Positions 1 to 64,000 of a stretch of DNA of 64,000 bases are shown here, piece after piece (position 1 is the first letter of the stretch; each line of letters begins with the position of its first letter). Both the position numbers and the translations under genes were made by a program. The notes under the pieces are model-generated. The model saw nothing but the letters and a program-made list of their open reading frames with translations. It searched no databases and was not told the origin of the DNA. The DNA is taken from positions 62,001 through 126,000 of the forward strand of contig JAPLDJ010000010.1 of the NCBI GenBank assembly GCA_026391805.1, written 5' to 3'. Source of the DNA: Bacteroidota bacterium (GTDB lineage Bacteria > Bacteroidota > Bacteroidia > Bacteroidales > FEN-979).

Positions 1-1
1 C

Positions 2-913
2 GGGCCTGTTAAAACCGATACCATTGCGCTGACGGATAATTACAAATTCCAGGTCTATTTCGACCTTGCTACCGGGACGGCGGTCAGCACTAACCTCAGA
101 ACGGAAAGTGATCTCGGTTTTGAATGTTCATCCTCTGGCTGGAAGATCATTTTGAATACAGGCGATTTCATGAAGGTGGCCGATATGGGCGTCATTCCGT
201 TCGGAGAGCCCCATGATACCACCGGTATGAAAATGTCATTTGACAAGTCGGACGGTAATCCTGATTCCCTGGCCTTCGGCCGGTGGTTTACGCTGGCCGG
301 AGGAGATACATTGTCGTTGAACCACGTCTATGCCATCAGCCGCGGGATCGATCCGAACGGAAATCCACTCGGATTGTACCAGGTGATCTTCGACAGCCTG
401 AAAATGGGGACTTATTATTTCCGTTTTGCAAAACTGAACGGCCAGGATGTCCGTTCCGCAATCATCACCAAAGACCCTTCCATGAATTATATCTGGTATT
501 CTTTCAACTCCGGAGGGTCGGTCAAAAACCTTGAACCGCCAAAAGATTCTTTCGACCTCTTATTCACCCAATATACAACGCTGCTTTATACCGATGAAGG
601 CGAGGCATATCCCTATCTTGTTACTGGCGTTCTGCTAAACCGCAATCTGGTAAGGGCTGCAAAGGATAGCATTCATGACTTTTCGGCGATGGACCTGGAA
701 ACTGCGAATTCCATCCAGCTCTCACCGGCGCTTGACGGCATTGGCTATGACTGGAAGAGATTTGATTTCAATTCAGCCAGCTATACGGTGCTAACCGACC
801 GCTTTTACCTGGTCAGGGATAAATCAGGATACCTCTATAAGCTGAGGTTCATTGGATTTTATAACGGAGCAGGGGAGAAAGGCTACCCCGTAATTGAATA
901 CCAGGCTTTGTGA
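2..913 (+). CDS. HmuY-like haem-binding protein, 5' partial
   Basis: The frame is open from the left edge, so the N-terminus and any lipoprotein signal are outside the window; 303 residues are visible. The last 60 residues follow the pattern of HmuY-type proteins of Bacteroidota: an aromatic stretch (WKRFDF), a beta pair with YLVRDKSGYLYKLRF, and a closing GYPVIEYQAL. HmuY proteins bind haem at the outer membrane and pass it to a TonB-dependent receptor. No receptor is visible here; it could lie upstream. The stop is directly followed by the stop of the convergent OsmC gene. Family assignment is by motif memory only and is moderately sure. Confidence 0.6.
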   Translation, partial: GPVKTDTIALTDNYKFQVYFDLATGTAVSTNLRTESDLGFECSSSGWKIILNTGDFMKVADMGVIPFGEPHDTTGMKMSFDKSDGNPDSLAFGRWFTLAGGDTLSLNHVYAISRGIDPNGNPLGLYQVIFDSLKMGTYYFRFAKLNGQDVRSAIITKDPSMNYIWYSFNSGGSVKNLEPPKDSFDLLFTQYTTLLYTDEGEAYPYLVTGVLLNRNLVRAAKDSIHDFSAMDLETANSIQLSPALDGIGYDWKRFDFNSASYTVLTDRFYLVRDKSGYLYKLRFIGFYNGAGEKGYPVIEYQAL

Positions 914-1324
914 TCACTCCGCGAAGTTCATCACGATCGTTTGTTTGAGATCGGGGTGCAGGCTCTGCGCGACCGGGCAGGTTTTCGCCGAATGAAGAAT
1001 GATCGCCTTTTCCTTCTCCGAATAGACTTTCTGTGGAAAATCAAACTCCACAACGACCTCGCCAACCCGGCGCGGATTCTCTGCCATGATCTTGGTGATC
1101 CGCATGACGGTTCCGTCAACATCAAATCCATGGGTCCGAGCCGCAATCCCGATGATCGTCATCATGCAGCTGCCCAGCGAGGTCGCCAGCAGGTCAGTTG
1201 GGGAGAAGGCTTCCCCTTTGCCCTTGTTGTCCACCGGCGCATCCGTGATCAGTGTATTCCCCGACCGCACATGCGTGGCGTTCGTTCTTAATTCACCAAG
1301 GTAAATTGTTTTTACTGTTTCCAT
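914..1324 (-). CDS. OsmC/Ohr family peroxiredoxin-like protein
   Basis: A 136-residue protein of normal OsmC length. It has both family cysteines, Cys53 in LGSCMMT and Cys116 in KTCPVAQ, and the FSPTDLLATSLGSC helix start at about residues 40-53. The family reduces organic hydroperoxides through these thiols in the cytoplasm. The N-terminal strand region (residues 1-35) resembles the YhfA/OsmC-like group more than Ohr. It stands alone on the minus strand, converging with the HmuY-like gene with no spacer. No TAnnTTTG box was found upstream. Confidence 0.88.
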   Translation of the reverse strand: METVKTIYLGELRTNATHVRSGNTLITDAPVDNKGKGEAFSPTDLLATSLGSCMMTIIGIAARTHGFDVDGTVMRITKIMAENPRRVGEVVVEFDFPQKVYSEKEKAIILHSAKTCPVAQSLHPDLKQTIVMNFAE

Positions 1325-1393
1325 AGTCGTTGTTATTTATTGGATTTGACCGGTGATTTTATGCTGAATGAATAATGGTCAGGTAAAAATAGA

Positions 1394-1401
1394 TAATTTT
1401 G
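1394..1401 (+). promoter_or_regulatory. Bacteroidota -7 box (TAATTTTG) of the phosphatase gene
   Basis: TAATTTTG followed by CACCCTC and then ATG at 1409. The box ends only 7 bases before the start codon, so the transcript should begin at or within a few bases of the ATG, giving a leaderless or nearly leaderless mRNA. Confidence 0.6.
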
Positions 1402-1408
1402 CACCCTC

Positions 1409-2167
1409 ATGAACAGAACCCTCAGCGAAACATTTACACCGATCCTTTCGGGACAGCATAATTTCAGGGATCTTGGCGGCATTCCCGCCATGGATGGCAG
1501 AACGATAAGGCCGGGCCTTCTTTTCCGCAGCGGAGATCTTCATTCCATCACGGATGACGATGTTACCATCCTTGAACAGGCAGGAATCCGCATGATTATC
1601 GATTTCAGGTCGGAACGGGAACGCCTCAAACGGCCCAACCGTGAAATACCGGGGCTGAAGGAAGTCAGGTACCTGCCGATCTTTGATGCGCCGCGTGACC
1701 TTGCCTCAAAATATGTTGCGGAGAGTGATTCATCGAACCTGGAACGCCTCCTGGTGGACGAATATGCAAGGATTGTGTCCCTCTACAGGAAGGAATATGC
1801 TGAATTCCTGTGGCTTGTTGCAAACAGTTCAGAAATTCCGCTGGTCTTCCAGTGTTCGGCAGGGAAAGACCGCACCGGCCTGGCAACCATCTTTCTGCTG
1901 ACCGCGCTGGGAGTGGGCTATGAACATATCCTCAATGATTATTTCCTGACCAACCTTCATGCACAGGCCCATGCCCATGAGATCATCGGTCTGCTGAACA
2001 ACAATGGCTACAACGGGCACCTCATGCAACCGATGCTGGAGGTGAGGCAGGAATACCTGGATGCCGCGCTTGATGTGATCAGTAAAACTTCAGAAAATCT
2101 TGAGAACTTTGTCACTTCGGAATTAAAAGCAGATCGGGAAAAACTGAGGGAGAGGTATTTGAAATAG
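1409..2167 (+). CDS. Tyrosine/serine protein phosphatase (Y_phosphatase3 family)
   Basis: A 252-residue cytoplasmic protein with the P-loop phosphatase signature CSAGKDRTG at residues 149-157; Cys149 is the nucleophile and Arg155 binds phosphate. The family markers FRDLGG (19-24), LFRSGDL (38-44) and DFRSERE (65-71) are all present, as in the LipA/PtpB group of dual-specificity phosphatases acting on phosphoproteins or phosphoinositides. The true substrate cannot be told. The -7 box sits almost on the start codon. The TAG stop begins a 7-bp tandem array. Confidence 0.88.
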   Translation: MNRTLSETFTPILSGQHNFRDLGGIPAMDGRTIRPGLLFRSGDLHSITDDDVTILEQAGIRMIIDFRSERERLKRPNREIPGLKEVRYLPIFDAPRDLASKYVAESDSSNLERLLVDEYARIVSLYRKEYAEFLWLVANSSEIPLVFQCSAGKDRTGLATIFLLTALGVGYEHILNDYFLTNLHAQAHAHEIIGLLNNNGYNGHLMQPMLEVRQEYLDAALDVISKTSENLENFVTSELKADREKLRERYLK

Positions 2168-2199
2168 CGATAGGCGAAAAGCGAAAGGCGATAGGCGAA
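2165..2199. repeat. Heptanucleotide array, GCGA core, 5 units
   Basis: GCGA occurs at 2167, 2174, 2181, 2188 and 2195, exactly every 7 bases. Units read TAGCGAT, AGGCGAA, AAGCGAA, AGGCGAT, AGGCGAA. The array starts on the stop codon of the phosphatase gene and fills the convergent gap with the next gene. Confidence 0.85.
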
Positions 2200-2229
2200 A
2201 AAATATTTTACTTTTGAATTCCTGCATTC

Positions 2230-4629
2230 CTAAATTCCTGCATTCACCTTCTCAACGATCCCTTTATCCCCGTTCAGGATAACCCTATCGCCTGTTTTCA
2301 GAAACTGTTTGGCGCCTTTGGCGCTGACGACGGCGGGGATCCCATACTCTCTTGCGACGACTGCCCCGTGGGAAAGCGGGCTCCCAATCTCCGTGATCAG
2401 CCCTGAAACAATGCTGAAATAGGGTGTCCAGCCGATATCTGTAAAGGATGCCACCATGATCTCCCCGGGTTCCAGGAATGCAGCGTCATCCAGCGTTGTG
2501 ACAACCCTGACCCTGCCTTCAACGGTTCCGCTGCTGACCGGGATACCTTTCAGCTGTCCATCAAGGATTTCAATAACCTTTTCCTCTTCAAGGGGTTCAG
2601 GGATGCCGTAGCAAACCTCACTGAACTGAAGGGCGGCAGTCTCCGGCATCTGTTCCCTCCGCTTTCCGGCTTTGGCCCGCCACGAAGGGGAATAATCATG
2701 GATCATCTGCCCGATCTCTTCTTGCGTCAGGTAGTAAACCTGGTCAGTATCATTCAGCAACCCTTCCTTCACCAGCAGTTGAGCATACTGCTGCCATGCA
2801 AGCCGCACCTTATGGAGCAGCCGGATGGATGCCGATTTTGTGATTTCTCTCCGTGACACGGAAAGACGGGCGGTTTGTAAAAAGGATCTGATGAAAATCC
2901 GCTGGAACGGTTTTAATTCTTTCAGGATAGCATTGGCCTTTTTCAGGGAATGCTCATGTGCATGTTCCTTTGCACCCGACTTAACACGTGTCTGGAGCAT
3001 CCTGACCAGTTGAACAGGATCCTCTTCCCACGGTTTCTCATGAAGTTCGGCCTCCCTGACACACCGGTGCCCGTGACGCCTGAGGAAATTAACGTATTCC
3101 CGTCTGATCTGCGGAGGTGAATCCTGCACGAGAAGACGCAGCGCTTCATCGGGGGCGGCTGAACAGAAAATTCCCGAGAATCTTTTTTCGGACTGTATAA
3201 GGGATGCGAACCGTTCGAGTGACTGAACCGCATCAGCGCTCTCGATGTCGGGAATGTCGGTCAGCAGAAGTGTTGCAATATGATGATCCCCGGCCGTCGG
3301 AAGATGTTTGTTGGATGTGAGGATGCCCATAATTGCAGAATACAATGTTCCTGACTGGGCGGAAGCAATGATGTGATGCCCGAAAGCTTCTTTCAGAGCC
3401 TCCCTGGCTGCTTCCAGCGAACGGTAGTCGGCATTGATCTCATCCTTCATCTCAATTTTATAATGATCGGCAAGAAAAAGGAGGCGTCTGACATTCTTTT
3501 TCGTCCAGCTGAGGCTGATCATCTGTTTGAAGAAATGAAGAACACGCATCAGGATATTGCTTTCATGCTTCACAGCGGGCATATCGATCACCTTGCCAGT
3601 GATGGCAAACTGAACATTTTCAGCCTTGTTCATCCAGACGTTCCGCGGATAGTCCATCATGTTGCTCATGTTGATGAACAGACGATTGTAGAACATCTGG
3701 ATGTAGCGGAAACCGTCATATTTTTTCAGGCTGTAGGCGCTTGCTGCCTGGGCCAGAACGGTCATCCCATAATCAACCGCATGAAACGATACCGAATAGG
3801 TAAGCGGGGTTACCACGCCCGGCATCATCTCGCCGATGTTACCCAGGGTCCATGTATCCGTACTGCTTCCTTTAACGGTATCAAGTTCATTGTAATGAAC
3901 GCCGTTCAGGGTTGTGACCGGCCGGACCTGCAGCCAGTGAAGGATGCCGTCGTCATCGATGGCCCATTCCATATCGACGGGATAGTTCAGATGATCCTCT
4001 GCTTTCTTAACGCCATCAAGGATCTCGGTCAACTGAGCTTCCGAAAGAAGATTTTCCTTTTTCTGGATTTGTTGCAGGATGTTCGATCCGCTCCGGTAGA
4101 GCTCGTAATGAATGGCATCTTTTGCCCCGCTCACAAGCTCTTCGCCATGGCCTTCAACGGCATTGATGACGACCCGGTCGCGCCGGTGAGTGACCGGATC
4201 GGCGGAAAATACGACGCCGGCCACTTTGGCGTTGACCATGTTCTGTAAGATCACAGAGATGCGCAGGTCGGCATTTTCGCTCAGGTTGGTGGCATATTCC
4301 TTCACCCGGACTGACCGGGAGGCTTCAACACATTTCACGATCGCATCGCGGATCTCATCATAGCCATTCAGGTGCAGGAAAGTCTCAAATTGTCCAGCAA
4401 ACGAAGCATCCTTACCATCTTCACTGACGGCAGATGAACGGACGGCTTTTGGTCCCTTTCCAAGCGTGGCAATATTCTTTTTCAGGATTTGATCATCCAT
4501 GCTTTTTAGGTCGGGGTGGATGATAACAAATGCATCAGGTACCTGCAGGCCAAGGTCTTTAAGTACCTTCAACCCCATGGCCTTGCCACCGATCTTTTCG
4601 TCGGTTATTTCATGGATGAATTTGATCAC
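2230..4629 (-). CDS. PEP synthase / rifampicin-phosphotransferase-like enzyme
   Basis: 799 residues in three parts. Residues 1-240 are the PPDK/PEP-synthase ATP-grasp domain (GGKAMGLKVL, VRSSAVSEDG at 63-72, FAGQFET at 77-83, PVDMEWA at 217-223, LQVRPVT at 233-239). About 250-690 is a long helical region without recognised motifs. The last 100 residues are the swivelling phosphohistidine domain with GSPLSHGAVVAREYGIPAV; His754 is the predicted phosphate carrier. A C-terminal PEP/pyruvate barrel is missing. This ATP-grasp, helical middle and terminal His-domain order is that of rifampicin phosphotransferases, which phosphorylate a small molecule, so a true PEP synthase is unlikely. The start is GTG and overlaps the upstream gene's stop by 4 bases (GTGA), so the two are co-translated. 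Confidence 0.8.
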   Translation of the reverse strand: MIKFIHEITDEKIGGKAMGLKVLKDLGLQVPDAFVIIHPDLKSMDDQILKKNIATLGKGPKAVRSSAVSEDGKDASFAGQFETFLHLNGYDEIRDAIVKCVEASRSVRVKEYATNLSENADLRISVILQNMVNAKVAGVVFSADPVTHRRDRVVINAVEGHGEELVSGAKDAIHYELYRSGSNILQQIQKKENLLSEAQLTEILDGVKKAEDHLNYPVDMEWAIDDDGILHWLQVRPVTTLNGVHYNELDTVKGSSTDTWTLGNIGEMMPGVVTPLTYSVSFHAVDYGMTVLAQAASAYSLKKYDGFRYIQMFYNRLFINMSNMMDYPRNVWMNKAENVQFAITGKVIDMPAVKHESNILMRVLHFFKQMISLSWTKKNVRRLLFLADHYKIEMKDEINADYRSLEAAREALKEAFGHHIIASAQSGTLYSAIMGILTSNKHLPTAGDHHIATLLLTDIPDIESADAVQSLERFASLIQSEKRFSGIFCSAAPDEALRLLVQDSPPQIRREYVNFLRRHGHRCVREAELHEKPWEEDPVQLVRMLQTRVKSGAKEHAHEHSLKKANAILKELKPFQRIFIRSFLQTARLSVSRREITKSASIRLLHKVRLAWQQYAQLLVKEGLLNDTDQVYYLTQEEIGQMIHDYSPSWRAKAGKRREQMPETAALQFSEVCYGIPEPLEEEKVIEILDGQLKGIPVSSGTVEGRVRVVTTLDDAAFLEPGEIMVASFTDIGWTPYFSIVSGLITEIGSPLSHGAVVAREYGIPAVVSAKGAKQFLKTGDRVILNGDKGIVEKVNAGI

Positions 4630-5636
4630 GGCTTGTATTTATCGGCATGAAACCCAAACTCGACCATTCCGAGTCCTTCCACCTGATCGAATTTGTAGGT
4701 GCCGATTGCTTCATACATCAGGTATTTCTGATCCATGATGTAAGGGAAATGCCCGTTGCGGTTGAATTCCATGAGATGCTTCTTGCCGCTTCTCATCTTA
4801 AGTTCGATCATGGCATGATCCGGGAGTAATTTTTCCCTCGATACGGTCTCAAGGTCCGTGCATTCAACAACAGCGTCGATCATTCCGTCGGGTTCAACAA
4901 CAAATCCTGCCGTAAGGCGGCCCAGGAATTCCCACTTGATCGTGGTCACGGTCCAGCTGTAGCCTGCATCCGATTTCCCGGTAATCCAGTAATGACGGTC
5001 CCAGGTATTCCAGTTCCGCGAACCAAAAGAGTGGTCGCGCGAACCCCACATCTTCAGGTCGTGCCGTATTCCGTCGAGAATGATATATCCGTTCAGGCTG
5101 CCGGTTTGCTCATAGTGAACCTGGTGGGTGTCTTTCAGCATGAAGAAGAATTTCTTGTTCCACTTTTCGGCAGCGAGGGCATCTGCGATCATCCGCTGAT
5201 CCGAGCTCTTCTCAAAATCATAAATGGGATGTTCGCCGTTAAAAAGCAGGTTCGTTTCACAGCTATGTTCTTTCCCTTCGTTGTCCGTTACCATTCCCTC
5301 ATAGGTGATCCTCCAGATCTTGCCAACCTCTATGGGTTCCCATTTCAGATTCCCGACCTGGAAACCTTCACCTTCGGGACCGGGATCCTTGTGCAGACCG
5401 AAAAATCCGAAGCCGTTGAGTTTAAAATCAAACCAGTGCTCGTGGGGCCGGTTCGGACCGCGAAGAGCCATACGGGTAATGAAGGCATTCCCTTCCCGGT
5501 CGCCGCCGTAAAAATAGGAGCTGTCGTTGGGATAAGGCTGTGAGAGATCAACGTGTTTCTGTTCAAGGATTTCAACAGGCAACTGGCGGCTCTTGGTCCG
5601 TTTTACCATCTGCCGTGCAATAAGTCGTTTCAGCAT
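4626..5636 (-). CDS. Uncharacterised protein, partner of the PEP-synthase-like enzyme
   Basis: 336 residues, soluble, no signal peptide or membrane segment. Two similar halves rich in beta strands can be seen: an N-terminal part with RPHEHWFDFKLNGFGFFGLHK and a C-terminal part with RDHSFGSRNW and EGLGMVEFGFHAD. The conserved GSRDHSFG and EGxGMVEF elements recall lipocalin-like AttH/DUF7064-type domains found beside lipid or steroid enzymes. That link is tentative. Its stop overlaps the GTG of the downstream enzyme by 4 bases, which argues for a shared pathway, for example binding the molecule the partner phosphorylates. Confidence 0.6.
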   Translation of the reverse strand: MLKRLIARQMVKRTKSRQLPVEILEQKHVDLSQPYPNDSSYFYGGDREGNAFITRMALRGPNRPHEHWFDFKLNGFGFFGLHKDPGPEGEGFQVGNLKWEPIEVGKIWRITYEGMVTDNEGKEHSCETNLLFNGEHPIYDFEKSSDQRMIADALAAEKWNKKFFFMLKDTHQVHYEQTGSLNGYIILDGIRHDLKMWGSRDHSFGSRNWNTWDRHYWITGKSDAGYSWTVTTIKWEFLGRLTAGFVVEPDGMIDAVVECTDLETVSREKLLPDHAMIELKMRSGKKHLMEFNRNGHFPYIMDQKYLMYEAIGTYKFDQVEGLGMVEFGFHADKYKP

Positions 5637-5655
5637 AATCAGAATTTTTCAGGCG

Positions 5656-5663
5656 CAAACTTA
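5656..5663 (-). promoter_or_regulatory. -7 box (TAAGTTTG) for the 5636-2230 operon
   Basis: On the minus strand TAAGTTTGCGCC lies about 20 bases before the ATG at 5636. It matches TAnnTTTG and drives the two-gene operon. Confidence 0.5.
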
Positions 5664-5741
5664 AAAAAATCTTATCGAACCGAGGTGTTAGGAATTTCAG
5701 AAGTTTTCCATTAAATTGTCGGGCAAGGAGAGAAACGCATT

Positions 5742-5762
5742 GCGCCAAGCGCTAGGCGCAAA
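5742..5762. repeat. Heptanucleotide array, GCGC core, 3 units
   Basis: GCGC at 5742, 5749 and 5756: GCGCCAA, GCGCTAG, GCGCAAA. It lies just past the stop of the membrane glycosyltransferase-like gene. The same GCGCCAA unit returns at 49641. Confidence 0.7.
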
Positions 5763-5775
5763 AAGCACAATGAGA

Positions 5776-7683
5776 CTACATTCCCGTCAGTTCGATCCGG
5801 TCGAAATAAAGATCAGGCCCGCCCTGGTAAAGGATACGGAATTCGACACCGTCGTAATCCTTTTCAAGCCTGGTTTTTAAACTGAAAAGCTGGAAATAGT
5901 CACGTTGCTGGAAATCGCAGGAGCGGATCACCTGCTTCACAAGGACCTCTTTCCCATAATTAACAGAGATCTCCAGCACGGCCAGTATGCGGGTGTTGAA
6001 ATCCGGCTCCGACCTGAGGTTGAACTGCACAAGGATGGTCCCTTGTTTAAGCGAGACAAAAGGACCGTAAACAAAGTGTTTATTATGGTCAAAGTCGTTG
6101 GTGATCTTTGCTGATTTTCCTGACCGTGCCAGCGGATCGGCACTGATCGTTCCCTGGTGCTGCATCTCTTGACACGAAAATGCACGGGTATAATAGATGC
6201 GCTCGTACCTGCAAAGTGTCAGGCTGCAGCATTGAAAAGGCATCCCCCTGCGGACGATCAGGTGACCGAATTGCATGGTGGTATCAGGGAATGAATCGAG
6301 CCACGAATCCTTAACAAGGAAAAGTTTTGGCATGTTGTACACTTCTTCAGCCATGCCGAAATTCCTGACGTTGTCCTTGTCGTGCGGCGTCGCCTTGATG
6401 TGCTTCGGGTCCGCGGATGCAATCAGGTATGCATGGTTGTAATCCGCGATCAGTCCTGCATTGCCGAGTCTTGAAAAACCGGTGAGTTCAGATAAGCGGG
6501 AAAGCTTGCGCTCAGGGACAAAAAATTTGCTGAAGGCGCTGAAACTTCCGAGGAGAACGATGGCCGTCAGGATTACCCTTCGCAACTGCCGGTTCTTCGA
6601 CCCGGTACTCTCGATGTACAATAAAAATGTGATCCAGAGGGAGATGTAGACGACTGAAAAATAGCTTCTGTCTGTACCGTTAATATAGACCCAGTGCGAG
6701 TGTATAAGAAAAAAGAAGGTTGCCAGTCCGTTCAGCGCAAAAAATACCAGCCAGCGGTTATTTGAACAGAAGCGGATGAAGCTGTTCCTGGTGTTGGAAA
6801 GGACAATAAGAATTGGAATGCCGGCAAGCACTGACCATGCATAGATGCTTTCGAAAATGTTCCCGGAGCAGAACGTGAAAACCCGGAAGAAACTGTCGAA
6901 AATAAGGTGGAAGGATGTGAGGATTTCTTTCAGGGAAGTAAAATGATGTGTGTGGTACAATTCCACACGGGTTGTATTGTGCTTTGCGTAGAGGATGAAA
7001 GCAGTTCCGATGATAAATAATACAATGACCAGCAGTGCCTGGTAGCGTCTGATCCTCTCTTTCAGAAAGGAACGGAACAGTTCTTTATTGATCAGGGGCC
7101 AGTATTTCCAGATCACGATCAGCGCAAGGAGAACAAGTGAAACCAAAACAAGGTCTGATACCCATACGGCAAGGATCATGGTCAGAGAGGCCAGTCCCAG
7201 CCAAAGAAGCTTAAGTTTCCAGTTAGCGGAAGATTGCATAATCTTCAGGAGGTAGGCAGCCAGCGCGATCATGCTCATCTGGATCCCATAGATAAGAAGA
7301 ACATGGTCAATAAAATGCCAGGCGGGGAAGAACCAGACAAGTGCAAGGAGAAGTTTGGTGTTCCGGGACCGGAAGAGGGTGGCCAGTGCAAAAAATCCGG
7401 CGATGAGGATCAGGTAATGGATCACCGAAACCGCCATGACCGGCGGAAATTTATAGGCCTCCACAAGGATGTTGGCAAGCAGCGGGAGCAGGCTTCCGCC
7501 ATGATCCTGACCCCAGAAATAGAGGTCACCCGGGATGTTTACTCCTTGTGCCATCAGGGCATTCACCGCCATATCGGAGGTCAGGAGCGGGTAGTTGATT
7601 TCAGCGAAATTGTAAAAGGAAAAGAGGATGATCAGGCACAGGAGAAGGTAATATACAAAGGTTGGGATCCTGGTAGTGCTCAT
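5776..7683 (-). CDS. Multi-pass membrane protein, GT-C glycosyltransferase-like
   Basis: 635 residues. About ten hydrophobic segments fill residues 10-370, followed by a soluble C-terminal domain of about 240 residues rich in beta strands. In the first external loop Asp37 (TSDMAVNALMAQG) and WGQDHGG at 57-63 match the layout of GT-C enzymes such as the PMT/ArnT group, where a loop Asp is catalytic and the sugar donor is polyprenyl-linked. It may glycosylate envelope glycans or proteins. The C-terminal domain could bind carbohydrate. It has its own promoter at 7725-7732. No neighbour points to a specific glycan. Confidence 0.55.
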   Translation of the reverse strand: MSTTRIPTFVYYLLLCLIILFSFYNFAEINYPLLTSDMAVNALMAQGVNIPGDLYFWGQDHGGSLLPLLANILVEAYKFPPVMAVSVIHYLILIAGFFALATLFRSRNTKLLLALVWFFPAWHFIDHVLLIYGIQMSMIALAAYLLKIMQSSANWKLKLLWLGLASLTMILAVWVSDLVLVSLVLLALIVIWKYWPLINKELFRSFLKERIRRYQALLVIVLFIIGTAFILYAKHNTTRVELYHTHHFTSLKEILTSFHLIFDSFFRVFTFCSGNIFESIYAWSVLAGIPILIVLSNTRNSFIRFCSNNRWLVFFALNGLATFFFLIHSHWVYINGTDRSYFSVVYISLWITFLLYIESTGSKNRQLRRVILTAIVLLGSFSAFSKFFVPERKLSRLSELTGFSRLGNAGLIADYNHAYLIASADPKHIKATPHDKDNVRNFGMAEEVYNMPKLFLVKDSWLDSFPDTTMQFGHLIVRRGMPFQCCSLTLCRYERIYYTRAFSCQEMQHQGTISADPLARSGKSAKITNDFDHNKHFVYGPFVSLKQGTILVQFNLRSEPDFNTRILAVLEISVNYGKEVLVKQVIRSCDFQQRDYFQLFSLKTRLEKDYDGVEFRILYQGGPDLYFDRIELTGM

Positions 7684-7724
7684 AAGCTGAAATTTTTGTT
7701 ACTGAGGTCCGCTCATTTCAACCC

Positions 7725-7732
7725 CAAAATTA
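7725..7732 (-). promoter_or_regulatory. -7 box (TAATTTTG) of the membrane protein gene
   Basis: TAATTTTGGGG on the minus strand, 41 bases before the ATG at 7683. Confidence 0.5.
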
Positions 7733-7761
7733 AAAACTATTCTCTAAAGCGGCAGAAATAT

Positions 7762-8301
7762 TTACCTCCCGGATAATTCACGGCTGAGTTTGGCGAGCAG
7801 TTTCTTTCCGTGCGCTTTAAAACCGGGTGTTTCCTCCTGCATCCTCCACTCAATGGAATCTGCAAGTTCCTTTTTAAGGTCAGGCTCCTGCTGGGAGATG
7901 CGATAAAGAATTTCCATCGAGTACATTTTAACGGCTACGGATTCTCCGGCTGAGGTAAGCCAGTCGAAGCAATGTTTGATCAGTAACCCAAGCTGCTGAT
8001 CCGGCAGCGGCGACCGGCTCAGAATACGCAGCGACTCCCGCTTCATGCCGTCGTGCGTGAAACGCGGGAGGCTGGTCACGATCTCATTAAGGTAATTCAG
8101 GATCAGTTCGGGTTTCTGTTCCGAAATGGTATCTGTCACCCAGGCCGCCCTTCTGCTGACGGGTTCTTCATTTCTCAGGAAAATCCGGACAAGTTCGTCG
8201 AACAGCTCCGGTTTCTGAAGGATAAGGTCCGCAACCAGGTCGGTGTTTCGCCGTGAGTTTTCAACGAGAAGGAGGGATTCGAGGGATTCGTTAGTTGTCA
8301 T
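7762..8301 (-). CDS. Hypothetical helical (HEAT-like) protein
   Basis: 179 residues when started at the ATG at 8301 (MTTNESLESL). A longer reading to 8334 would begin inside the CATACGT heptad array and is unlikely. The protein is almost entirely helical, with repeated pairs such as LVADLILQKPELFDELVRIF and VAVKMYSMEILYRISQQEP, which suggests HEAT/ARM-type solenoid repeats used for protein contacts. No catalytic motif is visible, and function is unknown. The gene ends 78 bases before the membrane protein gene on the same strand. Confidence 0.6.
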   Translation of the reverse strand: MTTNESLESLLLVENSRRNTDLVADLILQKPELFDELVRIFLRNEEPVSRRAAWVTDTISEQKPELILNYLNEIVTSLPRFTHDGMKRESLRILSRSPLPDQQLGLLIKHCFDWLTSAGESVAVKMYSMEILYRISQQEPDLKKELADSIEWRMQEETPGFKAHGKKLLAKLSRELSGR

Positions 8302-8324
8302 TGTAGTGCAGTTGTGATTGAGGT

Positions 8325-8380
8325 CATACGACATACGTCATACGTCATACGTCATATGTCTTATGTCTTATGTCTTATGT
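8325..8380. repeat. Heptanucleotide array with stepwise drift, 8 units
   Basis: Units in one register: CATACGA, CATACGT three times, CATATGT, CTTATGT three times. Each change is kept by the following units. It lies directly upstream of the HEAT-like gene and between divergent genes. Confidence 0.95.
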
Positions 8381-8442
8381 TCAAAAATAATAAAAACTAC
8401 TGAATGATTTGAAAATGAATGGTTTTTTTGAAATTATTGTCA

Positions 8443-8450
8443 TACTTTTG
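8443..8450 (+). promoter_or_regulatory. -7 box (TACTTTTG) of the decarboxylase gene
   Basis: TACTTTTG 77 bases before the ATG at 8528. The leader is AT-rich and no clear fold was seen in it. Confidence 0.55.
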
Positions 8451-8527
8451 TTTTTTTATAGAAATCCGGGTGAGTTACATTGTCAGAAAATAAGACATCC
8501 AAGTGATTTACTTTAATTTTTTTTATC

Positions 8528-9931
8528 ATGAAAAATAAATATATTGACCTGATTGACCAAACTTTTAATTTTCCTCAGGATGAGTTTGAGGTCGTCGACA
8601 ATGAGCTTTATTTTCATAAAGTTTCGCTGATGGATATCATCAAACAGTATGGTACTCCATTGAGAATAAGTTACCTGCCAAAGATATCTTCCCAGATACA
8701 GAGAGCGAAACGGTTGTTCAATGTCGCCATGGCCAAGGTCGATTACCAGGGTGATTACCATTACTGCTATTGCACGAAAAGCTCCCATTTCAGTTTTGTC
8801 CTGGAAGAGGCACTCAAGAATGAGATCAACATCGAAACCTCTTCTGCATTTGATATTCCGATCATTGAAGATCTGACTGACCGGGGTCTGTTCAGGAAAG
8901 AGCAGTACATTATCTGCAACGGGTTCAAACGGCCAATGTACATCGAATACATTGTCAACCTGGTGAACCAGGGATTCGTGAATACCATCTCTGTCCTGGA
9001 TAACCTGTTTGAACTGGATAAATATGAGGAAGGATTAAAGAATAAAATGAAGATCGGGATCCGCATTGCATCAGAAGAAGAGCCAAAATTTGATTTTTAT
9101 ACTTCCCGCCTGGGTGTTCGTTACAATGAAATCGTTCCATACTACCTGGAAAAGATAAAGGACAATCCGAAGTTTGAACTTAAGATGCTCCATTTCTTCC
9201 TGAACACGGGAATAAAGGATACCGCCTATTACTGGAATGAGCTTCAGAAGAGTGTGACCGTGTACTGTGAACTTAAGAAAGTTTGTCCCGAACTGACGGC
9301 TTTAAACATCGGGGGCGGTCTTCCGATCAAGAATTCGCTCGATTTCTCTTACGACTACGAATACATGGCGGAAGAGATCATTGCCCAGATCAAGAGTATC
9401 TGTGAACGCAATGAAGTTCCCGAACCGGATGTATTCACGGAGTTCGGACAGTTTACAGTAGGGGAAAGCGGAGCTGTTCTCTTCTCCATCATCGACCAGA
9501 AGCGGCAGAATGATCGTGAGGTCTGGAACATGATCGACAGCTCATTCATGAATACGCTGCCTGATACCTGGGCGATCAACCAGAAGTTCATCCTGCTGGC
9601 CGTCAACAAATGGGACCAGGAATATGAGAGGGTTTTCCTGGGTGGCCTGACCTGCGACAGTGAAGATTATTACAATGCCGAAGGCCATACGAATGCGGTT
9701 TACCTCCCGAAATTCAACCTGAATGAAAAAGAGCCGCAATACATCGGGCTTTTCCACACCGGCGCTTACCAGGAGGCGATCGGTGGCTATGGCGGAATTC
9801 AGCATTGCCTGATCCCGGCGCCAAAGATCGTCCTGATCGACCGTGAAGAAGAAGAAGAGGGAGAAGTCTACTTTAAACTTTTCAGCAAGGAGCAGAGCTA
9901 TAAGTCCATGCTCAAGATCCTGGGATACTAA
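8528..9931 (+). CDS. Arginine decarboxylase-type PLP enzyme (fold III)
   Basis: 467 residues. It is related to the Orn/DAP/Arg decarboxylase group 2: an N-terminal PLP barrel with YCTKSS, where Lys84 is the likely Schiff-base lysine, a glycine-rich phosphate loop (LNIGGGLP), and a C-terminal beta domain with TCDSEDYY carrying the conserved Cys-Asp. It is far shorter than the classical 630-residue SpeA. In Bacteroidota this compact form is annotated as arginine decarboxylase making agmatine for polyamines. The gene is followed by a deoxyhypusine-synthase-like gene, a known polyamine partner, though that gene has its own promoter. Substrate (arginine, ornithine or a carboxy-polyamine) cannot be fixed from sequence alone. 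Confidence 0.8.
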   Translation: MKNKYIDLIDQTFNFPQDEFEVVDNELYFHKVSLMDIIKQYGTPLRISYLPKISSQIQRAKRLFNVAMAKVDYQGDYHYCYCTKSSHFSFVLEEALKNEINIETSSAFDIPIIEDLTDRGLFRKEQYIICNGFKRPMYIEYIVNLVNQGFVNTISVLDNLFELDKYEEGLKNKMKIGIRIASEEEPKFDFYTSRLGVRYNEIVPYYLEKIKDNPKFELKMLHFFLNTGIKDTAYYWNELQKSVTVYCELKKVCPELTALNIGGGLPIKNSLDFSYDYEYMAEEIIAQIKSICERNEVPEPDVFTEFGQFTVGESGAVLFSIIDQKRQNDREVWNMIDSSFMNTLPDTWAINQKFILLAVNKWDQEYERVFLGGLTCDSEDYYNAEGHTNAVYLPKFNLNEKEPQYIGLFHTGAYQEAIGGYGGIQHCLIPAPKIVLIDREEEEEGEVYFKLFSKEQSYKSMLKILGY

Positions 9932-10039
9932 ATCCTATCGAAATTCAATTATTCAAAAGAAAGTCAGAAGTGAATACTCGAATAATCGATCAACGATCTT
10001 TGAAATCTGACTGGAAGCCAGGCTTCTGAAAAGAATTCT

Positions 10040-10047
10040 TAATTTTG
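10040..10047 (+). promoter_or_regulatory. -7 box (TAATTTTG, extended GCACC) of the DHS-like gene
   Basis: TAATTTTGCACC 45 bases before the ATG at 10092, the same extended form seen at 1394, 24889 and the tRNA. Confidence 0.65.
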
Positions 10048-10091
10048 CACCGAAGAAAGTAATTTTATCACAACGAAATCCATCCTTTAGA

Positions 10092-11108
10092 ATGAAGAAA
10101 AAAGATTTCCTCACAAGCCCGGTCAAGCATTTTGACATCAAGAAGATCAACACAATTCCAGTCATCGATGCGATGCGCGACATGTCGTTCACCTCGCGCG
10201 ATACCGCAGATGCAGCCGATATCCTGAACCGGATGATCAAAGACAAGGGGTGTACGATCTTTCTGACCATCGCCGGTAGCACCAGCGCAGGCGGATGCAT
10301 GCAGGTATACGTCGACATGGTGAAGAACAACATGGTGGATGCTGTGGTTGCCACCGGCGCCTCGATCGTCGACATGGATTTCTTTGAAGCGCTGGGTTTC
10401 AAACATTACAAAGGCACGTATAATGTGGATGACAAGGTCCTCCGGGATCTTTACATCGACCGCATATATGATACGTACATTGATGAAGAAGAGCTCCAGG
10501 AGTGTGACATGACGATCGGAAAAATTGCCGATTCCCTGGAACCAAGGCCCTATTCCTCCCGTGAATTCATATGGGAGATGGGAAAATACCTGAAGAAGAA
10601 TTCCAAAAAGAAAGATTCGCTGGTCCAGGCCTGTTATGAACACAATGTTCCCATCTTCTGCCCGGCCTTCAGCGACAGCAGTGCAGGCTTTGGCCTCGTG
10701 AAGCACCAGTGGACACACCCCGGCAAGCATGTCTCCATCGATTCGGTGAAGGATTTTCTCGAGCTGACCATGATTAAGATGAAGGCAAAGACCTCCGGGT
10801 TGTTCATGATAGGCGGGGGCGTGCCGAAGAATTTCGTCCAGGATACGGTGATTTGTGCAGAGGTTCTTGGCAAGGAAGTGCCGATGCATAAATATGCCAT
10901 CCAGATCACCGTCGCTGATTCCCGCGACGGCGCCTGCTCCAGTTCAACGCTCAAGGAAGCCTCCTCCTGGGGCAAGGTCGATACCGTTTATGAAAAAATG
11001 GTCTATGCCGAAGCTACTTCCGTCCTTCCGCTTATCGCAAGCTACGTCTACCATAAAGGAGACTGGAAGAAGCGGAAGAAGTATGAGTGGAGTAAGATCT
11101 ATAAGTAG
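10092..11108 (+). CDS. Deoxyhypusine synthase-like enzyme
   Basis: 338 residues, full length for the family. It has the NAD-binding TIAGSTSAGG (59-68), GGGVPKN (241-247) and SSWGKV with Lys295 at the place of the catalytic lysine of deoxyhypusine synthase (Lys329 in human). The histidine after GGGxxK in the human enzyme is Asn247 here. Bacteria lack eIF5A, so the product is not deoxyhypusine on a protein. Bacterial members more likely transfer an aminobutyl group from a polyamine to a small amine, as homospermidine synthases do. Pairing with the decarboxylase upstream supports a polyamine role. Confidence 0.85.
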   Translation: MKKKDFLTSPVKHFDIKKINTIPVIDAMRDMSFTSRDTADAADILNRMIKDKGCTIFLTIAGSTSAGGCMQVYVDMVKNNMVDAVVATGASIVDMDFFEALGFKHYKGTYNVDDKVLRDLYIDRIYDTYIDEEELQECDMTIGKIADSLEPRPYSSREFIWEMGKYLKKNSKKKDSLVQACYEHNVPIFCPAFSDSSAGFGLVKHQWTHPGKHVSIDSVKDFLELTMIKMKAKTSGLFMIGGGVPKNFVQDTVICAEVLGKEVPMHKYAIQITVADSRDGACSSSTLKEASSWGKVDTVYEKMVYAEATSVLPLIASYVYHKGDWKKRKKYEWSKIYK

Positions 11109-11110
11109 AG

Positions 11111-11201
11111 GTCCGAGGTCTGATGTCAGAAGTCTGATGTCCGAGGATAGAGTATAGAGTATAGCACCCAGCATCCAGCATCCAGTATCCAGCATCCAGA
11201 A
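11111..11201. repeat. Heptanucleotide array, 13 units in one register
   Basis: Reading from 11111 in sevens: GTCCGAG, GTCTGAT, GTCAGAA, GTCTGAT, GTCCGAG, GATAGAG, TATAGAG, TATAGCA, CCCAGCA, TCCAGCA, TCCAGTA, TCCAGCA, TCCAGAA. The sequence shifts gradually while the period never slips. The array begins 2 bases after the stop of the DHS-like gene. Confidence 0.95.
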
Positions 11202-11217
11202 ATATTTCATTTTTTTC

Positions 11218-11247
11218 TTGACTTTTCTGAATTGTGCATTATATTTG
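11218..11247 (+). promoter_or_regulatory. Promoter of the ABC/GntR operon
   Basis: TTG at 11218-11220 and TATATTTG at 11240-11247 with a 19-base spacer, matching the Bacteroidota -33/-7 layout. The predicted transcription start falls inside the operator that follows. Confidence 0.75.
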
Positions 11248-11249
11248 CA

Positions 11250-11271
11250 GTGTACTATTACACTAATACAC
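11250..11271. promoter_or_regulatory. 22-bp palindromic operator, likely for the GntR/YtrA regulator
   Basis: A symmetric site of form GTGTAnTA-N6-TAnTACAC. Both half-sites match at all seven listed positions. It lies 2 bases after the -7 box and ends 7 bases before the first ATG, so a bound repressor would cover the transcription start. The operon encodes a GntR protein of the small YtrA type, so autoregulation is the natural reading. Confidence 0.8.
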
Positions 11272-11278
11272 CTGCAAA

Positions 11279-11986
11279 ATGATCACGATTAATGATTTAA
11301 CTTTCTGGTATTCAAAACAAAACAAGGTGTTTTGGAACCTCGGCCTGGAACTGGAAGCCGGGCACATCTACGGCCTTTTAGGAAAAAACGGGGCAGGAAA
11401 GACAACTTTATTAAAGCTTATTTGCGGACTTTCTTTTCCGAAATCGGGAAAAGTGGAGGTAGACGGACAAATCCCGGGTAAAAGATCTGCAGTATTTTTA
11501 GAGAACCTGTTCTTTGTTCCTGAAGAAGTTTCACTGCCTTCCATGAGCCCGGAAAAATTTGCCCGTACCTATGGTGATTTTTATCCTGCTTTTAATGCCG
11601 GGCAATTCAAAGAATACCTGGAAAAGTTAGAGGTGTCTCAATCCGTGAATTTTAACCGGATGTCTCACGGGCAAAAAAGAAAAGCACTGATAGCATTCGC
11701 CCTGGCCGCAAACACCCGCTTCCTCTTCCTTGACGAACCAACAAATGGTTTTGACATCCCTTCAAAAGCGGCTTTTCGCAGCCTGCTGGCTTCAGCATTT
11801 TCCGAAGAAAAGACCATCATCCTGTCAACCCACATGGTGCGCGACCTGGAAAGCATGATCGATCGCGTTCTCATCCTTGAAAATCACAGGATCATCCAAA
11901 ACAATGAAGCAGATCAGAATCTTGAGGATTTGTTTAATGCCTCCGTTAATCCCGCAGTAACATCACCCGCTTTCACCGGACATTAA
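11279..11986 (+). CDS. ABC transporter ATP-binding protein (YtrB-like)
   Basis: 235 residues, a single ABC ATPase domain: Walker A GKNGAGKTT (35-43), signature MSHGQKRK starting at 128, a variant of LSGGQ, and Walker B FLFLDEP (148-154), followed by the H-loop STHM. It powers the permease encoded 10 bases downstream. The four-gene order ATPase, permease, GntR regulator, membrane-anchored protein resembles ytr-type operons that respond to envelope stress or antimicrobial compounds. The substrate is unknown. Confidence 0.9.
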   Translation: MITINDLTFWYSKQNKVFWNLGLELEAGHIYGLLGKNGAGKTTLLKLICGLSFPKSGKVEVDGQIPGKRSAVFLENLFFVPEEVSLPSMSPEKFARTYGDFYPAFNAGQFKEYLEKLEVSQSVNFNRMSHGQKRKALIAFALAANTRFLFLDEPTNGFDIPSKAAFRSLLASAFSEEKTIILSTHMVRDLESMIDRVLILENHRIIQNNEADQNLEDLFNASVNPAVTSPAFTGH

Positions 11987-11996
11987 TTCACAACAG

Positions 11997-12812
11997 ATGA
12001 ACGAATCATTCAGCATGAACCGTTTCTGGCTGCTTGTCAGACGGCAATGGAGCGAAAACAAAAAGGTTTACCTCCTTCAGTGGATCGTGATTTCACTTTT
12101 TGTAATGCTCCTGCAATTTTTCAACAGGATCGATGAACCCTACATCTTCTACCTGCTTTTGTTTTGCCTGGGTGGATGTGCAGTAGTCACAACCTTATTC
12201 AGCCGCTGGACGGATAAAGGCCGGTCCTCGCTGTACCTTCTTTTACCGGCAACTGTTTCGGAGAAATTTCTTTGTGCCTTGTTTTACGGCGTACTGCTGT
12301 TCATTCCGGTTTTCTGCCTGAACTATTTCTTTTTCAGGTACATTTTTACGTACCTGTTGATCATGCTCTTCCCAAATAATCTTGTTTCTTTCACCGGGAT
12401 GGTTTCCGGTGGAATCCATGAAGTTATTAACACGCCATTAAGTAATTTTCTGGTGTTTTTCCTTATGTTTCTCTTCATACAGTCGATCTTTATAATCATT
12501 TTCATCCGGTTCAGGAGGTATCAGGCGTTGATATGCCTGATTACAATAATGGCAATCCTGATCATTTATAATTACGGGATGGGGACTTTTGTAAGACACC
12601 TCGTGAAAGACTTTGCAGGATCGATCAGGGCTCCCGGCCTGTTCCTCACATTCTTTTCTTCTGATTTCTGGTACCAGGAATTTAAATCGTTCAACGGTGA
12701 GCATTTTTCCTTTACCAGGTTGATCTGGATCCTGAATGACCTGGCATGGTTCATTGTTTTCTGCATCCTGTACCTTGCAGCAGGATATAAACTCAGGGAA
12801 CGCGAAATCTAA
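11997..12812 (+). CDS. ABC transporter permease
   Basis: 271 residues with about six hydrophobic segments (near residues 22-40, 47-65, 92-115, 145-170, 175-195 and 245-265) and short charged loops. It is an ABC-2 type integral membrane partner of the upstream ATPase, as expected in YtrBC-like exporters. No soluble domain is present. Confidence 0.8.
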   Translation: MNESFSMNRFWLLVRRQWSENKKVYLLQWIVISLFVMLLQFFNRIDEPYIFYLLLFCLGGCAVVTTLFSRWTDKGRSSLYLLLPATVSEKFLCALFYGVLLFIPVFCLNYFFFRYIFTYLLIMLFPNNLVSFTGMVSGGIHEVINTPLSNFLVFFLMFLFIQSIFIIIFIRFRRYQALICLITIMAILIIYNYGMGTFVRHLVKDFAGSIRAPGLFLTFFSSDFWYQEFKSFNGEHFSFTRLIWILNDLAWFIVFCILYLAAGYKLREREI

Positions 12813-12823
12813 ACATCCGGCAA

Positions 12824-13192
12824 ATGAAATTCACTGACAATAAATCCATCTACCTCCAGATCACTGAATATGTGAAAGAGCAGATCCTGCTGAACAGGTG
12901 GCAGAAGGAGGCGAAAATTCCATCGGTCCGGGACCTGGCCGCTGAACTGCAGGTAAACCCCAATACCGTCATGCGCGCCTACGAAACGCTTCAGCAGGAT
13001 GGTGTCATTTACAACCAGCGGGGAGTCGGGAACCATGTCTCTGCCGATGCAGGGAAGAAGATTCTGACCAGCAGGAGGGAAGTGTTCCTGGATTCGGAAT
13101 TGCCGGTCCTTTTTAAAAATATGACGTTGCTTGGGATCGGGTTTGATGAAATTGAACGTCTCTATAAAATCTATGTTTCGCAAAGCAGTTAA
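12824..13192 (+). CDS. GntR family regulator, YtrA subfamily
   Basis: 122 residues. The N-terminal winged helix is typical (IYLQITEYVKEQILLNRW, then IPSVRDLAAELQVNPNTVMR with the recognition helix, then LQQDGVIYNQRGVGNHV). The C-terminal tail of about 45 residues is short, which is the mark of the YtrA group and gives a dimerisation helix but no ligand domain of FadR or HutC type. It probably represses its own operon at the palindrome at 11250-11271. Confidence 0.9.
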   Translation: MKFTDNKSIYLQITEYVKEQILLNRWQKEAKIPSVRDLAAELQVNPNTVMRAYETLQQDGVIYNQRGVGNHVSADAGKKILTSRREVFLDSELPVLFKNMTLLGIGFDEIERLYKIYVSQSS

Positions 13193-13208
13193 AAAGAAAA
13201 TCTGTAAT

Positions 13209-13904
13209 ATGAAGAAGAGCAATATTCTGATAACCTGCGCATCCGGACTTGCATTGTGCTGGATCCTGCTGATCGGCTGGTTTGCTGCCACCGCAATCAA
13301 TAATTACAGGCAGGGAAAAGATCCCGTGTTCGCCCGTTCCCACAGTCAGTACATGGAAAGCAAAAAGAAGACATTTCCGGTGCCGGTGAAGGAACTTATT
13401 ATTTCAGGTGCGGGAGATGAAATCCTGACGATCGTTTCGGGCAAGGAATTTTCTGTTCTTGCGCACCCGCGGGTTTGGGATTGTATCTATACGGATCTGA
13501 AAAACGGGAAGGGCATGATCCGGTTCAAAAGACAATCGGATTATAATGACCCAATCACCATAAGACTCCCTGAAATCCCTTCTGTTTCGATTGATCATGT
13601 TAAATCCGTAAGCGTTGAGTTATTTACAGGTCATGCGCCACGCCTTAAATGTACACGTGTCGGTTATTTTGACGTCATGAACTGCAAATTAAGGATGTTG
13701 AATATTGATTTTCCCGGTAAGAATGATCAGCAGGAGATCCTTATTGCAGAATGCAACCAGATCGATACCCTGGTGGCTTCTGTCAGGGGGTTCGGTAACC
13801 TGCGGCTGGAGATGACAGGTAAGTATAAAAATCAGCTTTCACTTTCGGAATCCATCAAACTCGAAGCGAAATCGGAAATTTTAAAGAAATTGGCGTTAAA
13901 ATAA
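13209..13904 (+). CDS. Membrane-anchored periplasmic protein of the ABC operon
   Basis: 231 residues from the ATG at 13209 (MKKSNILITC), 16 bases after the regulator stop. An in-frame extension to 13131 would overlap the regulator and is not needed. One N-terminal transmembrane helix (residues 6-28) is followed by a beta-rich outside domain of about 200 residues, resembling DUF2807-type beta-solenoid proteins in strand rhythm. Its place as last gene of the regulated transporter operon suggests an accessory role. Function is unknown. Confidence 0.65.
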   Translation: MKKSNILITCASGLALCWILLIGWFAATAINNYRQGKDPVFARSHSQYMESKKKTFPVPVKELIISGAGDEILTIVSGKEFSVLAHPRVWDCIYTDLKNGKGMIRFKRQSDYNDPITIRLPEIPSVSIDHVKSVSVELFTGHAPRLKCTRVGYFDVMNCKLRMLNIDFPGKNDQQEILIAECNQIDTLVASVRGFGNLRLEMTGKYKNQLSLSESIKLEAKSEILKKLALK

Positions 13905-13929
13905 AGGATCTTCGCTTCTAAACCAGTAA

Positions 13930-15306
13930 CTAGTTCTTATATTTAAGCCATTTCCACAATTCTTTATAGCTGACCTTTTTCCCGTACATTAAAATGCCGG
14001 TGCGGTAGATCTTTGCTGCCATCCAGGTTGCGCCGAGGAATCCGGCAACCAGCAACACCATTGAAAGAATGACCTGGAAATAGGGAACCCCAAAGGGGAT
14101 CCGGATCATCATGATGACCGGTGAAGTGAAAGGAATGATCGAGAACCAGAAAGCGATAGGACCTTGTGGTTCCTGGATCACGTACTGGGCCATGACGATT
14201 GATAAGATCAGGGGAACCGTCAGCGGCAGCATGAACTGCTGCGTATCGGCTTCGCTGTCGACGGCAGAACCTACTGCTGCAAACAGCGCCGCGTAAAGCA
14301 GGTATCCGAATAAAAAGAAGAAAATGAACATCCCGATCATCACCGTGAAGTCGATCGATTCGATGGCGCTGATCACCTCATTGGATTGTTCCCGTTCAAC
14401 GTTGGTTGAGTCGGATGCATTCTGCAGCTGCATCGCATTCGGACCCTGCTTCTGCTGAGTGATCAGTTGCTGGGTCATATCTGCTGATTTGACTTTGGTT
14501 GAGAAGGAGGAGGTCACACCAATTACAATCGCCCCGGTAAATAAAACCCATAAGAGAAACTGGGTCAGCCCAACCAGCCCGATGCCGGTGATCTTGCCCA
14601 TCATAAGCTGGAACGGCTTCACGGAGGATACGATCACTTCGATAATGCGGTTCGTCTTTTCTTCGATCACACCGCGCATCACCTGGGCGCCAAACATGAA
14701 GATGAAAAAATAGATCAGGATCCCGCTGAAGAGTGCCAGCACCATGCTGACCTCGGGATAGCTTTTTTCTTCCTTGCCTTCCTCGCCGATCTTGATCGTA
14801 CTGATATTCACGCTGGCCTTGATGGAGCGAAGGATGTCATCGGTTGTGAGCTTTGCATCCTCCGAAATTTTCAGGTCACGGATCTTGGCTTCAAGCTTCA
14901 GCTCCTCTACCTGCTTCGTCATTACATTCTTGACATAGCTCTTGACGTTGATGTTGACCTGGCTTTTTGAATAGAGAATGGCCGTGGTCGGCAGCGTAAG
15001 CTCGGTTTTGGGAATGTAAAGCAGGGCATAATCACCGCTTTTGGTGAATGTAGCCTTGGCCGATCCGACATCAGTTACCAGGTAATGAAATTTGACGGCT
15101 TCCGAATCTTTGAATTTACCATAGAAGAAACCGGTTTCATCAATCACCGAAACGGTTTTTACTTCGTTCGACATCGTTGCGATATAGACCGGAACGATCA
15201 CGATGGCCGCCATGAGCAGGGGCCCGAGGATGGTCATGACGATAAACGACCTTTTCTTGACACGGGTCAGGTATTCCCGGCGTATGATCAGGAAGATCTT
15301 GTTCAT
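13930..15306 (-). CDS. ABC transporter permease, NatB type
   Basis: 458 residues. One N-terminal helix (17-42), a large outside domain of about 140 residues, then five or six helices in the C-terminal half, the layout of NatB/YhaP ABC-2 permeases. These export Na+ or drugs, or act in envelope upkeep. The start codon overlaps the stop of the ATPase gene by 4 bases, so the pair is translationally coupled. Confidence 0.85.
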   Translation of the reverse strand: MNKIFLIIRREYLTRVKKRSFIVMTILGPLLMAAIVIVPVYIATMSNEVKTVSVIDETGFFYGKFKDSEAVKFHYLVTDVGSAKATFTKSGDYALLYIPKTELTLPTTAILYSKSQVNINVKSYVKNVMTKQVEELKLEAKIRDLKISEDAKLTTDDILRSIKASVNISTIKIGEEGKEEKSYPEVSMVLALFSGILIYFFIFMFGAQVMRGVIEEKTNRIIEVIVSSVKPFQLMMGKITGIGLVGLTQFLLWVLFTGAIVIGVTSSFSTKVKSADMTQQLITQQKQGPNAMQLQNASDSTNVEREQSNEVISAIESIDFTVMIGMFIFFFLFGYLLYAALFAAVGSAVDSEADTQQFMLPLTVPLILSIVMAQYVIQEPQGPIAFWFSIIPFTSPVIMMIRIPFGVPYFQVILSMVLLVAGFLGATWMAAKIYRTGILMYGKKVSYKELWKWLKYKN

Positions 15307-16253
15307 GGATGTTCGTTTCTGGAGGTGGCTGTATCTGGGTTCTGACCGGTGACGGTCCGGATAAAGATGTCGTTCATACTCGGTATGATCTCATTCACCG
15401 ACTGGATCATGACATGCGGCAGCATTTCCCGGATCAGGTCGTTGGGAGTGGCACCGGCGGGTATGCGGATCTTTGCCTTAAAATGTTCATTTTCGGGCGA
15501 CTGCTCCAGCACTTCAAAGGCGGTTGGCAGGAAACTCCTGGTATCTCCTTCAAATTTCGTGAACTGAACTTCGAACGTATTGGTCTTATAGGTTTTCTTT
15601 ATTTCCCATACATTCCCGTCGAGTATTTTTTTGGAATTGTCGATCAGGGCGATGGTGTCGCAAAGCTCTTCAACCGATTCCATGTTGTGTGTGGAAAAGA
15701 TGATCGTGGCGCCCTTCTTCTTCAGTTCGAGGATCTCCTCTTTCAGCAGGTTGACATTGATCGGGTCGAAACCGCTGAACGGTTCATCGAAGATCAGCAG
15801 TTTCGGTTCATGGATGATGGTGATGATGAACTGGACCTTCTGCTGCATCCCTTTCGAAAGTTCTTCCACTTTCCGGTTCCACCAGGTTTTTATCTCAAAT
15901 TTCTCAAACCAATAGGAGAGTCTTTTCTGTGCGTCATGATGGCTGAGGCCTTTCAACTGGGCCAGGTAGAGCGCCTGTTCGCCTACTTTCATCTTTTTGT
16001 AGAGACCTCTTTCTTCCGGCAGGTAGCCGATCATGGAAATATCCGATGGTGAAAGCGGCCTGCCCATGAGGAAGAGTTCTCCGCTATCGGGCGCCAGGAT
16101 CCGGTTCACAATGCGGATGAAGGTTGTTTTTCCTGCCCCGTTCGGTCCCAGAAGTCCGAAAATGCTTCCTTCCGGAACATGAATGCTCACATTATCAAGG
16201 GCACGGTGATTGGAGAAGGTCTTGGTAACATTTTTTGCAATGAAGAGATCCAT
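15303..16253 (-). CDS. ABC transporter ATP-binding protein, NatA type
   Basis: 316 residues. Walker A GPNGAGKTT, signature LSKGMQQK, Walker B LLIFDEPFSGFDP and the switch histidine in STHNM are intact. A C-terminal domain of about 100 residues, common in NatA/DrrA proteins, follows the ATPase core. It lies 35 bases after dnaJ and overlaps the permease gene downstream, so it may share the dnaJ transcript. Confidence 0.9.
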   Translation of the reverse strand: MDLFIAKNVTKTFSNHRALDNVSIHVPEGSIFGLLGPNGAGKTTFIRIVNRILAPDSGELFLMGRPLSPSDISMIGYLPEERGLYKKMKVGEQALYLAQLKGLSHHDAQKRLSYWFEKFEIKTWWNRKVEELSKGMQQKVQFIITIIHEPKLLIFDEPFSGFDPINVNLLKEEILELKKKGATIIFSTHNMESVEELCDTIALIDNSKKILDGNVWEIKKTYKTNTFEVQFTKFEGDTRSFLPTAFEVLEQSPENEHFKAKIRIPAGATPNDLIREMLPHVMIQSVNEIIPSMNDIFIRTVTGQNPDTATSRNEHP

Positions 16254-16288
16254 CAGGACAGCGGTCTTAGGATGAAAAGATAAGGAGT

Positions 16289-17461
16289 TTATTCGAAATA
16301 ATCTTTCATCCGTGAGAAGATGTTTTTATCACGGGATGAAGGATTGGGTTGAAAATTCGGTGCTTTGCCCAACTTTTCCAGCAATGCTTTTTCTTCTTTC
16401 GACAGGGTCTTGGGGATCCATACATGGATGGTGATCAGCAAATCGCCCTGACCTTCCCACTGGTTCACATTGGGCAGACCTTTGCCTTTCAGCCGCAACA
16501 CTTTCCCGCTCTGTGTTCCCGGTTCGATCTTGATCTTGACCTTGCCGTCGATTGTTGGTACTTCGGCGCTGGTTCCCAGGGCTGCATCGCTGATCGTGAT
16601 GTAATGCGCATAATGCAGGTTATCGCCGTCACGCTGCAGGAGCGGGTGTTCGATCTCCTCGATCTGTACGAAAAGATCTCCGGCCACACCTCCGCGGGCG
16701 GCTGCATTTCCTTTTCCGTTCACCGAAAGCTGCATTCCTTCGGCAACACCGGCCGGGATCTTGATGCTGATCACCTCTTCTCCTTTAATGATACCGTTTC
16801 CTGCGCAATCAGGACATTTATCGGTGATGATCTGTCCTTCGCCTCCGCAATGCGGGCAGGCGGATGTGGTTTGCATCTGTCCGAGGAAGGTGCTTGTAAC
16901 GCGGGTCACATGACCACTGCCATGGCAGGTGCTGCAGGTCTGGTAGGAGCTTCCTCCTTTGGCGCCGGTCCCTTTGCAGGTATTGCACTTGACGTATTTA
17001 TTGACCTTTATCTTTTTCTCAACACCGTGGGCAACCTCTTCAAGCGTCAGTTTTACTTTTACTCTCAGGTTTGAACCACGGTTAACGGTCTTCCCCCTCC
17101 GGCCTCCTCCGCCGAACATGGAACCGAACGGATCCTCAAAGCCGCCTCCTCCGCCACCGAAAATATCACCAAAATGACTGAAAATATCCTCCATGGTCAT
17201 GCCGCCGCCAAACCCACCGAATCCCTGGCTGTTATTTCCTACCCCGGCATGGCCAAACTGGTCATAACGCTTACGCTTTTCAGGATCGCTGAGCACCTCA
17301 TAGGCCTCCGCAGCTTCCTTGAACTTCTCCTCAGCCGCCTTGTTGTCCGGGTTCTTATCAGGATGATATCTCAATGCCTGCTGCCGGTAAGCCTTTTTGA
17401 TCTCCTCCGGAGTTGAGCTCCTGGAAACCTCCAGTATTTCGTAATAATCTCGTTTTGACAT
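16289..17461 (-). CDS. dnaJ: Chaperone DnaJ
   Basis: 390 residues, complete class A DnaJ. J domain at 1-70 with HPD at 33-35, a Gly/Phe-rich linker, then four CxxCxGxG zinc repeats ([32 protein letters not shown]) and the two substrate-binding beta domains. It delivers unfolded proteins to DnaK and stimulates its ATPase. grpE lies 27 bases upstream on the same strand, but dnaK is not in the window. Confidence 0.97.
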
Positions 17462-17463
17462 TG

Positions 17464-17484
17464 TTCGCTATTCGCTATTCGCTT
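17464..17484. repeat. Heptanucleotide array TTCGCTA, 3 units
   Basis: TTCGCTA, TTCGCTA, TTCGCTT starting at 17464, 17471 and 17478. The array occupies most of the 27-bp grpE-dnaJ spacer inside a probable operon. Confidence 0.75.
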
Positions 17485-17488
17485 TTTC

Positions 17489-18109
17489 TTAACTACCAAC
17501 CACCACTTTCGCGTACCTGATCACTTTCCCGTTCAGCATATATCCGTTCTGGATCACATCAACCACTTTCCCTTTCTGTTCGGGTTCAGGAGCGGGAATG
17601 TTCGTAAGCGCTTCATGGAAATCGGTATCGAAGGATTCTCCCAGTGCCTTCATCGTTTCGAGCCCCTGCTGGTTTAGTATGCTTTTCAGTTTGTTATAGA
17701 TCAGACCGACGCCGTCGGCCACCGATTTGACATCACCTTCGGGAATCTCCATGGCTTTCAGGGCACGTTCGAAATCATCCAGAACGGGTAAAAGCGTGGA
17801 AATTACATCGGCAGAAGCGGTCTTGTTCAGTTCGATCCGCTCTTTCAGCGATCGTTTGCGGTAATTGTCAAATTCGGAATAGAGCCGGAGAAATTTGTCA
17901 TTTAAACCGGCAACCTCGTTTTCGAGTTCCTCAACCTTATCTTCTTTCCGGTGCTTACCCTTATGGCTCTTTTCCTTTTTTCCTTCAGGTTCTTCTGCGG
18001 ATGCTTCGCTGTGCTGCTCTGTCGTTGAGCTGACTTCCTTTTCCGGGTTGTTCTTTGCTTCTTCTTTCTTCAGAATTTCTTCTTCCTGCGGATTATTCTT
18101 TTCTTCCAT
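17489..18109 (-). CDS. grpE: Nucleotide exchange factor GrpE
   Basis: 206 residues. A disordered acidic/Lys-rich tail (1-60) precedes the long dimerisation helix (LRLYSEFDNYRKRSLKERIE) and the compact beta domain ending in LNGKVIRYAKVVVG, which contacts DnaK. It releases ADP from DnaK in the DnaK-DnaJ cycle. The upstream murA gene ends at a probable terminator, so grpE probably has its own start of transcription, but no TAnnTTTG box is evident in the 91-bp gap. Confidence 0.95.
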   Translation of the reverse strand: MEEKNNPQEEEILKKEEAKNNPEKEVSSTTEQHSEASAEEPEGKKEKSHKGKHRKEDKVEELENEVAGLNDKFLRLYSEFDNYRKRSLKERIELNKTASADVISTLLPVLDDFERALKAMEIPEGDVKSVADGVGLIYNKLKSILNQQGLETMKALGESFDTDFHEALTNIPAPEPEQKGKVVDVIQNGYMLNGKVIRYAKVVVGS

Positions 18110-18133
18110 CGTATCAGTTGTCTTCTTCTAATC

Positions 18134-18176
18134 AAAAAAAATGGGTGGTAAATCCTTATCAAAAAACCTGCCACCC
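18134..18176 (-). terminator. Probable intrinsic terminator after murA
   Basis: On the minus strand GGGTGG pairs with CCACCC across a 22-base loop and is followed by A then eight T. The long loop makes it moderate rather than certain. Confidence 0.5.
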
Positions 18177-18200
18177 GGTATTCAGGACAAATTGTCAGGA

Positions 18201-19505
18201 TCAGATGCGACGGATGTCGGCGCCAAGTTTCCTCAGGCGGAGATCAATCTCCTGGTATCCACGGTCAATTTGTTCAATGTTGTCGATGATGCTTTTGCCT
18301 TCGGCGGAAAGGGCAGCGATAAGAAGTGCAACGCCGGCGCGGATATCGGGCGACGACATGCGGATGCCCCTCAGGGGATGCTGACGGTCGAGGCCGATCA
18401 CGGTGGCCCGGTGGGGATCGCAAAGAATGATCTTGGCTCCCATGTCGATCAGCTTGTCGACGAAAAAGAGGCGGCTTTCAAACATTTTCTGGTGGATCAG
18501 GATGCTGCCTGCTGCCTGGGTTGCAACAACGAGCACGATGCTGATCAGGTCGGGCGTAAAGCCCGGCCAGGGTGCATCGGCAATGGTCATGATCGATCCG
18601 TCCATGAAGCTTTCCACCTCGTAATGATCGTGCTGCGGAATGAAAATATCATCACCCTGCCGTAGAACTTCAATACCCAGCCTGCGGAACACATCCGGGA
18701 TCAGTCCAAGCTGCTGGTAATTCACGTTCCGGATGGTGATGGCGGACCTGGTCATAGCTGCCAGACCGATAAAGCTTCCAACCTCGATCATATCGGACAG
18801 AAGCGTATGATCGCAGCCATGCAGCTCAGTAACTCCCTGAATGGTCAGGAGGTTCGAGCCGATCCCTTCGATCTTTGCGCCCATCCTAATGAGCATGTTG
18901 CAAAGCTGGAAAAGATAGGGCTCACAGGCAGCGTTGAAGATGGTGGTGGTTCCATGGGCAAGAACGGCGGCCATGACGATGTTCGCGGTTCCTGTTACGG
19001 AAGCTTCATCGAGCAGCATATAGCTGCCTTTCAATTCTTTTGTAGTAACGGAGAAGAGCTGGTCTGCCGGATCGTAGGTGAAGACGGCGCCGAGTTTCTG
19101 GAGGCCTGAAAAATGGGTGTCGAGCCTCCGCCGGCCGATCTTATCTCCGCCCGGCGCATAAACGATTCCGCGGCCGAACCGGGCAACCATCGGACCCAGG
19201 ATCATGATGGACCCGCGGAGCGCGCCGACCTTTTCCTTGAACTCCTGCGTATCGAGGTAGTTCAGATCAATTTCATCCGCAATAAAAGAGTATGACGATG
19301 ATCCTTCGGAAGTTACTTTTACACCCAGTGCCTGGAGCAATTCGATCAGCTTGTTTACATCCCGTATTGCGGGAATGTTGTGGATCGTAACTTTTTCGCT
19401 CGTCAGCAAACAGGCACAGATCACCTGCAGGGCCTCATTTTTTGCGCCCTGGGGGATGATCTCTCCCTTCAGTTGCCGGCCACCTGTTATTTCAAAGGAA
19501 CTCAT
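18201..19505 (-). CDS. murA: UDP-GlcNAc 1-carboxyvinyltransferase MurA (Asp type)
   Basis: 434 residues, full-length EPSP-synthase fold. It moves enolpyruvate from PEP to UDP-GlcNAc in the first committed step of peptidoglycan synthesis in the cytoplasm. KNEAL (22-26) holds the conserved Lys-Asn pair. The loop that is PGGCxIG in E. coli reads PGGDKIG here, with Asp121 in place of the fosfomycin-target Cys115, so the enzyme should not be alkylated by fosfomycin. Its start overlaps the DUF4290 stop by one base. Confidence 0.97.
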   Translation of the reverse strand: MSSFEITGGRQLKGEIIPQGAKNEALQVICACLLTSEKVTIHNIPAIRDVNKLIELLQALGVKVTSEGSSSYSFIADEIDLNYLDTQEFKEKVGALRGSIMILGPMVARFGRGIVYAPGGDKIGRRRLDTHFSGLQKLGAVFTYDPADQLFSVTTKELKGSYMLLDEASVTGTANIVMAAVLAHGTTTIFNAACEPYLFQLCNMLIRMGAKIEGIGSNLLTIQGVTELHGCDHTLLSDMIEVGSFIGLAAMTRSAITIRNVNYQQLGLIPDVFRRLGIEVLRQGDDIFIPQHDHYEVESFMDGSIMTIADAPWPGFTPDLISIVLVVATQAAGSILIHQKMFESRLFFVDKLIDMGAKIILCDPHRATVIGLDRQHPLRGIRMSSPDIRAGVALLIAALSAEGKSIIDNIEQIDRGYQEIDLRLRKLGADIRRI

Positions 19506-20140
19506 TATTGTTTTTTTCTTCCCCGCTGTGCGCCGCTACCGGTATTCTTCGGACGGAACGGTTTCCTCGGTTTATTGGTACGGGCAAGCAGGTCGCTGGT
19601 CGAGGTCAGCTTGATCTCTTCATTCAGTTTAAGTTGTCCCTTCGACAAAACCTTCAGGTGTTCTTCGATCAGCTCATCCGAAACCGAATCGCGGTTCCAG
19701 TTCAGGTAGGATTTCTTCAGGTGAATGGCAATGGTCTTTACCAGTGCATCTTTTTCCGGCCCGTCGGGATAGGCGGTTGCCTTTTCGATGATCATGGCAA
19801 TGTTTTTCCCGTAATGCTTGAATTCGATTGCCTTGTCGTGATAAGAGATATGCTCCGGTTTTGTACTGATCAGCAGTGGCGGGGGTGGAGGATAGGGGGA
19901 ATCCACATCGATCTTGAAATCGGAAATGATGTACAGGTGATCCCACAACTTGTGCTTGTAATCCACTGTTTCTTTTGCCTGAGGATGCATCTGCGCCATC
20001 ACGTTGATGATGATCTTGGCTGCTTTCAGACGCTGTTCCCGGTCCTCGATCGTACAGGCGTACTGGATCATCTCCTGGATGTTCCTTCCGTATTCAGGAA
20101 TGATCAAAGCCTTCCGGGTAGTGTTGTATTCCATGTTCAT
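19505..20140 (-). CDS. DUF4290 family protein
   Basis: 211 residues. It matches the Bacteroidota-specific DUF4290 pattern: MEYNTTRKALIIPEYGRNIQ at the N-terminus, MAQMHPQ, KLWDHLYIISDF, and a basic, disordered tail (about residues 170-211). The helical core has no known activity. Coupling to murA by a one-base overlap is common in this phylum and suggests a link with cell-wall growth, but this is inference. A second ATG at 20134 is an alternative start. Confidence 0.88.
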   Translation of the reverse strand: MNMEYNTTRKALIIPEYGRNIQEMIQYACTIEDREQRLKAAKIIINVMAQMHPQAKETVDYKHKLWDHLYIISDFKIDVDSPYPPPPPLLISTKPEHISYHDKAIEFKHYGKNIAMIIEKATAYPDGPEKDALVKTIAIHLKKSYLNWNRDSVSDELIEEHLKVLSKGQLKLNEEIKLTSTSDLLARTNKPRKPFRPKNTGSGAQRGRKKQ

Positions 20141-20156
20141 AAAAGGGAAATTTTTG

Positions 20157-20164
20157 CAAAGATA
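20157..20164 (-). promoter_or_regulatory. -7 box (TATCTTTG) of the DUF4290-murA operon
   Basis: TATCTTTGC on the minus strand, 16 bases before the ATG at 20140. Confidence 0.55.
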
Positions 20165-20171
20165 ATCTAAA

Positions 20172-20360
20172 TAGCGAAATAGCGAAAAGCGAAATGGCGA
20201 AATGATCTGTGTAATCTGTGAAATCTGTGGTAAAAAATTACTACACGAAGATCCACGAAGAAGACACGAAAGACACGAAAAACTATTGTGAACTATTGTG
20301 CCTAATGTGGTGAAATTAAAATAGCGAAAAGCGAAATGCTTATGACGTATGACTTATGAC
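20172..20360. repeat. Composite of short-period repeats filling an intergenic gap
   Basis: In order: AGCGAAA-type units of 7-8 bp (20172-20203), ATCTGTG every 9 bp (20205, 20214, 20223), CACGAA at 20244, 20254, 20265 and 20274, ACTATTGTGA twice at 10 bp (20282, 20292), AGCGAAA again (20322-20337), and TTATGAC-type heptads (20340, 20347, 20354) that end on the uvrD stop codon. No gene is present in this gap. Confidence 0.8.
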
Positions 20361-22711
20361 TAAACAATCTTCAGCTTCGCAAAACGCAGCAGTAACTGTT
20401 TCTGCCCGATGCCGGGAAAGAAGACCGTGGCTTTCTTGTTGGGTCCGTTTCCTTCGATGCTGATGACCTTGCCTTTGCCGAAACGTTCATGTTCAACCTC
20501 CATTCCAACCTGGACATCATCATCATTTGATGCCGGAGCTGCCGGTCCCGAAGAAATATTATTCAGCTTCCTGAAATTCTTCAGGTTAACCGGTTGTTCT
20601 TTTTTGACCGGTGTAATGCCCGGAAGTATTGAGGAGAAATTATCATCGGAGGGGAATCCTGCATGCCGGGTCATGGGCCGCTGGGGACGATCGATGTGTT
20701 CTTCCGGGATCTCCTGTACAAAGCGGCTCGGATCATTGGATGTCAGGTTGCCCCACCGGTAGCGGTTTTCGGCGTAGCTGACCGTCAGTTTTTTCTGCGC
20801 CCGGGTGATGGCAACGTAGAAGAGCCGGCGCTCCTCTTCAAGATCGCTCCTGGATGACATCGACTGACTGGAAGGGAAGAGGTTCTCTTCGAGACCTACA
20901 ACATAAACATGAGGAAACTCCAGTCCTTTCGCAGCATGAACGGTCATCAGCATCACCTTGTCATCATCTTCATCATCGCTCGTGTCCTGGTCGGTCAGAA
21001 GGGCAATGTCCTGCATGAACTTGTCGAGGGTTTTGACTGATCCGTCATCCTGTTGCGGTGTATCGGCTTCCCCCTGGATCATGGGATCTGCATAAAACAG
21101 CGGGTCGTTCGTCGGGTTCACTTTTTTTTCGGTGAACTCCTTGATGGCATTCAGCAGCTCTTCGATGTTCTCAAACCGGCTGACACCTTCCGGTGTCTTG
21201 TCTTCGTATAATTCTTTCAGCAAGCCGCTCGAAGTGGCGATCTCCCTTGCCATTTCAAAAGCGGGCTTCGTTTTCAGGTGGACGGCAAAACTCTGGATCA
21301 TCGTGATGAAGGTGGTAAGTTTGCCCCAGGTGCTTTCCGATAACTGGACATGGCAGGAAGCAGGATTCTCCAGGATCTCGAAGATGCTTTTTTTGTATGT
21401 GTCAGATGCGACGACCAGCTTTTCAACCGTTGTTTTTCCAATACCCCGTGCGGGAACATTGATGATTCTGAGAAGTGCATCTTCATCCTTCGGATTCACA
21501 ACAACCCTGAAATAGGCCAGGAGGTCTTTTATTTCTTTCCGCTGGTAGAAGGAGAGACCGCCATAGATCCGGCAGGGTATGTTCATCCGCCTCAGAGCAT
21601 CCTCAAGTGAACGGGACTGGGCATTGGTCCGGTAGAGGATTGCAAAGGCAGCATTCAGGAGCTGCCCGTTCATCTTGTTCTCGAAGATTGACTGAGCTAC
21701 AAGCTGGCTCTCCTCCCCGTCGGTGGATGAACGGATAAGGGTAATCTGCGATCCCTGGTCATTTTCAGTCCAGATTTCCTTGTAGATCTGTTGCTTGTTG
21801 TTGGCGATGATGCTGTTGGCCACTGCCACGATGGTCTTTGTGGAGCGGTAGTTCTGTTCGAGTTTGAAAGTCTTCAGGTCAGGATAATCCTTCTTGAAAT
21901 TGAGGATGTTCTGGATGTTGGCGCCGCGGAAAGCATAGATGCTCTGTGCATCGTCGCCCACCACGCAGATGTTCTCATTATTGGCTGCGAGCGATTTGAC
22001 GATCAGGTACTGGGCGTAATTGGTATCCTGGTACTCATCGACAAGGATGTAATGAAACTTTTTCTGGTACTTGTAAAGCACATCCGGGAAATCGCGCAGC
22101 AGGATGTTCATGTTGTACAGAAGGTCGTCGAAATCCATGGCCGATGCCCTGAAAAGCCGCGCCTGGTATTGTGTATAAAGTTGACCGGTGAAGGGTTTCC
22201 CGGAGCTGGAATCATAATCCCTGAGCTCGGGTGTATCATTGTATTCCTGGGCCGAGATCAGGCTGGTTTTTGCAGCGGAGATGCGGTGAAGGATGTACCC
22301 GGCCGGATAAACCTTCTCGTCAAGGTTGTTGTCCTTCACAAGGTTCCTGATCGTCCGCTTGGAATCTTCGGTGTCGTAGATCGTGAAGTTGGAAGGATAC
22401 CCCAGCTGGTGACCGTCGATCCTCAGAACCCGTGCAAAAATGGAATGGAACGTACCCATCCAGACACTCTGTGCATCTGTGCTGCCGACCAGCTGGAAGA
22501 TCCGGTCCTTCATTTCCCGGGCAGCCTTGTTTGTAAACGTGAGTGCAAGGATGTTGAACGGGTCGACGCCCTTTGTAAGCAGATGCGCCACCCGGTATGT
22601 GAGAACGCGTGTCTTGCCCGAGCCCGCGCCGGCGATCACCATCACCGGCCCTTCAGTGCATTCCACAGCCACGCGCTGTTCCTCGTTTAGATCTTTCAGA
22701 ATATCTGCCAC
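20360..22711 (-). CDS. UvrD/PcrA/Rep-type ATP-dependent DNA helicase
   Basis: 783 residues. All superfamily 1A motifs are present: Q motif LNEEQRVAV (8-16), Walker A GAGSGKT (28-34), LVDEYQDTN, VVGDDAQSIYAFRGA, LEQNYRST, and VMLMTVHAAKGLEF near residue 560. The C-terminus (VGMEVEHERFGKGKVISIEG) is a PcrA/UvrD-type Tudor-like domain that binds RNA polymerase. The enzyme unwinds 3'-5' in repair and replication restart. The start is GTG at 22711 with a -7 box 19 bases upstream. Confidence 0.93.
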   Translation of the reverse strand: MADILKDLNEEQRVAVECTEGPVMVIAGAGSGKTRVLTYRVAHLLTKGVDPFNILALTFTNKAAREMKDRIFQLVGSTDAQSVWMGTFHSIFARVLRIDGHQLGYPSNFTIYDTEDSKRTIRNLVKDNNLDEKVYPAGYILHRISAAKTSLISAQEYNDTPELRDYDSSSGKPFTGQLYTQYQARLFRASAMDFDDLLYNMNILLRDFPDVLYKYQKKFHYILVDEYQDTNYAQYLIVKSLAANNENICVVGDDAQSIYAFRGANIQNILNFKKDYPDLKTFKLEQNYRSTKTIVAVANSIIANNKQQIYKEIWTENDQGSQITLIRSSTDGEESQLVAQSIFENKMNGQLLNAAFAILYRTNAQSRSLEDALRRMNIPCRIYGGLSFYQRKEIKDLLAYFRVVVNPKDEDALLRIINVPARGIGKTTVEKLVVASDTYKKSIFEILENPASCHVQLSESTWGKLTTFITMIQSFAVHLKTKPAFEMAREIATSSGLLKELYEDKTPEGVSRFENIEELLNAIKEFTEKKVNPTNDPLFYADPMIQGEADTPQQDDGSVKTLDKFMQDIALLTDQDTSDDEDDDKVMLMTVHAAKGLEFPHVYVVGLEENLFPSSQSMSSRSDLEEERRLFYVAITRAQKKLTVSYAENRYRWGNLTSNDPSRFVQEIPEEHIDRPQRPMTRHAGFPSDDNFSSILPGITPVKKEQPVNLKNFRKLNNISSGPAAPASNDDDVQVGMEVEHERFGKGKVISIEGNGPNKKATVFFPGIGQKQLLLRFAKLKIV

Positions 22712-22729
22712 AAATCCGGATTAAGGCGG

Positions 22730-22737
22730 CAAAAATA
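22730..22737 (-). promoter_or_regulatory. -7 box (TATTTTTG) of the helicase gene
   Basis: TATTTTTGCCGCC on the minus strand, 18 bases before the GTG start, giving a very short leader. Confidence 0.55.
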
Positions 22738-22797
22738 CGATTTAGCGCAACAGGAAGTTGTGTTGTGGAAAACTAATTGAAGATAAATTTTAAATGG

Positions 22798-23733
22798 TCA
22801 GAAAGTGTATCCTGCGAGCCTTTCTTTCGCCTTTTCATAGCCGAGGTCAATCATATACCGGATATCCGTCGGGGTGAATTTCGTGATATCAACAGTGATC
22901 TCGCAATCAGGCCGGATGACCAGCAGGTTTATCTTCCTTTTGCCGTCATAAGGCCCTCCGGTTGCCCTGCTGCCATCTGCCGGAACAAACTTGTTGATCT
23001 TAAAGGTCAGATCAATATCATTCTGTTCGATCTCATCGATCATCACATCGGTCATCCGCATGAGTAACTGGGTAAAACTGCGGTGGTTGAATGATCCTCC
23101 TGAAAGTTTTTCAGGCTGACAGAGAACACATATAATATTTTGGGCACCGCTCAGGATGGCCTTTTTGAGTGGTGCTACATCCCTCAAGCCCCCGTCGAAA
23201 TAGGGAATATCCTTAATCATCATTGCAGGCATGGCCATAGGGATTGCAGTCGAAGCGATAACATAGTCAAGAAAGTCATCCAAGGATGGATCAGCGTAAA
23301 CGATTTGTCCGTTTACTATATTCGTTGCCCCGACATGCTGCTGAAGCGGGCTTTTTCTCAGGACGTCCAGCTTTATCACCCTGTGAACCATATCCCGAAG
23401 GGGTTGCGTTGTTGTAAGACCATCGAATTTTCCGAAAACGATCTGGAAGAGCAGTTTGATGACGTTGTGCTTTTTCACAAGGGCCCCGGGTTCCCGGATT
23501 TCATTCGTCCAGAATCCCATCAGGTTGTTCTTGATCTTTTCCCAATCCAGCTGAGTGTAATCCACATTCTGCAATCCTGCCTGATGGTTGATGAAGGTGG
23601 TGTTCAGGCTTCCCACGGAAATACCAAAAAGGTAATGAGGATGGAAGCCTTTTTCGATGATGGCTTGTACAGCCCCTGCTTCGAATGCTCCCTTGATGGA
23701 GCCTCCGCTCAGGACTAATGCATTTTTCTTCAT
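22798..23733 (-). CDS. Patatin-like phospholipase
   Basis: 311 residues. Oxyanion loop GGSIKG (10-15), nucleophile elbow GISVG with Ser39, and DGG with Asp180 make the Ser-Asp dyad of patatins. The family hydrolyses phospholipid acyl chains. No signal peptide or beta-barrel domain is present, so it is cytoplasmic or membrane-associated rather than an outer-membrane PlpD type. It is a single gene with no operon partner. Confidence 0.9.
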   Translation of the reverse strand: MKKNALVLSGGSIKGAFEAGAVQAIIEKGFHPHYLFGISVGSLNTTFINHQAGLQNVDYTQLDWEKIKNNLMGFWTNEIREPGALVKKHNVIKLLFQIVFGKFDGLTTTQPLRDMVHRVIKLDVLRKSPLQQHVGATNIVNGQIVYADPSLDDFLDYVIASTAIPMAMPAMMIKDIPYFDGGLRDVAPLKKAILSGAQNIICVLCQPEKLSGGSFNHRSFTQLLMRMTDVMIDEIEQNDIDLTFKINKFVPADGSRATGGPYDGKRKINLLVIRPDCEITVDITKFTPTDIRYMIDLGYEKAKERLAGYTF

Positions 23734-23818
23734 GGTTTATATGTTTTTACGGCGATATAAATATAGGGATAAAAGTGGGAAAGGTCAAGAGAGAATCTCC
23801 AGTTTCCGGGAATCCTGC

Positions 23819-23910
23819 CTCTGTGAACCTCTGTGTCTTCTCCGTGAACCTCTGTGAAATAAAAAATTCTAACACGGAGTTACACAGAGAAGACACAGAG
23901 GCTCACAGAG
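23819..23910. repeat. Symmetric inverted element of helically phased CTGTG/CACAG boxes
   Basis: Left arm boxes start at 23821, 23831, 23842 and 23852 (CTGTG, one CCGTG); right arm boxes start at 23873, 23883, 23894 and 23904 (CACAG, one CACGG). Spacing is 10-11-10 on each side and every box pair is centred on 23864.5. Arms are about 39 bp and mostly complementary, around an AT-rich 14-base centre. It lies between divergent genes. Confidence 0.95.
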
Positions 23911-23941
23911 AACATTTTCTGGTCCATTGAAACCGATTCAC

Positions 23942-23949
23942 TACTTTTG
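23942..23949 (+). promoter_or_regulatory. -7 box (TACTTTTG) of the methyltransferase gene
   Basis: TACTTTTG 18 bases before ATG 23968. It overlaps an in-frame TTG at 23947, which rules that codon out as the start. Confidence 0.65.
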
Positions 23950-23967
23950 AAATCAAATTTCCTCAAG

Positions 23968-24711
23968 ATGAAACTACCGGTATTTCAAATGATCAACCTT
24001 GGGATCATTTTGATCGTCATGATTTTTCTTATTAAGTATGTGTGGGATCTTTTTTTCGGGAAAGGATATGCGCCTGTGGAATGGGAACATCAGAGAAAGG
24101 AAGGAAAGATCAGCCCGAAGCTGCTGAAGCTTCAGAAAAATTATCCCGACAAGATCAGGTTCTTCAACTGGTGGTTCCAGGTTGAACGGATCAAAAGGGG
24201 AAATGTCCCTGGAGCATTTGCAGAGCTGGGTGTATATAAAGGTGAAAGCGCTGCGGTATTGCATCACATGGATCCCGGAAGGAAATTTCACCTCTTTGAT
24301 ACCTTTAAAGGGCTTCCGGCTGTTGACCTGGCGAACGAAACCGGCGAAGCGGCCACATACACCCCTGACCGGTTTGCAGATACCCAGATCGCATTTGTAC
24401 TGGAGAAAATTTCCGGAAACGAAAACATCCTCATTCATCCCGGTTATTTTCCGGATACGGCTGATCCGGTAAAAGAAGAACGCTTCGCACTGGTCAACCT
24501 GGATGCTGATCTATACAAACCAACCCGCGCAGCTTTGGAATTCTTTTACCCAAGGCTATCTCCCGGAGGGGTGATCTTCATTCATGATTATAATCATAAA
24601 TGGGAGGGGATAAGGAAAGCGATTGCCGAATTTACGGCAACAATTCCCGAAACTATGGTGCTGATGCCGGACATTGACGGCACGGTGATGATAGTGAAGA
24701 GTGGCGGGTGA
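23968..24711 (+). CDS. TylF/MycF-like SAM-dependent O-methyltransferase, membrane-anchored
   Basis: 247 residues from ATG 23968. The in-frame TTG at 23947 lies within the promoter. An N-terminal hydrophobic helix (about 8-28) is followed by a class I methyltransferase domain of the macrocin O-methyltransferase (TylF) family: AELGVYKGESA (85-95) binds SAM, FHLFDTFKGLP (107-117) follows, and NLDADLYKPT plus FIHDYNH carry the metal-binding acids. These enzymes methylate sugar hydroxyls. In Bacteroidota they often modify surface glycans, which would fit the membrane anchor. The acceptor is unknown. Confidence 0.85.
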   Translation: MKLPVFQMINLGIILIVMIFLIKYVWDLFFGKGYAPVEWEHQRKEGKISPKLLKLQKNYPDKIRFFNWWFQVERIKRGNVPGAFAELGVYKGESAAVLHHMDPGRKFHLFDTFKGLPAVDLANETGEAATYTPDRFADTQIAFVLEKISGNENILIHPGYFPDTADPVKEERFALVNLDADLYKPTRAALEFFYPRLSPGGVIFIHDYNHKWEGIRKAIAEFTATIPETMVLMPDIDGTVMIVKSGG

Positions 24712-24866
24712 GACCTCAGACTTTTACCGTCTGTTTACCGGGTAACCGTGGATTTCATCCACAGTAATTGAGATGATGCTGCTTCGAGGCATTTTTGTTT
24801 TAGGCGGAGGGAAAATAGAATCAGTAAAAATTATTGACATTTTCTGCAAAAATATTTGCAAAAAGC
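24712..24866. other. Intergenic: three small hairpins after the methyltransferase gene
   Basis: CAGAC/GTCTG (24717-24733), TTACC/GGTAA just after it, and GTGGAT-TTC-ATCCAC (24748-24762). No T-run follows, so they are not convincing terminators. The rest of the stretch up to the promoter at 24867 shows no gene. Confidence 0.5.
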
Positions 24867-24896
24867 TTTGGAATATTAAAAAGATTTGTACTTTTG
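24867..24896 (+). promoter_or_regulatory. Strong promoter P1 upstream of the str operon
   Basis: TTTG at 24867-24870 and TACTTTTG at 24889-24896 with an 18-base spacer, followed by CACCCTCAAAA. The 19 bases from the -7 box onward are identical to those upstream of the tRNA near 60743. Confidence 0.85.
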
Positions 24897-24901
24897 CACC
24901 C

Positions 24902-25060
24902 TCAAAAAAGCGAAAGCGCTCTTTTGACAGGGATAATAAAGGAAATAAGAGGAAACCTGATAAGTTAAGACAGATATAGGTTTCGACCGGACAGCGCCTC
25001 ACGTGTCCGGATACCCATTCAGGCGGTTTGTCTAAGGATCATTGATCCTTCCTTGCATTT
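24902..25060 (+). ncRNA. Candidate structured leader or small RNA upstream of rpsL
   Basis: Starting at promoter P1 the region holds a series of perfect hairpins: AGCG/CGCT (24909-24920), GAAACCT/AGGTTTC (24952-24984), CCGGACA/TGTCCGG (24987-25010) and AAGGATC/GATCCTT (25034-25050). No start codon with a credible ORF occurs here. It could be a free small RNA or a ribosomal-protein leader read through into rpsL. The 3' end is not defined; the pyrimidine-rich stretch after the last hairpin is only a weak terminator. Confidence 0.5.
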
Positions 25061-25095
25061 CTTTGCACTATTCCCCCGAAAAATTAAATATGAAC

Positions 25096-25125
25096 ACGAA
25101 AAATGTTTTAACGAATGTTTTTCGT
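25096..25125. promoter_or_regulatory. Inverted repeat over the -33 region of the rpsL promoter
   Basis: ACGAAAAA at 25096-25103 and TTTTTCGT at 25118-25125, 8-bp arms. The right arm coincides with the expected -33 element of promoter P2, so a bound factor could block it. Confidence 0.45.
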
Positions 25126-25139
25126 AATCAATAAATTAA

Positions 25140-25147
25140 TACTTTTG
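25140..25147 (+). promoter_or_regulatory. Promoter P2 of rpsL (TACTTTTG, extended GCAC)
   Basis: TACTTTTGCAC 52 bases upstream of the rpsL ATG. A T-rich TTTTTCG about 16 bases upstream may serve as -33. Confidence 0.75.
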
Positions 25148-25151
25148 CACT

Positions 25152-25170
25152 CCCCAAAAAGTGGGGTTTT
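25152..25170 (+). promoter_or_regulatory. 5' stem-loop of the rpsL transcript
   Basis: CCCCA-AAAAG-TGGGG followed by TTTT, right at the predicted transcription start of P2. For transcripts from P2 it is too close to the 5' end to be a normal terminator and is more likely a 5' stabilising hairpin. For transcripts from P1 it could act as a weak terminator. Confidence 0.5.
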
Positions 25171-25191
25171 GTCAATCTTAATTGAATAAAT

Positions 25192-25575
25192 ATGCCAACA
25201 ATTCAACAACTGGTACGTAAAGGAAGAAAAAAGCTGACCGATAAAAGTAAGTCACCTGCTTTGGATTCCTGTCCGCAGCGCAGGGGCGTTTGCGTAAGGG
25301 TTTACACCACTACGCCGAAGAAACCGAATTCTGCCATGCGGAAAGTTGCCAGGGTGCGTCTCACCAACGGAAAAGAAGTGAACGCTTACATTCCGGGCGA
25401 AGGCCACAACCTGCAGGAACACTCGATCGTAATGATCCGTGGAGGCAGGGTGAAGGACCTTCCGGGTGTCAGGTACCACATCATCCGCGGTGCACTCGAT
25501 ACCTCCGGTGTGGAAGGAAGAAAGCAGCGGAGATCTAAATATGGTGCCAAACGGCCAAAAGAAAAGAAAGCATAA
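25192..25575 (+). CDS. rpsL: 30S ribosomal protein S12
   Basis: 127 residues, standard length. [11 protein letters not shown] and [13 protein letters not shown] carry Lys43 and Lys88, the residues whose mutation gives streptomycin resistance; both are wild type. S12 sits at the decoding centre and controls tRNA selection. First gene of the ribosomal supercluster, served by P1 and P2. Upstream of the ATG is AT-rich with no Shine-Dalgarno site, as usual in Bacteroidota. Confidence 0.99.
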
Positions 25576-25649
25576 GGAATGAATTGCAGGGGCGACCGGA
25601 CAAGGTGGCCCTGACGCATTTATAGAACAATAAGGAATACCATTATAAT

Positions 25650-26117
25650 ATGAGAAAAGCAAAGCCAAAGAAAAGAGCGATACTTCCGGATCCCAAGTAC
25701 GGTGATACGCTGGTCACAAAGTTTGTGAACAACCTCATGGAACAGGGAAAGAAGAACATCTCCTACGATGTGTTCTACGAAGCCATCGATATCGTTTCGG
25801 AAAAGACCAAGGAAAACGGCCTTGATGTCTGGAAAAAAGCCCTCGCCAATGTGACCCCTTCGGTGGAAGTAAGAAGCCGCAGGATCGGCGGAGCTACTTT
25901 TCAGATCCCTTCGGAGATCCGGCCCGGCAGGAAGATGTCGATCGGTATGAAGGCACTGGTTTCATTCTCCCGCAAACGCCACGAGAAGAGCATGGGACAG
26001 AAGCTGGCCGCCGAGATCATCGCTGCATTCAAGGAAGAAGGCGCTGCATTTAAACGGAAAGAAGATACGCACAGGATGGCCGAGGCCAACAAGGCGTTCT
26101 CACATTTCAGATTTTAA
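25650..26117 (+). CDS. rpsG: 30S ribosomal protein S7
   Basis: 155 residues, starting [10 protein letters not shown]7 nucleates assembly of the 30S head and touches E-site tRNA. The 74-base rpsL-rpsG gap is the longest in the cluster and contains CAGGG...CCCTG, an imperfect hairpin at about 25588-25613. In E. coli S7 represses translation from the rpsL-rpsG gap, so this could be its site here, which is inference. Confidence 0.99.
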
Positions 26118-26151
26118 CAAAACCGTTAGGAAAAAGGATACAATATCAATA

Positions 26152-28257
26152 ATGTCAGAGAATTTAACAAATATTCGCAACATCGGCATTATGGCGCACA
26201 TCGACGCGGGTAAGACCACGACGACGGAGCGTATATTGTATTATACCGGCATCAACTATAAGCTGGGCGAGGTCCACGACGGTACCGCCACCATGGACTG
26301 GATGGTCCAGGAGCAGGAGCGGGGTATCACCATCACTTCTGCTGCAACGACCGTTTACTGGGACTACAACAACCAGAAATACCGCATCAACATCATCGAC
26401 ACCCCCGGGCACGTTGATTTCACCATAGAAGTAGAACGTTCCCTGAGGGTCCTCGACGGCGCCATCGCCATTTTCTGTGCCGTTGGCGGCGTTGAACCAC
26501 AAAGTGAAACCGTCTGGAAACAGGCCAATAAATATATCGTACCCCGGATCAGTTTCGTCAACAAGATGGACCGTACCGGGGCTGATTTTTTCAGGGTGAT
26601 CACCCAGATCAAAGAAAAACTGGGTGCTAACCCGATTCCCATCCAGATCCCTATCGGGAACGAAGAAGAATTCAAGGGCGTCGTCGACCTGGTTTCGAAC
26701 AAGGCATATATCTGGGAAGATGAAACGCTTGGTAAACATTACCACGAAGTTTCCATCCCTGAAGATCTTATTGATACTGTAAAAGAATACCGCACGAAGC
26801 TGATCGAAGGAACGGCAGAAGAGAGCGATCACCTGCTCGAAAAATACCTGCTTGACCCGGAGACAATCAGCGAAGATGAGATCATTGCAGCACTTCGGAA
26901 AGCAACCATCGAAGGCAGGATCACCCCGGTGATCTGCGGCGCTTCGTTCAAGAACAAAGGCGTTCAGCTTCTGATCGACGCCATTGTTAAATACCTGCCT
27001 TCGCCTCTTGACAGGCCTGCGATTAAAGGGATCAACCCCTTCACAGAAAAGGAAGAACTGCGTCACCCGGATCCGTCTGGTCCTTTCGCGGCCATCGCCT
27101 TTAAAATCGCGACCGATGCCTTCATGGGACGGATCGCCTATTTCAGGGTCTATTCAGGAGCACTGGATGCCGGAAGCACGGTGTTGAATGCAAATACTGA
27201 CAAGAAAGAACGGATCATGCGGCTCATGCTGATGCATGCCAACAAGCAGAACCCCGTTAAACGCATTGAAGCAGGGGAGATCGGCGCCGCCATCGGACTA
27301 AAAAACATTCATACCGGCGACACGCTGTGCGATGTGAAACATCCCATCGTGCTGGAGACAATGAACTTCCCGGAACCGGTGATCAACATGGCCGTGGAGC
27401 CGAGGGCACAGGATGACGTTGATAAGCTGATGGTCGCCCTTGCAAAACTGGAAGAAGAAGATCCTACATTCAAGGTCAAAGTTGACAGCGAAACCGGCCA
27501 GACGCTGATAAGCGGCATGGGCGAGCTTCACCTCGACATCATTGCCGACCGGCTGAAGCGCGAATTCAACATCGAAGTCAACCGCGGAAACCCGCAGGTA
27601 GCCTATAAAGAGGCCATCCTCGACACAGTTCTGCACCACGAAGTATATAAGAAACAAACCGGTGGCAAAGGCAAATTCGCCGATCTTGTCATCGAGGTTT
27701 CACCAGCTGACAAAGGAATTAAAGGCCTTCAGTTCGTTAATGACATCAAGGGAGGAAACATCCCGAAGGAATTCATTCCTGCCATTGAAAAGGGACTGAA
27801 ATCAGCCATGATTAACGGCCCGGTCGTCGGTTACCCGATGGAAAGCGTTAAGGTTCGCCTGATCGACGGTTCATTCCATAGTGTTGATTCCGATGCGCTG
27901 GCTTTCCAGATCGCTGCCGGGATTGCATTCAGGGATGCCTGCCGCAAGGCAAAAGCTGTTTTACTGGAACCCATCATGCGCTTCGAGGTTGTTACCCCGA
28001 GCGACTATATGGGCGAGGTCACCGGCGACCTGAACAAGCGTCGCGGGCATGTCGAAGAGGTTCATTCGCGGATTGTCGACCAGGAAATCCTTGGCAAGGT
28101 GCCATTATCGGAAATGTTCGGTTATGTGACCACACTGCGCAGCATTACTTCCGGAAGGGCTACCTGCATGCTGGAATTCTCGCATTTCGGGGCCATTCCG
28201 CAGGAGATCATGAACGATGTATTGTATAAAATAAGGGGATACGTTCCCGCATATTGA
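26152..28257 (+). CDS. fusA: Elongation factor G
   Basis: 701 residues. GTPase motifs AHIDAGKT (15-22), the switch II DTPGH and NKMD are intact, followed by EF-G domains II-V (domain [14 protein letters not shown], domain [15 protein letters not shown]). It drives ribosomal translocation. It lies 34 bases after rpsG. tuf, which follows fusA in many bacteria, is absent here, and rpsJ comes next. Confidence 0.98.
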
Positions 28258-28311
28258 TAAATAAGAATAATTGTACAGACGCGACAAGCGTTTCAACAAA
28301 AACAAGAAAAA

Positions 28312-28617
28312 GTGAGCCAAAGAATCAGAATTAAACTAAAGTCGTACGATTACAACCTGGTTGACAAATCAGCCGAGAAGATCGTAAAGACCGTAAAAGC
28401 TACCGGAGCTGTTGTAAGCGGGCCAATTCCCTTACCAACCGATAAAAAAGTTTTTACAGTACTGAGGTCCACCTTTGTAAACAAGAAAGCACGGGATCAG
28501 TTCCAGCTTTGTTCTTACAAACGGCTGCTGGATATTTACAGCACCACTTCAAAGACGATTGACGCTTTGATGAAGCTTGAGCTTCCGAGTGGTGTTGAAG
28601 TTGAAATCAAGGTTTGA
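28312..28617 (+). CDS. rpsJ: 30S ribosomal protein S10
   Basis: 101 residues, [15 protein letters not shown]. The start codon is GTG at 28312. Besides its place in the 30S head, S10 (NusE) links ribosomes with antitermination factors. It lies 54 bases after fusA with no separate promoter box seen, so the str and S10 operons appear to run together. Confidence 0.98.
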
Positions 28618-28652
28618 TCGTATCTTCTCATTGAACAGAAAAAAATTAAACA

Positions 28653-29282
28653 ATGTCTGGATTAATAGGTAAAAAAGTTGGGATGACCAGCATTTATGAT
28701 GCGAATGGTAAGAACATTCCATGCACGGTCATTGAAGCAGGTCCTTGTGTCGTGACCCAAATCAGGTCGAAAGAAAAGGAAGGCTACGATGCCATTCAGC
28801 TTGCTTTTGAAGACAAGAAAGAAAAGCACACGACCAAAGCATTGAAGGGTCATTTCGCAAAAGCCGGCATTTCCCCGAAAAAAGTGCTTGCTGAGTTCAC
28901 CCGTTTTGAGGTGGGTCACATGAAGCAGTTCGGTGATGTCCTGAAGGTGGATATTTTTGAGGAAGGCGAATTCATCGATGTGGTTGGGATCTCCAAAGGA
29001 AAAGGTTTCCAGGGTGTCGTTAAAAGGCATCATTTCCACGGCGTGGGTGAAGCCACCCACGGTCAGCACAACCGTTTAAGGGCTCCCGGTTCGGTAGGCG
29101 CCTCGTCATGGCCTTCACGTGTATTCCCCGGATTAAGAATGGCCGGAAGGATGGGCGGCGACAGGGTGAAGGTGATCAACCTGCAGATTTTAAAGATCAT
29201 TTTAGATAAGAATTTGGTCCTGGTCAAAGGAGCAGTACCAGGATCCAATGGTTCATATGTAATTATTGAGAGATGGAAGTAG
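28653..29282 (+). CDS. rplC: 50S ribosomal protein L3
   Basis: 209 residues. The extended loop near [20 protein letters not shown] reaches the peptidyl transferase centre, where changes give tiamulin or linezolid resistance in other species. Its stop overlaps the rplD start by 10 bases in another frame, which couples the two. Confidence 0.98.
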
Positions 29283-29902
29283 CAGTTTATAACGTATCAG
29301 GAGCGAAGACGGACCGCAAGGTTGTTCTGGACGATGGGATTTTCGGCATTGAGCCGAATGATCATGCCATCTACCTTGATGTGAAGCAGTTCATGGCCAA
29401 CCAGCGCCAGGGTACCCACAGCTCGAAGGAAAAATCGCAGCTCACGGGAAGCACCCGCAAACTGAAGAAACAGAAAGGTACCGGCGGGGCACGTGCCGGC
29501 AGCATCAAGAGTCCGTTGTTCAAGGGTGGTGCAAGGGTTTTCGGCCCGCATCCCAGGGATTATGATTTCAAACTCAACAAAAAACTCAAGAAACTGGCCC
29601 GGAAATCGGCCCTGAGTTACAAGGCAAAGGATGAAAGCATCATGGTGGTGGAGGATTTCACGTTCGAAACCCCCAAGACCAAAAATTTTACCGAGTTGCT
29701 GAAGAATTTCAAGGTCGTAGGAAAGAAGACACTCCTGGTTACCAGCAGTGTCGACATGAACGTCCTTCTTTCTTCGAGGAACCTCGGAAAGGTAAAGGTG
29801 ATCCAGGCTACTGACCTGAATACCTATGAAATCCTGGATGCTTCCTGTTTATTGCTTACGGAAAGCTCCATCAAGGAAATTGAAAGCATTCATGCCAATT
29901 AA
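29273..29902 (+). CDS. rplD: 50S ribosomal protein L4
   Basis: 209 residues. The tunnel loop ([20 protein letters not shown]) is present; in other species changes here alter macrolide binding. In E. coli L4 also represses the S10 operon leader, but no matching leader is evident here. It starts inside the end of rplC. Confidence 0.98.
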
Positions 29903-29935
29903 TTCAGCTAATCAGGAATTCTAACAGCATACACA

Positions 29936-30226
29936 ATGGGTGTTATTTTAAAACCGATCATTACCGAGAAAATGACCCAGATGGGCGAAAAGCTCAACCG
30001 CTATGGGTTCAAGGTAGACAAGCGTGCCAACAAGCTCCAGATCAAAAAGGCGATCAAGGACATCTACGGAGTGGAAGTGGCCGACATCAATACGATGGTC
30101 TACCGCGGAAAAGGTAAGACAAGGTATTCCAAGAGCGGATTTATCAGCGGTAAATCCAACAATTACAAGAAAGCCATTGTTACATTGGCAAAAGGTGAAA
30201 CAATTGATTTTTACAGCAATATTTAA
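29936..30226 (+). CDS. rplW: 50S ribosomal protein L23
   Basis: 96 residues, normal length. It forms the docking site at the tunnel exit for trigger factor and SRP. It begins 33 bases after rplD and is separated from rplB by 4 bases. Confidence 0.98.
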   Translation: MGVILKPIITEKMTQMGEKLNRYGFKVDKRANKLQIKKAIKDIYGVEVADINTMVYRGKGKTRYSKSGFISGKSNNYKKAIVTLAKGETIDFYSNI

Positions 30227-30230
30227 TTAA

Positions 30231-31055
30231 ATGGCGCTTAAGAAATTTAACCCAACAACCCCCGGTCAGCGGTTTAAACTGATCAGTGCGTTCGACGAGA
30301 TCACAACAGCGACGCCTGAAAAGAGCCTGCTGCTTCCCCAGCGGAAGAGCGGTGGCAGAAACAATGAAGGCAAAATGACCATGCGTTACATGGGCGGCGG
30401 TCATAAGCAGATGTACAGGATCATCGATTTCAAGCGGGACAAGGAATCCATTCCCGGCATTGTTAAGACGATCGAGTACGATCCAGGAAGAACTGCCCGG
30501 ATCGCGCTGGTATTCTACAATGATGGCGAAAAGCGATACATCATCGCGCCTCACGGACTGAAGGTCGGCCAGACGGTGATCTCCGGCAAAGGATGTTCCC
30601 CTGAAATCGGGAACACGCTTTACCTGAGTGAGATCCCCTTCGGTACGATCATCCACAATGTGGAGCTTCGTCCAGGCCAGGGTGCAAAGCTGGTACGCAG
30701 TGCCGGTTCCTATGCACAGCTGATGTCGAGGGATGGAAAGTTTGCCATCATCAAGATGCCGTCCGGCGAAACCCGCATGATCCTCCAGGCCTGCAAGGCC
30801 ACGATCGGCATGGTATCGAACCAGGATCACCAGCTTGAATCTTCCGGCAAGGCCGGCAGGAGCAGGTGGCTTGGCAGAAGGCCCCGTACGCGCGGCGTTG
30901 CCATGAACCCGGTCGACCATCCCATGGGCGGTGGTGAAGGAAGGGCATCGGGCGGACACCCGAGGTCAAGGAAAGGTACTCCTGCAAAGGGCTACAAGAC
31001 CCGCAGCAAGAAAAAGAGCAGCAACAAGTACATCGTTGAAAAAAGAAAGAAATAA
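30231..31055 (+). CDS. rplB: 50S ribosomal protein L2
   Basis: 274 residues. The C-terminal [15 protein letters not shown] segment contains the conserved histidine near the peptidyl transferase centre. Basic tail [18 protein letters not shown]. It follows rplW by 4 bases. Confidence 0.99.
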
Positions 31056-31073
31056 TCATAATACCAACTGGAT

Positions 31074-31352
31074 ATGAGCCGATCGCTTAAAAAAGGTCCC
31101 TACATCAATTATAAACTGGAAAAGAAAGTCCTCGAGGCTGGCGATTCCAAGAAGAAGGCCGTCATCAAGACCTGGTCTCGCGGATCGATGATCTCCCCAG
31201 ACTTTGTGGGACAAACCATCGCCGTTTACAATGGCAACAAGTTCATCCCTGTCTACATCACGGAGAACATGGTGGGACACAAGCTGGGAGAGTTCGCCCC
31301 GACCCGTATTTTCAGGGGACATGCCGGTAATAAAGATAAAGGTAAGAAATAA
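31074..31352 (+). CDS. rpsS: 30S ribosomal protein S19
   Basis: 92 residues, starting [15 protein letters not shown] and with the family motif [14 protein letters not shown]. It binds 16S rRNA in the 30S head with S13. 18-base gaps on both sides. Confidence 0.99.
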
Positions 31353-31370
31353 GAATAATCAGAAGATATC

Positions 31371-31811
31371 ATGGGAGTAAAAAGTAAAACCAGAGCCGAG
31401 AAGCGGAAAGAAGATATGAAGAGTATTTCTTTCGCAAAGCTGAATAACTGTCCCACTTCACCCCGCAAGATGAGGTTGATTGCTGATATGATCCGGGGGA
31501 AGAAGGTGGAACATGCATTGCTCATGCTGAAAAATTCGCCACAGGTTTCCAGCGGCAGGATCCATACCCTGCTGAAATCTGCCATTGCCAACTGGCAGGC
31601 CAAGAATGAAGGCGCCAGGCTGGAAGACAGCGATCTTTATATCAAGGAGATCTCGGTCGACAGCGGAAGGGTGCTGAAGCGTATCCGGACCGCCCCCCAG
31701 GGACGTGCCCACCGCATCAAGAAGCGCTCAAATCATGTGACGCTGATCGTTGACAGCCAAAACAAGCCTGCTGCAGAGGTCGAAGAAACCACAACTGAAA
31801 CAAACGAATAG
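31371..31811 (+). CDS. rplV: 50S ribosomal protein L22
   Basis: 146 residues, longer than the 110 residues of E. coli. It has a charged N-terminal extension ([20 protein letters not shown]) before the conserved core ([20 protein letters not shown]) and an acidic, Thr-rich tail. The long beta hairpin ([20 protein letters not shown]) lines the exit tunnel. Confidence 0.98.
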
Positions 31812-31841
31812 ACTGAACCGGAATAATTAACTATTTAATTA

Positions 31842-32609
31842 ATGGGACAAAAAACAAATCCAATCGCAAACAGGCTCGGGATCATCCGTGGATGGGACTC
31901 CAACTGGTATGGTGGAAAAAGCTTCGCAGTGAAACTTGTCGAAGATGACCGTATCCGCAAATACCTGAATGCCCGCTTATCCAAAGCCGGAATTGCAAAG
32001 ATCGTCATTGAGCGTACGCTGAAGCTTGTCACCGTGACCATTCATACGGCACGCCCGGGGATCATCATCGGGAAAGGCGGACAGGAAGTGGATAAACTGA
32101 AAGAGGAATTGAAAAAGATCACCAAGAAAGAGATCCAGATCAACATTTCCGAGATCAAGCGTCCGGAACTGGATGCCGTGATCGTTGCCAATACCATCAC
32201 CAGCCAGATCGAAGGACGTATCTCATACCGCAGGGCCATTAAAACCTCCATTGCATCGGCCATGAGGATTGGTGCAGAAGGTATCAAGGTCCAGATATCA
32301 GGCCGTTTGGGCGGAGCCGAAATGGCCCGCCGGGAACAGTATAAGGATGGAAGAATTCCATTGCATACGTTCCGTGCCGATATCGACTATGCCACCAGCG
32401 AAGCGCATACAACCTACGGCAGGATCGGCATCAAGGTGTGGATCTGCAAGGGTGAAATTTACGGCCGTCCCGACCTGACCCCAGCAGCAGCCAGCACCAA
32501 GCTGAAATCCTCCTCGGAACACTCGCATCATCCCAAGGGCGGAAGAGAAGGCGGAGACAGGGATCGCGACAGAGGTGACAGAAGAAACAAACCAAGAGGC
32601 AGAAAATAA
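31842..32609 (+). CDS. rpsC: 30S ribosomal protein S3
   Basis: 255 residues. The KH domain with GKGG ([13 protein letters not shown]) and the C-terminal domain are normal. The end carries an extra tail of about 35 residues rich in Arg, Asp and Gly ([17 protein letters not shown]), which resembles RG-rich RNA-binding tails. S3 forms part of the mRNA entry helicase site. Confidence 0.98.
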
Positions 32610-32640
32610 TCAGTACCTATAACTTTATAATTATCAGATA

Positions 32641-33069
32641 ATGTTACAGCCTAAAAAGACCAAATACAGGAAGCAGCAAAAAGGAAAGATGAAGGGCAAC
32701 GCGCAGCGGGGCCACCAGCTTGCATTCGGCTCATTTGGGATCAAGACCCTGGAAGAAGCATGGCTCACCGGCCGTCAGATCGAAGCTGCCCGCCAGGCCA
32801 TCACCCGTTGCATGAAACGTGAAGGACAGCTCTGGATCCGCATTTTCCCGGACAAGCCGGTCACCAAGAAGCCTGCCGAAGTCCGTATGGGTAAAGGAAA
32901 AGGCGCACCCGAGTATTTTGTTGCCAGGATCACCCCCGGCAGGATCCTGTTCGAGATCGACGGTGTTTCGCTGGCCATTGCAAAAGAGGCTCTGCGCCTG
33001 GGCGCACAGAAACTTCCCGTGGCGACCAAAATGGTCACCCGGAAAGACTTCGTAGATGAAGTCGTTTAA
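32641..33069 (+). CDS. rplP: 50S ribosomal protein L16
   Basis: 142 residues, starting [15 protein letters not shown] with the family motif [14 protein letters not shown]. It positions the A-site tRNA elbow. 31 bases after rpsC. Confidence 0.99.
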
Positions 33070-33109
33070 TAAGGATTAACAGATTGATTAATCTCCTTTT
33101 CGAAATAAA

Positions 33110-33328
33110 ATGGAACAGAAAGTAATCAGAGAATTAACGACCGGCGAAATCGTCGAGCGTCTGGATGAGGAAAAGAAACAGCTTACGAAACTGAAGCTGA
33201 ACCATGCTGTTTCCCCTCTGGAAAATCCGAATAAGATCAAGGCCTACCGCAAAACCATCGCCCGTCTGGAGACGGAACTGAGAAGGCGTGTGCTGAAAGG
33301 TGAAGATACAACCAAAAAGACCTTATAA
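33110..33328 (+). CDS. rpmC: 50S ribosomal protein L29
   Basis: 72 residues, two-helix protein; LKLNHAVSPLENPNKIKAYRK is the family core. It sits near the tunnel exit next to L23. Confidence 0.97.
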   Translation: MEQKVIRELTTGEIVERLDEEKKQLTKLKLNHAVSPLENPNKIKAYRKTIARLETELRRRVLKGEDTTKKTL

Positions 33329-33376
33329 ATCACTTTTGAAGAGGGCCAGTTCAGCCTCTGAAAAAAAGAATAAAAA

Positions 33377-33634
33377 ATGGAAAACAGAAAACTGAGAAAG
33401 GAAAAATCCGGCATCGTGGTGAGCAATAAGATGGATAAGTCCATTGTTGTTCAGGTCGAGCGGAAAGTCAAGCATCCGAAATACGGAAAGTTCGTAAAGA
33501 AGAGTTCCCGTTTCGTGGCACATGATGAAGCGAATGAATGCAGCGAAGGGGATAAGGTGCGTATCGCAGAAACCCGCCCGCTGAGTAAAAACAAATGTTG
33601 GAGACTTGTCGAAATAATTGAAAAGGTTAAATAG
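33377..33634 (+). CDS. rpsQ: 30S ribosomal protein S17
   Basis: 85 residues, OB fold, with [14 protein letters not shown] and [19 protein letters not shown]. An early binder of the 16S 5' domain. Only 2 bases separate it from rplN. Confidence 0.98.
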
Positions 33635-33636
33635 CC

Positions 33637-34005
33637 ATGATACAGCAAGAATCAAGACTTACGGTTGCAGATAACAGCGGTGCCAAGGAAGTCCTTTGCA
33701 TCAGGGTCCTTGGTGGGACCGGAAAACGGTATGCAACCATCGGGGATAAGATCGTCGTAACGGTCAAGAATGCAATTCCCTCCGGGAACATTAAAAAGGG
33801 TACGGTATCAAAAGCAGTTGTTGTCAGGACCAAGAAGGAGATCCGCCGGAACGACGGTTCCTACATCCGGTTCGACGACAATGCCGTTGTGCTGCTGAAT
33901 GCAGCCGGCGAAATGATCGGTACCCGTATTTTCGGCCCGGTAGCCAGGGAGCTCAGGGAAAAACAATTCATGAAAATCATTTCATTGGCACCTGAAGTGC
34001 TTTAA
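33637..34005 (+). CDS. rplN: 50S ribosomal protein L14
   Basis: 122 residues, [18 protein letters not shown] with the signature [19 protein letters not shown]. It forms an intersubunit bridge and is the docking site of RsfS. Confidence 0.99.
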
Positions 34006-34021
34006 GTATATATCATTTATC

Positions 34022-34345
34022 ATGCGAACGAAATTACATATCAAGAAAGGTGACACGGTAATGGTCATTACCGGGGATTCCAAAGGGCAACAGGGAAAAG
34101 TGCTGAAGGTGGACACCGAAAAGAACAGGGCCATCGTGGAAGGGATCAACATGGTATCCAAGCATACCAAGCCCAATGCGAAAAGCCCGCAGGGCGGAAT
34201 TATCAAGAAGGAAGCCCCCGTTCATATTTCCAATCTGATGGTCATCGATTCCACCGGCAAACCGACCCGGACCGGCAGAAGAATCGACCCTAAGAAAGAG
34301 ATGTCAGTACGTTATTCTAAAAAATCAGGGGAGGTTATAAAATAA
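34022..34345 (+). CDS. rplX: 50S ribosomal protein L24
   Basis: 107 residues with the KOW motif [20 protein letters not shown]. An assembly initiator for 23S rRNA. Its TAA shares one base with the rplE ATG. Confidence 0.98.
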
Positions 34346-34896
34346 TGGCTTACACACCGAGATTAAGAGAAAAGTATACCAAGGATGTGGTCCCGGCATT
34401 GATGGCTCAGTTCAGTTACAAGAGCCCTATGCAGGTCCCGAAAATCCTGAAGGTTTGCATCAACCAGGGACTGGGCGATGCCATCACGGACAAGAAATTC
34501 ATTGATACTGGTATCAGTGAGATGACCATGATTGCCGGACAGAAGGCCGTTCCCACGAAATCGAAGAAGGACATTTCCAACTTCAAACTCAGAAAGGGAA
34601 TGCCGATCGGAGTTCGGGTGACCATCCGCGGAGATAAGATGTATGAATTCCTTGACCGGCTGATTTCCGTGGCCTTACCACGTGTACGCGACTTCCGCGG
34701 CATCGGCGACAAAGGATTCGACGGGCGGGGGAATTATACCCTCGGCATCACGGAACAGATCATCTTCCCGGAGATTGACATCGATAAGGTGGCCAAGATC
34801 AACGGTGTGGATATCACCTTTGTGACATCGGCCAGGACCGACCGGGAAGCCCATGCTCTTTTAAAAGAATTCGGATTACCATTTAAAACAAAATAA
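34345..34896 (+). CDS. rplE: 50S ribosomal protein L5
   Basis: 183 residues, normal length. It contacts 5S rRNA and P-site tRNA. Motif [19 protein letters not shown]. It starts within the rplX stop (TAATG) and is followed by rpsN after 4 bases. Confidence 0.99.
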
Positions 34897-34900
34897 GTTT

Positions 34901-35170
34901 ATGGCAAAAGAATCAATCAAAGCCAGGGAAAGAAAAAGAGAACAACTGGTAGAAAAATTTGCAGAGAAAAGGAAGACGCTGAAAGCAGCCGGTGATTATA
35001 CTGCATTGCAGAAATTACCGAAAAATGCCTCGCCGGTCCGCCTGCATAACCGGTGTAAACTGACCGGACGTCCCAAAGGGTACATGCGTCTTTTTGGGGT
35101 TTCCCGAATCAATTTCAGGGAAATGGCCGTCAAAGGCCTGATCCCCGGTGTTAAAAAAGCCAGCTGGTAA
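34901..35170 (+). CDS. rpsN: 30S ribosomal protein S14, zinc-free long form
   Basis: 89 residues, the long form. [21 protein letters not shown] has a single Cys; the CxxC...CxxC zinc site of the short form is absent. It assembles late in the 30S head. Confidence 0.98.
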
Positions 35171-35222
35171 GATCGGCATTGTTCTTTAAAAAGAAATAAC
35201 AAACAAACAGATAAGACAGATC

Positions 35223-35621
35223 ATGGTTACGGATCCAATTGCAGATTATTTAACAAGAATCAGGAATGCCGTGATGGCAAATCACCGGATCGTGGAAGTA
35301 CCTGCTTCCAGGGTGAAAAAAGAGATGACGAAGATCCTTTTTGAGAAAGGGTATATCCTGAATTATAAATTCGAAGATGAACTTAAGCCAGGCGTTATCA
35401 AGATTGCCTTGAAATACCATCCGGTTACCAAGTTGTCGGCGATCACCACGCTCACCAGGGTAAGCAAACCCGGACTCAGGAAGTACGTCGATGCCGAACA
35501 CCTGCCCCGCGTGCTGAACGGACTGGGAGTGGCGATCATTTCTACCTCCCAGGGCATGATGACCGATAAGGAAGCCAAGGTGAAAAAGATCGGCGGCGAG
35601 GTTTTATGTTATATCAGTTAA
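35223..35621 (+). CDS. rpsH: 30S ribosomal protein S8
   Basis: 132 residues, starting [16 protein letters not shown], ending with [20 protein letters not shown]. In E. coli S8 is the repressor of the spc operon through the rplE leader. The L24-L5 junction here is a direct overlap, so that site is not in the same place. Confidence 0.99.
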
Positions 35622-35640
35622 TTGAAGAGGAGATCATAAA

Positions 35641-36198
35641 ATGTCAAGAATAGGAAAATTACCGATCCCGATACCCGGCGGAGTTACGATTGAAGTCTCC
35701 CCTGAGAATTTGGTGAAGGTGAAAGGAAAGCTCGGAGAGCTTTACCAGCAGGTAGATCCTAAGATCACAGTAAAGGTTGAAGGAACAAACCTGATCGTTC
35801 AGCGCAGTTCGGATGAACGCGATGACCGCTCGAAGCACGGACTGTACCGTTCACTCCTTTCCAACATGGTAAAAGGGGTCAGCGAAGGGTATACCATTAC
35901 CCAGGAACTGATCGGCGTTGGTTACAAGGCCACAGCAAAGGACCAGCTGCTTGAGCTTTCGCTCGGGTATTCGCATAACATCGCGATGGAGCTTCCGGCC
36001 GAGATCAAGGTTGAGACGACTGCAGAAAGAGGAAGGAACAACACCATCATCCTGAAGTCGATCGATAAACAGCTGATCGGACAGGTTGCTGCCAAGATCC
36101 GTTCGCTGCGCAAGCCGGAACCATACAAAGGAAAAGGGATCCGCTTCCTGGGCGAAGAGATCAAGAAGAAGGCCGGCAAGTCTGCTTCCAGCCAGTAA
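35641..36198 (+). CDS. rplF: 50S ribosomal protein L6
   Basis: 185 residues with two similar domains and the C-terminal RKPEPYKGKGIRF signature. It lies near the factor-binding site of the 50S. Tail ends KKAGKSASSQ. Confidence 0.99.
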   Translation: MSRIGKLPIPIPGGVTIEVSPENLVKVKGKLGELYQQVDPKITVKVEGTNLIVQRSSDERDDRSKHGLYRSLLSNMVKGVSEGYTITQELIGVGYKATAKDQLLELSLGYSHNIAMELPAEIKVETTAERGRNNTIILKSIDKQLIGQVAAKIRSLRKPEPYKGKGIRFLGEEIKKKAGKSASSQ

Positions 36199-36231
36199 AA
36201 TTTCAGAATTATTTGTAAAAACTATCATAGA

Positions 36232-36594
36232 ATGGCAATCAAGAGCAATAAAGAATTCAGAAGGTTCAGGATCAAGAAGCGCGTTCGCAAGATCGTGGAA
36301 GGAACTCCTGGCAGGCCCCGGATGAGCGTTTTCAGAAGCAACAAGGAAATCTATGTCCAGCTGATCGATGATCTGAACGGGAAGACGCTCGTTGCTGCTT
36401 CTTCCATGGCAAAGGATTTTGCCGATAAGAAGGTATCCCATTCGGAGAAAGCCAAGCTTGTCGGGAAACTGATCGCCGAGAAGGCCATCCAGGCCGGGAT
36501 CACAGCAGTTGTATTTGATCGTAATGGATATTTGTATCATGGCAGGGTCAAGTCGCTGGCAGAAGCAGCCAGGGAAGCGGGCCTGAAATTCTAA
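36232..36594 (+). CDS. rplR: 50S ribosomal protein L18
   Basis: 120 residues; [20 protein letters not shown] and [20 protein letters not shown] are typical. It binds 5S rRNA together with L5. Confidence 0.99.
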
Positions 36595-36601
36595 AAAGAG
36601 T

Positions 36602-37120
36602 ATGAGCAACGTTAACGTAAAAAGAGTCAAATCAAGCGAAATCGAATTCAAGGATCGTCTTGTCAGCATCCAGCGTGTTACGAAAGTGACCAAAGGAGGA
36701 AGAACATTCAGCTTCTCGGCCATCGTTGTGGTTGGGAATGAAAACGGGGTGGTCGGTTACGGCCTCGGGAAAGCCAAGGAAGTAACGGCAGCGATCGCAA
36801 AAGGGATCGATGATGCAAAGAAGAACCTCATCAAGGTGCCGATCCTGAAAGGAACGATACCGCACGACCAGCTGGGAAAATACAGTGGCGCGCTCGTTTA
36901 CCTGAAACCGGCCGCACCCGGTACAGGCGTTATCGCCGGCGGCGCCATGCGTGCCGTGCTGGAAAGCGTGGGTGTGAAGGACGTTCTTGCAAAATCAAAA
37001 GGATCTTCCAATCCCCACAGCGTGGTAAAAGCAACGATCAATGCCCTTGTGAAGATGCGCGATCCGCATACGATCGCACAGCTCAGGGGCATAGAGCTCA
37101 GCAAAGTATTCAACGGTTAA
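36602..37120 (+). CDS. rpsE: 30S ribosomal protein S5
   Basis: 172 residues. dsRNA-binding N-terminal domain ([18 protein letters not shown]) and the S5 C-domain. It shapes decoding accuracy with S4 and S12. 7 bases after rplR. Confidence 0.99.
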
Positions 37121-37151
37121 CCGTTAAGAATTTATAATCAGGACGAACGAA

Positions 37152-37334
37152 ATGAAAAAGATCAGAATAACCCAAATCAGAAGCGGGATCGGCAGGCCAC
37201 TACGGCAGAAAAGAACATTGCAGGCCCTGGGGATCCGCAGGATGCATCATACGGTTGAGAAAGAGGCTACACCCCAGATTCTCGGGATGGTGGCAAAGGT
37301 AAATCACCTGGTAACCGTTGAAGAGGTAGAATAA
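37152..37334 (+). CDS. rpmD: 50S ribosomal protein L30
   Basis: 60 residues, the usual small ferredoxin-like fold; ITQIRSGIGRPLRQKRTLQA is the family start. Between rpsE and rplO as in most bacteria. Confidence 0.98.
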   Translation: MKKIRITQIRSGIGRPLRQKRTLQALGIRRMHHTVEKEATPQILGMVAKVNHLVTVEEVE

Positions 37335-37371
37335 GAGAATCGGGCAACCAACCAGATAAAACACGAAAGAA

Positions 37372-37818
37372 ATGGATTTAAGTAATCTGAAACCAGCAAA
37401 AGGTTCAACCAAGAAGTCAAAACGAATTGGCAGGGGACAGGGCTCCGGAAGGGGCGGCACATCTACACGCGGTCACAAAGGCGCCCAGTCACGGTCGGGA
37501 TATTCCAAGAAACTTGGATATGAAGGCGGACAGATGTCGCTCGTCAGAAGGGTTCCGAAATTCGGTTTTACAAATTTCAACCGGGTGGAATACAAGGGGA
37601 TCAACCTGGATGTTCTTCAGCAAATGTCAGAGAAGCAGAATGTCACCGTAATTACCCCGGAAGTCATGGCAAAGAGCGGATATGTGTCAAAGAACGATAG
37701 GGTCAAGATCCTCGGAAGAGGGGAACTGAAGGCCAAACTCGAGGTCACTGCACATGCCTTTTCAGCTTCGGCAAAAAAAGCGATTGAAGAAACCGGTGGT
37801 ACTGCGAACACAATTTAA
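37372..37818 (+). CDS. rplO: 50S ribosomal protein L15
   Basis: 148 residues. Gly/Arg-rich N-terminal arm (RIGRGQGSGRGGTSTRGHKG) that threads into 23S rRNA, then the globular domain. 14 bases before secY. Confidence 0.99.
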   Translation: MDLSNLKPAKGSTKKSKRIGRGQGSGRGGTSTRGHKGAQSRSGYSKKLGYEGGQMSLVRRVPKFGFTNFNRVEYKGINLDVLQQMSEKQNVTVITPEVMAKSGYVSKNDRVKILGRGELKAKLEVTAHAFSASAKKAIEETGGTANTI

Positions 37819-37832
37819 TTAATCTGGTCTGA

Positions 37833-39200
37833 ATGAAAAAGCTAATTCAAACTCTTCGGAACATATACAAGATAGAGGATCTCAGGAAAAGGATCATCTA
37901 TACCCTCGGGATCATCCTGGTATATCGTTTTGGCGCTTATGTTGTTTTACCGGGTGTTGATCCCAGTATGCTTGCCAGCCTGCAGAACCAGACAAAGAGC
38001 GGTTTGCTCGGCCTGCTGAACATGTTCTCGGGCGGAGCATTCTCAAATGCCTCCGTCTTTGCACTCGGCATCATGCCCTACATCTCGGCATCCATCGTCG
38101 TACAGCTGCTTGGAATGGCTATACCCTATTTCCAGAAACTGCAGAAGGAAGGGGAGAGCGGACGGAAGAAGATCAATCAGATCACACGGTACCTTACCGT
38201 ATTCATCCTTATCTTCCAGTCGCCTGCATACATTGCAAACCTTGTTTCACAGCTTCCCTCTGAAGCCATTTATCCCTTCAGCAATGCCCAGATCCACCAT
38301 TCTATATTTTCCTACTTCGGAATATCTTCCATCGTCCTCCTGACTGCGGGCTCCATGTTCATTATGTGGCTCGGGGAGAGGATCACCGACAAAGGCATCG
38401 GTAACGGTATATCGATCATCATCATGATCGGGATCATGGCCCGGCTGCCATTCGCATTGTTCGGGGAACTTGTTTCAAGGATGGAACAGAAAGGCGGCGG
38501 TATGGTGATGTTCGTAGTGGAAATCGCCTTCCTCGTTTTCGTGATCCTCGTTACGATCCTGCTCGTTCAGGGTACACGGAGGATCCCGGTACAATATGCA
38601 AAACGGATCGTGGGGAACAAACAGTATGGCGGCGTCCGCCAGTACATCCCCCTGAAGGTCAATGCTGCCGGTGTTATGCCCATCATCTTTGCGCAGGCTA
38701 TCATGTTCCTGCCGCTGACGCTGGCCGGATTTGCCAATTCTGAGGCGCTTTCAGGCTTTGCACGGGTATTTACCGATTTTAACAGCCTGCCCTACAACCT
38801 GACCTTCTTTATCCTGATCATCCTGTTCACCTATTTCTATACAGCCATCACGGTAAATCCGAATCAGATGGCAGAAGACATGAAGAAAAACGGCGGTTTC
38901 ATCCCGGGTGTAAAACCCGGCAAGAGGACCGCAGAATTCATCGACAATGTAATGTCGAGGATCACGCTTCCGGGTTCCATTTTCCTGGGATTTGTCGCCA
39001 TTATGCCGGCATTCGTCAGGCTGGTCGGAGTCAACACGCAGTTTGCGCAGTTCTACGGAGGCACATCCCTGCTCATTCTTGTGGGTGTCGTTCTGGATAC
39101 GCTGCAGCAGATCGAAAGCCATCTGCTCATGCGCCACTACGATGGTCTTACCAAGTCGGGCAGGATCAAAGGACGTTCATCCTACAGTTTGACGGGATAA
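37833..39200 (+). CDS. secY: Protein translocase subunit SecY
   Basis: 455 residues with ten predicted membrane helices. The plug region near GGAFSNASVFALGIMPYISA and the cytoplasmic loops that bind SecA and ribosomes (RRIPVQYAKR; PNQMAEDMKKNGGFIPGVKPG) are present. It forms the export channel with SecE and SecG. adk, often next, is absent and map follows directly. Confidence 0.99.
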   Translation: MKKLIQTLRNIYKIEDLRKRIIYTLGIILVYRFGAYVVLPGVDPSMLASLQNQTKSGLLGLLNMFSGGAFSNASVFALGIMPYISASIVVQLLGMAIPYFQKLQKEGESGRKKINQITRYLTVFILIFQSPAYIANLVSQLPSEAIYPFSNAQIHHSIFSYFGISSIVLLTAGSMFIMWLGERITDKGIGNGISIIIMIGIMARLPFALFGELVSRMEQKGGGMVMFVVEIAFLVFVILVTILLVQGTRRIPVQYAKRIVGNKQYGGVRQYIPLKVNAAGVMPIIFAQAIMFLPLTLAGFANSEALSGFARVFTDFNSLPYNLTFFILIILFTYFYTAITVNPNQMAEDMKKNGGFIPGVKPGKRTAEFIDNVMSRITLPGSIFLGFVAIMPAFVRLVGVNTQFAQFYGGTSLLILVGVVLDTLQQIESHLLMRHYDGLTKSGRIKGRSSYSLTG

Positions 39201-39221
39201 GATCGTCGAAATGAAATTTGA

Positions 39222-39995
39222 ATGGAACTTAAAACGGAGGAAGATATAGAATTGCTGAGGGAAAATGCTCAGATCGTGAGCAGGACCCTTGCCGAAGTGG
39301 CAAAACACATTAAACCCGGGGTTACGACCCGAATGCTGGATACGATCGCAGAGGATTATCTGAGGTCAGAGGGAGCGGTGCCAGGGTTTAAAGGATATAA
39401 CGGATTCCCGAGTACATTGTGTACATCCCTGAATGATGAGGTTGTACACGGGATCCCGGGAGATAGAGTTCTTAAAAATGGTGATATAGTTTCAATTGAT
39501 TGCGGAAGCATCAAGAACGGTTTTTACGGCGACTCTGCCTATACATTTGCAGTGGGCGAAGTAAAACCGGAGGTGCTCAGCCTTCTGAAACGGACCCGCG
39601 AATCGCTCTTCCTTGCTCTGGAACATGCCGTTGCAGGAAAGAGGATCGGCGACATCGCTGCAGCAGTGCAGGAGCATGTGGAGCCTTTCGGCTACTCAGT
39701 AGTAAGAGAGCTTGTGGGACACGGGATCGGGAAGAAACTGCATGAGAAACCCGATGTCCCCAATTACGGTAAAAGGGGAACCGGGATCAAATTGCAGGAA
39801 GGACTGGTGATCTGCATTGAACCCATGATCAACCTGGGGACAAAGAACATCGTGCAGGCAAAGGATGGATGGACAATCCGCACACACGACGGGCAACCGT
39901 CGGCGCATTTCGAACTGACCGTGGTGGTCAGAAAGGAAGAACCGGATGTCCTGTCGACGTTCCGGTATATTGAAGAGGTTATTGAAACAAATTAA
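39222..39995 (+). CDS. map: Type I methionine aminopeptidase
   Basis: 257 residues. Pita-bread fold with metal ligands in [16 protein letters not shown] (two Asp), [11 protein letters not shown] (His), CIEPM (Glu) and HFELTVVV (Glu). It removes the initiator Met from nascent proteins. 21 bases after secY and 13 before infA. Confidence 0.98.
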
Positions 39996-40008
39996 ATATA
40001 CGGATTCA

Positions 40009-40227
40009 ATGGCAAAACAAACTTCAATACAGCAGGATGGCACTGTGATCGAGTCTCTCGGCAATGCCATGTTCCGTGTGGAACTTGAGAACGGGCACGT
40101 AATAACGGCCCACATATCCGGGAAGATGCGGATGCACTACATCAAGATCCTGCCGGGCGACCGGGTGAAAATCGAAATGTCACCGTATGATCTGACAAAA
40201 GGGAGAATAACATTTAGGTACCAATAA
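40009..40227 (+). CDS. infA: Translation initiation factor IF-1
   Basis: 72 residues from ATG 40009 ([16 protein letters not shown]), the standard IF-1 length. A longer in-frame reading back to 39946 would run into map and is rejected. OB fold with [19 protein letters not shown]. It blocks the A site during initiation. Confidence 0.98.
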
Positions 40228-40243
40228 AAGTAAAGCTGATAAA

Positions 40244-40360
40244 ATGAAAGTAAGAGCCTCCATCAAGAAACGTTCTGCCGATTGTAAGATCGTACGCAGG
40301 AAAGGAAAGCTGTACATTATTAACAAAAAAAATCCTAAGTACAAGCAAAGACAAGGATAA
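40244..40360 (+). CDS. rpmJ: 50S ribosomal protein L36, zinc-free form
   Basis: 38 residues, [20 protein letters not shown] up to NPKYKQRQG. Of the usual three Cys and one His zinc ligands only one Cys (residue 14) is left; the other sites are Ser/Arg, Asn and Tyr. It is therefore the C-minus form. It sits 16 bases after infA and 26 before rpsM. Confidence 0.97.
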
Positions 40361-40386
40361 TTAATTAATCAAAAATAGCATTCATT

Positions 40387-40767
40387 ATGGCCAGAATTTC
40401 AGGTATTGATTTACCGAAGAATAAAAGGGGCGAGATCGGATTGACATACATCTACGGGATTGGTCGCAGCACCTCCCAGATGATCCTTACCAAGGCTGGT
40501 GTTGACTGGAACAAGAAGGTCCAGGACTGGAATGACGAGGAGCTGAATGCAATCCGTACCGTCATCACAGACAGCATTAAGGTGGAAGGGGCACTGCGCT
40601 CCGAAACGCAGATGAACATTAAGCGTTTGATGGACATCGGTTGCTACCGCGGGATCCGTCATCGTATCGGTCTTCCGGTCCGCGGGCAGAGCACGAAGAA
40701 CAATGCCAGGACCCGTAAGGGCAGGAAAAAGACCGTTGCCAACAAAAAGAAGGCTACGAAAGGCTAA
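40387..40767 (+). CDS. rpsM: 30S ribosomal protein S13
   Basis: 126 residues, starting [20 protein letters not shown]; basic tail [15 protein letters not shown] contacts P-site tRNA. First gene of the alpha block. Confidence 0.99.
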
Positions 40768-40825
40768 ATCACTGCTGATCCTTTCAGGGGGCAGATTTTT
40801 AATCAAGAAAGTGTAATAAAGTAAT

Positions 40826-41215
40826 ATGGCAAAGAGCGAAAAAAGTTCGAAAAAGAGGGTTGTGAAGGTAGATGCAATCGGAAAAGCATTTGTGAATGCA
40901 TCCTTCAACAACATCATCATCACCCTCACCAACAATGCCGGCCAGGTCATTTCATGGGCTTCAGCCGGTAAGATGGGCTTCAGGGGTTCAAAGAAAAACA
41001 CGCCCTATGCAGCTCAGATGGCTGCCCAGGATGCGGCCAAGGTAGCATACGACCAGGGATTGCGGAAGGTGAAGGTCTACATCAAGGGACCCGGTGCCGG
41101 CAGGGAATCGGCCATCCGTACCATTCATACCGCAGGGATCGAGGTGATGGAAATTACCGACATCACGCCATTGCCCCACAACGGCTGCAGGCCTCCCAAA
41201 AGAAGAAGGGTTTAA
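40826..41215 (+). CDS. rpsK: 30S ribosomal protein S11
   Basis: 129 residues with signature [20 protein letters not shown] and end [13 protein letters not shown]. It lines the platform near the mRNA exit. 58 bases after rpsM. Confidence 0.99.
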
Positions 41216-41252
41216 TTCAGGAATTAATTATTATAATACATAAACAGAAAGT

Positions 41253-41858
41253 ATGGCAAGGTACATCGGTCCTAAGTCAAGAATCGCACGGAAGTTCAGA
41301 GATCCTATTTTCGGACCCGACAAGCATTACGATAAGAAAAGCTATCCTCCCGGGATGCACGGTCAGACCAAGCGCAGGAACAAGCAGTCGGAATACGGCA
41401 CCCAGCTGATGGAAAAACAGAAGGCAAAATATACCTATGGAATCCTGGAGCGCCAGTTTAAGAATATTTTCTTAAAGGCTTCAAGGAAAAAGGGGATCAC
41501 CGGAGAGGTTTTACTGCAGCTCATCGAATCAAGGCTCGACAACGTGGTTTACCGCCTCGGAATTGCACCTTCACGCAGCGGTGCGCGCCAGCTGATCGGC
41601 CACCGCCACATCGTGGTGAACGGTAAAGTGGTGAACGTTCCCTCCTGCGAGGTAAAGCCGGGCGACATTGTAGGCGTTCGTGAACGCTCCAAGTCACTTG
41701 AGGTGATCACAGCATCGGTAGCATCCCGCTCCAATCAGTATTCATGGCTCGAATGGGATGGCAGCATGATGGCAGGAAAATTCATGAACTACCCCGAGCG
41801 GTCGGAGATCCCGGAAAACATCAGGGAACAGCTCATCGTCGAATTGTATTCGAAATAA
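41253..41858 (+). CDS. rpsD: 30S ribosomal protein S4, zinc-free form
   Basis: 201 residues. The N-terminal region ([20 protein letters not shown]) has none of the four Cys of the zinc form. S4 domain with [20 protein letters not shown] binds 16S rRNA and nucleates assembly. In E. coli S4 regulates the alpha operon; a related site here was not found. Confidence 0.99.
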
Positions 41859-41927
41859 TGATTTTAATGCGGAAAGCATTACATCAAGATCAAGGAAGAG
41901 ATTTAAAACTAACTTAAACGAAACATC

Positions 41928-42920
41928 ATGGCAATATTACCTTTCCAGAAACCCGATAAGGTGATCATGGTCGAAGCCGATGATTACAAAGGAATCTTTG
42001 AATTCAGACCATTGGAACCCGGATTCGGGGTCACCATCGGAAACGCGCTCAGAAGGATATTGCTTTCCTCACTCGAAGGATATGCAATCACTTCAGTAAA
42101 GATTGAAGGCGTTGACCAGGAGTTTTCGACTGTAAAGGGCGTCATTGAAGATGTCACGGAGATCCTTCTCAACCTTAAGCAAATCCGGTTCAAGCGGCAG
42201 ATCGAATCAGAAATTTCTGAAAAGGTGAATGTCGTGATCGGCCAGCAGGCTTTATTTAAAGCCGGTGACATCAACAAATTCCTCTCGGTGTTCCAGGTTC
42301 TGAACCCGGAAGTAGTGGTCTGCCACATGGAAAACAATGTCAAACTGAACGTCGAACTGTCGATCGACAGGGGACGTGGATATGTTCCTGCAGAAGAGAA
42401 TAAAGTGCTGGGATCGGCCCTGGGCAAAATTGCCATCGATTCCATCCACACGCCGATCCGCAACGTGAAATTTCATGTTGAGAATTACCGTGTAGAACAG
42501 AAGACCGACTATGAAAAACTGGTCATCGATCTGGAAACCGATGGTTCGATCCAGCCGAAGACCGCGCTGAAAGAAGCTGCAAAGATCCTGATCCAGCATT
42601 TCATGCTCTTCTCCGATGAGAAGATCACCCTTGATACTGCTGAGAAAGCTGTTGCCGAAGAATTCGATGAAACTTCGCTGCACATCCGTCAGCTCCTGAA
42701 AACCAAGCTGGTTGATATGGACCTTTCGGTAAGGGCGCTGAACTGCCTTAAGGCTGCCGATGTTGAAACACTCGGCGACCTCGTTGCATTCAACAAAAAC
42801 GACCTTCTTAAATTCCGCAATTTTGGCAAGAAATCACTGACCGAACTTGAAGAGCTGGTGAAATCAAAAGGGCTGGAATTTGGGATGAATACTGCAAAAT
42901 ATAAATTAGATAAGGAATAA
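41928..42920 (+). CDS. rpoA: RNA polymerase alpha subunit
   Basis: 330 residues. N-terminal dimerisation domain (1-230) with [20 protein letters not shown], linker, and C-terminal domain (about 250-320) with [16 protein letters not shown] and [11 protein letters not shown], which binds UP elements and activators. The 69-base gap before it has no clear promoter. Confidence 0.99.
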
Positions 42921-42925
42921 TTGAA

Positions 42926-43507
42926 ATGAGACACGGTAAGAAAATCAATCATTTAGGAAGAACAAGTTCACACCGTAAAGCCATGCTTTCAAACATGGCC
43001 ACATCGCTGATCCTCCATAAACGGATTGCCACCACCCTGGCCAAGGCCAAAGCTCTGAAAACTTATGTTGAGCCACTCATAACCCGGTCGAAGGATGATT
43101 CAACCCATTCAAGGAGGCTTGTTTTCAGCTACCTTCAAAGCAAGGAAGCCATAACCGAATTGTTCCGGGAGATATCCACAAAGGTGGCCGACCGTCCCGG
43201 CGGATACACCCGGATCCTGAAAACAGGAAACCGGCTGGGTGATAATGCCGATATGTGCATCCTGGAGCTGGTCGATTACAATGAAGCCTATGTTACCACC
43301 AAGGAACAGGCCAAGACAAAGACTACGCGCCGCAAACGTGCAACCAAGAAAACTGCCGCGGAAGAAATCCAGACGGAAGTTGCAGCAGAAGAAAAACCGG
43401 TGAAGAAACCACGCAAGACGGCCAAAAAGGAACCGGAAGCTGAAGCTGAAGCTGAAGCAGCACCTGAACCTCCAAAAGCTGAAGAAACGGAGGAACCGAA
43501 AGAGTAA
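42926..43507 (+). CDS. rplQ: 50S ribosomal protein L17 with long C-terminal tail
   Basis: 193 residues. Residues 1-120 are the conserved L17 fold ([20 protein letters not shown]). The last 70 are low-complexity: a Lys/Arg-Thr stretch, then repeated [17 protein letters not shown]. coli L17 has 127 residues; such tails occur in Bacteroidota. Last gene of the supercluster, followed by the terminator at 43534. Confidence 0.98.
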
Positions 43508-43533
43508 ACTGAACGATAAATCAATGAATCAAC

Positions 43534-43570
43534 AAGGATAAACGGGTGAAAAGCAGTTTATCCTTTTTTT
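43534..43570 (+). terminator. Strong intrinsic terminator of the ribosomal supercluster
   Basis: AAGGATAAAC pairs perfectly with GTTTATCCTT (10 bp) around a 12-base loop, followed directly by a run of seven T. It separates rplQ from eno. Confidence 0.9.
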
Positions 43571-43598
43571 ATTCTATATAAACGATAAAATCTGATAA

Positions 43599-44888
<1,290 letters not shown>

Positions 44889-44899
44889 AAGCTGGTACA

Positions 44900-45004
44900 C
44901 GATTCACGTTACACGTCATACGTCATAAGTCATACGCCATAGGGTTTTCAACTTCTTACGCATGATTTATGTCTTATGTCTTATGTCTTATGACATATGA
45001 CCTC
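44900..45004. repeat. Heptanucleotide array, 15 units in one register
   Basis: Read in sevens from 44900: CGATTCA, CGTTACA, CGTCATA, CGTCATA, AGTCATA, CGCCATA, three degenerate units, TGATTTA, TGTCTTA three times, TGACATA, TGACCTC. The register holds across the degenerate middle. It fills the eno-mtnP convergent gap and stops 5 bases before the mtnP stop. Confidence 0.9.
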
Positions 45005-45009
45005 CTGCG

Positions 45010-45756
45010 TCAGAATTGAAGGATCACCTGCTCCAACAGGCTTGTCACATGTTTCACATTCTCCTCGAACACCCTGAACACATCTTCCCAGGTAACCGGC
45101 TCTTCGTCGTGTTTCCAGGAATCATAATCTGTTGATAGGGCGACAGCGGCGTAGGAGAGGCCTGCCTCGTTGGCCAGCGCTGCCTCCGGGGCGGTACTCA
45201 TATTGATGATATCTGCGCCCAGGGTACGGAACATGACTGATTCGGCCCGCGTTGAAAACCGGGGACCTTCGATCGTGACCACCGTTCCTGAAGGATGAAA
45301 AGGCAACCCGAGTTCACCGGCTTTTGAGATCAGTATTTTGCGGAGCGGTTCCGAAAAGGGATCGGCCATTGCCGTATGGCAGGGGTTTCCGGGCTCAAAT
45401 ACATCATGAAAGGTATTCTTCCTGAACCGGGTGAAATCAATGAACTGGTCGGGAAAAACGATCTCCCCGCGTCCGATCCCTTCCCTCAGGCTGCCGCAGG
45501 CCGTGGTCGCGATCACATAGTCGCAGTCGAGCTGCTTAAGTGCATATATGTTCGCCCTGTTGTTTACATGGGTAGGCGTGATCGAATGGTCACGGCCATG
45601 ACGGGAAAGGATGAATACAGTGCAATGCCCCATAGCACCTTTCAGAAATGTAGAGCTGGGATCGCCATAGGGCGTTTTGACCTTAATTTCTTCATGTTCG
45701 CTGAACAGGTTCATCTTCTCCAATCCCGAACCTCCGATCAATCCTATTTTTATCAT
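45010..45756 (-). CDS. mtnP: S-methyl-5'-thioadenosine phosphorylase family protein
   Basis: 248 residues of the PNP/MTAP family. GLIGGSGL at the N-terminus binds phosphate, SRHGRDHSITPTHVNNRAN is the family block, and the purine site has NMSTAPE where MTAPs usually have NMTxxPE, plus the TDYDSWK expected for MTAP. It would release adenine from methylthioadenosine formed in polyamine synthesis; a purine nucleoside phosphorylase activity is the alternative. Converges with eno. Confidence 0.85.
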   Translation of the reverse strand: MIKIGLIGGSGLEKMNLFSEHEEIKVKTPYGDPSSTFLKGAMGHCTVFILSRHGRDHSITPTHVNNRANIYALKQLDCDYVIATTACGSLREGIGRGEIVFPDQFIDFTRFRKNTFHDVFEPGNPCHTAMADPFSEPLRKILISKAGELGLPFHPSGTVVTIEGPRFSTRAESVMFRTLGADIINMSTAPEAALANEAGLSYAAVALSTDYDSWKHDEEPVTWEDVFRVFEENVKHVTSLLEQVILQF

Positions 45757-45811
45757 TGATAAATGTTTCGGACGAAATTAAAGAGAATTTTCATCCTAAC
45801 CGCTAAAAATG

Positions 45812-45819
45812 TAACTTTG
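45812..45819 (+). promoter_or_regulatory. -7 box (TAACTTTG) of the CcmF-like gene
   Basis: TAACTTTGCCGC, 22 bases before ATG 45842. Confidence 0.55.
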
Positions 45820-45841
45820 CCGCTCATTCAGAAACCTACAT

Positions 45842-47899
45842 ATGAACATACAATACATCGGTGAGCACCTGTTGCCCGGTATGATCGGGAAGTCGTTGAT
45901 CTGGGTCAGTTTTGGTGCCGCAATAATCGCTACAGTACTCTATTTTATCAATATCCGAAGGAAGCGCCATTCATTGAAACCGGTCACCTCATTTGCCCGG
46001 GGATTTTTCCTGGTGCATGCCGTGAGCCTCCTCTCCGTCGCTTTTATCCTCTATTACCTGATCTTTCGCCACTATTTTGAATATGCCTATGTGTGGGAAT
46101 ATTCTTCCGTTACACTGCCGGTAAAGTACATCATTTCCTGCTTCTGGGCAGGGCAGGAGGGAAGCTTCCTGGTCTGGGCCGTTTTCCAGGCCCTCCTCGG
46201 AATGGTGCTGATCTTTATCTCGCGTGAATGGGAAGACCATGTGCTCTCGGTTGTTTCGTTGTCACAGGTCTTTGTGACCTCGATGATGCTGGGTGTCCAG
46301 CTGTTTTCGATGAGGATTGGCGGCAGCCCGTTCAACCTGCTCCGCGAAACTTACAGCAATGTTCAGGATTCGATCTTCGCACAGGCTGATTACGTCCGTA
46401 TGATAACCGACGGGAACGGGCTGAACCCTTTGCTGGAGAACATCTGGATGACCATACATCCGCCGATCCTGTTCCTTGGCTATGCGCTCGCACTCGTGCC
46501 GTTCTCCTATGCCGTGGCAGGGCTGATGCGCAAAGAGTACTATTCATGGATCCGGCCGGCTTTGCCCTGGACCCTGCTTTCCCTCACCCTGCTGGGTGCG
46601 GGGATCCTCCTCGGAGGCGCCTGGGCCTATGTTTCGCTTACATTCGGCGGGTTCTGGTCGTGGGACCCGGTGGAGAATTCATCGCTGGTCCCCTGGATGA
46701 CACTTGTTGCAGGTCTTCATTTTCTGCTGGTCTCGAGGAAGCAACGGTACGCGCTTCTGTCGGCCTTTATACTGATCACCCTGTCCTATGTGCTGGTGCT
46801 TTATGCCACGTTCCTTACACGGAGCGGCGTGCTCGCTGATTCTTCAGCCCATTCGTTCTCCGATAACGGGATGACGGCCCAGCTGCTAATATACCTGCTG
46901 GTTTTTTTGGTACTGGCTGTTTTCTTCATCGTGATCCGTGCAAAAAAATTCGGAGAGAAGAAAAACGAGATCCTGCTGTCGCGGGAGTTCTGGATGTTCC
47001 TTGGATCCATCATCGTCGTCCTTGCGGCCTTCCAGATTATCTTTACCACTTCGATCCCGGTATTCAACAGCCTCTTCAGGACGAACATCGCGCCCCCGGC
47101 CGACCGTGTGGGCTTTTACAACCGCTGGCAGATGCCGTATGCATTGCTGATCGCCGGGTTCATCGCCTTTACGCAATTCCTGAACTACAATGTCAATTCC
47201 GGAAGGGTTTTTATGCGGAAGATGGCCGTTCCGTTTGTGCTGGGCATAGTCCTTTTGATTCCGTTCACGATGAGCGGCATCGTTACAGGGATGAACTTCA
47301 TCCTGACGCTTTTCTTTGTGCTCTTCTCGATCCTGGCATCCCTTTATAATTTTATCTTCACTACCGGCAAGCCGCGAAATCCTGCCGCCATCCTGACCCA
47401 CATCGGATTCCTTCTCTTTGTCATGGGAACCATCATCACCTTTTCCAATTCAAAAACGATCTCCACCAATACTTCGCGGTTTGATCTCGGCGATATGAAA
47501 TCCAATGCAGAGAACCTCATGCTTGTAAAAGGGGATACCCTCTACATGAGCGGATTTTACGTAGTTTATAAGGAAAGCAGGCAGCAGGGGAACTATACCA
47601 CCTATACGGTCGATTTCCTGAAGATGAAAAAAGGAAATTATGTGAAGGAATTCACCCTCTATCCTTCTGTGAACAGGAATCCGCGCATGGGGAATGTTTA
47701 CAACCCCGACACGCGGCACTTCCTCTGGAAAGACTATTATGCCTACATTTCATCGACGGGAGAAAAACCCGCCGATTTCATCGTGATAAAGGCCATCATG
47801 AATCCTTTCATCAATGTGCTCTGGACAGGAGCGATCCTGATGGTATTGGGCATGACGTATGCATTCTGGCGGCGTATCGGAACGCGCAGGGATCAATAA
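45842..47899 (+). CDS. CcmF-like cytochrome c biogenesis haem lyase subunit
   Basis: 685 residues with about 14 membrane helices. The WWD domain is clear: GGFWSWDPVENSSLVPW near residue 270-285, preceded by TIHPPILFLGYA, with external histidines for haem handling. The N-terminal PVKYIISCFWAGQEGSFLVW block is typical of CcmF. The protein attaches haem to apocytochrome c at the periplasmic face. Other ccm genes are not adjacent. The 3' end overlaps the convergent MORN gene by 7 bases. Confidence 0.9.
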   Translation: MNIQYIGEHLLPGMIGKSLIWVSFGAAIIATVLYFINIRRKRHSLKPVTSFARGFFLVHAVSLLSVAFILYYLIFRHYFEYAYVWEYSSVTLPVKYIISCFWAGQEGSFLVWAVFQALLGMVLIFISREWEDHVLSVVSLSQVFVTSMMLGVQLFSMRIGGSPFNLLRETYSNVQDSIFAQADYVRMITDGNGLNPLLENIWMTIHPPILFLGYALALVPFSYAVAGLMRKEYYSWIRPALPWTLLSLTLLGAGILLGGAWAYVSLTFGGFWSWDPVENSSLVPWMTLVAGLHFLLVSRKQRYALLSAFILITLSYVLVLYATFLTRSGVLADSSAHSFSDNGMTAQLLIYLLVFLVLAVFFIVIRAKKFGEKKNEILLSREFWMFLGSIIVVLAAFQIIFTTSIPVFNSLFRTNIAPPADRVGFYNRWQMPYALLIAGFIAFTQFLNYNVNSGRVFMRKMAVPFVLGIVLLIPFTMSGIVTGMNFILTLFFVLFSILASLYNFIFTTGKPRNPAAILTHIGFLLFVMGTIITFSNSKTISTNTSRFDLGDMKSNAENLMLVKGDTLYMSGFYVVYKESRQQGNYTTYTVDFLKMKKGNYVKEFTLYPSVNRNPRMGNVYNPDTRHFLWKDYYAYISSTGEKPADFIVIKAIMNPFINVLWTGAILMVLGMTYAFWRRIGTRRDQ

Positions 47900-48570
47900 T
47901 ATTTGCTGTTCTTCAGGTTGCCTTTCTTGTCGTAGTAATTCCATTTACCCGTTTTCTTCCCTTCGGTGAAATAGCCGTCAAACTCTTTTTCGCCGTTCTT
48001 CTGGTATTTCACAACGGGGCCGGTATAAGGAACGCCGTCCAGGAATTTAACAGGACCGCCTTTCAGCTTTTCCCAGGCAACGGGCTGCTGCTGTCTCCGC
48101 TCAACAGCCTTCTGGGGGGCTGCTGCGGCTGCAGGAGCTGCTGCCGGTGCGGCCTGGACTTCAGCTGCCTTTTTTAAACTGTCGGCTGCAGCCTGCGAGG
48201 GGGTTGCCCCTTCGCTGCTGAGCAGTGAACCGAATTTATAGGTCTCAACGCCTTCCTGCTGGCCACTCTCTTTCCAGTAAGTCCACGTGCCGTCTTTCAC
48301 GCCTTCTTTGTAATCCCCCTGGAACTTCTTCTGTCCGTTGGCATGGTAACAGGTCCATGTGCCTACCCTCAATCCATTCTCAATTTTTCCCTCAATTTCA
48401 ACCCGGCCATTGTTATACGATGCAACATCTCCCGAAAAAGGCTTGTCGGAATTGACCATGTAGAACATGCCGGCGCGTTCCTGGAGCTGGCTTAAATTTG
48501 TCCGTTCAGATTTGGTGGAACAGGCAACGAGGATCATTACAATCCCTGAAAGAATAAAAAGTTTTTTCAT
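47893..48570 (-). CDS. MORN/YwqK-type repeat lipoprotein
   Basis: 225 residues from ATG 48570 (MKKLFILSGIVMILVACST); an upstream in-frame start would lack a signal. Type II signal with LVAC lipobox. Five to six MORN-like strands follow, for example GTWTCYHANGQKKFQGDY and DGTWTYWKESGQQEG, split by an Ala/Pro-rich linker (about 125-155), then GYFTEGKKTGKWNYYDKKGN. MORN proteins of this type (YwqK family) sit in the envelope; the role is unknown. Confidence 0.8.
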   Translation of the reverse strand: MKKLFILSGIVMILVACSTKSERTNLSQLQERAGMFYMVNSDKPFSGDVASYNNGRVEIEGKIENGLRVGTWTCYHANGQKKFQGDYKEGVKDGTWTYWKESGQQEGVETYKFGSLLSSEGATPSQAAADSLKKAAEVQAAPAAAPAAAAAPQKAVERRQQQPVAWEKLKGGPVKFLDGVPYTGPVVKYQKNGEKEFDGYFTEGKKTGKWNYYDKKGNLKNSKYY

Positions 48571-48590
48571 TGTTTTTGGTTTTAGAAGGT

Positions 48591-48598
48591 CAAATCTA
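48591..48598 (-). promoter_or_regulatory. -7 box (TAGATTTG) of the MORN lipoprotein gene
   Basis: TAGATTTG on the minus strand 20 bases before ATG 48570. It supports the shorter start. Confidence 0.5.
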
Positions 48599-48660
48599 AA
48601 AAAAAATATAACACGTCCATAAAAATTATCTGATTTGTCTAAGGAGGAAATCTTTTCTGA

Positions 48661-48844
48661 CCCAGCCAAGCCTGGGATAAGCGGCATTTTGAATGCCGCT
48701 TTATTAGCCCTCCCTTACCCTCCCCACCCGGGGAGGGAATAAATAAACTTAAACTCAAAACAAAACCGGGGTTGCAAATTACCAAACTCCTCCCCCTTGA
48801 GGGGGAGGTGGGGAGGGGGCTGTAGCGGAATTTCAAATTCCGCT
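48661..48844. repeat. Nested palindromic element, REP/MITE-like
   Basis: Five hairpins in 184 bp: CCCAG/CTGGG (48661-48676), AAGCGGCATT/AATGCCGCTT (48679-48701), CCCTCCCC/GGGGAGGG (48718-48737), CCTCCCCC/GGGGGAGG (48789-48808), and a 21-base palindrome centred on 48834 with arms AGCGGAATTT/AAATTCCGCT. The two AGCGG palindromes resemble each other and flank the two GC-rich hairpins, giving the whole a mirrored layout around an AT-rich centre. No gene is present. Confidence 0.85.
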
Positions 48845-48861
48845 CAGCAGTGGGTTTCCTA

Positions 48862-49503
48862 TCAGACTTTATCCCCGAGCAGCGGTACGAACCGGAACCT
48901 TCCATGGCCGCGCCGCACGAACTCTTTTTCAGAGATACGGGTGATGGTGGTCATCTCCTGTACATCGTCCCCCCCGATTGGGATTACGAGGATGCCGCCG
49001 ATTTTCAGCTGGTCGGTCAGAGGATCCGGGATATAGGGAGCTCCTGCGGTCACGATGATCTTATCGAAAGGTGCGAACGGGGGTAGTCCTTTGTAGCCGT
49101 CGCCGTAAAAAAGTTTGATACGGTATCCAAGGGTCGGAAGGAATTCAACTGCCTTGTCGTACAATGAACGCTGCCGTTCTATGCTGAATACTTTGGCGCC
49201 CATCTCGGCCAGTATGCATGCCTGGTACCCTGAGCCTGTTCCGACTTCCAGCACTTTCTGACCTTTTGAGATCATCAGGAGCTGGGATTGAAAAGCGACC
49301 GTATAAGGCTGGGAGATGGTCTGTCCCGCCCCGATGGGGAATGCATTGTCTTCGTATGCAAATTTCAGGAAGGATGAATCGAAAAAGAAATGCCGGGGGA
49401 CCTTTCCTATGGCATTCAGAACATTTGTGTCGGTGATCCCTTTATCACGGACGACCTCGACGAGGTGTTTCCTTAATCCCTGGTGTTTGTACGAGTCGAT
49501 CAT
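48862..49503 (-). CDS. pcm: Protein-L-isoaspartate O-methyltransferase
   Basis: 213 residues. IGAGQTISQPY (57-67) is the PIMT signature and EVGTGSGYQA (86-95) the SAM loop. It methylates damaged isoaspartyl residues so they can return to aspartate. Single gene, minus strand, ending next to the palindromic element. Confidence 0.95.
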   Translation of the reverse strand: MIDSYKHQGLRKHLVEVVRDKGITDTNVLNAIGKVPRHFFFDSSFLKFAYEDNAFPIGAGQTISQPYTVAFQSQLLMISKGQKVLEVGTGSGYQACILAEMGAKVFSIERQRSLYDKAVEFLPTLGYRIKLFYGDGYKGLPPFAPFDKIIVTAGAPYIPDPLTDQLKIGGILVIPIGGDDVQEMTTITRISEKEFVRRGHGRFRFVPLLGDKV

Positions 49504-49564
49504 GATTCAGAGAGGCCCTTCAAATTTTTCACGAAAATAATCATTTCAATCGCGCCAAAACAAC

Positions 49565-49572
49565 TACTTTTG
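49565..49572 (+). promoter_or_regulatory. -7 box (TACTTTTG) of the oxidoreductase gene
   Basis: TACTTTTG 123 bases before ATG 49695. The leader contains the GCGCCAA array. Confidence 0.5.
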
Positions 49573-49640
49573 TAAAAAAAGCGGACAGGCGGGCAGGTAG
49601 ATTAAAGAGTCAGAAAGTCCCAAAATCATTTTTCAGCTAA

Positions 49641-49661
49641 GCGCCAAGCGCCAAGCGCCTA
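49641..49661. repeat. Heptanucleotide array GCGCCAA, 3 units
   Basis: GCGCCAA, GCGCCAA, GCGCCTA at 49641, 49648 and 49655, inside the leader of the oxidoreductase gene. Same unit as at 5742. Confidence 0.75.
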
Positions 49662-49694
49662 AATAACAGAACCAATCTTTATAAATATAAAACG

Positions 49695-50678
49695 ATGCTA
49701 AAAATCGGAGTTTTGGGTGCCGGGCACCTCGGAAAGATCCACATCAAGTGCATCAAGGAAATTTCGGACTATGAACTGGTCGGGTTTACTGACCCGGATG
49801 ACAGCAATGCTGTGAAGGTTGAAAAGGAGTTCGGCATCAAGCGTTACCTTTCGCTGGATGAGCTGATTGATTCGGTGGATGTGGTGGACATCGTCACGCC
49901 GACCGTCTCACACTTCGAATGCGCATCAACAGCCCTGCGGAAGTTCCGCCATGTGTTCATCGAAAAGCCCATTGTAACCACACTGGAGGAAGCAAGAGAG
50001 CTGATCAAGATCGCCGGTGAAGCCAATGTAAAGGTCCAGGTCGGCCACGTGGAACGGTTCAATCCTGCATTCCTGGCTGCAGAGCCCTTTTTCAACAAGC
50101 CGATGTTCATCGAAACCCACCGCCTGGCCCAGTTCAATCCTCGCGGGACCGATGTTCCGGTCATTCTCGACCTGATGATCCATGACATCGATATCATCCT
50201 CAGCGTGGTCAACAGCAACATCCACAAGATCAGCGCCAGCGGTGTGGCGGTGGTGAGCGACACACCTGACATTGCAAATGCAAGGATCGAATTCGACAAC
50301 GGGTGCGTGGCGAACCTGACAGCCAGCCGGATCTCCCTGAAGAATATGCGGAAATCACGTTTTTTCCAGCGAGATGCCTACATCTCGGTCGACTTCCTCG
50401 CGAAGGAAGTTGAGGTCGTACGGATCAATGATGCTGATAAAGCAGGATCGGCACTCGGTTTCATGATCGACCTTGGTCCCGGAAAGGGAAAGAAACAGAT
50501 CTCTTTTGATAAACCGGAGATCAAGCCGCTCAATGCCATCCGGAAGGAACTGGAAAGCTTTCATCTTGCCATCACCACCAATACGGCACCGCCTGTGACC
50601 ATCAACGACGGCTACAGTGCACTTGAGGTTGCACACAAGATCATTGAGAAAATTAACCAGTCTGCAACCAACCTTTAG
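49695..50678 (+). CDS. Gfo/Idh/MocA family NAD(P)-dependent oxidoreductase
   Basis: 327 residues. Rossmann start MLKIGVLGAGHLGKIH, EKP at 90-92 with the conserved Lys, and HxxD-like MIHDIDIIL for the active site. The family acts on sugars or inositols. Together with the sugar transferase 1 kb downstream it could serve nucleotide-sugar synthesis, but the substrate cannot be named from sequence. Confidence 0.88.
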   Translation: MLKIGVLGAGHLGKIHIKCIKEISDYELVGFTDPDDSNAVKVEKEFGIKRYLSLDELIDSVDVVDIVTPTVSHFECASTALRKFRHVFIEKPIVTTLEEARELIKIAGEANVKVQVGHVERFNPAFLAAEPFFNKPMFIETHRLAQFNPRGTDVPVILDLMIHDIDIILSVVNSNIHKISASGVAVVSDTPDIANARIEFDNGCVANLTASRISLKNMRKSRFFQRDAYISVDFLAKEVEVVRINDADKAGSALGFMIDLGPGKGKKQISFDKPEIKPLNAIRKELESFHLAITTNTAPPVTINDGYSALEVAHKIIEKINQSATNL

Positions 50679-50787
50679 GAGTTCCTAACAATACCGGGCA
50701 GAAATGTTCAAATCTTTTCCCGGGCATGATAACAATATTCATAAAAACAGGTCGTTCACACTAAAAGGACTCACCAGACTACGGGTT

Positions 50788-51666
50788 ATGATGTCTAGAA
50801 GATTTTTACAGATTCTTATCTCCTTCTTTTTTCTTCTCTTTCTTCTGGCACAGACTTCATGTGAAAAATTTTCCGGTGATCAGACCATTCCCGCTTACCT
50901 TGACATTGATTCAATCAGGCTTACGACAGATTATTCAACACAGGGAACGGCTATCCATAATATTACGGATGCATGGGTTTATATCGACGGTGAGTTCATC
51001 GGCACATTCCAGCTTCCCGCTACGTTCCCGGTACTCAAAGAAGGCTCGCATGAACTGAGTGTCCTGCCGGGAATAAAAAAAGACGGAATTGCGACCACAA
51101 GGATCTCCTATCAATTTTATAAACCGGTTGTAAAAACAATAAAGCTCGTTCCCGACAGCACGGTAAAAACCGGCCTTCTGAGCACAACCTACAATACATC
51201 GACAAAGTTCATGTGGAAAGAAGATTTTGACGACGTTGCCATTACCCTTGATACCACAAAATCAACGACGGTAAAAATTGAGCAGACGCCAACGGGCTCT
51301 CCCTTAACACTGGAGGGACTCCATTCAGGGATCGCCGAATTTGATACCGTGGGCGCCACATTTTCCGCGGTTTCCCACACAACCTTCTACATCCCGAGTT
51401 CAGCGGTTTTTCTTGAAATGAATTTTAACATGGATACGTACCTTACCGTAGGTGTTTATGTGAGCGTCAACGGGGTGGTGTACGAATTGCCGGTCATTTA
51501 CCTGAATCCCACCAATGACAAGTGGAAAAAAATATATATAGATCTATCAAACATCTTAAATGCTTATACCGGAGGTTCCGCATTTCGTGTCTTTTTTTAT
51601 CAGAAAGAAACCTCTACAGGTCATCACAGGATCCTGCTCGATAACATCAAACTGGTGTCTTATTGA
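50788..51666 (+). CDS. Hypothetical lipoprotein
   Basis: 292 residues from ATG 50788 (MMSRRFLQIL; the next codon is also ATG). The open frame extends upstream to 50704 without a signal-like sequence. A type II signal ends in LAQTSCEKF. An N-terminal PEGA-like part (VYIDGEFIGTFQLPATFPVL) is followed by a beta-sandwich ending in a carbohydrate-binding-module-like pattern (HRILLDNIKLVSY). Likely surface-exposed; function unknown. Confidence 0.65.
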   Translation: MMSRRFLQILISFFFLLFLLAQTSCEKFSGDQTIPAYLDIDSIRLTTDYSTQGTAIHNITDAWVYIDGEFIGTFQLPATFPVLKEGSHELSVLPGIKKDGIATTRISYQFYKPVVKTIKLVPDSTVKTGLLSTTYNTSTKFMWKEDFDDVAITLDTTKSTTVKIEQTPTGSPLTLEGLHSGIAEFDTVGATFSAVSHTTFYIPSSAVFLEMNFNMDTYLTVGVYVSVNGVVYELPVIYLNPTNDKWKKIYIDLSNILNAYTGGSAFRVFFYQKETSTGHHRILLDNIKLVSY

Positions 51667-51694
51667 AAGTGGAAAGTAATTGTATAAACCTATA

Positions 51695-53113
51695 ATGATG
51701 AATAAACGGCTCCAGGTCATAAAGTACGTCACTGCAGATGTTGTTTCGGCGGCCCTGGCCTGGGCTTTCTTCTTCATGTTCCGGAAGTATGCTGTGGATC
51801 ATGACATTCTTCGTCACATGTCAGTCGTCTTCCAGGACCCGAAACTCTACCTCGGCATCGTGGTGATCCCCGCGTTCTGGCTGATTCTGTATGTGCTGAT
51901 CGGAACCTACCGCAAAATCTACCGGAAAGCACGCCTCCGTGAATTCGGGCAAACCGTGCTGATCTCGTTTATCGGTGTGACCATTCTCTTCTTTACGCTC
52001 ATCCTCGATGATATCATCATCAACAACAAGACCTACATCGAATTTTTCTTCGTCCTGCTGGCGCTCCATCTCGTTTTAACAGCCTCCTTACGCTTAATCC
52101 TGACCTCAAGAACCGCATACAAGATCCATAACAAGATCATCGGTTTCAATACGATCATCGTCGGAAGCAACGGGAACGCGGTGGCCATCTACCATGAAAT
52201 TGAAAACCAGGTAAAATCCTCGGGGAATCATTTTGTGGGATTCGTGAACGTAGAAGGATATAAAACCTACAAGCTTGCAGACTTTATCCCGCATATGGGA
52301 GAGCTGAAAGACCTGAACATGCTTGTCAAGGAACACGGGATTGAAGAGGTGATCATTGCCATTGAAAATTCGGAGAACCATACGATCGAGAACATCATCA
52401 CCCAGCTTGAAGATACCGATGTTGTGATCAAGATCATCCCGGTGATCCAGGATATTCTTGTCGGATCGGTGAAGACGACCTCCATCTTCCAGGCTCCGCT
52501 GATCCAGATCTTTCCCGACCTGATGCCCGACTGGCAGTTGTCGCTGAAGCGTATCCTCGATATCGGGATCTCAATTATCTGCCTGATCCTTCTTTCCCCG
52601 GTCTTCCTGATAACCGCCATCGGCGTTAAATTTACCTCCAGGGGCTCTGTTTTCTTCTCCCAGGAACGTGTGGGGCTGAAGGGAAAGCCGTTCATCATGC
52701 ATAAGTTCAGGACGATGTTCAACGATGCCGAGAAAAATGGCCCGATGCTTTCATCGAAGGATGATCCCCGGATCACCCCGTTCGGGAAGTTCCTGCGGAA
52801 AGTAAGGATTGATGAGATCCCCCAGTTTTATACCGTGCTGAAAGGCGACATGAGCCTTGTCGGACCGAGGCCCGAACGGAAATATTACATTGAGCAGATC
52901 GTAGCACGTGCACCGCATTACCGGCTCCTTCATAAAGTGAAGCCGGGCATTACCTCCTGGGGACAGGTGAAATACGGCTATGCCGAGAATGTAGACCAGA
53001 TGATCGAACGCCTGAAATTCGACCTGCTCTACATCGAGAACATGTCACTGGCCATGGATTTCAAGATCCTAATTTACACCGTCCTGATCATTCTCCAGGG
53101 CCGGGGCAAATAA
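51695..53113 (+). CDS. Polyprenyl glycosylphosphotransferase (WcaJ/WbaP-type sugar transferase)
   Basis: 472 residues from ATG 51695. Four N-terminal helices, a central nucleotide-binding-like domain (NTIIVGSNGNAVAIYHEIEN), a further membrane re-entrant helix (KRILDIGISIICLILLSP), and the catalytic domain with FFSQERVG, MHKFRTM and DEIPQFYTVLKGDMSLVGPRPE. It transfers a sugar phosphate from a nucleotide sugar to undecaprenyl phosphate and so starts an exopolysaccharide or O-antigen unit. No other glycan genes adjoin it. Its last 45 bases overlap the convergent sirtuin gene. Confidence 0.93.
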   Translation: MMNKRLQVIKYVTADVVSAALAWAFFFMFRKYAVDHDILRHMSVVFQDPKLYLGIVVIPAFWLILYVLIGTYRKIYRKARLREFGQTVLISFIGVTILFFTLILDDIIINNKTYIEFFFVLLALHLVLTASLRLILTSRTAYKIHNKIIGFNTIIVGSNGNAVAIYHEIENQVKSSGNHFVGFVNVEGYKTYKLADFIPHMGELKDLNMLVKEHGIEEVIIAIENSENHTIENIITQLEDTDVVIKIIPVIQDILVGSVKTTSIFQAPLIQIFPDLMPDWQLSLKRILDIGISIICLILLSPVFLITAIGVKFTSRGSVFFSQERVGLKGKPFIMHKFRTMFNDAEKNGPMLSSKDDPRITPFGKFLRKVRIDEIPQFYTVLKGDMSLVGPRPERKYYIEQIVARAPHYRLLHKVKPGITSWGQVKYGYAENVDQMIERLKFDLLYIENMSLAMDFKILIYTVLIILQGRGK

Positions 53114-53851
53114 GGCGTTGCCCAGCAGTTCCATCATTTCCGTTGCTTTTCCTTTCAGAAAGATATCGGTGACCACCGGGGTGTAATTCGATTCATGAAG
53201 GTTGATCTCTATGACCGTAGCCCCGTTGTCCTTTGCCATCAGTGGGAACTGATTGGCCGGCATGACTTCACCGGTGGTGCCGACAATGAGGAAGACATCC
53301 GAAACGGTGGCTGCCTCGTAGGCGGCCGACATGGCGATGTGCGGGATGCCCTCGCCGAAAAAAACGAAATCAGGTTTCAGCAAACCGCCGCACATCCTGC
53401 AGGTGGGCGGAAGGTGGTCGAGGCTGACCTCAGCGGCGGGGAAGTAAGAAAAGCATGAAAGACAGACCAAACGCTTTGAGTTTCCGTGAAAATCATATAC
53501 ATGCTGGCAACCTGCCTCCTGGTGGAGGTTGTCGATGTTTTGTGTGATGGTCCTTCGCAGCAACCCTCTCTTCTCCATCTCCGCGAGGATCAGGTGCGCC
53601 CTGTTGGGCTTTGCCTTCCCGAAATAATCATAGAAGATCTCCTTGATGATCGTCCATGCCCTCAGCGGATCCTCCATGAAATGGTCGATATCGAGCAGAT
53701 TCGGGTCATATTTGGTCCATAATCCGCCCTCTCCGCGAAAAGGAGGGATCCCGCTTTCAACAGAGATCCCTGCTCCCGTATAAGCCGTGGTAAAGTTGGA
53801 TCTCCTGAGAACTTCTGCGGCCTTCTGAATGTTGATGTTAATGACGGTCAT
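53069..53851 (-). CDS. cobB: NAD-dependent protein deacylase, sirtuin family
   Basis: 260 residues from ATG 53851; an in-frame GTG 6 bases upstream is possible. GAGIS at 26-30, IPPFRG, TQNIDNLHQEAG with the catalytic His, and two CxxC zinc pairs (CLSC, CRMC) are intact. It removes acyl groups from lysines using NAD. The C-terminus is encoded inside the convergent sugar transferase gene. An Arg-Arg rather than Ala-Tyr-Arg pattern near the substrate pocket leaves the acyl preference open. Confidence 0.92.
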   Translation of the reverse strand: MTVININIQKAAEVLRRSNFTTAYTGAGISVESGIPPFRGEGGLWTKYDPNLLDIDHFMEDPLRAWTIIKEIFYDYFGKAKPNRAHLILAEMEKRGLLRRTITQNIDNLHQEAGCQHVYDFHGNSKRLVCLSCFSYFPAAEVSLDHLPPTCRMCGGLLKPDFVFFGEGIPHIAMSAAYEAATVSDVFLIVGTTGEVMPANQFPLMAKDNGATVIEINLHESNYTPVVTDIFLKGKATEMMELLGNALFAPALENDQDGVN

Positions 53852-53898
53852 TATCACAGATTTCAGTAGATGAGCTCACGAACTCATCATCTCATCAG

Positions 53899-55995
53899 CT
53901 ATTTCAACCATTTATCCAGCCAGGCATAGAAGGTGCGCTGCCAGAGGATTCCGTTCTGGGGTTTGAGTACCCAGTGGTTTTCGTTCGGGAAATAGAGGAA
54001 CTCGGCAGGTACACCTTTGAGGATTGCGGCATTGAAGGCCTCCATCCCCTGTGTCACCGGGATCCTGTAATCCAGTTCGCTGTGTACTACCAGGATCGGC
54101 GTGTCCCAGTTCTGGACAAACCGCGAAGGAGAATTGGCAAAGGAACGCTGTGCGATCTTGTTGTTCTTGTCCCAGAAGGGCCCGCCAAGGTCCCAGTTCG
54201 CGAACCACATCTCCTCGGTCGAGAGGTACTGGCTTTCGAGGTCGAACATGCCGTCGTGGGCGATAAATGCCTTGAACCGCTTGTTGTGGTTCCCGGCCAG
54301 CCAGTAAACGGAAAATCCGCCGTAGCTGGCTCCGACGCATCCAAGCCTCTCTTTGTTGACAAACGGTTCTTTTGACATTGCATCGATGGCGCTCAGGTAG
54401 TCCTTCATGTTCTGTCCGCCGTAATCACCGCTGATCTCCTCGTTCCATGCCTGCCCGAAGCCCGGTAACCCACGGCGGTTCGGTGCAACGATGATGTAAC
54501 CGTTGGCGGCCATCATCTGGAAGTTCCAGCGGAACGACCAGAACTGGCTCACGGTGCTCTGCGGACCGCCTTCACAGTAGAGAAGGGTAGGGTATTTCTT
54601 GTTCTTGTCGAAATCCGGCGGATAGATGATCCAGGTCAGCTCTTCCTTGTTGTCGGTGGTCTTGATCCAGCGCTTTTCAACCTGCCCGAATTTCAGCTGG
54701 TCGAGCAGTTCCTTGTTGGTAAACGTTACCTGTGTGTCTTTTCCTGATGCCGGATCCACAGAATAAATCTCTGCCGGCATCGACATCGATACACGGGTTG
54801 CGATCAGCTGATTCCCTGCGGGGATGACAGCAGTGTAATTGTGGATTCCATCCGTGAGCCTTGCTATTTTTCCATCTGCAACGTCGAGGCGGTAGATCTC
54901 GTCGGTTGCTATGATGTCAGAAATAAAATAAATTGATTTTCCGTCATCACTCCAGGCAAGTCCTTCTGCATTCTGATCGAAATCTTTCGTGAAATCGGTT
55001 TTGGTTTTTGATTCGAAATCATAGACGAACAACCTGTTCTTGTCAGATTCATAGCCGTCGCGTTCCATGCTCTGCCATGCGATCTTCTTCCCGTCGGGGG
55101 AATAGACCGGGGCCATATCATACCCCATCATCCCTTCCGTTAGATTTGTGGTCTGCTTATTGGCGATGTCATAGAGGTAGATGTCGGAGTTCGTTGAAAG
55201 GGCATATTCTTTTCCCTTCTTCTTTCTGCACGTATAGGCGATCACCTTGCTGTCGGGGCTCCAGCTGATCTGCTCCATGCCGCCGAAAGGTTTCAGCGGC
55301 GATTCGTAAGGCTCATCCTTCATGATATCAAAATCATTGGAGACGAATGCTCCGTCATAATCGGCAACGAAAATGTGGCTGTAAGAGTCAACCCAGGAAT
55401 CCCAGTGGCGGTACATCAGGTCGGTCATGATCCTGCCGGTGGATAAAGGAAGATCGGGATAGAGGTCTTTCACGGTTTTATCGATCACCACCTCTTTGGT
55501 GTAAAGGATCTTTTTTCCGTCCGGTGAATAGCTGAATCCCGAAATTTCGGGATCAACTTTTGTGATCTGCTGCCGGTCACTGCCGTCAGGGTTCATCTCC
55601 CAGAGCTGCATCGATCCTGATTCTGCACTCATGTAACCGATTTTTTTCCCGTCGGGCCGCCAGAGCGCCTGGTATTCGCTGAACTTTGTCTGTGTGATCT
55701 GCTTCAGGTTCTTTCCGTCAGGGCCGATCGTATAAAGTTCACGGTTTCCTCTGTTTTGTGGGATGTCAAAATAGGTCACCCCGTACAGAATGAGTGATTT
55801 GTCAGGCGAAACAACCGGTTCGGTTACCCTTCCGAACGACCAGAGTACCTCCGGGGTCATGATCGGGCTGGTCAGTTTCATCTCTTTTTTGCCGATCAGG
55901 GTGGCTTCAGTTTTTGCTTCTTTGTTCTCTTTCGGACAGCAGCCGTATAATCCTGCAATGGCAAGGACAACGAACAGGGTGATGAGCTTTTTCAT
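53899..55995 (-). CDS. S9 family prolyl oligopeptidase-like lipoprotein
   Basis: 698 residues from ATG 55995 (MKKLITLFVV); the longer start at 56034 lies within the promoter box. A lipoprotein signal ends LYGCCPKE. WD40-like PD40 repeats (YSPDGKKI, WSPDSKVI, WSDDGKSI) fill residues 60-400 and the alpha/beta hydrolase domain follows, with Ser557 (GASYGGF), Asp642 (ELDYRIP) and His674 (NENHW). It cleaves short peptides, probably in the periplasm. Confidence 0.92.
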   Translation of the reverse strand: MKKLITLFVVLAIAGLYGCCPKENKEAKTEATLIGKKEMKLTSPIMTPEVLWSFGRVTEPVVSPDKSLILYGVTYFDIPQNRGNRELYTIGPDGKNLKQITQTKFSEYQALWRPDGKKIGYMSAESGSMQLWEMNPDGSDRQQITKVDPEISGFSYSPDGKKILYTKEVVIDKTVKDLYPDLPLSTGRIMTDLMYRHWDSWVDSYSHIFVADYDGAFVSNDFDIMKDEPYESPLKPFGGMEQISWSPDSKVIAYTCRKKKGKEYALSTNSDIYLYDIANKQTTNLTEGMMGYDMAPVYSPDGKKIAWQSMERDGYESDKNRLFVYDFESKTKTDFTKDFDQNAEGLAWSDDGKSIYFISDIIATDEIYRLDVADGKIARLTDGIHNYTAVIPAGNQLIATRVSMSMPAEIYSVDPASGKDTQVTFTNKELLDQLKFGQVEKRWIKTTDNKEELTWIIYPPDFDKNKKYPTLLYCEGGPQSTVSQFWSFRWNFQMMAANGYIIVAPNRRGLPGFGQAWNEEISGDYGGQNMKDYLSAIDAMSKEPFVNKERLGCVGASYGGFSVYWLAGNHNKRFKAFIAHDGMFDLESQYLSTEEMWFANWDLGGPFWDKNNKIAQRSFANSPSRFVQNWDTPILVVHSELDYRIPVTQGMEAFNAAILKGVPAEFLYFPNENHWVLKPQNGILWQRTFYAWLDKWLK

Positions 55996-56031
55996 TTTTT
56001 TATGGATTGGGTTTTTATTGAATTCGCTTTT

Positions 56032-56039
56032 CAAAATTA
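56032..56039 (-). promoter_or_regulatory. -7 box (TAATTTTG) of the S9 peptidase gene
   Basis: TAATTTTG on the minus strand, 36 bases before ATG 55995 and overlapping the alternative upstream start. Confidence 0.6.
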
Positions 56040-56067
56040 CAACAGATTATCTGATTATTTTCTTCAC

Positions 56068-56103
56068 CGCAGATTTTCACAGAATGACACAGATTATTCA
56101 CAG
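56068..56103. repeat. Helically phased CACAG boxes, 4 units, single arm
   Basis: CGCAG at 56068, CACAG at 56078, 56088 and 56099: spacing 10-10-11. It matches one arm of the inverted elements at 23819 and 59150. Confidence 0.8.
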
Positions 56104-56119
56104 ACAAAATATTTTTTCT

Positions 56120-56143
56120 CCCCCTCGCCTTCAGGAGAGGGGG
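56120..56143. repeat. GC-rich hairpin, Bacteroidota-type palindrome
   Basis: CCCCCTC-g-CCT pairs with AGG-a-GAGGGGG, 10 pairs with one mismatch and a 2-base turn, followed by a G-rich tail. It belongs to the same style as the GC-rich hairpins at 48718-48808. Confidence 0.6.
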
Positions 56144-56176
56144 CCGGGGGGTGAGGTGAATTGCCGACCTCCGACC

Positions 56177-56995
56177 TCACTTTACGATAGAAGTAACCGG
56201 GTTCCGCAAACCCTTCATCTCCTTCAGATACGCCTTCACAGTCCCAACCAGTATTTTTGCCTCGATGTAAACCGGGATCCTGTTATCATCGTCGGTCACC
56301 CATACGACCACATCTTCATCGCCCCGGAAAATCGTTCCTTCCACCATCTTTGCTGCGAATTTTATGCACCGGTACTTCTTTTCGTCACGGTTCTGAACGA
56401 TCTCCTTTCCAAGGTATTTAATGTAGATCTCATAGGTCTTATCGTCGAGGATCACGGTGACCGGGATTCTCATATCCGGTTTCAGGTTTGAGATATCCAT
56501 GGTCCGGGTGACATACACGGCCGATAAAGGATCATAGGCGCAATACCGCTGTTTGAGCGTGTCGTACCTCACCGGGTTATTGTTGGTTTTCGTGGTCGAG
56601 TAGATGATCTGCCTGGAAGGATCAAATTGCATCGTGTTCAGCAGGGTGTAACCGCCCTCGTAAACAGATCTCCGGAACGCATAGGCATGGAAGGTTTCCG
56701 GATTGATCCAGGAGTCGTAGTAATCGTTGACCTTGAAGAAGAAGTCGTAGGTCTTGAAGGTCTTGCCTGAACTTTTCAGGTGCCATGAAGGCTTGCCCTG
56801 GTAATTTTCTTTATCAATGGAAAAGGTGACCAGTCCTGCATCAACCCACACCGGGCCCCAGCTGTAGGAAACCGTATAGGAGATGTATTCGCCCTCCTGG
56901 AAGACATGATTCTCCTTAAAACACTGTGCATTCAGCGCTGAAAGGGGAATGATGAGCAAAAGTAGAATGCTGAGGCAATGCTTTTTCAGGTACAC
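56177..56995 (-). CDS. DUF3108 family secreted protein
   Basis: 272 residues, GTG start. Signal peptide ends at about ALNA-Q (residue 23). The beta-rich body carries the DUF3108 pattern: GEYISYTVSYSWGPVWVDAG near the start and VWVTDDDNRIPVYIEAKILVG near the end. Such proteins are secreted and often linked with outer-membrane upkeep, but no activity is proven. It begins 12 bases after the APC permease gene, so the two form an operon. Confidence 0.82.
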   Translation of the reverse strand: MYLKKHCLSILLLLIIPLSALNAQCFKENHVFQEGEYISYTVSYSWGPVWVDAGLVTFSIDKENYQGKPSWHLKSSGKTFKTYDFFFKVNDYYDSWINPETFHAYAFRRSVYEGGYTLLNTMQFDPSRQIIYSTTKTNNNPVRYDTLKQRYCAYDPLSAVYVTRTMDISNLKPDMRIPVTVILDDKTYEIYIKYLGKEIVQNRDEKKYRCIKFAAKMVEGTIFRGDEDVVVWVTDDDNRIPVYIEAKILVGTVKAYLKEMKGLRNPVTSIVK

Positions 56996-57007
56996 AGGAT
57001 GATAACG

Positions 57008-58516
57008 TTAATTGACCGGCTTTTGTTTTTTGTGCCAGAAGAAATAAACCGGTATCCCGAGCAGGACGATGATCAGTCCGGGCCAGGTATAATTAGGTTT
57101 ATAGATGAACAGAATCACCATGATAAATGTGGCAATCAGAATATAAATTGCCGGTACCACAGGATAGCCGAAGGCCTTGTAAGGCCTTTCCAGTTCCGGT
57201 TTCTGTATCCTCAGGATAAAAATCCCGGCGATCGTCAGAACATAGAAGATCAGCACTGCAAAGACCACATAATCGAGCAACTGTCCATAGGTTCCCGACA
57301 GGCACAGCAAACTGGCCCAGATGCATTGAAAGATCAGTCCGGATGCCGGTACACCTTTGTCATTCAGTTGTCCGACCTTTTTGAAGAAAAGTCCGTTATC
57401 CGCCATTGCGTAATAGACACGTGCACCAGAGAGGATCAGCCCGTTGTTGCACCCGAACGTCGAGATTACAACGAATCCGGCCATGATCAGCGCTGCATAT
57501 GCGCCGAAGATGCCGTGAATCGTAGCAGTTCCGAGCCTGTCGGAGACCGCGAACTGCATTCCCTGCTCAACGATGCCCGAACCGGTTTCACTTCCCCTGA
57601 ATGGCAGGACCATCAGGTAAACAACATTTGCGAGAAGGTAAAGGATGGTGACAATGGATGTTCCTAGGAAAAGGCTCATGGGGATGTTCTTCTTCGGGTT
57701 GATCACCTCGCCTGCGGTAAAGGTGATGTTGTTCCATGCATCCGAAGAAAATAATGACCCGACCATGGCCACGCCCATGGCTGCTATGATTGCAAAGCCG
57801 GTGAGGGGAATGGTTGCAGATCCTTTCAGGTGCTGCTGAGGCTCCCAGAAGATACGGAGGTTTTCCTTTATCGATTCCGAGTTGGTTGCGAAGATCAATC
57901 CAATCAGGATAAAGAGAAGCAGCAAAAGAAATTTCCCGCTGGTGAATGCATTCTGAATGCGCTTCCCGGATTTGATCCCTCGGGTGTTGATCCAGGTGAG
58001 AACAACAATGGAAAGGATTGCGATGACCTGTACCGGGCCAAACTTGAAAAATCCGAGGTTTATGTGCCAAACGACTTCTGTGAACCAGGGGATATGAAGG
58101 TTCGTATTGATGAAGCCCAGGTCGCACCACACTACCGATTCGGAGACCCACGGAATGATCACCCCCAGGAATTTGGCAAAGGCCATTCCCACAGCAGCGA
58201 TCGTGCCTGTCTGGATGACGAGGAACAAGGTCCACCCATAAAGGAACCCGATCAGCGGATTGTAGGATTCCTTGAGGTAAACGTATTGTCCGCCGGCCTT
58301 GGGGAACATGCCGGCCAGTTCGCCGTAGCTGAGCGCTGCACAAATAGTAAGGAATCCCGTAATCAGCCAGACCGCCATCAGCAAGCCCGGAGCGCCGACC
58401 TGCCGGGCAATATCGGCACTGACTATGAAAATTCCGGATCCGATCATCGATCCGACAACAATCGCCGTTGAATCAAACAGATTCAGGCTTTTCCTGAAGA
58501 CGTGGTCGTTCGTCAT
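57008..58516 (-). CDS. APC superfamily amino acid permease
   Basis: 502 residues with 12 or more membrane helices. The N-terminal GSMIGSGIFIV motif (helix 1) and the helix 2-3 region YVYLKESYNPLIGFLYGW are typical of LAT/APC transporters such as SteT and YfnA. It moves amino acids by proton symport or exchange. The 5' flank begins at once with a 7-bp array. Upstream regulation is not visible. Confidence 0.9.
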   Translation of the reverse strand: MTNDHVFRKSLNLFDSTAIVVGSMIGSGIFIVSADIARQVGAPGLLMAVWLITGFLTICAALSYGELAGMFPKAGGQYVYLKESYNPLIGFLYGWTLFLVIQTGTIAAVGMAFAKFLGVIIPWVSESVVWCDLGFINTNLHIPWFTEVVWHINLGFFKFGPVQVIAILSIVVLTWINTRGIKSGKRIQNAFTSGKFLLLLLFILIGLIFATNSESIKENLRIFWEPQQHLKGSATIPLTGFAIIAAMGVAMVGSLFSSDAWNNITFTAGEVINPKKNIPMSLFLGTSIVTILYLLANVVYLMVLPFRGSETGSGIVEQGMQFAVSDRLGTATIHGIFGAYAALIMAGFVVISTFGCNNGLILSGARVYYAMADNGLFFKKVGQLNDKGVPASGLIFQCIWASLLCLSGTYGQLLDYVVFAVLIFYVLTIAGIFILRIQKPELERPYKAFGYPVVPAIYILIATFIMVILFIYKPNYTWPGLIIVLLGIPVYFFWHKKQKPVN

Positions 58517-58550
58517 AATTTATAATTGACAATGGATAATTGATAATTAT
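58516..58550. repeat. Heptanucleotide array, AAT core, 5 units
   Basis: AAT at 58517, 58524, 58531, 58538 and 58545: TAATTTA, TAATTGA, CAATGGA, TAATTGA, TAATTAT. It starts on the first base of the permease start codon. Confidence 0.8.
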
Positions 58551-58585
58551 TCCGCCAATTCGCTATTTCGCAATTTATTATTCAC

Positions 58586-58621
58586 CACAGATTTACACAG
58601 AATACCACAGATTAGTCACAG
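58586..58621. repeat. Helically phased CACAG boxes, 4 units, single arm
   Basis: CACAG at 58586, 58596, 58606 and 58617: spacing 10-10-11, the same as at 56068. Confidence 0.85.
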
Positions 58622-58632
58622 ATTTTATCCGG

Positions 58633-58695
58633 CATCCGGTGTCCAGCATCCAGCATCCAGCATCCAGCATCCAGCATCCAGCATCCAGCATCTGC
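58633..58695. repeat. Heptanucleotide array CATCCAG, 9 units
   Basis: CATCCGG, TGTCCAG, CATCCAG six times, CATCTGC. The unit is that of the 11167-11201 part of the array 47 kb away. Any reading frame through it gives a repeating SIQHPAS peptide by arithmetic alone and is not a gene. Confidence 0.95.
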
Positions 58696-58767
58696 CTCCA
58701 ACGAACCTGCAATTTAAAATATTTTTCAAGACCATCAGCATCGCAATAGATGTTCAAGTTCTTTGAC

Positions 58768-58775
58768 TATCTTTG
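58768..58775 (+). promoter_or_regulatory. -7 box (TATCTTTG) of the YbjQ-like gene
   Basis: TATCTTTG 21 bases before ATG 58797; it covers an in-frame TTG at 58773 and excludes it as a start. Confidence 0.6.
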
Positions 58776-58796
58776 ATACAAATAAAAACACTAGAT

Positions 58797-59120
58797 ATGG
58801 ACATCAGAATGACTACAACCGCATTTGAGATTCCGGGATATAAGATCACGACGAACAAGGGCATCGTAAGGGGCGTCCTCGTTCGTTCGAGGTCGATCTT
58901 TGGCAACATCGGCGCTGCTTTCCAGACGCTGGCAGGAGGGAACATCACCCTTTATACTGAACTTTGCGAAAAAACCAGGAGGGATGCCTTCGAGCTGATG
59001 ATCGCCCATGCCGAAATGGTGGGGGGAAATGCCGTGATCGGTGTCAGGTACGACACCACCGAAGTGATGAGCGGGGTGACCGAGGTGATTTGCTACGGCA
59101 CTGCCGTTGTTGTGGAATAA
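58797..59120 (+). CDS. YbjQ/UPF0145-like protein
   Basis: 107 residues from ATG 58797; ATG 58809 ([13 protein letters not shown]) would give 103 and matches the usual family start. Motifs [39 protein letters not shown] and [12 protein letters not shown] are the family blocks. These small proteins form oligomeric rings and are often called heavy-metal-binding by similarity, without proof. Single gene. Confidence 0.88.
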
Positions 59121-59149
59121 AACGACCGCTTGCGATCTGCTTAAAAGCT

Positions 59150-59243
59150 CGCTGTGAACCTCTGTGCATTCTCTGTGGTTCTCTGTGTAATAAAAAGATA
59201 TTTAACACAGAGGCTCACAGAGTAGACACAGAGTTACACGGAG
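59150..59243. repeat. Symmetric inverted element of helically phased CTGTG/CACAG boxes
   Basis: Left boxes start at 59152, 59162, 59173 and 59183; right boxes at 59206, 59216, 59227 and 59237 (last one CACGG). All pairs are centred on 59196.5 with 10-11-10 spacing, the same plan as at 23819-23910. The centre is AT-rich. It lies between convergent genes. Confidence 0.95.
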
Positions 59244-59278
59244 AAGAAAAGAATGATTTTGAAATAATCTCTTTGCGG

Positions 59279-60514
59279 TTATTCTTTCACGAATTTCCCT
59301 GTTCCCAAGGACTTCCCACCATCAAGAACCCTGAAAAAATAAAGACCCGGGAGCAGGTTTTCCGTATTCAGGCTGATTGTGTTCGAATGGATATCATTGA
59401 TCCGGAGGACTTCCTTGCCAAGAATATCATGAACAATAAGTGTTGGTCCTGATGATCCTTCAAATGTTCCGATATCAATAGTACAATTTTTATCAACAGG
59501 ATTTGGGTATATCCTGACTTCGCTTTTCGGAAGATCAGCAGACTCAATTCCGGATACTGTTGATGAAGCCAGCCAGATCGTAGCATTCATAAGCAGTTTC
59601 TCGTGGTTGCCGTTGGCATCCCCCGTCCATCCGTTGTAAAGCTGGTCGTTAGGATCGCCGGTACCGTCGTCACAGGGGGAACTGTCGCCAATGCCGGCTA
59701 CCCGTCCGCTCCCGTAAGTTGCATGGGCGACCATCACATTTGTACTCCCGAAGCTCGATCCTGTTTTGTAAACCACACCAACCACCGATGAATTATGAGA
59801 CGTTGAGAGTGTCATTGTTGTTCCGCCACTCCATTGTGCCCTTGTGACAGCCCCCATCGGCCCATGCAGAAGAGGGTCGGAGGGAAGGTTCGGGATGTTG
59901 GTGGTGGTTTGGGAAAAATCTGCATAATCAAAGGTCATTCCGAACGGGTTGGAGGCAATGGAGTTGTTGCTCATCAGGTCGTTCCAGATGTGCGGTGAAT
60001 CGTAGCCATCGTTGTTGCGGTCGGAATTATCGTGATCGGAGACCATGAACAGCCCGCCCCCGTTCTGCACGAAATGAAGGATCGCTGTCTTCTCTGATGC
60101 GATAAACAGAATGTTGGGTTCGCAAACGATGAATACCTTGTATTTCGACAGGTCCTGAGCGTTGCCAGCGTTTCCGTATGTGATCTGTCCGTTGTATGGC
60201 AATGTCTCGACCGTATATCCCTTCTTCACACAATCGATCCCCCAGGCAGAGATCGCTCCTTCCCAGTAAGTTTCAGAGGTTGATTGTGTAACGCCCGACT
60301 GCGCCGGGGTGGGAATCTTTTGAGCATTCGATTCATCGCCATTGTTGAGTATAGCCGGTCCGCTTGAGTACCCGAGGTTATGCTGGTCGGCATCGATCAC
60401 CCAGTCGGCATTGCCCGCTGCTTCAGCTTTTGTTGCATCAAAGAGAATTTTGACCTGGGCATGAACATTACCGGTCAGAACAAGGAAAATAAAAACAATC
60501 CGGAGACACTTCAT
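59279..60514 (-). CDS. T9SS-secreted protein with type A sorting domain
   Basis: 411 residues from ATG 60514. Signal peptide MKCLRIVFIFLVLTGNVHAQ. The middle (about 25-300) has a GATase1/DUF4350-like look: FIVCEPNILF, then FVQNGGGLFMVSDHDNS, and later GSGRVAGIGDSSPCDDG. The last 75 residues are a type A T9SS sorting domain (RIYPNPVDKNCTIDI, LPGLYFFRVLDGGKSLGTGKFVKE). It is exported across the outer membrane by type IX secretion and probably attached to the surface. The enzymatic role is unknown. Confidence 0.85.
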   Translation of the reverse strand: MKCLRIVFIFLVLTGNVHAQVKILFDATKAEAAGNADWVIDADQHNLGYSSGPAILNNGDESNAQKIPTPAQSGVTQSTSETYWEGAISAWGIDCVKKGYTVETLPYNGQITYGNAGNAQDLSKYKVFIVCEPNILFIASEKTAILHFVQNGGGLFMVSDHDNSDRNNDGYDSPHIWNDLMSNNSIASNPFGMTFDYADFSQTTTNIPNLPSDPLLHGPMGAVTRAQWSGGTTMTLSTSHNSSVVGVVYKTGSSFGSTNVMVAHATYGSGRVAGIGDSSPCDDGTGDPNDQLYNGWTGDANGNHEKLLMNATIWLASSTVSGIESADLPKSEVRIYPNPVDKNCTIDIGTFEGSSGPTLIVHDILGKEVLRINDIHSNTISLNTENLLPGLYFFRVLDGGKSLGTGKFVKE

Positions 60515-60540
60515 CAATTATGGATTACACTGTTCTTGGT

Positions 60541-60582
60541 CATAAGACATACGTCATAAGTCTGAAACCTTATGTCTGAAAT
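60541..60582. repeat. Heptanucleotide array, 6 units
   Basis: CATAAGA, CATACGT, CATAAGT, CTGAAAC, CTTATGT, CTGAAAT in one register. Related to the arrays at 8325 and 44900. Confidence 0.8.
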
Positions 60583-60587
60583 GTAAA

Positions 60588-60639
60588 GTGCGAAGTTCAT
60601 CAGACTTCGCACCTCACACCTGCCTGCCGGCAGGCAGGT
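60588..60639 (-). terminator. Two palindromes downstream of the tRNA
   Basis: A 22-base perfect palindrome (60618-60639, core CCTGCCTGCC/GGCAGGCAGG) and a hairpin GTGCGAAGT/ACTTCGCAC with a 7-base loop (60588-60612), followed on the minus strand by TTTACATTT. The second may end tRNA transcription; the first resembles dispersed Bacteroidota palindromes. Confidence 0.4.
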
Positions 60640-60652
60640 TTCGCATTTGACC

Positions 60653-60729
60653 TGGTAGCGGGGACGAGAGTTGAACTCGTGACCTCCGGGTTATGAATCC
60701 GACGCTCTAACCATCTGAGCTACCCCGCC
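60653..60729 (-). tRNA. tRNA with CAU anticodon, probably elongator Met
   Basis: 77 bases including an encoded CCA. Acceptor GGCGGGG pairs with CCCCGCT (one G-U), D-arm AGCTCAGATGGTTAGAGC, anticodon loop TTCATAA, T-arm with GTTCAACTC. The anticodon stem has an A-C pair next to the loop, as seen in other tRNA-Met of this phylum. An initiator tRNA is unlikely because the first acceptor pair is G-U rather than mismatched; a lysidine-modified tRNA-Ile cannot be fully excluded. Confidence 0.9.
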
Positions 60730-60742
60730 GGTTTTGAGGGTG

Positions 60743-60750
60743 CAAAAGTA
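60743..60750 (-). promoter_or_regulatory. Promoter -7 box (TACTTTTG, extended GCACC) of the tRNA gene
   Basis: TACTTTTGCACCCTCAAAA on the minus strand, ending just before the tRNA. Identical over 19 bases to promoter P1 of the str leader. Confidence 0.8.
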
Positions 60751-60870
60751 AGAACTTCCGGGAAAACTTAAAAGAAAAAAATCGAATGCCGTTCATCCTT
60801 CTTAAAGGCCCTTTCAATCAACAGAAAAAACAATTCAATCATTTGTAAATAAATTGTATTTTTATAATCC

Positions 60871-60878
60871 TATGTTTG
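60871..60878 (+). promoter_or_regulatory. -7 box (TATGTTTG) of the LytTR operon
   Basis: TATGTTTG 35 bases before ATG 60913. It places the first in-frame ATG (60886) at the transcription start itself. Confidence 0.5.
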
Positions 60879-60912
60879 TTATCGGATGACTATGACTGCA
60901 AACTGGTCACGC

Positions 60913-61707
60913 ATGAAAAAGTACAATGCGATCATCATCGATGACGAAAAGAACGTTTGCGAAGCGCTCGGACTGATCCTGCGCGATTATTGCCCGGAGA
61001 TCAGCGTGTGCGGTACGGCTTATTCAGCAGCACAGGGGCGCGAATTGCTGAAGAGCTGCAATGTTGATTTTATTTTCCTCGACATCTCCATGCCAAAAGA
61101 AGATGGCTTCGCCTTTCTGCGTTCTATACCAAAAGAGAATTACGGGGTAATATTCGTCACTGCTTTCGAGGAATACGCCCTGCGTGCGCTCAGGGCAAGC
61201 GCCATCGATTACCTGCTGAAACCGGTCAATGGATTGGAACTCAGGGAAGCTGTCACCAAGGCCATCGAATTCCATGAAATGCGGCAAAAAAGGGAGGAGG
61301 TGAGGAAGGTATACCATGAATCTTTGGAAAATCTTCATGATCATATTCGTTCAGACGACCAAATGATTACAAAAATTACGGTGACTGAGCAGTTTGGCTT
61401 CAGGATCGTGAATGTCAGCGATATCATGTACCTGCAGGCCGACAGCAATTACACCATCCTTCATCTCTCCGGCCTGAACAAGATCATTGCCACCCGGTCG
61501 CTGTGCGAATTTGAGAATATGCTGATGCACCCAGCCTTTTTCAGGATACACAAGTCGACAATCATCAACATGAACTACCTTCATGCCTATTCAAGCTACG
61601 AGGGGAATTTTGCAGAGCTGACGGATGGCACGCGATTGAGCATCTCCAGGAGGAAACTGAATGAATTCCGGGATGCCGTGAAACAGTTCTCAAAACCAGT
61701 GGAATAA
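60913..61707 (+). CDS. LytTR family response regulator
   Basis: 264 residues from ATG 60913 (MKKYNAIIID); ATG 60886 would add nine residues before the receiver domain. Receiver domain with the acidic pair Asp10-Asp11, phospho-acceptor Asp57 (FLDISMP) and Lys in YLLKPV. The C-terminal LytTR DNA-binding domain (IMYLQADSNYTILHL, FFRIHKSTIINMNYLH) follows after a helical linker. The sensor kinase gene starts one base after its stop, so the two form an operon and a two-component pair. Confidence 0.93.
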   Translation: MKKYNAIIIDDEKNVCEALGLILRDYCPEISVCGTAYSAAQGRELLKSCNVDFIFLDISMPKEDGFAFLRSIPKENYGVIFVTAFEEYALRALRASAIDYLLKPVNGLELREAVTKAIEFHEMRQKREEVRKVYHESLENLHDHIRSDDQMITKITVTEQFGFRIVNVSDIMYLQADSNYTILHLSGLNKIIATRSLCEFENMLMHPAFFRIHKSTIINMNYLHAYSSYEGNFAELTDGTRLSISRRKLNEFRDAVKQFSKPVE

Positions 61708-61708
61708 T

Positions 61709-64000
61709 GTGAGAAGAATCCTCTTTATTTCTTGTCTTACCTTCCTTTCAGGTTTTTATTCAGCACCTGCACAGAATCCCTATATTCAGCATTATACAAC
61801 TTCCGATGGGCTACCATCTAACTCCATTTATTACATCTTCCAGGATAGTAAAAAATTTATCTGGTTTGCAACTGATGCAGGGGTGGTGAAGTATGACGGG
61901 ACCGCCTTTACTAATTTTAGAAAGCGGGAGGGATTATCGGACAATGAAGTGATCCGGATGAAAGAAGATGCGGAAGGAAGAATCTGGTTTATGAATTTTA
62001 ACGGCACGGTTGATTATTTTTATCAGAGCAAGATCTATAACAGATTGAACATGCCATTTCTGGATTCCCTTAAAGGCACTTCCTTCTTTCGCGATTATTG
62101 TGAGGGTGCTGATAAAACAGTTGTTTTTTATAATAACCATTACGAAATTCTTGTCATAGACCATAACAAACATGTCACGAGGTATGATCTTAATTCTAAA
62201 TTCCGTGACCAACCTAATCCGGGGCAATTATGTTATCTGTCAAATTCACCGGATGGCGGATATCTTCTCTGGGGTGGAAATGGCATATATCATATGAAAA
62301 AACTATCGGAGAAGCCTACCCGGGTTTTTATTTACAATGGTGTGGAAAACATATTTCCTGCAGATAACAAGGACTATTATTTGAACATTCCTGATCGGGG
62401 ACTTTTTTTATTCAACGGGACATCCATTTCAGCATCCATCCAGCTACCTTTCAAAGTCCCTTATTCAATAATTAAAGTCAAATCGGTAATGAAAGACAAC
62501 GAAGGCTTTTTATGGATAGTTACATTCGATGAAGGAACCTTCTGCATGAAAAATGACCGGGTAATTCACCATTTTGACATACAGGAAGGGCAGGCAATTA
62601 TACAGGATAACGAAAATAACATCTGGATCAGCTCAATGAACAGCGGTATATACAAGATCAATCCCAATATTCTTAAGCACCAACACTTATCTGTAAGTTC
62701 ATTCCAAAACAGAGGAGTTACGACACTCTTTTCTGATCCTGATGATGGTATCTGGTTCACGAATGGTAAGCAACTCTACTTGATGAAGAATGGTAAAGTC
62801 AGGCTGTTCAATGCTGAGATTCCATTGAATTCCCTGAACCTCATCTTCAAAATCAATGATCTTCTGATTGCTGGCGAAAAAGGATTTAAACTGTTTCTTT
62901 TTGATGGGATCCGATCGGATAAGTTTTTACCGGATATTAGTTGTAAACCGACAATTATCTGCCGTTTGGAAAACGAATCCTCGAAATGTCTGAAGAAGTT
63001 TTCTACGAATTCCGCACATGATCTTCTTGCATCATACGGTGGATTCAACATTCTGCTTTTCCGACCCCAAAAGCAACTGAAGCCGATAATGGATTTAAAT
63101 ATAAGTAAGAAGATATTCAATGTGTTTTTTAATCTTCGGGATGAACTTGTCATAAACTCCTGCGAGAATTTCATATTAAGGAATGATTCTGTGGTTCCGT
63201 TTGAAGAGTTGTCATTTCTGAATAATAAAGTCATTACGAATTATCTGGTTCTGAATAAAAAGGTGGAATTGTTCAATGTCGAGAACGACAGCATCTACCT
63301 TAAACGGGATCAGGAAATTGTTAACCTTACACAGGTTATCGGGTTGCCGGTTGAACTCCAGATCAGAAATATAACGTATGACGACCCGGTTTTATATTTT
63401 ACCACATTCCGGAACATTTACAAGATCGACAATCTCTTACCAGTCTTTGAAAAGAAGCCGGTCCGGCTTCAAATATTGGATATCAATTTCAGGAATATTC
63501 AGGATATTGTGGTCCGGAACGATTCACTGTACATTGCTTCTGATGACGGTTTGACAGTTATTCCCGAAAAAATAATCGATGAAATTCCTCCTCATACGCC
63601 TATTCCGTATATTCAATCCATCCTGGTCAATGACCACGAGGCTGATATTTCAAAAAATGAAATCATAATCGGTGGTTCGGCAAAAGCCAAATTTACTTTC
63701 AGTTGCATAAATTATTCCTCTTCGCCCGTGGTTTTTTCATATATGCTTGCAGGCATTGACAAGGAATGGACAATGGGAACTGCGCGAAGCATTGTTTACC
63801 AGGACCTGCCCAAAGGGGATTATGTTTTTAAAATGCGGGTACGAAAACCGACCGGGGCATGGAGTAACCCGGTTGAATATCACATACAGGTAAAAGCCGT
63901 TTTCTGGCGACATCCGTTATTTTTCACTGCACTTCTCTTAATCCTTACTGCAATTATTGTCATTTCTGTCATCCGGAGAAAGAATGCGCAGATCAGGCGC
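61709..64000 (+). CDS. Propeller-type sensor histidine kinase, 3' partial
   Basis: GTG start at 61709, one base after the regulator stop; 764 codons stay open to the right edge. A signal peptide (RRILFISCLTFLSGFYSAPA) is followed by two-component-regulator propeller repeats (YTTSDGLPSNSIYYIFQDSK, IWFATDAGVVKYDG, LWIVTFDEGTF, IWISSMNSGIYKI), a Y_Y_Y domain (FSYMLAGIDKEWTMG, LPKGDYVFKMRVR), a membrane helix near the end (FFTALLLILTAIIVISVI) and the start of a cytoplasmic helix. With a LytTR partner the missing part is probably a LytS-type His_kinase domain. The stretch looks more AT-rich than its neighbours. Confidence 0.88.
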   Translation, partial: MRRILFISCLTFLSGFYSAPAQNPYIQHYTTSDGLPSNSIYYIFQDSKKFIWFATDAGVVKYDGTAFTNFRKREGLSDNEVIRMKEDAEGRIWFMNFNGTVDYFYQSKIYNRLNMPFLDSLKGTSFFRDYCEGADKTVVFYNNHYEILVIDHNKHVTRYDLNSKFRDQPNPGQLCYLSNSPDGGYLLWGGNGIYHMKKLSEKPTRVFIYNGVENIFPADNKDYYLNIPDRGLFLFNGTSISASIQLPFKVPYSIIKVKSVMKDNEGFLWIVTFDEGTFCMKNDRVIHHFDIQEGQAIIQDNENNIWISSMNSGIYKINPNILKHQHLSVSSFQNRGVTTLFSDPDDGIWFTNGKQLYLMKNGKVRLFNAEIPLNSLNLIFKINDLLIAGEKGFKLFLFDGIRSDKFLPDISCKPTIICRLENESSKCLKKFSTNSAHDLLASYGGFNILLFRPQKQLKPIMDLNISKKIFNVFFNLRDELVINSCENFILRNDSVVPFEELSFLNNKVITNYLVLNKKVELFNVENDSIYLKRDQEIVNLTQVIGLPVELQIRNITYDDPVLYFTTFRNIYKIDNLLPVFEKKPVRLQILDINFRNIQDIVVRNDSLYIASDDGLTVIPEKIIDEIPPHTPIPYIQSILVNDHEADISKNEIIIGGSAKAKFTFSCINYSSSPVVFSYMLAGIDKEWTMGTARSIVYQDLPKGDYVFKMRVRKPTGAWSNPVEYHIQVKAVFWRHPLFFTALLLILTAIIVISVIRRKNAQIRR

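Follow-up and report, generated by a model that had tools for sequence, protein, structure and literature searches.

At positions 59150-59243 of the 64,000-nucleotide stretch of DNA analyzed here (the window), two inverted arms, each composed of four CTCYGTG heptamers at +0/+10/+21/+31, are arranged around a center at 59196.5. The original prediction had described eight boxes with a 10-11-10 plan per arm, as well as a copy with the identical plan at 23.8 kb, and both were found as described. The features of the two copies are:

59150..59187, plus strand: left arm, four CTCTGTG boxes (box starts 59150, 59160, 59171, 59181), spacers AAC, CATT and GTT
59188..59205: hairpin loop TAATAAAAAGATATTTAA, 18 bp
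59206..59243, minus strand: right arm, four CACAGAG boxes (box starts 59206, 59216, 59227, 59237)
23819..23856, plus strand: left arm of the sister hairpin
23857..23872: loop of the sister hairpin, 16 bp
23873..23910, minus strand: right arm of the sister hairpin

In the copy at 59150-59243 two boxes deviate, the first of the left arm (CGCTGTG) and the last of the right arm (CACGGAG). This copy lies between convergent neighbors, a YbjQ-like gene ending at 59120 and a gene for a T9SS-sorted protein on the minus strand (59279-60517). The convergent setting, taken earlier as a sign that the element is not tied to promoters, thus holds for this copy but not for the sister hairpin at 23819-23910, which is situated between divergent genes. 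Within the same genus, the hairpin is absent beside the YbjQ homologs of three genomes (G003, G004 and G002, the last homolog being partial and with a stop), where the neighbors differ. No empty orthologous site was found among the same-genus genomes, 3/4 of which have a YbjQ homolog, with synteny lost there.

Pairs of boxes with at most three mismatches occur 17 times in the window versus 3.15 expected, a number reached in 0/100 shuffles. Arms matching at least 22/28 box positions number four (two copies with two arms each), versus none in three mononucleotide-shuffled windows. Given this excess of box pairs and the empty reversed-pattern control (see below), chance does not account for the hairpin plan. 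RNA folding gave z-scores of -7.1 and -6.2 for the copy at 59150-59243, and of -10.0 and -10.5 for the sister copy. A known RNA family was ruled out, as a covariance-model search of the window against Rfam at the gathering score had a tRNA as its sole match.

When the complete assembly of this organism (3.89 Mb, 28 contigs) was scanned with the 10-11-10 spacing fixed and at most two mismatches, 49 CTCYGTG arms were found, 23 forward and 26 reverse. The reversed (not complemented) pattern gave 0 forward and 0 reverse matches, and the reversed controls of the CTCYGTG, ATCTGTG and CTTCGTG scans were 0 in every genome row shown. With the middle spacer left free at two to four bases, 36/40 matches had four bases and 4/40 had three; when boxes near 30 of these 40 places were listed with no constraint on spacing, most of them fell at 10-11-10. 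In the stretches read, arms of at least 20/28 form 18 two-armed hairpins and 10 arms without a good partner, some of which have a degenerate partner by eye; at a stricter cut the same arms make up 26 elements. The loop measures 12-21 bp in the 16 best pairs, so that the phase is kept within an arm and not across the center of the hairpin.

Among 42 arms of this genome that were selected for at least 24/28 box matches, a selection that favors the boxes, information content was 1.86 bits per position in the boxes, 0.82 in the three-base spacers, 1.22 in the four-base spacer and 0.36 in the outer flanks. This bears out the proposal that spacing is conserved over variable spacers, and the conservation of the boxes fits recognition by a protein on one face of the DNA. 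The third spacer is AAC in 20 arms, GTT in 13, TAA in 7 and AGC in 2, and common sets are TAA/TCTT/AAC in one arm with AGC/TCTA/GTT in its partner; so small a vocabulary also bears the traces of copying from a few types of arm. The original prediction had reasoned that spacers as conserved as the boxes would point to recent copying of one sequence: the boxes are far more conserved, but the few spacer types mean that this objection applies in part. At the inner side, 20/42 arms begin with TAA and 15 with AAA. A TAA/TTA border on every arm was therefore rejected, TAA being present in only about half (20/42). Arms can also join across classes: the loop at C6:115875 has a CTCTGTG arm on one side and a CACGAAG arm on the other, and CACGAAG-like and CTATTGTG boxes come after the CTCTGTG arm at C1:96479. 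In these joins the arms behave as exchangeable modules.

The two arms of a hairpin pair with each other in their boxes, but in three genomes their spacers pair less than those of re-paired arms: 63/160 versus a mean of 84.8 in the own genome (fraction 0.0004, right arms shuffled), 32/110 versus 57.3 in G006 (fraction 0.003) and 68/110 versus 76.9 in G013 (fraction 0.011), with all arms re-paired in the latter two. As the copies are related, a founder effect could account for this instead of selection. By a simple ORF rule, 23/26 elements could be classified as co-directional (12), convergent (8) or divergent (3), and of the remainder two lie inside an ORF and one at a contig end; gaps in the window are co-directional in 14, convergent in 8 and divergent in 9 cases (n = 31). 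The suggested association with transcript ends is therefore weak (8/23 classified elements convergent versus 8/31 gaps). If the host kept the hairpins as intrinsic terminators or for the protection of 3' ends, they would be expected to fold strongly, which they do, and to lie close to neighboring ORFs, which they often do, the divergent sites being few (3/23). We nevertheless regard such a role as very improbable, given the reduced spacer pairing in three genomes, the absence of the hairpin at the same-genus homologs of the neighboring gene and the position of the sister copy between divergent genes.

The flanks of the 18 hairpins had no consistent target-site duplication, two of them sharing three bases by eye. 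The hairpin ends, also by eye, are without GTAG or CGTC, and GTAG is confined to the interior of some arms, where it spans the TCTA spacer.

Genes encoding GxxExxY proteins (PF13366) often sit among repeats of this kind, which prompted a test of their flanks. PF13366 was found in 34/61 genomes (the own genome and 60 relatives), with 147 matches summed. From these, 90 loci were taken (the first 30 and 60 near-full-length ones down the list, all five of the own genome included), the matches left out being mostly weaker or partial. By eye, most of the 90 loci have inverted phased boxes on both sides. The box differs between genes (CTCTGTG, CTTCGTG, ATCTGCG, CTTTGCG, CTTAGTG, CTATTGTG and others), and the left and right arrays of one gene share a box.

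For a motif-free test we scored the best heptamer shared in inverted orientation between the two flanks in chains of three boxes 8-11 bp apart, against 200 dinucleotide shuffles, with control windows 700 bp further out; 2/90 loci were too short to score. At a threshold of at most 10/200 shuffles 68/88 genes passed versus 3/80 control windows, and at no more than 1/200 this was 55/88 versus 0/80. An earlier statistic, requiring four boxes at 10-11 spacing (89 genes, 84 controls), separated the two more poorly, since the boxes of some gene classes are spaced at 8-9 bp. The three-box statistic was chosen after that result, and loci from named genomes (the best 80 among the matches listed, of which two were too short and 78 were scored) served as a test on further loci. 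Here, 55/78 genes versus 2/64 controls passed at up to 10/200 and 47/78 versus 0/64 at up to 1/200; the two samples overlap in at least three loci (L198, L201 and L206). Failing genes numbered 20/88 in the relatives and 23/78 in the named genomes, some with a one-sided array by eye. Outside Bacteroidota, passing loci are labeled Ignavibacteria, Planctomycetota, Anaerolineae, Roseiflexus, Acidobacteria, Beta- and other Proteobacteria, and Opitutaceae, and failing ones Methanothrix (archaeal), Leptolyngbyaceae, Rhizobium, Sumerlaeota, Chlorobiaceae and some others of the passing phyla; most of these records are metagenome bins, in which single taxon labels may be wrong. A locus of the cyanobacterium Stenomitos passes narrowly (9/200), its left array being unclear by eye. 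No report of an association between arrays and GxxExxY genes was found among the matches listed from the open-access literature, in which the available excerpts on GxxExxY make no mention of repeats.

The hairpins and the GxxExxY genes also occur together across genomes. Of 295 genomes across the class, 18 have CTCYGTG arms with at most one mismatch, and PF13366 is present in 18/18 of these versus 183/295 overall (p 1.3e-4, descent ignored). Among the 61 own and related genomes, PF13366 is present in 18/21 genomes with arms at up to two mismatches versus 34/61 overall (p 6e-4, descent ignored); arms occur in G016, G026 and G053 with no PF13366 match. The own genome is part of both samples. The binding-site array of the original prediction we consider half right. 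Box conservation fits recognition by a protein; the nucleoid part of the idea is not supported, and the relatives point to GxxExxY arrays, since the box, the spacing and the inverted layout are those of the arrays flanking the GxxExxY nuclease genes, in the relatives as well as in several other phyla. An organization of the chromosome by a nucleoid-type protein through such arrays would agree with a 10-11-10 phase that is kept over variable spacers, but hardly with the patchy occurrence (18/295 class genomes, 21/61 own and related genomes) and with the linkage to a nuclease gene, and we give it little credence.

Further arms of other box classes are present in the window:

58586..58623, minus strand: single arm of the ATCTGTG class with spacing 11-10-10, as in the arms of the GxxExxY gene C21:403035
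56068..56105, minus strand: degenerate single arm of the ATCTGTG class, 25/28
20244..20281, minus strand: arm of the CTTCGTG class, 22/28, a class with an own-genome GxxExxY gene at C15:9724
20283..20308, plus strand: array of the CTATTGTG class, 20/21, a class with an own-genome GxxExxY gene at C2:65161

The own genome has five GxxExxY genes, one with an internal stop, and by eye none of the five has CTCTGTG boxes. ATCTGTG arms number 48 in this genome (11-10-10 spacing, at most three mismatches), two of them flanking the gene C21:403035 and two lying in the window. CTTCGTG arms number 22 (at most three mismatches), three being overlapping steps of one long array, and 8/22 share 28 identical bases with the right array of the gene C15:9724. 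CTTAGTG arms at 10-11-10 were 0, as was their reversed control; this is an imperfect comparison, the class being known here only from other genomes and its gene-linked arrays possibly using another spacing. Arms thus number 48 and 22 in classes with a cognate gene (ATCTGTG, CTTCGTG), and 0 and 49 in classes lacking one in this genome (CTTAGTG, CTCYGTG). Three classes (ATCTGTG, CTTCGTG and CTATTGTG) connect solo arms of this genome to its own GxxExxY genes. At two further places in this genome (L310 at C12:18718 and L307 at C5:86378), ATCTGTG, CACGAAG and CTATTGTG arrays adjoin one another, in many cases preceded by GGTGAAA, which gives arrays the look of landing sites for other arrays.

That the arrays belong to one unit with the GxxExxY genes is a conclusion in which we have high confidence. 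On a protein tree, the box class changed 14 times, versus a minimum of 30 and a mean of 35.7 in 300 shuffles (50/68 labeled genes, in nine classes of at least three, heptamers merged into classes by hand; the tree was a quick one with many unresolved forks). As cis linkage alone would make the box class follow the tree, this shows one unit and not recognition. Four copies from three genomes (L134 in G012, L138 and L099 in G002, L130 in G001) are 92-94% identical in the ORF and 82-91% in the downstream array. Their outer 60 bp are 38-55% identical upstream (3/6 pairs measurable, the L130 flank being too short) and 42-50% downstream (six pairs), against a background with a median of 47% and a 95% point of 55%. 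BLAST blocks of the three pairs with L134 run from -33/-34 before the start codon to +44 after the stop codon, which by eye are the outer array edges; those of the other three pairs end at -45 and at +54 to +67. Exceptions are L134/L136, two copies in one genome, with outer stretches 85% and 67% identical, and L099/L136, with an outer downstream stretch 70% identical. In some well-matched copies, then, homology ends with the arrays or shortly outside them.

For the CTCYGTG class, a gene-bearing form exists in the same genus, where at G001:C85 an arm (22201-22238), the gene (22255-22605) and a second arm (22619-22656) follow each other; similarly, CTCYGTG arms surround a GxxExxY gene in G149 and G065. 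In G032 (L291) the gene lies between two hairpins, and in G006 (L282) a hairpin and a further arm accompany a gene fragment with an internal deletion (PF13366 positions 50-116, one stop). In G013, about 105 bp are enclosed by a minus/plus arm pair at five places, four of which resemble each other. The outward-facing pairs at L276, L277, L279 and L280, which enclose similar sequence of about 105 bp, could point to a second cargo, and the same arm layout is seen in G034 around a common stretch of about 60 bp (L292, L293).

The order of arms at L081 is CACAGAG, gene, CTCTGTG, with TTA and TAA outside, and in solo hairpins CTCTGTG, loop, CACAGAG. This inside-out relation gives the solo hairpins the look of a circle junction, which is not general. 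That a solo hairpin is the junction of a circularized unit, or a site at which units join, is accordingly a weaker inference. Arrays are bordered by TAA/TTA at 2/6 of the CTCYGTG-class gene loci looked at (L081 and L110), and the polarity is reversed in minus/plus pairs 9 and 19 bp apart in G013 (C32, C100) and in one pair in L098; the polarity exceptions and the scarcity of these borders weaken the idea of a circle.

The gene between the arrays matches PF13366 and TIGR04256 only. Its residues GxxE, D, ExK and QxxxY, which we take to be the RecB-family nuclease signature, are kept in 88-90/90 sequences. A structural model of the G001 protein (L081) has a mean pLDDT of 95. Its best solved Foldseek match is lambda exonuclease (E 0.0075, probability 0.97), with none at E 0.001 or better, and the best VIA match is 4ic1 (SSO0001; Z 10.1, rmsd 3.1, 98 residues), presumably a Cas4, followed by BpuSI (Z 8.0). 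The entry 4ic1 was also the sole match in a sequence search of the PDB (E 0.79). PADLOC gave a weak Cas4 profile match for 2/3 proteins (best E 0.0018), and a defence system was rejected, as these matches are weak. From its conserved residues and the model, the GxxExxY protein is predicted to be a Cas4/lambda-exonuclease-like PD-(D/E)XK nuclease and looks catalytically intact.

Considering all of the above, we put the probability at about 60% that the hairpins are gene-less (non-autonomous) relatives of a selfish unit consisting of an array, a GxxExxY gene and an inverted array, with boxes that are recognized by the nuclease. The unit itself is well supported; binding, cutting and movement we infer from sequence. 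Since the hairpin is built like the ends of GxxExxY units, it may belong to a type of miniature mobile DNA not described so far, and we have moderate confidence that the GxxExxY nuclease drives the spread of the units. In such a mechanism, small PD-(D/E)XK monomers would line up along one face of the DNA, a monomer on each box in succession and one for every helical turn. The assembled nuclease would nick or resect at the array, after which repair or a circular intermediate would insert a copy between genes, gene-bearing or gene-less and without a consistent target-site duplication. In a variant, the units would home into pre-existing arrays. DDE chemistry is unlikely because target-site duplications are not consistent, and no DDE enzyme was found at the arrays.

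The units could also be moved in trans, by an IS200/IS605-type transposase, a RAYT or the replication/repair machinery, with GxxExxY as a passenger. Arms that fold as in REPINs and the lack of a consistent target-site duplication are compatible with this, as are the two Y1_Tnp genes of the own genome. A single CTTCGTG arm is situated some 1.4 kb away from one of these genes, but no CTCYGTG arm was found within about 1.5 kb of either, and a RAYT partner for the hairpins was rejected on this lack of linkage. A passenger, moreover, would not be expected to retain its catalytic residues or, across several phyla, arrays with matching boxes on its two sides, and we think mobilization in trans quite unlikely. 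As to carriage, GxxExxY relatives were found in 8/72,556 plasmid records and in 0 of 50,697 phage records, and one contig in IMG/VR has the full hairpin pattern. On that contig (IMGVR_UViG_3300001335_000658, L312), the CTCTGTG hairpin, around 4540-4730, has further boxes beside it.

Alternatively, the arrays might be binding sites of GxxExxY for self-control or for marking the genome (e.g., self versus foreign), the arms being spread by ordinary recombination. Arrays often abut the gene at its start and stop, in an operator-like position, and the box follows the protein on the tree. However, some copies lie in unrelated contexts and lose homology at or close to the edges of the arrays, the gene-less and internally deleted forms resemble a unit in decay, and the downstream array is without an obvious regulatory use. 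For these reasons control or marking appears unlikely to us, and the selfish, array-bounded unit is preferred.

The selfish unit has parallels in several known systems. According to excerpts of two reports, the RAYT of REP/REPIN systems is encoded by a small gene between inverted repeats, the repeat type follows the protein, and the dispersed intergenic hairpins have no larger target-site duplication (PMC2817692, PMC3116915); a REP is given, in the part available of a third, as a palindrome of 20-40 bp with a GTAG or CGTC tag (PMC3733652). In both systems the gene lies between two inverted repeat copies, 68/88 GxxExxY genes passing the array test. In contrast, RAYT is an HUH tyrosine transposase whereas the GxxExxY partner is a predicted PD-(D/E)XK nuclease, and the repeat is a heptamer array phased at 8-11 bp rather than a tagged palindrome of 20-40 bp. 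The GxxExxY units are not members of the RAYT-REPIN systems, although by analogy they may work like them. With DDE-dependent MITEs the hairpins share shortness, inverted ends and many gene-less copies; they differ in their internal phased boxes and in the lack of a consistent target-site duplication. Similarly, the GxxE-D-ExK-QxxxY residues and the predicted fold resemble RecB, lambda exonuclease and Cas4, but GxxExxY is a stand-alone protein of 123 residues bounded by arrays.

In Coxiella, heptamer repeats upstream of S23p have been described for the IVS, in the portion available of that report (PMC4990558). An IVS with S23/IVP is likewise a selfish unit with one small ORF in its stem and heptamer repeats beside the ORF. 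The protein family is another one, the gene between GxxExxY-type arrays being PF13366 and not the four-helix S23/IVP; the S23/IVP arrays in the relatives here have a pitch of 7-8 bp, and the IVS is best known inside 23S rRNA, whereas the GxxExxY units here are without rRNA context. A broader reading, in which array-bounded mobile units are widespread in bacteria, with a small Cas4-like nuclease, specific for the phased heptamer array at either end, moving its own gene and gene-less hairpins, possibly via a circle with the hairpin as its junction, and S23/IVP as a parallel, is offered as a tentative possibility. The polarity exceptions, the count of TAA/TTA borders and the archaeal locus that fails the array test make it less probable. 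If it is true, S23/IVP built the same architecture at a pitch of 7-8 bp, and pitch and box would together be readable as codes of the protein that recognizes them.

GxxExxY proteins are common, with PF13366 in 183/295 genomes of the class, and are named only by a motif. If the arrays are GxxExxY sites, each gene has its own substrate beside it, and specificity and activity can be tested together. The selfish unit, if true, would explain widespread intergenic repeats and add a role in mobility or homing to RecB-type nucleases.

A motif, TATTACYTT...GATTAA, was seen within 160 bp upstream of 28/88 GxxExxY genes versus 1/84 controls, with 0 on the opposite strand, and is perhaps a promoter. That it is common to GxxExxY and IVP genes was rejected (2/29 IVP genes), and it is claimed for GxxExxY alone.

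At four-helix S23/IVP genes (PF05635; L166-L195, relatives), inverted 7-bp tandem arrays were found at 22/30 scored loci versus 1/26 controls (at most 10/200 shuffles). Seven of the other eight loci pass the 8-11 bp test, an uncontrolled result, and have an 8-bp pitch by eye. Heptamer tandem arrays also occur in the window, at 8323-8380, 11163-11199, 20339-20363, 44967-44999, 58627-58692 and 60536-60600; their heptamers (GTCATAC, AGCATCC, TTATGTC, ATCCAGC) are of the kind that flanks IVP genes in the relatives.
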